Source: Pseudomonadota bacterium | GTDB lineage: Bacteria > Myxococcota_A > Polyangia > Polyangiales > JAFGIB01 | Assembly: GCA_017881185.1 (NCBI GenBank) | Contig: JADGRE010000032.1 | Coordinates: 1 to 36,341, forward strand | Length of the DNA stretch: 36,341 nucleotides | Direction: 5' to 3' | Part shown: positions 1 to 36,341 of the stretch, in pieces | Layout: each line of letters opens with the position of its first letter | How positions within the stretch are numbered: the first letter of the stretch is position 1 | Notes under the pieces: generated by a model | What the model saw: only the letters and a program-made list of their open reading frames with translations | The model's database searches: none | Told to the model about the DNA's origin: nothing | Program-made: the position numbers and the translations under genes

Positions 1-10
1 CATGGCTGCG

Positions 11-50
11 TTGCTCCTCGTCACAATAGCGCTGGCTATTGCTCCTCGTC
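11..50. repeat. Short composite repeat: 12-bp direct repeats TTGCTCCTCGTC flanking imperfect palindrome CAATAGC-GCTG-GCTATTG
   Basis: TTGCTCCTCGTC at 11-22 and 39-50; inverted arms CAATAGC (24-30) and GCTATTG (35-41). Confidence 0.5.
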
Positions 51-295
51 GCGCCTTGCCCTGCGCGCTCGGTCCTGCGCGACAACACATCAAAACCCCT
101 CGGCCAAACCACTAGCCGATCGAGTTGCACGCGCCTGGCCGAAATCGAGCATACTGGCCGGCATTCGCCTCCGCAGATGGGCGCGCGTATGTCCACGTGC
201 AGAAGCACGTTCGTCGAAGGTCGGACGCGCTTCGTTGGGCCACGGGATTACAAGCCCGCCGGGCGCGAGGCAGCTACGGAGAGGAGAAGCGCTTC

Positions 296-1570
296 ATGTT
301 CTTGACCTACCTGCAGTTCTGGGCTCGCATGGTGAGTTGCGCCGCGCGCGGTGGCTGGCGCTTCTATCTGTGGTGCGGCTTTCTGTTCAGCCTGATGTTA
401 ACCGGCGCGTACGCCTACTCGTTGCAGGCTCGCCACGGCATGGCGGTGACCAACATGGTCGACCAGGTCAGTTGGGGCGCCTACATCGCGAACTTCACCT
501 TCCTCGTCGGCGTGGCGGCTGCGGCGGTGCTGCTGGTGATTCCCGCGTACGTCTACCACGACCACGCTATCAAGGAGGTCGTGCTCATCGGCGAGGTGCT
601 CGCGGTCTCGGCGATCGTGATGTGCCTCTTGTTCATCACCGCGGATCTCGGTCGGCCCGATCGCTTCACGCACATCCTGCCGTTCATCGGCCGGCTGCAC
701 TTCCCGGTGTCCGTGCTCGCGTGGGACGTCGTGGTTCTCAACGGCTATCTGCTTCTGAACCTGCACATCCCCGGCTACGTGCTGTGGAAGCGCTACTTGG
801 GCGAGGCGCCCAACCCCCTCTACTACCTGCCGTTCGTGTTCGTCTCCATCGCGTGGGCCGTCAGCATTCACACGGTCACGGCGTTTCTGTACAGCGGGCT
901 CGGGGGCAGGCCGTTCTGGAACTCGGCAATCCTCGCGCCGCGTTTTCTGGTGAGCGCGTTCGCGTGCGGTCCGGCGCTGCTCATCATCATTTTCAAGATC
1001 ATCAACCGCGTCACCACCTTCCGCGTCAGCCAGTTGGTGTTCGACTACCTGCGCCGGATCATGTCGTACACGGTCATCATGAACCTGTTCCTGCTGGGCT
1101 GTGAGGTGTTCAAGGAGTTCTATACGCAGAGCCTGCACGTGGCCTCGGCGCGCTACTTGTTCTTCGGCCTCGAGGGTCACGCCATGCTGCGTCCGTACAT
1201 CTGGTCGGCCATCGGCATGGAAGTCACGACGGCGATCATCCTGCTGACCTTCGCGACGCACCAGAGCTGGCGCCTCTTGCTGGTTGGTTGCGGCATGACC
1301 ATCGTGGGCATCTGGATCGAGAAGGGCATGGGCCTCATCATCCCCGGGTTCATTCCCGATCCGCTGGGCGAGGTGGTCGAGTACATCCCGTCGGTGGTCG
1401 AGACCTTGGTGTGCGTGGGCGTGTGGGCGACCGGCACCCTGGTCTTCACGCTCATGGCGAAGGTCGTGATCAATATCCAGGATGGCTCGCTACGCTTGGC
1501 CGGCGGGCGCGCCTCGGTGGCACCGCCTGCAGCGCCGCACGAGCCTGCAGCTGCGCTGAGCGCGCACTGA
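296..1570 (+). CDS. NrfD/PsrC/DsrP-family polytopic membrane protein (quinol-interacting subunit)
   Basis: ORF 125-1570; most plausible start ATG at 296 (MFLTYLQFWARM...). Many hydrophobic helices; C-terminal IEKGMGLIIPGFIPDPLGEVVEYIPS resembles DsrP/NrfD family proteins. Confidence 0.85.
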   Translation: MFLTYLQFWARMVSCAARGGWRFYLWCGFLFSLMLTGAYAYSLQARHGMAVTNMVDQVSWGAYIANFTFLVGVAAAAVLLVIPAYVYHDHAIKEVVLIGEVLAVSAIVMCLLFITADLGRPDRFTHILPFIGRLHFPVSVLAWDVVVLNGYLLLNLHIPGYVLWKRYLGEAPNPLYYLPFVFVSIAWAVSIHTVTAFLYSGLGGRPFWNSAILAPRFLVSAFACGPALLIIIFKIINRVTTFRVSQLVFDYLRRIMSYTVIMNLFLLGCEVFKEFYTQSLHVASARYLFFGLEGHAMLRPYIWSAIGMEVTTAIILLTFATHQSWRLLLVGCGMTIVGIWIEKGMGLIIPGFIPDPLGEVVEYIPSVVETLVCVGVWATGTLVFTLMAKVVINIQDGSLRLAGGRASVAPPAAPHEPAAALSAH

Positions 1571-1599
1571 CTGAGCATTCATCGCGACCTTCCGGGGCC

Positions 1600-1715
1600 C
1601 GCTGGGAGGGCGGGTCACTCCCGGGCTCGCGAGAGTGTCCTCGGCACAACGGCCGCGTGCACTGAAACCTCCCGGGCCTGCGAAACGAGCCCGGGAGTGA
1701 CCCGCCCTCCCAGCG
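1600..1715 (+). repeat. Hairpin element A: ~30-bp perfect inverted repeat with ~56-nt loop; shares core with element B
   Basis: GCTGGGAGGGCGGGTCACTCCCGGGCTCG (1601-1629) is the exact reverse complement of 1686-1714. Loop contains GGCTCGCGAGAGTGTCCTCGGCAC (1624-1647). Confidence 0.9.
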
Positions 1716-1849
1716 CGCTTCAGCGACGATGCTGCCGTCAGCGTGACCGACTTTGGCTTGCGCATGCGCAGCAGTTACCGCAAGCAACTGTGCCGTTGGC
1801 ATCAGACGACAACGCTCGCTGCGAGCCGCCGAGCCGCCAGCTGACTCAG

Positions 1850-2001
1850 CCACGACGTTGAAGCGCTTGGGGTCGGCATGTCGCTCTTGGGCTCGCTTTC
1901 GCAGGCCCGAGGCGCGTCTTGCGAAGCCGCGGCGGTCGTGCCGAGGACACTCTCGCGAGCCTGGGAGCGACATGCCGACCCCAAGCGCTTCAACGTCGTG
2001 G
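1850..2001 (-). repeat. Hairpin element B: ~37-bp perfect inverted repeat; shares core with element A in opposite orientation
   Basis: CACGACGTTGAAGCGCTTGGGGTCGGCATGTCGCTC (1851-1886) is the exact reverse complement of 1965-2000. Reverse strand of 1938-1961 is identical to 1624-1647. Confidence 0.9.
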
Positions 2002-2014
2002 GCCGACTGCTGCG

Positions 2015-4531
2015 TCAGAGCCCGAGTCGCGCGTGAACGGTGTCCATGCCGAACGCTTCGCCCGACGCGTGGCAGGTGGCGCACGACTCTTGGATGTTCG
2101 TGGGGTCGGTCGGGCTGATCACCGACATCGCCAGCGTGTGCACCTGCGTGCTCGTGGCGTCGTGGCAGCCGGTGCACGCCGCGCTGGTCGGGCCCTGGTA
2201 GGTGTCGCTGCCCGAGACGCGCGCCAGGTTGCTGTCGACTCGCGTCATGTGCGAGGGCAAGAGCGACGGCACGGGTAGGTCGAAACCACCTGCAACGTGG
2301 CATTGCTGGCAATCGCGACGATCTCCGGGGAAGACCACTTTGGCGAAGTCGTTGCTGCCCACCTGCAGCTCGCTCGTACCCGATTCGCCGGTGTGGATGC
2401 GGTGCACCATGTGGCTCAGGCGCAAGCTGGCGGTGAGCTTGGTGGTGCCGGTCGTCGGTGCAGGGATGTTGGTCGTGTCGGCGTTGGCGCCGTGGCAGAG
2501 CACGCAGTACGCGGCGTCGTTGCTGGAGCCGCCATGTGCGCCGAGATCCGAGTGGCAGCGGTTGCAGTTGGCAGTGGCCACTGCTGCACGTCGCGGGACT
2601 GCAGTGGGATCAGTGACTGCGAAGTACGCCACGTCGTTGTGGAACGGATAGCTCACGTCGATCTGCGTGTTGTCGGGTTTGGAGGCCTTGCGCTTGAGCT
2701 GGCCTTCGATGCCCACGGCCCAGCTGCCTGTGAGCGGGATCGCCGGCGCGGGAGTAGCGAGTGCGGTGGGGGCGGCGGAGATCTGCGCGAGCGTGCTCGC
2801 GGAGGTCCACTTGAACTGGCCCGGGTTGCCAGCTGCCGCGAGCGAGCCAGTGGCTCCGCTGCCTTGCGCGGCGTACTGCATCGAGCTCAGGTAGTCGCTG
2901 GTGGGACCTGCGAAGGTGAAGCGCAGACTGTCGAGCGCCTTGCCGCTGGCCAGAATGTCGTAGGGCGCACCATCGACGCTGACGTCAAAGGTCAGCACTG
3001 GGAATTGCGCGGCGCCGACGTTGGTCACGCCGACGATGTGCGCGGTGATCACCGGTGGCGCCGCCAGGAAATTGCCGGTCGTTGCGTCGCGCAGGTCGAA
3101 CTTCTGTGGGACCTGGTGGACACGCACGACGTCGGTCAGCAGCGAGGCGAAGGTCGACGTGCCTTCGGAGTGGCAGATGTTGCACAGGCCGTCGGTGGTC
3201 TGGACGCCACCCGAGTGGAGCTTCTTGCCTGCGGGAACTGGCTTCGCGAAGGCGACGTCGTCGTGGCACGAGCCGCAGTTGACGCGCGAGAACTCGGTCT
3301 TCCAGTGAGCGCTGTCGGCGCCACCTTGGTGGCATGCCGTGCAGTTCTCGAGCGGCTGTGGGAACACGACGTTGGAGTAGTCGTGGTCTTGGTTGTTGTA
3401 GCCGACGAGGTGGTAGGGCGTGCCGGCGCGCACGCTCGGCAGCTTCGCGCCGCGATGGATCTTGTGGATCATCTGGCGCATGTCGAGTGTGTTGCCGGAC
3501 TCCGGGTCGGCCATGCCGTCGACGTGGCAGGTGATGCACGAGCCGAGCTCGCGCTGCACACCGCCGTGCACAGCCAGCGTGTCGTGGCAGCCGTTGCAGG
3601 CAGCGGTGGTGACGATCTCGCGCTTCTCGGTGATGGCGTTGCTGTCTGGCCTGAAGTGAAACACCGGATTGGAGGCGTATTGCACCCCGGCGTAGGTGCG
3701 CGACGCGAAGGCTGCCAGCGTGTGGGTCTTGCTCGCGTCGTAGCTCGGCGGCAAGCCGGCCGCGAAGCGGTAGCTGTAGAGGCCGTGGGTGCTGTCGACC
3801 TCGGTCCAGGTGCCGCCGCTGTCGGCGGCGGGCTGCGCCGCGCTGGCCAGCACTGGCGCCACGCCACCCACGCTGACGCCGCTGACGGTGCTCACGTCGT
3901 AAGGCACGTACTGGCCCACGACGCCGCTGCTGCTCGACAGGTACGCGAGCATGAACCCGACGTTCACGGCGCCTTGGCTGTAGACGCCGAGCCGATCGAG
4001 AGGCTGGTCGGCCGCGTCGAGGATGCGCAGGCTGACCACCGGATGCAGGTCGGCCGGGAACGTGACGTTCAGGATCTTCACTTGCACGCCTGCGCCCACG
4101 ACGATCGCACCATGGCCAGGCGAACCCGGCGCGCCGGTCGTTCCGTCGCTGCCGTTGTTACCCGGTGCGCCCGGCGCGCCGGTCTTGCCCATGCTGCCGG
4201 TCGTTCCGTCGACACCATTGCTGCCGCTCTTGCCGTTGGTGCCGCCCTTGCCGTCGGTCACCGTCACGGTGGTTCCGTCGTTGCAGGTGATGGTCTTGGT
4301 GCCGTCGCCGTTGTCGTGGACGCTGCACGCGCTGCCGTTCGTGCCTCCCGGCAGCACTGCGGTGGTGCCGTCGCTGCAGGTGATCTTCGCCGTGTCCGTG
4401 GCGGCGTTTTTGTCGACCGTGCACGAGCCACCGACGGGACCCGTGTCTCCGGTGCAGCCCAGCAGCAGTAGCTGCAGTGCGGCGAAGTAGTTGAGCGTCC
4501 ACCAACCCAGTTGTACGGCACGGCGGTCCAT
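2015..4531 (-). CDS. OmcA/MtrC-like decaheme c-type cytochrome lipoprotein with collagen-like N-terminal region
   Basis: 838 aa; lipobox LLLLGC; Gly-X-Y stretch (GKTGAPGAPGNNGSDGTTGAPGSPGHG); 10 CXXCH motifs (CNGCH, CITCH, CTACH, CGSCH, CNICH, CNRCH, CVLCH, CQQCH, CTGCH, CATCH). Confidence 0.9.
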   Translation of the reverse strand: MDRRAVQLGWWTLNYFAALQLLLLGCTGDTGPVGGSCTVDKNAATDTAKITCSDGTTAVLPGGTNGSACSVHDNGDGTKTITCNDGTTVTVTDGKGGTNGKSGSNGVDGTTGSMGKTGAPGAPGNNGSDGTTGAPGSPGHGAIVVGAGVQVKILNVTFPADLHPVVSLRILDAADQPLDRLGVYSQGAVNVGFMLAYLSSSSGVVGQYVPYDVSTVSGVSVGGVAPVLASAAQPAADSGGTWTEVDSTHGLYSYRFAAGLPPSYDASKTHTLAAFASRTYAGVQYASNPVFHFRPDSNAITEKREIVTTAACNGCHDTLAVHGGVQRELGSCITCHVDGMADPESGNTLDMRQMIHKIHRGAKLPSVRAGTPYHLVGYNNQDHDYSNVVFPQPLENCTACHQGGADSAHWKTEFSRVNCGSCHDDVAFAKPVPAGKKLHSGGVQTTDGLCNICHSEGTSTFASLLTDVVRVHQVPQKFDLRDATTGNFLAAPPVITAHIVGVTNVGAAQFPVLTFDVSVDGAPYDILASGKALDSLRFTFAGPTSDYLSSMQYAAQGSGATGSLAAAGNPGQFKWTSASTLAQISAAPTALATPAPAIPLTGSWAVGIEGQLKRKASKPDNTQIDVSYPFHNDVAYFAVTDPTAVPRRAAVATANCNRCHSDLGAHGGSSNDAAYCVLCHGANADTTNIPAPTTGTTKLTASLRLSHMVHRIHTGESGTSELQVGSNDFAKVVFPGDRRDCQQCHVAGGFDLPVPSLLPSHMTRVDSNLARVSGSDTYQGPTSAACTGCHDATSTQVHTLAMSVISPTDPTNIQESCATCHASGEAFGMDTVHARLGL

Positions 4532-4632
4532 AAGCCCTCTAACGGTTAGTACGTGACGTAAGCACGTCGTGTCGGTGCGCCATCATGCAGCGCGGTTGAC
4601 CCAGCGGTTGACGCAGCGCACTCGGCGGGTAC

Positions 4633-5760
4633 GTGAGCGGTGTGGAGTCGGACGCACAGGCTTGGGACACTTTACGCCTTTCGGTGCGTTCGTTGGCGCA
4701 GGAATTGGGCCTTGACTACTTTCGTCGGGTCGATCAGGAGCGCACCTTCCCCGAGCAGCTCTTCGAGCAGGCCGCGCAGGCCGGCTGGTTCGGCACGCTG
4801 ATTGCCGAGAGTTACGGGGGCAGTGCGGCGGGGCCGGCGGCCGCCAGCGTGATCGTCGAGGAGCTCAACGCCACCGGTGGCGACGCCACGGCCGTGAACG
4901 CGCAGCTGGCGATCTGCGGTGTGCTCGTGCGCGCGGGCAGCGAGGCCCAGAAGCAACGCTACCTGCCGGGCATCGCACGTGGCGAGGTGCGGTGCTTGAG
5001 CGTGGCAGCGACCGAGCCGGAGAGCGGCGCCGACATGACCCACCTCGACTCGCGCGCGCGTCGCGACGGTGATGGCTGGGTGATCGACGCTCAAAAGGTG
5101 TTCATCTCGATGGCCCAGCACACGCGGCTCTTGCTGCTGCTGGTGCGCACCGAAGCAGGGCCCACGCTGTTCCTGCTCGACCGCGGTCTGCACGGCGAGA
5201 GCCTCGACGCGCGCCCCATCGACATGCTCGTGCACCGCATGACGACGATGCTCTTCATCGAAGGGCTGCGCGTCGGCGATGACGCGTTGGTCGGTGAACC
5301 CGGTCGCGGCATCGAGCACTTGATGGGCGGCTTCGCCTTGCGGCGCGTGCTTGCGGCCAGCGAGTGCATCGGCAGTGCGCGCTTTCTGCTCGATAAGAGC
5401 TTGGCGCACGCCAAGGAGCGCAAGAGCTTCGGGCGCTTCATCGGCCAGAACCAAGGCGTGCAGTATCCGCTGGCGCAGGCCTACGCACACCTCGAAGCGG
5501 CGGATCTCGTGCGCTGGGATGCGCTGCGCCTGCTCGAGGCGGGTCGCGACGCGGGTGGGCGTTCGGCGCTGGCCAAGATTCTGGCGTCCGACGCGCTGGC
5601 CGAGACCTGCCGCGCCGCCATGACCACCTTCGGTGGCTGGGCGCTGGCCGACGAGCTGCATATCGAGCGCAAGCTGCGCGAGAGCACCGTGTTCGGGTTC
5701 AACAATTTGTTGCTGAGTCACGTGGCCCAACACGTGCTCGGCCTGCCCAAAGCGTTCTGA
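4633..5760 (+). CDS. Acyl-CoA dehydrogenase family protein
   Basis: 375 aa; family signatures SVAATEPESGADMTHL, AKERKSFGRFIGQNQGVQYPLA, TTFGGWALADELHIERKLRESTVF. Confidence 0.9.
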   Translation: MSGVESDAQAWDTLRLSVRSLAQELGLDYFRRVDQERTFPEQLFEQAAQAGWFGTLIAESYGGSAAGPAAASVIVEELNATGGDATAVNAQLAICGVLVRAGSEAQKQRYLPGIARGEVRCLSVAATEPESGADMTHLDSRARRDGDGWVIDAQKVFISMAQHTRLLLLLVRTEAGPTLFLLDRGLHGESLDARPIDMLVHRMTTMLFIEGLRVGDDALVGEPGRGIEHLMGGFALRRVLAASECIGSARFLLDKSLAHAKERKSFGRFIGQNQGVQYPLAQAYAHLEAADLVRWDALRLLEAGRDAGGRSALAKILASDALAETCRAAMTTFGGWALADELHIERKLRESTVFGFNNLLLSHVAQHVLGLPKAF

Positions 5761-5776
5761 GAGAGGGAGATTCAAC

Positions 5777-6892
5777 ATGGCCATCGCGCCACAACGAGCC
5801 AAAGGCCGCTTTCCTGGGTACGTGTACGCGCAAGCGCCGCGCAACGTGTACTGGGAGATGACGCGCGCCTGCGATCTGGCCTGCCGGCACTGTCGGGCGA
5901 ACGCCGAACACAATCGTGACCCGCGCGAGCTGACCACCGAAGAAGGCAAGGCGCTGATGCGCGACGTGAAGGAGATGGGCAGCATGCTCATCCTCACCGG
6001 CGGCGATCCGATGAAGCGCGAAGATCTCTTCGAGCTGATGGCCTACGGTCGCGGCATTCACTTGCCCATGGGCATCACGCCGAGCACCACGCCCACGCTC
6101 ACCCGCGACGTGGTCGCACGTTTCGCCGAGCTGGGCGTGAGCGCGATGGGCGTCAGCCTCGACGGCCCGAACCCCGGTGTGCACGACGCATTCCGACGCG
6201 TGGAAGGCACCTTCGACTGTTCGATGCGTGCACTGCAGTGGGCCAACGAGCTCAACGTGCCGGTGCAAATCAACACCACCGTCACGAGCGAGACCTTGCC
6301 GCACTTGCGCGAGGTGTACCGCGTGCTGTGCGAGCGGGGTGCGCCTGCGGTTCGGCGCTGGAGCTTGTTCTTGCTCATCCCGGTCGGGCGCGGCGCCGCG
6401 CTTGGTGCCCCCACGCCGCAGCAAGTCGAAGAGCTGTTCACGTGGGTGTACGAGATCTCCGAAAGCGCGCCGTTCCACGTCGGCACGGTCGAAGCCCCGC
6501 ACTACCGGCGCTACTGGATCCAGCGCAAGCTCGCCGAGGGTGCGACCGACGCCGACATCGAGCGAATTGCGCCGCGCATGGGCTTCGGGATCCGCGACGG
6601 CAACGGCGTGGTGTTCGTTTCGAGCTTGGGTGAGGTCTTCCCGGCCGGCTTCCTGCCCGAGCCCCGCTTGGGGTCGGTGCGCGAGCAGTCGATCACGCAG
6701 CTGTACCGGGCGTCGCCGGCTCTCAGCGTGCTCCGTGATGCAGATGCGCTTCACGGTCGCTGCGGCGCGTGCGAGTATCGCTGGCCATGTGGGGGTTCGC
6801 GCGCACGAGCGTTCGGCATGACTGGCGACCCCATGGGGGAAGACCCGCTGTGCGCGTACCAACCGGCTGCTGCAGCGGAGCCGCGTCACTGA
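5777..6892 (+). CDS. Radical SAM/SPASM-type protein (AhbD/NirJ/TIGR04053-like)
   Basis: CDLACRHC (CX3CX2C) motif; ILTGGDPMKREDLFEL; C-terminal CGACEYRWPCGGSRARAFGMTGDPMGEDPLC auxiliary cluster motif. Start 17 nt after previous stop, with GAGAGGGAG upstream. Confidence 0.85.
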   Translation: MAIAPQRAKGRFPGYVYAQAPRNVYWEMTRACDLACRHCRANAEHNRDPRELTTEEGKALMRDVKEMGSMLILTGGDPMKREDLFELMAYGRGIHLPMGITPSTTPTLTRDVVARFAELGVSAMGVSLDGPNPGVHDAFRRVEGTFDCSMRALQWANELNVPVQINTTVTSETLPHLREVYRVLCERGAPAVRRWSLFLLIPVGRGAALGAPTPQQVEELFTWVYEISESAPFHVGTVEAPHYRRYWIQRKLAEGATDADIERIAPRMGFGIRDGNGVVFVSSLGEVFPAGFLPEPRLGSVREQSITQLYRASPALSVLRDADALHGRCGACEYRWPCGGSRARAFGMTGDPMGEDPLCAYQPAAAAEPRH

Positions 6893-6980
6893 GGTCACCG
6901 AGCCCCACTGATCACACGATCAGAATGTTGGCGCACCACTCGGCTGTGGTTACCTCCTCCCTCGACTGGAGACACCACCG

Positions 6981-9086
6981 ATGAAAGCGTCTTGGCTTGG
7001 GCCCGCGGCCGTGTTGCTGATCGCAGGGAGCGTGGCGTGCGAAGGGCCCGTCGGCCCCGTGGGTCGGGCGGGTGATGCGGGCCCACAAGGCGTGAAGGGT
7101 GATGCCGGCGTCTCCGGGCAGACCGGCGCACAAGGTGCGCGCGGCGCGACGGGGCCGGCCGGCAAGGATGCCATCGCAAGTCCGCCGATCGCGCTCGCGT
7201 CGAGTGGCGTCGTGGGCTACGTGCACGATCCCAGTGGCCAAGTCGTAGGGCTCGGCACCGTGTACCTCGTCCCCGCGGCCGACGTCACCGCGCTCGCCAA
7301 GCACGAGATCGATCTGTCGCTCGCTCCGGCAGCGGCAGCCAAGCTCGCCATCGACGAGCCGCTCGAAGATCTGATCGACGCCAACGCCAAGAAGTACCTG
7401 AGCGCCAGCGTCGCACCCGACGGCAGCTACCGCATCGCGACGATCGCGAAAGGTCAATACTTCGTGGTCTGGCAGCCCGGCGCGAAGGACGCCTATCACT
7501 TGCCCGGTGGAGATCGCTGTCGCAAGGCGTTCGACCAGGCTTCGCTCGTGGGGACGCAGCTCGACATCGAGGTGAGCGGGCGTGCCAGCGATCAAGCCAC
7601 CTATGTGGGCTCGAGCGCGTGCTTCGGCTGTCACGGTCGGCATCGCAGCATGCGCACCGCGCATCGCCTCGGCCTGCAGGTGCCCGGTCAGCGCGGCGCG
7701 TTTCAAGACAGCTCGAGCCTGCCGAAGTTCGACGCCGCGCTCGCCGCGTTCGAGGCAGGCACGACGCTCTACTACTACGACTGCGATCCCGGGCAATCCG
7801 GCGACGCCAAGTGCAAAGTCTCCGCGACCGATCCGACGATCGCCGCGCCCAGCACGGTCGTGAGCTTCGAGCTGCAGCTGGCACGCGACAGCTCGGTCGC
7901 CAAGGGCGAGGTGGGCGCCTACACGGTCGATCTGGTCAATCGGCTGGCCAGCCAGCGCGCGCACTACGAGGTGGTATTGACCTACGGCGGCGCCGTCTCG
8001 AAGCAACGCTACCTCACCCGGCGCGCCAACTTGGACAGTAGCTTCAGCTACTACTTGTTGCCGCTGCAACACAACGTGGCAGGCGACGACACGCTGCCCT
8101 CCAGCGACGACTGGGTCTGGAAGGACTACCGCTCGCAAGATTGGTACGACTTCGCGGGCTCTGCGCTGGGCGAGCCTGCGAATGCGCATGCCTTCGACAA
8201 CAACTGCGCGGGCTGCCACATGACGGGCTTCAAGCTGGCCGGCGACGCAACCGCAGGCTGGAACGCGCACGCCGTGGGCGACATCAACGGCGACTTCGAC
8301 TTCGACGGTGACGGCAAGCGCGAGGAGATCAACACCGGCTGCGAGTCCTGCCACGGACCTGCGTCCGAGCACCTCGAGGCCAAGGTGCGCGGTGTGCGCA
8401 TCGTTTCTCCGAGCCTGCTCACCCCCGAACGTGAGGTGATGATCTGCGGGCGCTGTCACTCGCGCCCCCAGGGGCACGGCGGCGGTGGCACCGAGGCACC
8501 GCTGTCGGCAGACGGTCGCATGCCGCGCCCGGGTCTGCGCCGCGCGGAGTTCATCTCCAGCTTCGCTGCACGCGTCGACGGGCAGAGCAGTGACTTCTTC
8601 AGCGGTGGAGACTCACGCTCGAACCACCAGCAGTACTCCGACTTCATCCGCTCGGACATGTACCGCAACGGCTCGGTGCTCTTGACGTGCAGCAGCTGTC
8701 ACGACGCGCACGGCAGCGATGCCAATGCTCACCAGCTGCGCACCGCAGCCGATGACAACAAGGGCTGCACCACCTGCCACTCCGGCGCGGACTTCACTGC
8801 GGTGCGTGGTCACCTCGGCAAGGTTGCGAAATACGCGCACACTCCGGTCGACGACACGCTGCTCGTGTGCACCGCTTGCCACATGGTGAAGACGGTCGCC
8901 TCGGGGGCACGGCATGCGGAGCTTCTGGACTCCGTGCCCAAGAGCGCGCTTGCCGTGCAGTACTTCCACGGGGACATCGCCTCGCACCGTTTCGTCGTCA
9001 CTCCGCGCGCCGCCTATGCCGAGCAGCCAGTGGCGGGGACGTTGCAGTGTGGTGTCTGTCACGCGACCGCCTTCGCCAACCCTTGA
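6981..9086 (+). CDS. Octaheme c-type cytochrome lipoprotein with collagen-like N-terminal stalk
   Basis: 701 aa; lipobox-like GSVAC; GPVGPVGRAGDAGPQGVKGDAGVSGQTGAQGARGATGPAGKDA; 8 CXXCH (CFGCH, CAGCH, CESCH, CGRCH, CSSCH, CTTCH, CTACH, CGVCH). Confidence 0.85.
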   Translation: MKASWLGPAAVLLIAGSVACEGPVGPVGRAGDAGPQGVKGDAGVSGQTGAQGARGATGPAGKDAIASPPIALASSGVVGYVHDPSGQVVGLGTVYLVPAADVTALAKHEIDLSLAPAAAAKLAIDEPLEDLIDANAKKYLSASVAPDGSYRIATIAKGQYFVVWQPGAKDAYHLPGGDRCRKAFDQASLVGTQLDIEVSGRASDQATYVGSSACFGCHGRHRSMRTAHRLGLQVPGQRGAFQDSSSLPKFDAALAAFEAGTTLYYYDCDPGQSGDAKCKVSATDPTIAAPSTVVSFELQLARDSSVAKGEVGAYTVDLVNRLASQRAHYEVVLTYGGAVSKQRYLTRRANLDSSFSYYLLPLQHNVAGDDTLPSSDDWVWKDYRSQDWYDFAGSALGEPANAHAFDNNCAGCHMTGFKLAGDATAGWNAHAVGDINGDFDFDGDGKREEINTGCESCHGPASEHLEAKVRGVRIVSPSLLTPEREVMICGRCHSRPQGHGGGGTEAPLSADGRMPRPGLRRAEFISSFAARVDGQSSDFFSGGDSRSNHQQYSDFIRSDMYRNGSVLLTCSSCHDAHGSDANAHQLRTAADDNKGCTTCHSGADFTAVRGHLGKVAKYAHTPVDDTLLVCTACHMVKTVASGARHAELLDSVPKSALAVQYFHGDIASHRFVVTPRAAYAEQPVAGTLQCGVCHATAFANP

Positions 9087-9110
9087 GGTTCGGGCACGAG
9101 CTCTTTCCTT

Positions 9111-10712
9111 ATGCCTAGCCAAGTCCGAGACAGCCCAGACGTTGCGCTGTATGCGCGCAGGCTGCTCGTGGCTGCGCTCTGCGCGTGCTGCGCCTCGGCC
9201 TGCGCCGTGCAAACTCCGTCCAGCGTGGCGCCACAGTTCGCCGCCGACGTCCAGCCGATCTTGCAGGCGCGCTGTGTACGCTGCCACAGCGGCGCTGCCG
9301 CGAAGGGTGGTTGGTCGGCTGACTCGTACCTGTCGACGATCGCGTGTGACAAGCAGGGCACAGCGCAGACGCTGGCTGCGGATGCCGGCGTGCCGCTCTT
9401 GAACGTGCTCGGCAGCAAGGACCACAAAGACTTGCTCACTCCAGACGAGCGCGCTGTGCTCGAAGACTGGGTGCAGGCAGGCACGCCATCGCGAGATGGA
9501 GAGATGCATCCGGTTGGCTGGCTCGATCCGCGCTCGCCCAATTTCCACGGCACGCAGCTGCGCAAGGAGGGCTTCGCGCGCATGCTCGAGCTGAGCGCGC
9601 CGGGCGCTTGCGGCAAGTGCCACCACGGCGCGCCGGTGCGCGATCCCAAGCTGCAAGTCTCGCCCGATCGCGCGCCGGACTGCACCAGCTGTCATCGCGA
9701 GCCGCAGGGCGTGCTGGCGTGCGGCACTTGCCATGGCGATGGCGCAGCGCGTGCGTACCCGCCGCGCGACCCGTGCTTCTTCCCCAACGGCCCGAAGGCT
9801 GGTGCGCATGCGGCGCATCTGAGCGCTTCGAAGTTGCGCGCCGGCCATCTGGAATGCAGCACCTGTCACCCGAAGGTCGACGAGCTGGAGGTGATCTCCG
9901 GCACGCACGCCGACGGCACAGTGCAGGTGGAGATCGACAAGACCCTCGGTGGTCCGGACGCGCACTACGATGCAGCCACCGGTAGCTGCACGGTCGCGTG
10001 CCACACGCACAAGGGCCACCGCGAGCAGCCGCGTTGGGGCAAAGACAAAGGGCTGACCTGCAACGACTGCCACACCGCACCGCCGGCCAACCACTACATG
10101 GGCGCGTGCAGCAAGTGTCATCCGGGCGTCAACGACACGGGTACGCAGATCCTCGACAACACGCTGCACATCAACGGCCGCGTCGACCTGGGACGTGACG
10201 GCAGCCGCCGCTGTGGCATGTGCCACGGTGGCAGTGACGACCCGGCCGATCCGTGGCCGAGCAGCGGCGCGCACCCCGCGCACCGTGGCTCGAGCGTGAG
10301 CGCGCCGATTGCGTGTACGAGCTGCCACGTCGTGCCCATGAGCGTGCTCGACAAGGGGCACATCGATCACACAGCGGGACCGGAGATCACCTTCGGCGGC
10401 CTTGCCTTGGCGCGTGGCGCCAAGCCGAGCTTCGACGCCGCCACGAAGACCTGCAGCGACGTGCCGTGTCACGGTGCCCAGCTGGCGGCGGCGACTGGTT
10501 ACGCGCCCAGCTGGCATGAGGCGAGTCCGGGCGCGGCGCGCTGCGGGAGTTGCCACACCGTCCCACCTCCTGCGCCGCACACGGCAGACACCGGCTGCCA
10601 GGCGATCATTTGTCACGGCTCGGAGATTGCGCAATGGCCGGACGGTCCGCGAATATCCGCAGCGGGGCTAGGGCGCCACATCAACGGCAAGATCGACGTG
10701 GGTGCGCCATGA
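9111..10712 (+). CDS. Multiheme cytochrome, CxxxxCH/CxxCH type (10 CXXCH, 1 CX3CH, 2 CX4CH)
   Basis: 533 aa; CVRCH, CGKCH, CTSCH, CGTCH, CSTCH, CTVACH, CNDCH, CSKCH, CGMCH, CTSCH, CSDVPCH, CGSCH, CQAIICH. Exact start codon uncertain. Confidence 0.82.
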   Translation: MPSQVRDSPDVALYARRLLVAALCACCASACAVQTPSSVAPQFAADVQPILQARCVRCHSGAAAKGGWSADSYLSTIACDKQGTAQTLAADAGVPLLNVLGSKDHKDLLTPDERAVLEDWVQAGTPSRDGEMHPVGWLDPRSPNFHGTQLRKEGFARMLELSAPGACGKCHHGAPVRDPKLQVSPDRAPDCTSCHREPQGVLACGTCHGDGAARAYPPRDPCFFPNGPKAGAHAAHLSASKLRAGHLECSTCHPKVDELEVISGTHADGTVQVEIDKTLGGPDAHYDAATGSCTVACHTHKGHREQPRWGKDKGLTCNDCHTAPPANHYMGACSKCHPGVNDTGTQILDNTLHINGRVDLGRDGSRRCGMCHGGSDDPADPWPSSGAHPAHRGSSVSAPIACTSCHVVPMSVLDKGHIDHTAGPEITFGGLALARGAKPSFDAATKTCSDVPCHGAQLAAATGYAPSWHEASPGAARCGSCHTVPPPAPHTADTGCQAIICHGSEIAQWPDGPRISAAGLGRHINGKIDVGAP

Positions 10713-10773
10713 GCCCGGCGGTCGACGCGAGCGTGGGCACGGTTAGTGCACTTACCCTGGCAGTTGTGGGGCT

Positions 10774-11367
10774 ATGCAAGTGAATCGAGGAGCGCCAGGC
10801 GTGGGACAGGCACTGCAACAGCTCGTGGTAGCGCTGCTGCTGCTTTCGGCTTGTCGGGCGCCCGATCACGAGGCGATGACCAGCCACGCCGACGCAACTC
10901 TTGCGCGGGTCGGCGCAAACGACGCGCCGCCTACCATCCCGCCGCGTACGCCTCAGATTGCGTTGTTCCCGTGCGTGGAGCAGTGCCACAAGGACCGCAC
11001 CCCCGATCCGCACAAGCGTGAGCTCAAGGAATTCCACTCGCTCAAGCATCTCGAGCACGGCGACACCACCTTCTGGTGCAACTTCTGCCACAACGACGAC
11101 AACCTCGACACGCTGCGCCTGCTCGACGGGCGCACGGTGAGTTTCAACGAAGCCTACCGGCTGTGTGGCGAGTGCCACGGCGACAAGCGTCGCGACTGGC
11201 AGGCCGGCATCCACGGGCTGCAGTCGGGTTACTGGGACGGCTCGCACGAGAAGGTGCGGCGCAGCTGCACGGCGTGTCACGACCCGCACGCACCCCGTCG
11301 CCCAACCTTCCAGGCGCTGCCGGCGCCCACGTTGCGCTTGAAGCAAGAGGTGCAAGGCCATGAGTGA
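10774..11367 (+). CDS. Small multiheme c-type cytochrome lipoprotein (3 CXXCH + 1 CX3CH)
   Basis: 197 aa; lipobox LLLSAC; CVEQCH, CNFCH, CGECH, CTACH; stop overlaps start of next CDS by 8 nt. Confidence 0.8.
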   Translation: MQVNRGAPGVGQALQQLVVALLLLSACRAPDHEAMTSHADATLARVGANDAPPTIPPRTPQIALFPCVEQCHKDRTPDPHKRELKEFHSLKHLEHGDTTFWCNFCHNDDNLDTLRLLDGRTVSFNEAYRLCGECHGDKRRDWQAGIHGLQSGYWDGSHEKVRRSCTACHDPHAPRRPTFQALPAPTLRLKQEVQGHE

Positions 11368-12367
11368 GCTCACGCCAAGCTGCGGTTCTGGTGCCTGTGG
11401 TTGTGGGCAGAGCGCTGCCGTGGCCACTGCGGGCATCGACGAGAACGAAGAGCTGGCTGCGGCGTTGGTGCGCGGCGGTGAGCAGCTGCAGTCGTCGCGT
11501 CGCGCCTTCATGACCCAGCTGGCGACCGCCGCGGGCACGGCAGCCGTTGCAGCCAGCGGCTGCAGCACCAGCGTGAGCTGGGAGCAGTTCACTCAGAAGC
11601 ACTACAAAGAGCTCACTGCCGAGGACAAGCGCAAGCTGATCGAGCGCGTGGAGAAGCGTGCGCGCGACCAGTACGGCGTGGAAGTGGAAGTGAGCGACCC
11701 GCAGCCCACGCCGGGTGTCGAGTTCGCGTACGCGCTCAACCTCTCGTACTGCATTGGCTGCCGGCGCTGCGAGTACGCCTGCGCGCAGGAGAACAACACC
11801 TCGCGCGACCCGGAGATGCATTACATCAGGGTGTTGCAGATCGAAAAAGGCACGATGAGCCTCGAGGGCTCCGACAGCTACTACGAAGGCAGTGTACCGG
11901 CCCCAGACAAGTACTACATGCCGGTGCAGTGCCACCAGTGCGACAACCCGCCGTGCGTGCGCGCGTGCCCGGTGACCGCGACCTGGAAAGAGAAGGACGG
12001 CGTGGTCGTGATCGACTACGACTGGTGCATCGGCTGTCGCTACTGCGAGGCCGCCTGTCCGTACTGGGCGCGCCGCTTCAACTTCGCGGAGCCCAAGCTG
12101 CGGCCCTCGGACATCAACCCCAAGCAGTCGCTGCTCAGCAACCGCATCCGGCCCATGGGCGTTGTCGAGAAGTGCACCTTCTGTCTGCACCGCACGCGCG
12201 AGGGCCGCTATCCTGCGTGTCTCGAGGTTTGCCCCACGGGCTCCCGCAAGTTCGGCAACCTGCTCGACCCCAACAGCGAGGTGCGCAAGATCATCGACAC
12301 CAAGCGCATCTACGTGTTCAAAGAAGAGCTCGGCACCATCCCCCGCTTCTATTATTTCTTCGACTGA
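11360..12367 (+). CDS. 4Fe-4S dicluster/ferredoxin-type electron-transfer subunit (NrfC/HybA/DsrO-like), Tat-like leader
   Basis: 335 aa; CIGCRRCEYAC, CHQCDNPPCVRACP, CIGCRYCEAACP, CTFCLHRTREGRYPACLEVCP; SRRAFMTQLATAAGTAAVAASGC leader. Confidence 0.9.
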   Translation: MSELTPSCGSGACGCGQSAAVATAGIDENEELAAALVRGGEQLQSSRRAFMTQLATAAGTAAVAASGCSTSVSWEQFTQKHYKELTAEDKRKLIERVEKRARDQYGVEVEVSDPQPTPGVEFAYALNLSYCIGCRRCEYACAQENNTSRDPEMHYIRVLQIEKGTMSLEGSDSYYEGSVPAPDKYYMPVQCHQCDNPPCVRACPVTATWKEKDGVVVIDYDWCIGCRYCEAACPYWARRFNFAEPKLRPSDINPKQSLLSNRIRPMGVVEKCTFCLHRTREGRYPACLEVCPTGSRKFGNLLDPNSEVRKIIDTKRIYVFKEELGTIPRFYYFFD

Positions 12368-12380
12368 CAGGAGCTGCAGC

Positions 12381-13088
12381 GTGAGCGCGCCCAGACAAGC
12401 ACAGAGCAAGCGAGCGCACGGCCCCCGCGCGTGGGCGCTGCTCGGCCTGTGGTCGGCGTGCGCCGCGCTGCAGCCTGCTTGTCAAGCGCGTCCGACCAGC
12501 CAGCACGTGGCGCTCGCTGCACGTGCGGCCGACAAGCAGCTCGAAGACATTCCGACGACTGCGGTCTCGGGCACGGTAGCCGGCCGCGCGTTTCATGCGG
12601 CCGACGTGCGCGTGCGCATCATCACCATGCCTGGCCGCGAGCGTGTCGATGTGTTGCTTTCGGAGACGGCCATCAAGCGCTGCGGCTTGCCGCTGGCCAC
12701 CGAGGATCGGCGCGTGTGGTTGCGTTGGCCGGGCAAGCCCGTGCTCGACGGAACAGCGGTGCGCAGCGAGCTGGGCGCCAAGGGTCCTCTGAGCGCGCAC
12801 TACGAGCTTATCGTCGACAAGCAGTGGATGGGTCACGGCGGAGGTGCCGCGTTGCTGAGCTTGCAGGACGCGGGCTTCGGCAAGTACAAGGGCGCGCTCT
12901 GGGTGTGCTTCGACGACGCGCAACGCAGCTGCGTTGCGGGCAGCTTCGAGGCGCGCGCCTGTCGCTCCGAGCTCGACGTCGATGACTCGGTCTGGGGCGC
13001 GGCACGACTGGACAGCACGTATGCGGAACCCAGGCCGCAACGCGCTGCGCAACCCTACGCGCCACCCCGCGTGCAACCGAGCCCGTAA
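12381..13088 (+). CDS. Exported protein of unknown function
   Basis: In frame of ORF 12162-13088; GTG at 12381 preceded by CAGGAGC; hydrophobic leader AWALLGLWSACAALQPAC. No heme motif. Lies between ferredoxin and porin genes on the same strand. Confidence 0.6.
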   Translation: MSAPRQAQSKRAHGPRAWALLGLWSACAALQPACQARPTSQHVALAARAADKQLEDIPTTAVSGTVAGRAFHAADVRVRIITMPGRERVDVLLSETAIKRCGLPLATEDRRVWLRWPGKPVLDGTAVRSELGAKGPLSAHYELIVDKQWMGHGGGAALLSLQDAGFGKYKGALWVCFDDAQRSCVAGSFEARACRSELDVDDSVWGAARLDSTYAEPRPQRAAQPYAPPRVQPSP

Positions 13089-13131
13089 TGAGGTGAAGGT
13101 GCAGGGGTCGGGGGACCGACCATAGACCGCC

Positions 13132-14544
13132 ATGACACGCTTTCACACTGCCGTTCGTGAGCAAGCCAACAGCGCTTGTTTCAGTGCTGCGCGCGCGCGC
13201 AGCGCAGTGCGGTCGTGCGTGCTGTGCTGCGCGCTCGTGTGGCTGTGGCAGGTCCCCGTCACGCAAGCGCAACAGCTGGCACAGGTGCAACAGGCAGATC
13301 TGCCGGAGCGCGTGGTGATCCGCCACGACACTATCCTCAACTTCGCGCCGCGCTACGAGCTGCGCTTCGACGACTCTGCGGCGAGCTCTTCCTCGCGCTT
13401 CTGGCACCGCGTGCAACAGCTGCCGCTCTACGAACGCATCACGCTCGATGGCGACCAGCTCGCCGGCGGACCGGTGGACGTGCACATCGTGGCGTGGGGC
13501 GCGGGCGATCTCACGCTGCCGAACGACCGACAGGTGGCCAGCGGCGACTTCGCGGTAGCCTACGGCCGCGCCAAGTTGCTGCCGCCGCTGTCGATCTGGG
13601 GCGGTCGACGCTTCATCACCTGGGGTCTGCCCGGTGGCTTGCATCTCGATGGCCTCGGTGTGGAGCAACGGCTCGACTCGGGCTTCCACCTCGAAGCGCT
13701 GGCTGGGCGGCCGGTCACGTCGATCTACACGCCCGTCGGCGCGCATTCGCAGTTCACCGAGCCCACGGTCGCGTACGGCGCACGCCTGGGCTACGAGCGC
13801 CCAGGTCAGTTGGCAGCTGACGTCTCGTTTCTCGAACGTTGGGGTGAGGGGATCGCGGCCAATCGCACGCTGATGGGCACGGTGGCCTATCGACCAACCG
13901 AGCGCGTCGACATGCTGGCGTCGAGCACCTTCGACGTGAATGCGGGCCTCGAGGAAGCACGCGCGCAGGTCGCCTACCAGGCGGTCGACGAGGTCGAGCC
14001 CGATCTGAGCGTGGTGCACGCCGACCCGCAGAAGCTCCTGCCGGCGTGGTCGATCCTCAGCATGTTCGCCGCCGATGTCTACGATGAGGCCGTGCTCGGC
14101 GTGACCACGCGGCTGTCGCGCGCGCTCAGCACGAGGCTGGAGCTTGCCGGTCGCCGTGCGTACCTGCCGGGCGGCGTGCACGACGACACGCACTACGGGC
14201 ACCGTGTCGATGCCATCGTGCGCTACGTGCCGGTGCCGCGTGAGACCGAATTCATGGCCGAGCTCAGCCGCCGCGACGAAGCGACCACCACCCTCGACAT
14301 CGGACGCGTCGGCGCGTCGTTCTACGTGTATCGGCAGTTGCGCGTGGCGCCCGAGCTCGGCGCCGCGCTCGACGAGCACAGCCACAAGCGCACCGCCATC
14401 CTCGTGCGCGGCTCGGCCGAGTTGCCGTTCGGCGCGCATTGGGTGACTGCGCTCACCGTCGACGTCGCGCGCACACCGATCGCCCTCGCCGAAGTCCGCA
14501 GCTTGCTGCGCGTCACCTATCGTGCCGATTCGGGGGCGCCATGA
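13132..14544 (+). CDS. Predicted outer-membrane beta-barrel protein (porin component of the cytochrome locus)
   Basis: 470 aa; signal peptide-like N-terminus ending VTQAQQ; alternating amphipathic strands (e.g. RLELAGRRAYLPGG, HRVDAIVRYVPVPRETEFMAELSRR). Confidence 0.6.
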   Translation: MTRFHTAVREQANSACFSAARARSAVRSCVLCCALVWLWQVPVTQAQQLAQVQQADLPERVVIRHDTILNFAPRYELRFDDSAASSSSRFWHRVQQLPLYERITLDGDQLAGGPVDVHIVAWGAGDLTLPNDRQVASGDFAVAYGRAKLLPPLSIWGGRRFITWGLPGGLHLDGLGVEQRLDSGFHLEALAGRPVTSIYTPVGAHSQFTEPTVAYGARLGYERPGQLAADVSFLERWGEGIAANRTLMGTVAYRPTERVDMLASSTFDVNAGLEEARAQVAYQAVDEVEPDLSVVHADPQKLLPAWSILSMFAADVYDEAVLGVTTRLSRALSTRLELAGRRAYLPGGVHDDTHYGHRVDAIVRYVPVPRETEFMAELSRRDEATTTLDIGRVGASFYVYRQLRVAPELGAALDEHSHKRTAILVRGSAELPFGAHWVTALTVDVARTPIALAEVRSLLRVTYRADSGAP

Positions 14545-15671
14545 ACGCGCGGCTCTCCCCGCTGCTGCTGGTGGTCGGTGTGCTCGCTGCGTGCGGGCAG
14601 ACGCCACCGCGCGCGCACGACGCCATCAAGTTCTCGCATGGCCCGCACCTGCGCACGGGCGCGCAGTGCACCAGCTGTCATGACGTCATCAAGCCGCTCG
14701 GCGCGGCAGCTTCGGCCGCGGGAATCCCGTTGACCGACGGCGGCACGGCTGCTGCGAGCGACGAGTCTGCGGGCGGCAGCGCGCTGCGCAAAGACGGCAA
14801 GCTCCCGAGCGAAGCCAAGTGCAAGCAGTGTCACCAGAAGCCCGAAGAGCAGCGCTGTGGGTTCTGCCACACGCATCCCGAAGCACCCGCGAGTTACGCC
14901 GACGTCGGTCGCGGAATGCACTACGACCACCAGGCGCACGCGGCGCGCAATCAGTACGTGTGCATGCGTTGTCATGGTCTCAATGCCAGCGACAAGAGCG
15001 TCACGCGCTTCGAGCCGCGCTTGCCACCGATGAGCACCTGCACGCAGAGCTGTCACGCCGAAGATCTCGCGGCGCTGCGCTGCGCGAAGTGCCACACCGA
15101 CCTGCACCGCTATCCGCGCTCGGACATGCGTCTGGTGCGCCATCCGCCGGGCTTCTTGCATCAACACGGCACGCGCGCGCGCGCGTCGGACGCGCTGTGT
15201 GGCCAGTGTCACGAGCCGAGCTTCTGCAGCGACTGTCACACGGCGTCACCGAACATCTCCGCCGAGCTGATGGCGCCGATGGACGTCACGCGCGAGTTCA
15301 TCCACGCGGCCGACTTCCGTGCGCGTCACGCGTCGGAGGCGCGGCTCGAGCAGGCGACCTGCTTGCGCTGCCACGGTCCGAGCTTCTGCGATGGTTGTCA
15401 CCGCGCCTCCGGCGTGGGCGGCGGCGTGGGGCAGGGGAGTCCGCACCCGCCGGGCTGGCTCGACCCGCTGTCGCCGCGCGGCCACGCGCGCGAAGCACGG
15501 CGCAACATCCTCACTTGCGCGGCCTGCCATGAATCGGATGCCGAGCGTGTGTGCGTGCCTTGTCACCGCGTGGGCAGCATCGCGGGTAACCCGCATCCGC
15601 CGGGCTTCGGCGCGGGCATCGATCCGAATCAGCGTGGCGTCTGTCGTGTGTGCCACACGAGGTCGCCATGA
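14541..15671 (+). CDS. Multiheme c-type cytochrome lipoprotein (12 CXXCH + 1 CX3CH)
   Basis: ATG at 14541 in ATGA overlap with porin stop; lipobox VLAAC; CTSCH, CKQCH, CGFCH, CMRCH, CTQSCH, CAKCH, CGQCH, CSDCH, CLRCH, CDGCH, CAACH, CVPCH, CRVCH. Confidence 0.85.
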   Translation: MNARLSPLLLVVGVLAACGQTPPRAHDAIKFSHGPHLRTGAQCTSCHDVIKPLGAAASAAGIPLTDGGTAAASDESAGGSALRKDGKLPSEAKCKQCHQKPEEQRCGFCHTHPEAPASYADVGRGMHYDHQAHAARNQYVCMRCHGLNASDKSVTRFEPRLPPMSTCTQSCHAEDLAALRCAKCHTDLHRYPRSDMRLVRHPPGFLHQHGTRARASDALCGQCHEPSFCSDCHTASPNISAELMAPMDVTREFIHAADFRARHASEARLEQATCLRCHGPSFCDGCHRASGVGGGVGQGSPHPPGWLDPLSPRGHAREARRNILTCAACHESDAERVCVPCHRVGSIAGNPHPPGFGAGIDPNQRGVCRVCHTRSP

Positions 15672-16969
15672 ACGCGACCGCACGCGCATGCGGGTTGCGC
15701 GGCGTCGCGTGGCGATGGCTGCTCGCAGCAGCGTGTGTGCTCGGCGCAGTATCCAGCGGGGTATCCAGCGTGGCGGCGGAGCCAGCCGAACCGAGCTGCA
15801 GCGCGTGTCACCGGCAGCAACGCGACCCTCGCTTACGCGAACCCACGGAAGATCTGCCCGCCAGCGTGCATGGTCGCGCGGGCGTCAGCTGCCATGACTG
15901 CCACGGCGGCCGTCCCGACGAGCCGACTGCGCGTGCCCACGACGTCAACGCTGGCTTTCGTGCCCGCGCCGCGGCCGGCGACCCGCAGGCCGTGTGCGGC
16001 AATTGTCACTCCGACGCCAAGCGCATGGCCGAGCACGACGCGTCCGTGCCGACCGATCAGCTGAAGCTCTATGAAGGTAGCGTTCACGGCAAGGCGTTCG
16101 CCGCCGGCAATGCACGTGCCGCCACCTGTGCCACGTGTCACGGTGCGCACGACGTGAAGAAGGTGAGCGACCCGGCTTCTCGAGTGAGTCCGGGGAACGT
16201 TGCCGCGACCTGCGGCCACTGCCACTCGGATGCCACGCTGATGGACTCGGTCAAGATGCCGCACGACGAGGAGCGTCAATGGCGGCACAGCTCGCACGGC
16301 CAACGCTATGCGCTGTGGCTCCAGAGCCACGCCGGTGTGCCGGCTTCGCCGGATGAGCGTCATCCGCCGACTTGCAACGACTGCCACAAAGACCACGGCA
16401 TCGGACCGCGCGACACCGCGATTCGCGGTTGCCAGGGCTGTCACAAGCCACAGTGGGAATCGTTCTCGTCCGGACCGCATCAGAAGGCGTTCAAGCGCAT
16501 GGGCTTTTTGCCGTGCGTGGATTGCCACGGCAGCCACGAGATCATGCCGGTGGATGCCACGCTGATTGGAATCGACAACCAAGCCGCCTGTCGACGTTGC
16601 CACGCCGAAGGCCAGAAGATGTGGGGCAAGATCCGCAAGCTCGGCGTGCTGGTGCGCGACGCGGAAGCCGCAGCAGGGCGCGCACGCCAGGCGCTGTCGA
16701 GTGCCCCCGTGGGCATGCTCGCCGCGAGGCTTGGACCTGTCGATGAGGCGCAGCGCGCGTTGCGTGTCACCGTTCACACGCTCGACGTCGACAAGATTGC
16801 GGCGGCGGCGCACGAGCTCAGCAAGCGCGCGGCGGCGGTGGGCCAGGCGCCGGCGGTGGTCACTGTCACGCTGGTGTCGGGGCGCAGCTGGCTGCCGCTC
16901 GGCCTCGTGTTGCTCGGCGTCTTCGCGGTGCTCTTCGGCGTGTCGCGACGCGGCGGAGGCAAGCCATGA
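15668..16969 (+). CDS. Nine-heme c-type cytochrome with C-terminal membrane anchor
   Basis: ATG at 15668 (ATGA overlap); signal peptide; 9 CXXCH (CSACH, CHDCH, CGNCH, CATCH, CGHCH, CNDCH, CQGCH, CVDCH, CRRCH); C-terminal helix WLPLGLVLLGVFAVLFGVSRR. Confidence 0.85.
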   Translation: MNATARACGLRGVAWRWLLAAACVLGAVSSGVSSVAAEPAEPSCSACHRQQRDPRLREPTEDLPASVHGRAGVSCHDCHGGRPDEPTARAHDVNAGFRARAAAGDPQAVCGNCHSDAKRMAEHDASVPTDQLKLYEGSVHGKAFAAGNARAATCATCHGAHDVKKVSDPASRVSPGNVAATCGHCHSDATLMDSVKMPHDEERQWRHSSHGQRYALWLQSHAGVPASPDERHPPTCNDCHKDHGIGPRDTAIRGCQGCHKPQWESFSSGPHQKAFKRMGFLPCVDCHGSHEIMPVDATLIGIDNQAACRRCHAEGQKMWGKIRKLGVLVRDAEAAAGRARQALSSAPVGMLAARLGPVDEAQRALRVTVHTLDVDKIAAAAHELSKRAAAVGQAPAVVTVTLVSGRSWLPLGLVLLGVFAVLFGVSRRGGGKP

Positions 16970-19164
16970 CCACCGTGTTGCGCTGGCTGTGGGTGCTGGT
17001 CGGGCTCGGGGCGATCGCGGCCGGTGGCTTGCTCATCGCCGAGCCGCGGGCACAACGCTATGTTGCAAGCAGAGGCTACTGCGAGCGCTGCCACGGCGAG
17101 GCCGTCAAGCACTTGGGTGGGCACCAGCAGACGGCCTGTCAGTCGTGCCACACGATGCCCCAAGGGCAGCTGGCGGCGCAGCTGTGGGCGGTGTCCGGCG
17201 GCGGTGACGCGGCCATGCCCAAGCACGGCAAGCTCGACGAGTCGTCGTGCAAGGCCTGCCATGCCACCGACCCGGCTCGCTGGAACGCGCTTGCGCGCAG
17301 CGCGGGCCACGCCTCGCATGCGCTCGACCCACAGCTCGTCAAGTGCGTCACCTGCCACGGCCCGTCACTTCACGACAAGCCTGCCGCGAGCGAGCGCTGC
17401 GAGTCATGCCACCAGAAGACCATCACCAAGCACGACGCCACCGCGCAGCTCGACTGCCTGCGCTGTCACGTGTTCGGTTCGGGCAAGGCCAGCACCGCAG
17501 CGCGGCAAGCGCGCGCGACTGCGCCCACCTGGGGCAGCGAGATCACCGGAGCCAACGTGCACGGCGCTGCCGACTGCCGGCTCTGCCACAACCCGCACCG
17601 TGAGCCCGGTCAAGCCGATCGGGCGCAGAACATCGATTGCACCACCTGTCACCGCGGCGACTTGGCGCGCTCGGTGACGCACGCTCCCGACAACCACAAG
17701 ATCTGCACCACCTGCCACCGGCCGCACGGCCTGCGGGCGGAGCTCGCCACGGCATGCGCAGTGTGTCACCAGAAGCCACGCGTGCGCGGCGACGAACGCG
17801 ACCCGGGCGTGCCGGACGCGATGCGCGCCCTTACCACCATTGCGCCGTTGCTCGCTGCGCGAACGGGCCCGCCCACGCCGCCACCGAACATCACGCACGA
17901 GGGCAAGTGCGCCAACTGCCATGAACCGCACTCGTGGCAGCCCAACAAGGAGATCTGCCGTACCTGCCACGAGAAGCAGGCGCACACGGTGGAAGCCTTG
18001 CCGGCCGACACGCATCGCTGCCTGGGTTGTCACGAGCCGCATTCGCCGAAGCCGGGCAAGGAGACCTGCACGCAGTGCCACGGTGACAAGGTCAAGAGCA
18101 TCACAGCGGCACCCGAGCGCCATCACGACTGTCTGTCGTGCCACAAGGCGCACGAGGGCAAGCCGCACGCCCAGATCGCCTGCGGAGAGACTTGCCACAA
18201 GCCGCAGGAGCAGCGTCTGCACGACGGGCAGGAGAAACACCGCAACTGCGTCAACTGCCACACTCCGCACGCAGCGCCGAAGCCGAGCGCGCCGCTGGCC
18301 TGTCAGAAGTGCCACGAGGACAAAGCCAAGAGCTTCCAGGGCAGCAAGCACGAGACCTGCATCAACTGCCATACGAACCACGAGTTCAATGGCCCCGCTG
18401 CGCTCGCGCGCTGTAGCAGTTGTCACAAAGCGCCGTTCGCTCCGGGCGCCTCACACAAAGACACCTGCACCAAGTGCCACACGCCGCACGCCCCAGGCCG
18501 CGGTCCGGCTGCGAACTGCACCAACTGTCATAAAGAGATCCGGCCGCAGGTCAAGACGCACCAAGACTGCAAGACCTGTCACAAGCCGCACTTGCCGAAG
18601 GCCACGGCCAGTCTGCAGTGCGTCAGCTGCCACACGCAGAAGCTCGAGGTCGCCAAGACCTGGCCGGTCAACAGTCCGCACTCACCGGGACACTGCGCGC
18701 AGTGCCACACCAAACACGATGAAAGCAAGAAGGTCCTCTGCCAGAGCTGCCACACGGACAAGCTCAACCCGACCCACATGGGCGTGCACAAAGAGTGCAA
18801 GGGTTGCCACGCGCCGCACTTGGCGGTTCCAGATGACGCGAAGAGTTGGTGGGGCCGCTGCGCCACTTGCCACACCAAGGAAGCTGCCGCAGCGGCGACC
18901 GGCAACCCCAAGCACCAGCTGTGCGCCAACTGCCACAACAACCCGGGCCGCAAGCCCAAGCAGTGCATCGATTGCCACAGCCAGATCCGCCAACAGGGCG
19001 AGCACCAGCAAGCCAAGCACGACCAGTGCACCAACTGCCACGGCACGCACGGCACCTCAGCGCCGGTGCGCAAGGCCTGCGAGTCGTGCCACAAGGATCG
19101 CGTCAATCACTTTCCCGACGCACCGAAGTGCCAGTCGTGCCACCCGTTTGCGACCAAGCAATGA
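16966..19164 (+). CDS. Very large membrane-anchored multiheme cytochrome (32 CXXCH + 1 CX3CH in 732 aa)
   Basis: N-terminal TM VLRWLWVLVGLGAIAAGGLLIA; hand count of 32 CXXCH plus CGETCH; doubled-CXXCH style repeats CxxCHxPH...CxxCH; ATGA overlap with upstream stop. Confidence 0.9.
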   Translation: MTTVLRWLWVLVGLGAIAAGGLLIAEPRAQRYVASRGYCERCHGEAVKHLGGHQQTACQSCHTMPQGQLAAQLWAVSGGGDAAMPKHGKLDESSCKACHATDPARWNALARSAGHASHALDPQLVKCVTCHGPSLHDKPAASERCESCHQKTITKHDATAQLDCLRCHVFGSGKASTAARQARATAPTWGSEITGANVHGAADCRLCHNPHREPGQADRAQNIDCTTCHRGDLARSVTHAPDNHKICTTCHRPHGLRAELATACAVCHQKPRVRGDERDPGVPDAMRALTTIAPLLAARTGPPTPPPNITHEGKCANCHEPHSWQPNKEICRTCHEKQAHTVEALPADTHRCLGCHEPHSPKPGKETCTQCHGDKVKSITAAPERHHDCLSCHKAHEGKPHAQIACGETCHKPQEQRLHDGQEKHRNCVNCHTPHAAPKPSAPLACQKCHEDKAKSFQGSKHETCINCHTNHEFNGPAALARCSSCHKAPFAPGASHKDTCTKCHTPHAPGRGPAANCTNCHKEIRPQVKTHQDCKTCHKPHLPKATASLQCVSCHTQKLEVAKTWPVNSPHSPGHCAQCHTKHDESKKVLCQSCHTDKLNPTHMGVHKECKGCHAPHLAVPDDAKSWWGRCATCHTKEAAAAATGNPKHQLCANCHNNPGRKPKQCIDCHSQIRQQGEHQQAKHDQCTNCHGTHGTSAPVRKACESCHKDRVNHFPDAPKCQSCHPFATKQ

Positions 19165-19210
19165 GCACGCGGCGCGTGGCGCTCCGTGCCGGCCGAGAAA
19201 GACCTCAGCA

Positions 19211-19444
19211 GTGAATTTCGACCCCGCGCAACGCACCCTGCAGTTCTCGAGCGATGAAGAGCTCGCCGAGTTTCACCAAGAGATGACCGCGCTCCTGCGC
19301 GAGGTCACGGTCTCCGTCAGCGCCTCCACGCAAGACGCCGCGCAGGCCCGCACGCGTGCCCTCGAGGTGCTCAAGGAGTTCAAGGTGATTGCACGGCTGC
19401 TCAACACCCTGCGCAAGCAGCACGCGGTGCCGCATTCGCAGTAG
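19211..19444 (+). CDS. Small hypothetical protein (77 aa), downstream of giant cytochrome
   Basis: GTG at 19211 in frame of ORF 17840-19444; VNFDPAQRTLQFSSDEELAEFHQEMTALLREVTVSVSASTQDAAQARTRALEVLKEFKVIARLLNTLRKQ; helical composition. Confidence 0.5.
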   Translation: MNFDPAQRTLQFSSDEELAEFHQEMTALLREVTVSVSASTQDAAQARTRALEVLKEFKVIARLLNTLRKQHAVPHSQ

Positions 19445-19474
19445 AAACGACGCGAGCCCGGCTGAGCCTCCCGC

Positions 19475-20716
19475 CTACTGCACGGTCGGGCAACCATAGA
19501 GCACGCGCACACTGCTGGCGCCCTTGGTCTCGAGGGTCGTGCAGGTGGTGCCGAGCACGACGATGGTCGGCGGTGACATGGTGCGATCGAGCATCCAGCC
19601 GTTCGCACCGGACTGTTTGACGAGCTTGCCGTCGAGGAACAGGTTCAGCTGATCCGGGTTGGGCGGTACCGTGCCCAGCTGCAGCCGGCAGGTGGTGATC
19701 AGGTTCTTGGTGATCGCGTCGAGCACGGTGCTCAACCCGGCGACGCCGCCCGCTGCGCTCACCGCGAAGTACTTGGTGGTGCCGGTGGGGCTGAGCTCGC
19801 CGCCGGCTTGCGCGAAGCTGTCGAGCGAGGTCTTGTAGATCTCGCTGCCCGGGATGCCCACCACGAAGGTCTGGATGTGCTTGCCGCCGAGCTTGGTGAT
19901 GGCCGCTTCGGTAGCGGTGTCGTCGAGGCAACGACTCTTGGCGATGCTGCCGCCGAACATCGCGTCGCAACAGTTGCCGCCGCCGGTGAGCGTGCAGTCG
20001 CCGTCCAGGTTCGTCGTGCAGCTGGTGGCGGCGCAGCTGAGCTGGGCGTTGCAGTTGGGGCCGCCGTCGGTCGCGAGCAAGACGTACTTGTCGCCCTTGA
20101 GTGCAGCGCCTGCGCCGGTCTCGAAGTAGTCGTAGGCGCGCTGCAGGGCCATGGCAGTCGGCGTGCCGCCACCGGGGGCGCTGGCGTTCAGCAGCGCGAC
20201 GATCTTGCTCACATTGGCTGCGCCGGGCGCAACCGGTACGTTGATGCCCGGTGCAGCGGGCATCTCGCAGCAGTTGGTGCTGCAGGTCGAAGCGATCGGC
20301 TTCTTCGGATCGAACGGGTAGGGGAACAGCTCGAGCCCGAAGGCGACCGAGTCTTGTGCCGCGGTCAGTGCGCCACCGAGCGCCGACTTCAGCGCGGCCC
20401 ACTTGTCGGTGGTGAAGCCGCTGGGCTTGTCGAGCATGCTGCCCGACTCGTCGATCACGAGCAGCACGTTGGCGGTGCGTGGAGCGGCAGCGATGCTCGA
20501 GCCGCCGCAGCCGAGCACGGTGGCGTCGCCGATCAGCAGGCTGCCGTCGGGAAAGTGGGTGACGTTGCCCGCGTCTGTTCCACTGTCCAGCACGGCGCCA
20601 TCGCTCGCCGCAAGTGACGCGTCACCCATGGGTTTAGGCACGTCGTTCGACGAGCAGCTGGCAAGCACACACGCGCAGGCGATGACGGTGCCGCCGAAGA
20701 GAGTCCGAAGCGTCAT
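19475..20716 (-). CDS. von Willebrand factor type A domain lipoprotein
   Basis: ATG at 20716; lipobox VLASC; NVLLVIDESGSMLDKPSG (MIDAS DxSxS); KYVLLATDGGPNC. Confidence 0.85.
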   Translation of the reverse strand: MTLRTLFGGTVIACACVLASCSSNDVPKPMGDASLAASDGAVLDSGTDAGNVTHFPDGSLLIGDATVLGCGGSSIAAAPRTANVLLVIDESGSMLDKPSGFTTDKWAALKSALGGALTAAQDSVAFGLELFPYPFDPKKPIASTCSTNCCEMPAAPGINVPVAPGAANVSKIVALLNASAPGGGTPTAMALQRAYDYFETGAGAALKGDKYVLLATDGGPNCNAQLSCAATSCTTNLDGDCTLTGGGNCCDAMFGGSIAKSRCLDDTATEAAITKLGGKHIQTFVVGIPGSEIYKTSLDSFAQAGGELSPTGTTKYFAVSAAGGVAGLSTVLDAITKNLITTCRLQLGTVPPNPDQLNLFLDGKLVKQSGANGWMLDRTMSPPTIVVLGTTCTTLETKGASSVRVLYGCPTVQ

Positions 20717-20726
20717 GGGGCTGTCC

Positions 20727-22328
20727 TCATTGAACGGGGAACACGCAGAGGCCAGCAGTGCACGGGATGCCACTGCAACAGGGCGTTGTCGAGCTGCAGG
20801 CCTGGCCGTACAGCGAGCAGGCCGGCGATCCGCCCGTGCCGCCAGTGCCTGCGGTGGTGCCACCGGTCCCACCGCTGCCGCCAGTGCCTGCGGTGGTGCC
20901 ACTGGTCCCACCGCTGCCGCCCGCGGGCGGTACGCTGCACGTCCCTTGCGTGGAGCCGACCGGCGCGACGCACATCGAGCCCGAGCAGCAATCCGCGTTG
21001 ATGGTGCAAGCGCCGCCGCCGCCGACGCAGCCGGCCATGCCACCGTCCGGCGGCGTGTAGCAGTGCAGTGCACCCTTGCTGTCGGGCACGCACGGCAAGT
21101 TGTTACAGCAATCTGTCGCGGATGCGCAGCTGTCGCCTGCCTTCTGGCACGTGCCGCCGAGGCCGTTGCAACGGGGCACACCGAGCTTGTCCAGCTGACA
21201 TACGCCGGAGTTGCCGACGCCGCCGCAGCAATCGTTGCGCGAAGAGGAGATGCTGCAGGCGTAGTTCTTGTAGTGACACACGTCGCCCTGCGGGTTGCAC
21301 GCCATGGGGTTGCGACAGATGCCGACCGCGGCACCGGTGTCCTTCTGGCACACCACGTGTCCGTCACCGGGCAGGCCCGAGCCCGCCGCGCCACAACAGT
21401 CCGTGCTCTGCCGACACAGATCGCCGTTCACGTGACAGCCGCTCGCGGGCTGGCAGACGTAGACGCCGGTTGCTCCATAGGGTGCGCACAACCGGCTGCA
21501 ACAGCTGCCGCAGGCGCTGCAGACGGTGCCGTCTACCTGCCCGCTGCAGTTGGAGGCTCCCGTTGGCGGTGCTGCGCAGGTGCCCAGCTTGGCTCCGCTC
21601 GCGACCTTGCACGTGGACGAGCAGCAATCGGTGCTGCTGCTGCAGGTGTCGCCGGTCTGCGTGCAGAACGATGATCCGAGCTGGCAATGACCGCCGCTGC
21701 ACAGCTGCGAACAGCACTCGCTATCGCCGCCACAGCTGTTGCCGGCGGTTTTGCAAGTCGTGTTCAGCGGGGTGCAGGTTCCGCCAGCGCTGCAGGTGCC
21801 GCTGCAACAGCGCGCGCCCGAGCTGCACGCCGCGTTGTCGGAGATGCAAGCCGCCGAAGCACACTTGCCGCTCACGCAGCTGAGGTTGCAGCACTCGGTG
21901 GCGGCAGCGCATGAAGCGCCCGCAGCCGAACACTGCGCGAGGTTCGAGGCGCAGGTGAGAGTCTTGCCGTCGCAGACGCCCGAGCAGCAGTCAGTGCTGG
22001 ACTTGCACTTGTCGGCCAGGCGCCCGCAGCTCAGCGTCGGCACCACGCCGGCGTCGTTGAGGCCGCCCACGACGCCCGTGCCACCTGCACCACTTGCGCC
22101 GCTGTTGCCCGAGTTTCCGCCCGCGGCGCCCGCCCCCGCTTTGCCACTGCCGGTTGTGCCGCTGCCACCATGCAGCGCAGCGTCCGAGCGGTCGACGCCG
22201 CCATCGAGACCCGAGCCGGCGCTGGCGTCGCGCTTGAGCACCGTGTGGCTGTCTGCCGAGCAGCCGACAGCTGCAACGGTGGCGGCCATAAACACCAGCG
22301 TGGTCAGTATGCTTGCGACATGTCTCAT
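20727..22328 (-). CDS. Cysteine-rich repeat lipoprotein (C..CC..C knottin-like repeats, Gly-rich linkers)
   Basis: 533 aa; lipobox AAVGC; repeated CKSSTDCCSGVC, CAAATECCNLSC, CSSGARCCSGTC, CGGDSECCSQLC, CSSSTDCCSSTC, CASATDCCNNLPC. Confidence 0.8.
   Translation of the reverse strand: MRHVASILTTLVFMAATVAAVGCSADSHTVLKRDASAGSGLDGGVDRSDAALHGGSGTTGSGKAGAGAAGGNSGNSGASGAGGTGVVGGLNDAGVVPTLSCGRLADKCKSSTDCCSGVCDGKTLTCASNLAQCSAAGASCAAATECCNLSCVSGKCASAACISDNAACSSGARCCSGTCSAGGTCTPLNTTCKTAGNSCGGDSECCSQLCSGGHCQLGSSFCTQTGDTCSSSTDCCSSTCKVASGAKLGTCAAPPTGASNCSGQVDGTVCSACGSCCSRLCAPYGATGVYVCQPASGCHVNGDLCRQSTDCCGAAGSGLPGDGHVVCQKDTGAAVGICRNPMACNPQGDVCHYKNYACSISSSRNDCCGGVGNSGVCQLDKLGVPRCNGLGGTCQKAGDSCASATDCCNNLPCVPDSKGALHCYTPPDGGMAGCVGGGGACTINADCCSGSMCVAPVGSTQGTCSVPPAGGSGGTSGTTAGTGGSGGTGGTTAGTGGTGGSPACSLYGQACSSTTPCCSGIPCTAGLCVFPVQ
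20838..20918. repeat. 39-bp tandem repeat (~2 copies) encoding Gly/Thr-rich linker
   Basis: GCCGCCAGTGCCTGCGGTGGTGCCACCGGTCCCACCGCT starting 20838 and again (one C/T change) at 20877. Confidence 0.8.
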
Positions 22329-22418
22329 CTTGTGCTCCCCGGCCTACACGGCGCGTGCATGTGCACGGATCCGCGTGACATTCAGTATGGTGGCTCCTGC
22401 GCGCGCGCGGTTGAAAAA

Positions 22419-22450
22419 AACGTCTCGGCGACGTTCAGGCGATTCGCCTG
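22419..22450. promoter_or_regulatory. Two abutting short hairpins in the intergenic region upstream of the kelch-like gene
   Basis: AACGTC-TCGGC-GACGTT (22419-22435) immediately followed by CAGGCG-ATT-CGCCTG (22436-22450). Confidence 0.4.
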
Positions 22451-22547
22451 CAACCTTTTGATGCTCTCAACCCACTATCTACGAACGCGCTGCGCGGCGT
22501 CTTTTCTGCTCGCGCTGTCGTGCCTTCTTCCAAGGGAGCCCAAGACC

Positions 22548-24128
22548 ATGTCGTTTGCGCGAGTTGCTGTGCTGCCGATCCGCTGGTTGTGCGCGCTGTC
22601 GTGCGTTGCGTTGCTCGGCGCTTGCAGTCAAGACGTGACGGGCCCCGCGCCCAAGCTCGCCGACGCCGACAAGCCGCACACACCACCGCCCGTCGATCCG
22701 GGCATCATTTGCAGCGCGCAGCGCCCGAGCGCAGTGAAGCTGCACGGCGATGGCTTCTCGCCGGTTCCCATCGACGTCCCCGGCCACCCGAAGACCGCGC
22801 TGCCCACCGTGAGCTTGCTGCTGTCGCACGCCCTGACAGGCAACAAGCTCACGCAGGTCGACACCATCACCTTCAGCGGTAACCCCGACGCCGATCCGAC
22901 CAACGCCTACCAAGACGGCGGCACGCCGCTCCTGTCGTGGGCGAGTCGGCAAGAGATGTCGATCGTCGTCAACCCGAGCGTGAGCTTGTCCAAAGGAAAG
23001 ACGGGCATGGTGCCGCCCGGCGTGTACGACGTGCAGGTCACCAACGCCAACGGCAGCGCCGTCACGTCGTTGGGCTCGCTCGCCGTCGTCGACAAGCCCG
23101 AGCTCATGGCGACCGCGCCGAGCATCGTGTGTCTCGACGAAGCCGATCAGAGCGTCGCGATCACGGGCAAGACCTTCGTGCAGATCGGCAAGTCGGCACC
23201 AGTGCTGCAGATCGCCGGCGTGTCGACCGATCGCCGGATGACGCTCGGCTCGTGCGAAGACATCGCGCAGAAGGGCCTCACCGCCAAGCAGTGCAAGTCG
23301 GCGACCATCACCTTGCCCAAGGGCTCGGTGGCCGAAGGCTACCCCGAGCTCACCGTGCTCAATCCGAAGACTGCCGACCCGACCGATCCGACCAAGTGGT
23401 TCCTGTACGCGTTCGGCGGTCGCAACGAAACGGGTACCTACCTGGCCAGCTACGAATACGCCACGGTCACGATGGCCGGCGACCGCAGCCAGACAGTGTC
23501 CAGCTGGCAGAAGGTCGACGGGGCCACGGCGATCAACGGCAAGACTCCGACGCAGCTGAGCGCCGCACGCGCGGAGCTGGGCGCGTTCGTGATGACCTCC
23601 GCCAACTCGAGCGTGCCCTCGGGAGACGTGTGGATCTACGTCCACGTGGGACGCAAGTCGAGCGGCTTCGAGAACACGCTCGAAGCGGGCAAGCTCGATC
23701 CGGACGGTCACCTGGGGACGCTCACCAAGCTGTCCGCAGGCAACACGCCCGCCAACTTCGCCGGCTACGGCTACGGTCAGGCCAGCAACACCCTGTTCTC
23801 GTTCGGCGGCAAGGGCGGTGTCCCCACCTCGGGGGGCAACTCCGCCAGCCTCTCCGGCTTCGACGTCGTTGCCGACGTCGTGCACTGGTCCGTCGAAGCT
23901 CTCGCCCGCCACGCCATCGGTCGGGTAGCACAGGATGTCGACGACGGTGCCGTCCTTGTCGACGAGCACGTCGGCGCGGCCGTTGTCGCCGCAGGTGGCC
24001 TGCGTGTGGTCTCCCGGCACCAACTTCAGCTGCGCGCCTGGAATCGCCGCCGCCAGCGGCTGCGGGCGCACGGCGAGCGGGTCGGCTGCACCCGCGAGCA
24101 CCAGCGTGCGCGCGCCGATCGTTCCTAG
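22548..24128 (+). CDS. IPT/kelch-like lipoprotein, C-terminus apparently truncated near 23.87 kb
   Basis: ATG at 22548; lipobox ALLGAC; PGVYDVQVTNANGSAV (IPT/TIG-like), FLYAFGGRNETGTYLASYEYATV and TLFSFGGKGG (kelch-like). After ~23,866 the translation loses family character. Confidence 0.65.
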   Translation: MSFARVAVLPIRWLCALSCVALLGACSQDVTGPAPKLADADKPHTPPPVDPGIICSAQRPSAVKLHGDGFSPVPIDVPGHPKTALPTVSLLLSHALTGNKLTQVDTITFSGNPDADPTNAYQDGGTPLLSWASRQEMSIVVNPSVSLSKGKTGMVPPGVYDVQVTNANGSAVTSLGSLAVVDKPELMATAPSIVCLDEADQSVAITGKTFVQIGKSAPVLQIAGVSTDRRMTLGSCEDIAQKGLTAKQCKSATITLPKGSVAEGYPELTVLNPKTADPTDPTKWFLYAFGGRNETGTYLASYEYATVTMAGDRSQTVSSWQKVDGATAINGKTPTQLSAARAELGAFVMTSANSSVPSGDVWIYVHVGRKSSGFENTLEAGKLDPDGHLGTLTKLSAGNTPANFAGYGYGQASNTLFSFGGKGGVPTSGGNSASLSGFDVVADVVHWSVEALARHAIGRVAQDVDDGAVLVDEHVGAAVVAAGGLRVVSRHQLQLRAWNRRRQRLRAHGERVGCTREHQRARADRS

Positions 24129-24760
24129 CGGCAGCGGCGTTTGGTGCACGCGTCCGCAGTGCGCGGCTATCGCAGGCTTGTCTGCGCCGATCGCGTCGGC
24201 GAGCTGCCGGAAGGCGATCGCGCCCACGTCCGTGATGGTCGTGAGATCGTCGGCGAGCAGGCCTGCGCGATGGCCGCGTTGTTCACGGCGCGCGTGTCGA
24301 GTCCGCCGAGCTCGACCACGCTGGCGCCCACGCCACCCGCCACCAGCCGCTCGATGCGACGGTCGTCGCACGCACACAGCAGCGACACCACGGAACCCAT
24401 CGAGTAGCCGACCAGATCCACGTTCGGCGCCGCGACCAAGTCGAAGAGCGCGCGCAGGTCTTTCGCCATGTTCGGTTCGCCGTCGCGCTCGGCCTCGTGC
24501 GGCTTGTCGGACTGTCCGTGTCCACGCGCGTCGATGGCGAACACTTGCCGCCCGGCACTCGTCAGCGCTTTCACGACGCCAGGGAGCACCCAGTTCAGGC
24601 GCGAATCCACTGCGAAGCCATGGTGCAAGAACACCGGCGGTGCACCGCCGGCTTCACCCCATTGTTGATACGCGATGCCGACACCGTCCCATGACGTAAA
24701 GCGCTCTAGGGTTCGGCTGCATAGCGTTTCAGCCCGTCGCTGCAATCCTCGGCGGTGCAC
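23930..24760 (-). pseudogene. Alpha/beta hydrolase, frameshifted and 3'-truncated
   Basis: N-terminal frame: WDGVGIAYQQWGEAGGAPPVFLHHGFAVDSR...VDLVGYSMGSVVSLL. C-terminal half (GLLADDLTTITDVGAIAFRQLADAIGADKPAIAAHCGRVHQTPLPLGTIGARTLVLAGAADPLAV...GDHTQAT) lies in a different minus-strand frame. Confidence 0.65.
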
Positions 24761-24794
24761 AAATCGTGCTGCCGCTGGCGCGCAGGGCTACCTC

Positions 24795-25766
24795 TCAGCC
24801 AGCGACGCGGTTGCGACCTGCGGCCTTTGCGCCATACAGCGCGCGGTCCGCGGCAGCCACGAAGCTCTGGGGTGTGGCGTCGTCGGGCATCAGCGCGGCG
24901 CCGACCGAGACGGTCACACTCGGCAGGCGCTGGCCGTCCAGATAATCGATGGGTGTGTCGCCGACGGCGGCGCGTAGGCGCTCGGCCACCTCGCGTGCGT
25001 TGTTCAGCGCTGCGCCCGGCAACAGGATCGCGAATTCCTCGCCGCCATAGCGCGAGACGAGATCGGTCGGGCGCACGATGCCGCGCATGCACGCGGCGAC
25101 TTCGCGCAGTGCGAAATCGCCCGCCACGTGGCCATGCTTGTCGTTGAACTGCTTGAAGTGATCGACATCGACCAAGAGCAACGACAGCGGCTCGCGACTG
25201 GAGCGCGAGCGTTCCATTTGACGCGCCAGCATCTTGTCCATCCAGTAGCGATTGAACAGACCCGTGAGGCCGTCCACGCTGGCGTGGAACTTGTACTTCT
25301 CCAGCTGTTCGCGGTCGCGCTGGATGATCTCGTTGCCACCGCGCAGTCGCCCCGCCAGCGTCCGCAGCAAGTTGTACGCCACGGCGTGCGACGAATCAGC
25401 GAGCAACCACAGCAGCTCTTCGTCCAACAGCAGCACCCGCGTCGGCTCGGCGGCGACGACGTAGGCCGAGGCTGGCTTGTGATCGATGAGCGAGATCTCT
25501 CCGACCATCTCGCCCGCACCCACGCGGGTGAGCGCGCGCGAGTCGGGTGACTCCAGGTGCACGCCGAGCCCGCCGGACAACACCAGGTACAAGGTGCGGT
25601 TGCCTTCGCCAACGGCGATCAGCTGCTCGCCGTGCGCGAGCGTTCGCACCGCGCAACCGCGCAGCACGGGCTCGAGCGCCCCGAGGTCGGCCGACGCAAA
25701 GAGCGCGAGCCCTTCGAGCTCGGCGCGGGTGAATGCCGCGGATGATGTTTCGGAGACTGCTTGCAT
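24795..25766 (-). CDS. Diguanylate cyclase (GGDEF) with N-terminal cyclic-nucleotide-binding-like domain
   Basis: RYGGEEFAILLPG active site; RPTD I-site 5 residues upstream; N-terminal cNMP-binding fold (VGEGNRTLYLVLSGGLGVHL...GEMVGEISLIDHKPASAYVVAAEP). Likely start MQAVSETSS. Confidence 0.88.
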   Translation of the reverse strand: MQAVSETSSAAFTRAELEGLALFASADLGALEPVLRGCAVRTLAHGEQLIAVGEGNRTLYLVLSGGLGVHLESPDSRALTRVGAGEMVGEISLIDHKPASAYVVAAEPTRVLLLDEELLWLLADSSHAVAYNLLRTLAGRLRGGNEIIQRDREQLEKYKFHASVDGLTGLFNRYWMDKMLARQMERSRSSREPLSLLLVDVDHFKQFNDKHGHVAGDFALREVAACMRGIVRPTDLVSRYGGEEFAILLPGAALNNAREVAERLRAAVGDTPIDYLDGQRLPSVTVSVGAALMPDDATPQSFVAAADRALYGAKAAGRNRVAG

Positions 25767-25885
25767 CGCAGGGCGTGGGCGGCAGGCGTGAGCGATCAGT
25801 ATACAGGAGCACGAGCGCCTGGCGGGCTGCGATCGCGTGGCACACCTGCGCGTACAGCCGTCGGCGTGCACGAGACGTGCACAGC

Positions 25886-27890
25886 TCAGCTTGCGGGTGG
25901 TGCAAGCCCAGGTGCCAGCATGTGCGCCCACGCCTGCGGGCGCGCGACGCCTTGCGCGCGCATGAAGTCGTCGTCGGCGTGCGTGGCAGCTCGCACTGCG
26001 CCCACATCGACTTCACCGCGCGCGTGCCGCAAGCCGGCAAGCCGCGCGCGCATCAGGTGCTCATGCAGCTGCATCTCGGAGGCTGCGTAGTGGTCGGCCG
26101 AGCGCGCGAGTGAATCGCATGCGGCGGCCAAGTCGCCGTCCAGCAATTGCAGTGCAGCCGTCAGCTGCAAGCGCGTGCCCTCGCTGGTTGCGTTCGAGCC
26201 GCGCACGCGCAGCCGGTGCACGGCGCGCTGCACCAGGCGACGCGTGCGCGCGCGGTCGCTGTGTGCATCGCACTGCAGGGCAGCGCAGGCAGGTAGGGTG
26301 CCGTCGTCCATGAAGGCGACGAGCCACGACCGTTGCTCGGCCTGCAAGATGGCCGCTTGCCCGTCGCCTTGGTAGAGCGCACACAGCATGCGCTCGCTCT
26401 GTACTTGCTCGCGCATGATGCCATGCGGCATTTGCGCTAGCAGTTGCAGCTTGCGTTCCAAGAGGCCGTGTGCGCCTGACACGTCGTCGACCACGAGACG
26501 GCGCATCACCGAATCGCCGCCGACCAGCGCCAGGTCGTCGCCTGCCTCGATGGCGCTGCGAGCGAGGCGCTCGAAGATGCGAGCCGCGTCCCCGAGCCCA
26601 CCCATCGCGAAGAGCGAGTAGCCTTGAGCGGCACGCGCGACCCAAGCCGGGAGGACCGGCGCCAGGCCCTCGCTGCTCAGCGTGTCCTCGGCTTCCTGTG
26701 CGGTGGCCAGTGCTTGGCGCAGCCGCCCGCCGTGTATGTGCGCATACGCAATGAAGCTCAGCGTGGCGCTGCGCAGGCTGGGGTTGTCGTGGCGGCGCGC
26801 CAGCGAGCACGCGACCTCACCCAGCGTTGCAGCGTGCGCCTGACCGGACTTGGTCCTGGCGAACACGGCGGAGAGCATTGCGAGCGACAGGCCCGTGCGC
26901 GCGGCATCGCCGGAGCGCAAGGCGCGTGCTGCGAACACGCTCATGAAGTACGCGCCGCGTGCGGCATCATAGGCCGGAACGAGGCCTGCGCCGTGCAAGC
27001 AGTGCTCCAGAATCTCGGCCTCGCGCGCGTCGACATGTGCAGCAGGGGTTTCTAGCTTCTGCAGATGCGCGAGTCTCTGCTTGCTCGTGGCCGTCAGCCA
27101 CAGCCAGCTCAAGCGGGTGACGGCGGCTGCCAGCGCGAGCAAAGCATTGCGCGGCCAGCGCACGCCGGCAGCTTGGAGCAGGTGCGCCAAGAGCGGCATT
27201 CCCTGTTCGCCGTGGCCGCTACCCAGGAAGTGTCTGGCCGCCTCCATCTGCAGCTCATGGCGGCGCTTCGGCAGCTGGCACGTCTGTGCGGCGCTTTCGA
27301 ACGCGCCGGCCGCTTCCGTCCAGAGACCGGCCATGGACAGCGCCTGACCACGTCGCGCGCGCAGCTCACGAGCGTCGACCTCGTCGGCCGGCAGCAGCGT
27401 GATCGCTTGGCTCAGGAAGTCGGCGCAACGCTCGAACGCGAGGTTCGCGCCGGCGTTGTCGGCGGCTTGCACCGCGAACGCACCGGCGCGCTCTGGCTCA
27501 CCGGCAGCCAGCCAGTGCGCGAACAAGACCTGCGGGTCGGCGCCGGGTCTCGCGCTCGTAACAACGCCCGGTGAGCAGTGAGGTGCGACGGTCGGCGCGT
27601 GTCTCGTCGAGAAAGGCGTGAACGAGGGTGGTCTTGCCGATGCCGGACTCGCCTCGCACTTGCACGACCGTGGGCTGTCCGGCGCGGGCCGCGCTCAAGG
27701 CTTGGCGCAACACTCCGAGCTCGGCGTCGCGGCCGACCAGGGGCACGGCTTCGCGCAGCTCGATGCTCGCAGGTGGGCTCGTGATGGTGGGTGGTCTGCC
27801 TTGCAGCTGTCCGACGAGACTCGCGGCGTCGGAGCCCGACGAAGCTCGAAATGACCGGGCGCATTGATATAGAGTGGGGCCGATGAGCAC
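25886..27890 (-). pseudogene. AAA ATPase-TPR regulatory protein (kinase/AAA/TPR style), internally deleted and out of frame
   Basis: AAA part VPLVGRDAELGVLRQAL...GESGIGKTTLVHAFL...LLTGRCYERE (ORF 27498-27890); TPR-like part DPQVLFAHWLAAGEPERAGAFAVQAAD... (ORF 25886-27526) in another frame; junction near 27,540-27,553. Confidence 0.6.
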
Positions 27891-28389
27891 GGAGCTCGAC
27901 GCGCAGATTCGGCGTGCCTGCGATAGCGCAGACTACGCGCTCGCCGCCACCTGCTTCATCGAGCATCACGGCGGCGAGATCCTGGCGTTTCTGGGGTCAC
28001 GTTTGCGAAGCCGCACCAGCGCGGAAGAAGTCTTCGCCATTTTCGCCGAGAAGCTCTGGATCGGGCTGCCGAGCTTCGAGTGGCGCGCGAGCGTACGCAG
28101 CTGGGCGTACCGGCTCGCGCGCAACGCCGCCAACGACTTCGTGCAAGCGGCCCAGCACAAGGCCGGCCGTCACGTGTCGCTCGGCGACAACCCCGCGTTG
28201 TCGGCGTTGATCGATCGCGTCCGCACCACCACGGCCGCATACCGTCGCACGCCGGTCAAAGATCGCATGCGCGAGCTGCCACTGCCGGAGGACGAAATCG
28301 ATCGCGAAGCGGCGCGCTTGCGCAAGCGCTTCGAGCGCGTGAAGGAGCGTCTGCGCGAGCTCGCGCGTGACGCCGGTCTCATCTCATGA
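27883..28389 (+). CDS. ECF/sigma-70-like RNA polymerase sigma factor, apparently lacking region 4
   Basis: Region 2 features: LRSRTSAEEVFAIFAEKLWIGLPSFEWRASVRSWAYRLARNAANDFVQ; C-term REAARLRKRFERVKERLRELA present, but no recognisable LLxLRxxxxxxWxxIA HTH segment between. Confidence 0.65.
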   Translation: MSTELDAQIRRACDSADYALAATCFIEHHGGEILAFLGSRLRSRTSAEEVFAIFAEKLWIGLPSFEWRASVRSWAYRLARNAANDFVQAAQHKAGRHVSLGDNPALSALIDRVRTTTAAYRRTPVKDRMRELPLPEDEIDREAARLRKRFERVKERLRELARDAGLIS

Positions 28390-30161
28390 GCCACGCTGCA
28401 CGTCTGGCCAAGACACGCGCATTGCGCGCCGCGCGCGCGCTTTCCACCGAGCTGCCGGCCGACTCGGCGGCGTTCGGACGCGCGCCACGCAAAGACGCAC
28501 GCTTCGTTCCCGTCGCCAGCGAACGGGTTGCGACCAGCGCCGACCTGATCAATGCCGCGCCTGCGCTGCGTGTAGATGCCGCCAACCTCGAACAAGCGCT
28601 GTCGTTCGCATTTCTCACCGGCAACGCGGGCGGCTCGCTGGCCTCGGCACTCACGCAAGCCGCGGTGGCGCCGAGCGCGTTCCGCAGCGACGACTTTGCC
28701 GATGCACTGTTCGTCGACGAGCTCATCAACGGCTGTTTCACGTTCCAGGTCGCAGGCAAGTCCGCAGCACTCGACCGCGCGCATCTGCGCAAGCTGCTGT
28801 GCCAGCCGCCGCGCGACACCAGCAGCGTGCGCCTGCGCCAGGGCGTGCTCGCGGAGTTGGTGGCAGACGCCGGCCTTCTCGCCGCGCTCGAACGCAGCTA
28901 CCAGGCCATCCTCGTGCTCATGGCCTTGCTCGACGACGAAGGCTCCGATTCGCGCCTCGACATGACGCAGTGGCGCATCGACGTGCTCGGCGCCGTGCGC
29001 GACGCCATCCACTCCCTCGATGCGCGCTTCGCGGGCGCGCGCTCGGCACTGCGTCGTCTGCACGCGTTCGGCGAACACGCGCGTGGCAGCAGCGCCTGGC
29101 AACGCCTGTGCGCCTTGCTCGACTTCGAGGGCGAGAGCGCCCGTGCGCAGCTGCAGGTGCGCCTGGGCGCCGACGGCAGCATCCGTGCACTGGAGATCCT
29201 GGCAGTGACCGAGCGCACCGACTCGGAATTCTACGTGCCCCCGTGGCAGCGCGTGTTGCGCCGCCTGCTCTTGTGGCTGCAGGGCTATCGCGTCGGCGCG
29301 CGCGACGTGGTCGAGCGCTGGCTCGAGGAAGTATTCGTGGGCATCAGGCCGCTCTTGCCAGCCTTGGTACAACTCAAGGGTGACCTCGAATTCTACCTCG
29401 GGGCGTTGCATTGGAAGGCGCTGGCGGAGCGCAAGGGCCTGCCCGTGTGTCTGCCCACGCTCACCGAGGCGGCCGCCGCCGACAGCAGCAAAGAGCTGCG
29501 CGGCCTTTGGAACCCGCTGCTGTTGGCGCAGACGAACGCGCCGGTCGCCACCGATGTGCAGCTGACGAGCTGCGCCTGCACGTGCATCACCACCGGACCC
29601 AACTCGGGCGGCAAGACGCGCTTTCTGCAGGCGCTGGCGTTGTGCCAGCTGCTCTCCGAGTGCGGCTGCTTTGCGCCTGCGCGCGTGGCGGTGCTGCGAC
29701 GCGCGTCCGGTCTGTTCGTGTCGCTCGGCGAGACCAGTGCGGCCGACCAGGAAGAGGGGCGGCTGGGCATGGAGCTGGTGCGCATTCGGCGCGTGTTCGA
29801 GCACAGCGCGCCCGGGGCGCTGATCGTGCTCGACGAGCTGTGCTCAGGTACCAATCCCTCCGAGGGCGAGGAGATCTTCCGCATGCTGCTCGAGCTCTTG
29901 CACGAAGTCGGTCACGAAGTGCACGTCACCACGCACTTCCTCAGCTTCGCGCAGCGTCTGACCACGGAGCGTGAAGCGCTCGGCTTGCACTTTCTGCAGG
30001 TCGAGCTCGACGCGGACAAGCGTCCCACCTACGCGTTCGTGCCTGGTGTCGCCACCACTTCGCTCGCGCATCAGACGGCGGAGCGACTGGGCGTCACGCG
30101 CGAACAGCTGCGCGAGTTGCTCGTGCGCGCCTCGCCACCCAAGCCGGTCACCAATCCGTAG
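28386..30161 (+). CDS. MutS-like (MutS2/MutS-family) ATPase
   Basis: Walker A TGPNSGGKTRFLQ; Walker B ALIVLDELCSGTNPSEGEE; VTTHFLSFAQRL; ATGA overlap with upstream sigma gene. Confidence 0.85.
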   Translation: MSHAARLAKTRALRAARALSTELPADSAAFGRAPRKDARFVPVASERVATSADLINAAPALRVDAANLEQALSFAFLTGNAGGSLASALTQAAVAPSAFRSDDFADALFVDELINGCFTFQVAGKSAALDRAHLRKLLCQPPRDTSSVRLRQGVLAELVADAGLLAALERSYQAILVLMALLDDEGSDSRLDMTQWRIDVLGAVRDAIHSLDARFAGARSALRRLHAFGEHARGSSAWQRLCALLDFEGESARAQLQVRLGADGSIRALEILAVTERTDSEFYVPPWQRVLRRLLLWLQGYRVGARDVVERWLEEVFVGIRPLLPALVQLKGDLEFYLGALHWKALAERKGLPVCLPTLTEAAAADSSKELRGLWNPLLLAQTNAPVATDVQLTSCACTCITTGPNSGGKTRFLQALALCQLLSECGCFAPARVAVLRRASGLFVSLGETSAADQEEGRLGMELVRIRRVFEHSAPGALIVLDELCSGTNPSEGEEIFRMLLELLHEVGHEVHVTTHFLSFAQRLTTEREALGLHFLQVELDADKRPTYAFVPGVATTSLAHQTAERLGVTREQLRELLVRASPPKPVTNP

Positions 30162-31773
30162 CCGCGTAGTCCTTCAAGAACAGCCCCCAGACGTGTTTGC
30201 CCGTGGCGAAGCCGTCGAAGATCGGGTCGCAGATCCGCGCGGCGCCGTCGACGATGTCGAGCGGAGGGTGAAAGCCGTGTTCGGCGGTCTTGCGCGCAGC
30301 GATCTCGGCCGGGTCTTCGTCGGTGACCCAACCCGTATCCACGCTGTTCATGTGGATGCCGTCTTTGACGTAGTCGCGCGCCGAGGTGCGCGTCATCATG
30401 TTGAGCGCAGCCTTCGCCATATTGGTGTGCGGATGCTTGTCGGTCTTGAAGCTGCGGTAGAACTGCCCCTCCATCGCAGACACATTCACGATGTGCTTGT
30501 CGAACGAGGCCTGCCGCAGCATCAGTGACTTGAGCCGCGCATTCAAGATGAACGGCGCCACGGCGTTGACGAGCTGCACCTCGAGCAACTCCACCGCGGA
30601 CACCTCAGCCATCGGCAACCGCCAGCTGTTGTTTGCGCGCAGGTCGACCTGCTGCAGGTCGGCGTCGAGCGCGCCGCGCGGGAAGATGTGCGTGCTGCGC
30701 TCGAGGTCCTCTTCGAGCAGTGCCAGCTGCGACAGCGCCGCCGGGTCGCGCAGCCCCGCGGCCTGCGCGGCTACCGAGAGCGAGCGAGCGCCGCTGCTAC
30801 CAGTGCCAAGCTTGCGCGTGTCGTCTGCTGCCCGCATCGCCTCGTACGCTTGCAGCAGACGCGCGGCGGGCGCGGGCAGGGTGGCGGCGGGCTGCTGCTC
30901 GCCACTCATCAGGTGGCCGTAGAACCCAGCCGGCCGTCGCACCGTCTGGCAAGCGTTGTTGATGATGAAGTCCAGGCGCGGCAGCGTCTCGCTGAGGTAG
31001 CGCGTGAACAGCTCCACGCTCGGGGTGTGGCGCAGGTCGAGCCCGTGCACCTGCAGCCGGTGTAGCCAATCCCCGGCGTCGGCCTCGCGCGCGTAGCGCA
31101 GCGCTGCGTCTCGCGGAAAGCGCGTGGTCACGATCACGCTCGCACCCGCGCGCAGCAACATGATGGCCGCCTGGTAGCCAATCTTCACGCGCGAGCCGGT
31201 CACCAGCGCCACGCGCCCGCGCAAGTCGGCCGTCTGCTGGCGCTTGTGCCAGTTCAGCTCGGCGCAGCGCGCGCACAGCGAATCGTAGAAGAAATGCAGC
31301 TCGCGGAAGCGTTGCTTGCACACGTAACAGTTGCGATCCTCGATGACGCTGCGCGTCGCGACCGGCGCCATGTTCGGATCCAATGCATGGTCGATGTCGA
31401 GACCTGCGCCCACAGGTGGCGAGCGCAACGCCGGCGTGGCGAACACTGCTTGCCGGCGCTTCTCGCGGATCCCCGTTTGCGCGAGCAAGGCTTCGTCGGT
31501 GGCACGTCGATCCGACTTCCTGCGTCTACGCGCCGCGCGCGCCAGTTCCCGCTTGGCCCACGGATCGGGCCGCGCGATTTCTCCCGCCGCACGCAACAGT
31601 CGCGCCCGCTGCTCGTCGCTCAACGCAATCAGCTTCGCCCGGTCCTCGCGCACCGATTCGAGCAACGCGATGGCATCGGCGGCACGCTCCGAAAATCGCG
31701 CTTCTTGCTCGCTGTTCTGCTGACGGGCGGGCAGGTCTGGTGCCTGCGATTCGGTACTTCGTTCGGAGTCCAC
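30148..31773 (-). CDS. SDR-family oxidoreductase with N-terminal extension and CXXC...CXXC zinc-ribbon-like motif
   Basis: 541 aa; GRVALVTGSRVKIGYQAAIMLLRAGASVIVTTRFP Rossmann; DFIINNACQT; NVSAMEGQF; CYVCKQRFRELHFFYDSLCARC. 3' end overlaps MutS-like CDS by 14 bp. Confidence 0.82.
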   Translation of the reverse strand: MDSERSTESQAPDLPARQQNSEQEARFSERAADAIALLESVREDRAKLIALSDEQRARLLRAAGEIARPDPWAKRELARAARRRRKSDRRATDEALLAQTGIREKRRQAVFATPALRSPPVGAGLDIDHALDPNMAPVATRSVIEDRNCYVCKQRFRELHFFYDSLCARCAELNWHKRQQTADLRGRVALVTGSRVKIGYQAAIMLLRAGASVIVTTRFPRDAALRYAREADAGDWLHRLQVHGLDLRHTPSVELFTRYLSETLPRLDFIINNACQTVRRPAGFYGHLMSGEQQPAATLPAPAARLLQAYEAMRAADDTRKLGTGSSGARSLSVAAQAAGLRDPAALSQLALLEEDLERSTHIFPRGALDADLQQVDLRANNSWRLPMAEVSAVELLEVQLVNAVAPFILNARLKSLMLRQASFDKHIVNVSAMEGQFYRSFKTDKHPHTNMAKAALNMMTRTSARDYVKDGIHMNSVDTGWVTDEDPAEIAARKTAEHGFHPPLDIVDGAARICDPIFDGFATGKHVWGLFLKDYAATDW

Positions 31774-31840
31774 GGCGGGCTTATAGCCGGCAAATGGCTG
31801 GTTGGCGAACGGGGAGCTGGGGCCTCGGAGTCCGGCGCGT

Positions 31841-32170
31841 TCAGCGCACGCCCATCAGCTCGACTTCGAACACGAGCGTCGAGCGCGGCGGAATCACCGG
31901 CGGGAAACCGCGGTCGCCGTAGGCCAGATGCGCCGGGATGGTGAGCTTGCGCAGCCCGCCGATCTTCATGCCCGCCACGCCCTGGTCCCAACCCTTGATT
32001 ACCTCGGAGGCACCGAGCCTGAAGTTGAACGGCGAGCCGCGATCGCGCGAGCTGTCGAACTTGGTGCCGTTGAGCAGGGTGCCTACGTAGTGCACCGACA
32101 CGGACTTGCCGGCTACGGCTTCGATGCCGGTACCCACCTTGAGGTCTTCGATATTAAGGGCTTCGGTCAT
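31841..32170 (-). CDS. FKBP-type peptidyl-prolyl cis-trans isomerase
   Basis: VSVHYVGTLLNGTKFDSSRDRGSPFNFRLGASEVIKGWDQGVAGMKIGGLRKLTIPAHLAYGDRG; start at MTEALN (32170) or MLAM (32179). Confidence 0.93.
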   Translation of the reverse strand: MTEALNIEDLKVGTGIEAVAGKSVSVHYVGTLLNGTKFDSSRDRGSPFNFRLGASEVIKGWDQGVAGMKIGGLRKLTIPAHLAYGDRGFPPVIPPRSTLVFEVELMGVR

Positions 32171-32338
32171 TGCGAGCATCTCCTGCGCGAACGCTTTCAG
32201 ACCCCTTGTGTTCGGTCAAGTACGGACGAACAGCGACCCCCGTGACGGGTGCTGGTCAGGTTGAAGTTACTCTGTTGAAATGTCTCTCGGCGTATGCAGT
32301 GATCACGCTTCGGCGTTTTCCAAGGGCGGACTATCACC

Positions 32339-33625
32339 ATGAGCACGGCGAAACTCATCTACGAAGGCAAAGAGTACGAATTCCCGGTTGTCGAGGGTTC
32401 CGAAGGCGAGAAGGGTCTCGTCATCGGCGACCTGCGCGCCAAGACGGGTTTGATCACGCTCGACCCGGGCTACGGCAACACGGGCTCGTGCCAGAGCTCG
32501 ATCTGCTTCATCGATGGTGAGAAGGGCATCCTGCGCTACCGCGGCTATCCCATCGAGCAAGTCGCCGAGCGCGGCCGCTTCACCGAGGTCTGTTACCTGC
32601 TCATCTACGGCAAGCGCCCGTCGGTCGACGAGCTGCGTGCCTTCCGCGAGAAGATGAATCGCCACACGCTGCTGCACGAAGACATGAAGAAGTTCTACGA
32701 GGGCTACCCGCCCGGCGCGCACCCCATGGCCATCATGGCCGCGATGGTCGCGTCACTGTCGAGCTTCTATCCGGAGACGCCCGAGACGCTCGACACCAAC
32801 ATCGTGCGCATCCTGGCCAAGTCCAAGACGCTGGCAGCGTTCGCGTACAAGAAGAGCGTGGGCCAGCCCATGGTGTACCCGCACAACAGCCTGTCGTGGC
32901 CGGCCAACTTCTTGCGCATGATGTTCGCCGTGCCCGCCGAAGACTACGAGGTCAACCCCGTGCTCGAAGAGGCGCTCAACCTCTTGCTCATCCTGCACGC
33001 CGACCACGAACAGAATTGCAGCACCTCCACCATGCGCATGGTGGGCTCGAGCGAAGCCAACTTGTTCGCGTCCATCTCGGCCGCCATCTGCGGCTTGTGG
33101 GGCCCGCTGCACGGCGGCGCCAACCAGAGCGTGATCGAGATGCTCGAGGCCATCATCGCCGACGGCGGCGACTACAAGCGCTTCATCGATCGGGTGAAGA
33201 GCGGCGAGTCGCACATCCGCCTGATGGGCTTCGGCCACCGCGTGTACAAGAACTTCGATCCGCGCGCCAAGCTGCTCAAGCAAACCTGCGACCGCGTGTT
33301 CGCCAAGCTCGGCATCAACGACCCGCTGCTCGAGCTCGCCAAGAACATCGAGGAGCACGCGCTGCGCGACGAGTACTTCGTCAAGCGCAAGCTCTACCCG
33401 AACGTCGACTTCTACAGCGGTATCATCTACCGCGCGATGGGCATCCCCACGGAGATGTTCACCGTTATGTTCACGCTCGGTCGTTTGCCCGGCTGGATCG
33501 CTCACTGGATGGAGCAGCGCCGCGACAAGGAGTCGCGCATCCACCGCCCGCGTCAGATCTACACGGGCGAGACCATCCGCGAGTTCGAAGACCGCGGTAC
33601 CAAACAATTGCCCACCGGCCGCTGA
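32339..33625 (+). CDS. gltA: Citrate synthase
   Basis: 428 aa; GDLRAKTGLITLDPGYGNTGSCQSSICFIDG, GYPIEQVAER, LHADHEQNCSTSTMR, LWGPLHGGANQSVIEML, GFGHRVYKNFDPRA. Confidence 0.95.
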   Translation: MSTAKLIYEGKEYEFPVVEGSEGEKGLVIGDLRAKTGLITLDPGYGNTGSCQSSICFIDGEKGILRYRGYPIEQVAERGRFTEVCYLLIYGKRPSVDELRAFREKMNRHTLLHEDMKKFYEGYPPGAHPMAIMAAMVASLSSFYPETPETLDTNIVRILAKSKTLAAFAYKKSVGQPMVYPHNSLSWPANFLRMMFAVPAEDYEVNPVLEEALNLLLILHADHEQNCSTSTMRMVGSSEANLFASISAAICGLWGPLHGGANQSVIEMLEAIIADGGDYKRFIDRVKSGESHIRLMGFGHRVYKNFDPRAKLLKQTCDRVFAKLGINDPLLELAKNIEEHALRDEYFVKRKLYPNVDFYSGIIYRAMGIPTEMFTVMFTLGRLPGWIAHWMEQRRDKESRIHRPRQIYTGETIREFEDRGTKQLPTGR

Positions 33626-33676
33626 ACAGCAGCGCCTGGCCCGCGACTGTTCAGGTCTGCGCCGCAGCCGGTTTCG

Positions 33677-34894
33677 TCACGCGCGGGTCACCAGAGCCGC
33701 AATGGGCGCCGCCATCAGCAGCAAGAGGGCGGCGAGCAGGAAGGGTGCGCCCGGCAGCACCAGCGGCGGATGCGCGCCGATGAATGCCGCGAAGGTCAGC
33801 GTGAACATCGCTGGGCTGAGCAGCCCCGCGATGCCGCGCAAGCTGCTGACGGCGCCTTGCAGCTTGCCTTGCTCGCTCGGCGCGACCAGGCGCGTCATCA
33901 GCCCTTGTGTCGCCGGGCCCGCGATACCCCACAGCGACATGAATGGCACGCCGAGCCAGAACATCGCGCCCGTGCTGGCGAACCCATAGATCGCAAAGCT
34001 CAGCGCGCCCATGAGCAAGCCGACGATCAACGCACGCCGTTCACCGAAGCGCCGCACGATGGGTCGCACGAGCCCGCCTTGCACGACACTCGAGCCGACG
34101 CCCACGCCTGCGAGCGTGAGCCCGACCGTGCGTTGGTCCCAGCCGTAGCGATGACCCGCATACAGCACGAATACGCTCGGCAACACCTCGTGCGCCACCG
34201 CGGCGAGGAAGCTCACGCTCGACAGGCCCACGAGCGTTGGATGGGAACGCAGCAACGCGAGCGAGCCCACGGGACTCGCGCGTCGCCATTGCCAAGTGGA
34301 GCGTCGCTCGGGCGGCAGCGACTCGGGCAGCACGAACATGCCGTAGGTTGCGTTCACCAGCGACAGCGCACCGGCGACCCAAAACGGCAAGCGTGGATCG
34401 ACGCTGCCGAGCAGACCGCCGAACGCCGGGCCGAACACGAAGCCGATACCGAAAGCCGCGCCGAGCATGCCGAAGCGCCCGGCGCGCTCATGCACGGGTG
34501 TGACGTCGACGATGTAAGCGCTCGCCGTGGAGAAGCTCGCCGAGGTGATGCCCGAGATGGTGCGCCCCACGAACAACCACGACAGCGACGGCGCGAGCGC
34601 CATCAGTAGGTAGTCGAGGCCCAGGCCGAAATTCGACAAGAGGATCACCGGGCGCCGACCGAAGCGATCCGAGAGCGCGCCGAGCACCGGTGCGAACACG
34701 AACTGCATCAGCGCCCAGACCGTGGCGAACACGCCGTAGTACTTGGCGGCCGCCGCGGTGTCGCCGTGCGCGAAGTGCACGATGAGCTTGGGCAGCACCG
34801 GGACGATCAAGCCGAGTGCCAGCATGTCGAGCACCACCGTGATGAACACGAAGATGAACGCGGCGGGGCGCGGTGGTGTTGGTGCGCTGGTCAT
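33677..34894 (-). CDS. MFS transporter, TetA/DHA1-like
   Basis: 405 aa; LGLIVPVLPKLI, GALSDRFGRRPVILLSNFGLGLDYLLMALAPSLSWLFVGRTISGITSASFSTASAYIVDVTP. Confidence 0.88.
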   Translation of the reverse strand: MTSAPTPPRPAAFIFVFITVVLDMLALGLIVPVLPKLIVHFAHGDTAAAAKYYGVFATVWALMQFVFAPVLGALSDRFGRRPVILLSNFGLGLDYLLMALAPSLSWLFVGRTISGITSASFSTASAYIVDVTPVHERAGRFGMLGAAFGIGFVFGPAFGGLLGSVDPRLPFWVAGALSLVNATYGMFVLPESLPPERRSTWQWRRASPVGSLALLRSHPTLVGLSSVSFLAAVAHEVLPSVFVLYAGHRYGWDQRTVGLTLAGVGVGSSVVQGGLVRPIVRRFGERRALIVGLLMGALSFAIYGFASTGAMFWLGVPFMSLWGIAGPATQGLMTRLVAPSEQGKLQGAVSSLRGIAGLLSPAMFTLTFAAFIGAHPPLVLPGAPFLLAALLLLMAAPIAALVTRA

Positions 34895-35150
34895 AGGAGG
34901 TCATAGGGCGCAGAGCGCAGGTCCGAGCGTGTGTAGGTCGCGCAGTATGTAGGCAAACCACGCAGATTGGCGTGCTTTCGAGTTGTCGATGCGCAACTTC
35001 TAGCGCAGATCAGCGCGCCCGGCGGGTATGTCTGGTCCCGGGGCAGTGCTATACTGTGTGGGCTGCTTCTCAGCTCTCGAGCCCGTTCTCGTTTTTCGCT
35101 GAGCCTCCTGTGCGGTTCTGTGACACTGTGGCTTCAAGGGAACAACGTTC

Positions 35151-35975
35151 ATGAGATACACCGGGTCGAATTTTGCGCGGCGAGCGGCGCAGGTTGGTTT
35201 GGTCTTCTGTGCCGGCTATCTGGCTGGCTGCGGTGTAGCGGACACGCGACGCGTGGGCTACGGGCCGAGCCAGCAAGTCTGGTCCGGTAGCGCGGGCGTT
35301 GTTACGGCAGGCACCGGCGGCGTCGGCGGTTTCGCGGGCAGCAGCGGCGGAACGGGTTTCGTGCAAGCCGGGACCGGCGTCGCAGGCTTTGCAGCACCAG
35401 CCGGCACTGGCGGGTTTGCTGGCGACACGGGCATTGCAGGCACGGGCGGAGTCGCCGGTGACATGGGTCTCGCGGGTACCACGGGCGGCATTTCGGGCGC
35501 AGGAACTGGCGGCATTTCGGGCGCAGGAGCTGGCGGCACGGGCGGCACCGGCCTCACCGGAACGATGACCTTCTCGGTGCTCACGCATCCGGTCGGTGGC
35601 AACTATGCGCCGGCGAACGTGGGCGCGATCTGGGTTGAGACCTCCTCCGGACAGTTCGTGAAGACGTTGGCGTACTGGGCGTTCATCCGCGGCTTCTACC
35701 TCAGCAAATACAACGCCGAAACCTCCGGCAACAAAGTCGATGCGGTGACCGCCGCCACGCTCTACAGCCACCAGACGCACACGGTCATGTGGAATCTCAA
35801 GGACGCGAGCGGCAATCCCGCCCCCGATGGCGCCTACAAGGTCATCGTCGAGGTGACGGATGCCGATCGCACCGGACAGTTCACCTCGGTCGACTTCATG
35901 AAGGCCGCCGGCGCCGCGCCGCTGTCGCCGCCGGACACGCAGTTCTTCACGGGCATGTCGATCTCGTTCCAGTGA
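35151..35975 (+). CDS. Gly-rich lipoprotein with DUF2271-like C-terminal domain
   Basis: Lipobox LAGC; TAGTGGVGGFAG... Gly-rich linker; GGNYAPANVGAIWVETSSGQFVKTLAYWAFIRGFYLSKY...DAVTAATLYSHQTHTVMWNLKDASGNPAPDGAYKVIVEVTDADRTGQ resembles DUF2271. Confidence 0.6.
   Translation: MRYTGSNFARRAAQVGLVFCAGYLAGCGVADTRRVGYGPSQQVWSGSAGVVTAGTGGVGGFAGSSGGTGFVQAGTGVAGFAAPAGTGGFAGDTGIAGTGGVAGDMGLAGTTGGISGAGTGGISGAGAGGTGGTGLTGTMTFSVLTHPVGGNYAPANVGAIWVETSSGQFVKTLAYWAFIRGFYLSKYNAETSGNKVDAVTAATLYSHQTHTVMWNLKDASGNPAPDGAYKVIVEVTDADRTGQFTSVDFMKAAGAAPLSPPDTQFFTGMSISFQ
35484..35531. repeat. 24-bp tandem direct repeat within Gly-rich linker
   Basis: GGCGGCATTTCGGGCGCAGGAACT at 35484, repeated (one change) at 35508. 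Confidence 0.75.
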
Positions 35976-36072
35976 ACCGGCTGGTTCGCTGGGTTGCGTT
36001 TGAGCAGCGCGGCGTTAGGTAGTCTGGGCGTTTTGCCGTGGGCGACCTGCCCGCGCTATAGGGCTCAGGCTC

Positions 36073-36341
36073 ATGTCCCCGCCTACCGACACCGCCTCGA
36101 CTGCGACTGCCGGCATCGCTGCGCCTGACTCCACGATCGGCAGCACGCTGCGCGAGGTGGTTGCAGCGGAGCAACGCAAGGAGCGGCAACGGCGACTGTG
36201 GGGCTGGCTCGGCGCGCTGCTGGTGTTGGCCGTCGCTGCGTTCGCTGCGTATTGGTTTCGGCCGAAGCCCGTCCCCGAGCGCGACAAGTTCAAGACTGCG
36301 GCTGTGGCGCTCGGCGACGTCGTACACCACGTGTCTGCAAC
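36073..36341 (+). CDS. N-terminal part of an HlyD/RND-type membrane-fusion (periplasmic adaptor) protein, runs off window end
   Basis: ATG at 36073: MSPPTDTASTATAGIAAPDSTIGSTLREVVAAEQRKERQRRLWGWLGALLVLAVAAFAAYWFRPKPVPERDKFKTAAVALGDVVHHVSA; TM then adaptor-like start. Confidence 0.6.
   Translation, partial: MSPPTDTASTATAGIAAPDSTIGSTLREVVAAEQRKERQRRLWGWLGALLVLAVAAFAAYWFRPKPVPERDKFKTAAVALGDVVHHVSA

Follow-up and report, generated by a model that had tools for sequence, protein, structure and literature searches.

Paired-hairpin repeats in the Polyangiales that combine conserved cores with variable, compensated outer stems

We report two families of dispersed repeats, F1 and F2, which on balance are probably non-autonomous, REPIN/MITE-like paired-hairpin elements mobilised by a putative enzyme. 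F1 was found in the window, that is, the whole stretch of 36,341 nucleotides analysed here. F2 is an undescribed hairpin-element family across the order Polyangiales and is more interesting than the window element itself, as its units truly combine a conserved three-way-junction core with copy-specific, compensated outer stems.

Results

Two window hairpins form one repeat

The window belongs to genome G000, that of a soil bacterium from the Sandaracinaceae, a family within the Polyangiales (Myxococcota). It carries two long hairpins where a preliminary description of this DNA had located them: hairpin A (1597-1718; type-1 arms 1597-1629 and 1686-1718, 33 nt, 97% complementary) and hairpin B (1850-2001; type-2 arms 1850-1896 and 1955-2001, 47 nt, 94% complementary). 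Their fold z-scores are -8.6 and -12.9, and none of 200 shuffled sequences was equally stable. Both stems are complementary as described, although near-perfectly and not perfectly. A common core lies on opposite strands of the two hairpins, as had also been reported. More specifically, in hairpin A one conserved core half, GGCTCGCGAGAGTGTCCTCGGCACAACGGCCGCG, occupies 1625-1657 and the second, CGGGCCTGCGAAACGAGCC, 1673-1691, both on the plus strand; in hairpin B the halves are read on the minus strand at 1890-1909 (CGGGCCTGCGAAAGCGAGCC) and at 1934-1961, the latter including CGCGAGAGTGTCCTCGGCAC (1938-1957). This 20-nt core, CGCGAGAGTGTCCTCGGCAC, is repeated about 20 times in the 6-Mb genome G000 (at most 2 mismatches). 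The outer stems of A and B had been called unrelated; instead, the inverted match between the hairpins runs over 54 nt at 85% and takes in the outer arms. The arm types GGGGCGTGTTGGGAGGGCGGGTCGCTCCCG (type 1) and GGGGCGCTTGGGGTCGGCAGGTCGCTCCCG (type 2) align without gaps and are homologous.

Two complete copies in the same genome (C318:1231-1662 and C248:442-868) carry both hairpin types in the inverted arrangement of the window, separated by about 300 bp and with shared ends, which indicates that A and B are the two halves of one repeat of about 430 bp, F1. The window holds a composite copy (1571-2001) made of a terminal repeat, the type-1 hairpin, a middle and the inverted type-2 hairpin, with boundaries taken from an all-against-all comparison of copies. 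The left terminal inverted repeat (1572-1599, plus strand; TGAGCATTCATCGCGACCTTCCGGGGCC) is shared with other copies; its inverted partner has been lost in the window and is present in C318 and C248. Between the hairpins lies a middle segment of about 130 bp (1719-1849), where other copies have TGTCAGCTGACA, with CACGCTGAC beside the hairpin. Outside the hairpins, the two ends of complete copies (e.g., C248) carry variants of GAGCATTCATCGCAASCTGCCGGGGCG as an inverted pair, and certain copies terminate in TGGCGAACGG.

In total, DNA comparison located about 30 dispersed F1 loci in G000, a count that takes in fragments. Among the derivatives, C88, C196 and C220 have lost one hairpin, and C176 has lost both while keeping its ends. 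Minimal copies (C360, C321 and C343) combine a left arm of type 2 with a right arm of type 1; C343 is without the core, and the arms of C360 and C321 are unmatched. The loci, shared terminal repeats and derivatives support, for F1, the earlier suggestion of a mobile or recombination-generated palindromic element. Inspection by eye revealed no target-site duplication flanking C248, C176, C152 and C266, copies with uncertain boundaries. TGGCGAACGG was considered as an element end with such a duplication; the end is common to F1 and F2, but no duplication was seen.

Two further repeats were seen around these loci. A palindromic motif similar to TACAACACARYGTTGYA recurs within or close to many copies of both families in G000 (L065 1033, L072 1333, L073 1554, L076 919, L183 1803, L185 1806, L198 1618). 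Another repeat, at L077 847-988 (G000:C259), is about 85% identical to several sites on contigs of genome G002 (L134, L144, L146).

Gene context and carriers of F1

Upstream of the window element is an NrfD family gene (125-1570, plus strand; Pfam PF03916, E 6e-37), and downstream a convergent gene for an MtrC/MtrF-like multihaem cytochrome (2015-4531, minus strand; Pfam PF22113, E 1e-48). Hairpin A directly follows the stop of the first and hairpin B that of the second, in agreement with the preliminary description. The core also has the same orientation relative to each gene, as noted there, but this follows from the inverted layout of the pair and carries no additional information. Elsewhere the context is mixed: by a simple, heuristic codon-usage gene caller, 7 F1 sites lie between divergent genes, 6 between convergent and 11 between tandem genes, with 6 unresolved. 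Some divergent sites have Pfam support, for example C248 between cyclophilin and ABC transporter genes, and the tested genes that flank the elements vary between copies. Within 1500-2100 of the window, 0 sites resemble an intrinsic terminator (a G+C-rich stem followed by a T run), and the window element has no promoter-like site. The mixed gene context, together with the lack of terminator- or promoter-like sites, removes a general 3'-end role of F1. An Rfam scan of the F1 loci gave nothing at the gathering cut-off; sub-threshold matches, mostly to microRNA hairpin models, were all that was obtained there and likewise at the F2 loci.

With a covariance model, F1 was detected in 2 of the 318 genomes of the class, both from the same genus; with at most 11 candidates scored per genome, the counts are lower bounds, and the genomes compared are mostly draft assemblies. 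The second carrier, G002, has one copy. None was found in phage and plasmid records, and no transposase or HUH protein is encoded among the flanking genes of the elements examined. The comparison with G002 yielded no clean empty site: F1 is absent beside its ortholog of the window cytochrome gene, and the ortholog has a different neighbour (synteny differs). A stretch of G000 (C373:30400-32900, L086) that holds an F1 copy is 93-97% identical to G002:C119 (L133), against a match of only 67% for the cytochrome ortholog. As the stretch is so much more alike, reflecting either recent transfer or a misbinned contig, the shared copy is not counted as evidence of long conservation.

F1 arms change together

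The F1 arm types are not unique to single copies, each recurring on many contigs, and left and right arms co-vary. In 13 copies of the type-2 arms (columns 7-28) we counted 15 left-right mismatches, compared with a mean of 30.7 when right arms were shuffled among copies (0 of 20000 shuffles as low); in 7 copies of the type-1 arms there were 7, compared with 12.2 (p 0.05). Transversions (C to G, G to T) are among the changes found in both arms; F1 copies share ancestry, so that not all arm changes are independent events. At the outer end of hairpin B (1988-2001), other type-2 copies have GCAAGCTGCCGGGG, whereas B has CTTCAACGTCGTGG, the complement of its own inner flank (1850-1863). The outermost 14 bp of B thus look like a recopy of their own partner arm, a single case read off the alignment.

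A sister family with a three-way junction

Sites with TGGCGAACGG led to the second family in G000, F2, with loci at C152:9730-10297 (L185), C266:48505-49083 (L194) and at least 12 more. The paired inverted layout of F1 recurs in F2 (C152 and C266 in G000; C338 in G002), and several middles of both families have TGTCAGCTGACA and (C/G)ACGCTGAC in common. With this layout, the common end and the middle motifs, F1 and F2 are best explained as sister families that belong together. The F2 unit folds into a three-way junction formed by an outer stem, a GTGCCAA..TTGGCGC arm and a CTTGCGCGGC..GCCGCNTCTGCAAG arm. Taken together, the 17 F2 stems of G000 have 20 mismatches against 518 Watson-Crick pairs, and roughly half of these stems are perfect; G-U intermediates are few, and the mean identity of the arm sequences is only 54%. 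A conserved core with unrelated, compensated stems, which had been proposed for A and B, is therefore wrong for that pair and right for F2 and its relatives across the order. Overall, the earlier observation is partly confirmed and its interpretation partly supported.

A covariance model of the unit, R1, identified F2-like units in 25 of 184 Polyangiales genomes; the carriers span several families and often have many copies. Most carriers belong to family f5, above all to genus g8, where as many as 16 copies were scored in a genome; 16 was also the most candidates scored per genome, which makes the counts lower bounds. Across 74 matches, in an alignment that was fitted to the model and so favours the structure, the covariation score was 0.542, compared with 0.137 for shuffled and at most 0.089 for slid alignments. 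On the window F1 element R1 gives 16-25 bits (E 0.02-0.7), as any long stem scores; F1 was rejected as a member of F2, R1 not being specific on F1 and the F2 core being absent from it. A loose pattern matched at least 120 viral contigs, and 0 of the 80 loci listed score with the F2 model. In G074, two inverted F2 copies are separated by 5 kb; the interval was considered as an autonomous element and rejected: it holds SRP54, HEAT and HAMP genes and two ORFs lacking a Pfam match, and no transposase.

In genus g8, F2 copies favour gaps between convergent genes. Copies in G038 (L250, L252, L253 and L254) are intergenic and lie amid other tandem and dispersed repeats, e.g., TTGGCGGCGCTTCGCGCCGGGCTTCGCCCTTCGGGCTCGCG. 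At L265, also in g8, additional inverted sequences of about 35 bp (ATCGGAGAAAGTCTCGCGACGGGCGTGCTCGCG) enclose the hairpin up- and downstream, which suggests that outer terminal repeats exist in g8 too.

Strand bias in the stems

Mutation and template switching are strand-symmetric, so that G·T and A·C should be equally frequent if nothing else acts on the stems. In the F2 stems of genus g8, we counted 61 cells with G·T and a single one with A·C; in distinct contexts the numbers are 41 and 1 (p 2e-11). The g8 matches came from a structure model that slightly favours G·U, and their scores far exceeded the cut-off. This excess implies that selection apparently acts there on a single-stranded fold formed by one of the strands, either as RNA or as ssDNA. 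The bias is significant in g8 only and weak in G000, with 7 G·T to 2 A·C for F2 stems and 13 to 5 for F1, both in distinct contexts, the F1 excess being on the strand that is minus for A and plus for B. In F1 and F2 composites, both favoured strands read outward from the middle.

Discussion

The reading of F1 and F2 as mobile elements draws on the roughly 30 F1 loci with shared ends, including copies that keep these ends after losing one hairpin (C88) or both (C176). It also draws on the co-variation of the arms, the outer 14 bp of B, the layout, model and covariation of F2, the strand bias in g8 and the varied neighbouring genes. In the mechanism we propose, an enzyme encoded elsewhere would recognise the folded, single-stranded form of the hairpins and spread the element between genes, as is thought for RAYT transposases with REPINs. 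The conserved core would be the part recognised, and the outer stem would act as a structural clamp that needs pairing and no fixed sequence. Pairing would be held by selection on the single-stranded fold, probably assisted by template switching that uses one arm to recopy its partner. Against mobility stand the lack of a target-site duplication, of a clean empty site and of a flanking transposase in our data, and the g8 preference for convergent gaps, which need not follow from neutral mobility. More tentatively, F1 and F2 might represent a new class of mobile element. Each end would then encode a branched fold of a single strand, RNA or ssDNA, in which the core is conserved and the outer stem varies freely but is always paired. 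This stem may be renewed from a single arm whenever the element transposes or is replicated, giving each copy its own perfectly paired stem.

The chief rival, which we consider rather unlikely, is a host role: F1 and F2 would be multicopy genes for structured non-coding RNAs, their hairpins transcribed outward from the middle, their copies made by duplication and their terminal repeats incidental. The 41 to 1 strand-specific excess of G·T over A·C in g8, the strong covariation of the three-way junction, the outward course of the two hairpins from a common middle in F1 and F2 composites, the many copies per g8 genome and their preference for convergent gaps would all fit such genes. The window element, however, has no promoter-like site, C176 keeps its ends with both hairpins deleted, the tested neighbours vary from copy to copy and most genomes of the order are without F2.

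In g8, the same strand bias weighs against an improbable alternative in which the repeats are functionless DNA palindromes, kept near-perfect only through template switching between arms during replication (PMC8794818). A strand-symmetric process cannot yield 41 G·T to 1 A·C, and different families of the order share the conserved F2 core, even though the seemingly recopied outer arm of B, the transversions among paired double changes, the scarcity of G-U intermediates in G000 F2 stems and the unmatched arms of the minimal copies C360 and C321 speak for it. The preliminary description had also raised a gene-end device, either a 3'-UTR structure or a specialised terminator, which now appears very improbable. 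Hairpins do adjoin convergent gene 3' ends in the window and in most g8 copies, but of the 24 F1 sites with a resolvable context, 7 separate divergent genes, in some cases with Pfam confirmation (C248), no T run or terminator-like site was found and G002 has no such element next to its ortholog of the cytochrome gene. Judged by the refuting conditions set in the preliminary description itself, the window element fails as a 3'-UTR device, since the outer arms of its copies are conserved in two types and their placement relative to genes is mixed.

Long stems that change freely and yet stay paired are rare natural experiments on the origin of compensation. With dozens of differing stems around one core, the count of G·T against A·C separates selection on the fold from recopying of the arms. 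The family recurs across several Myxococcota families, is absent from Rfam and points to a putative enzyme or RNA-binding partner.

Several known systems resemble these repeats in part. Like MITEs and foldback elements, F1 is short, with terminal inverted repeats, many dispersed copies and deletion derivatives; in F1 and F2, unlike in those elements, each end has its own internal long hairpin with co-varying arms, no target-site duplication was seen by eye and the flanking genes examined include no autonomous partner. Template switching has been described for RNA stems and microbial quasipalindromes (PMC8794818), and one-step, multi-base compensation of hairpin arms is common to that process and our repeats. 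There it is a mutation mechanism in RNA genes; here it is at most an aid, since the strand bias shows selection on one strand. The CGTC- and GTAG-tagged REP superfamilies (PMC3733652) are likewise dispersed palindromes, often inverted dimers, and some of these REPs have no known transposase. Their stems are 5-13 bp with a terminal tag, compared with outer stems of about 30 bp and, in F2, a three-way junction; the F1 and F2 units are not short 20-40 bp units with a GTAG/CGTC end tag (PMC3733652). REPINs, inverted REP doublets linked to RAYT transposases (PMC3116915), share with F1 and F2 two inverted palindromic units and a spacer, dispersal outside genes and a non-autonomous nature, and compensatory hairpin changes are reported to be common in them, as here. 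The REP unit measures 20-40 bp, whereas F1 and F2 have a branched hairpin of 110-220 nt, in which, in contrast to REPINs, the core is constant and the outer stem variable.
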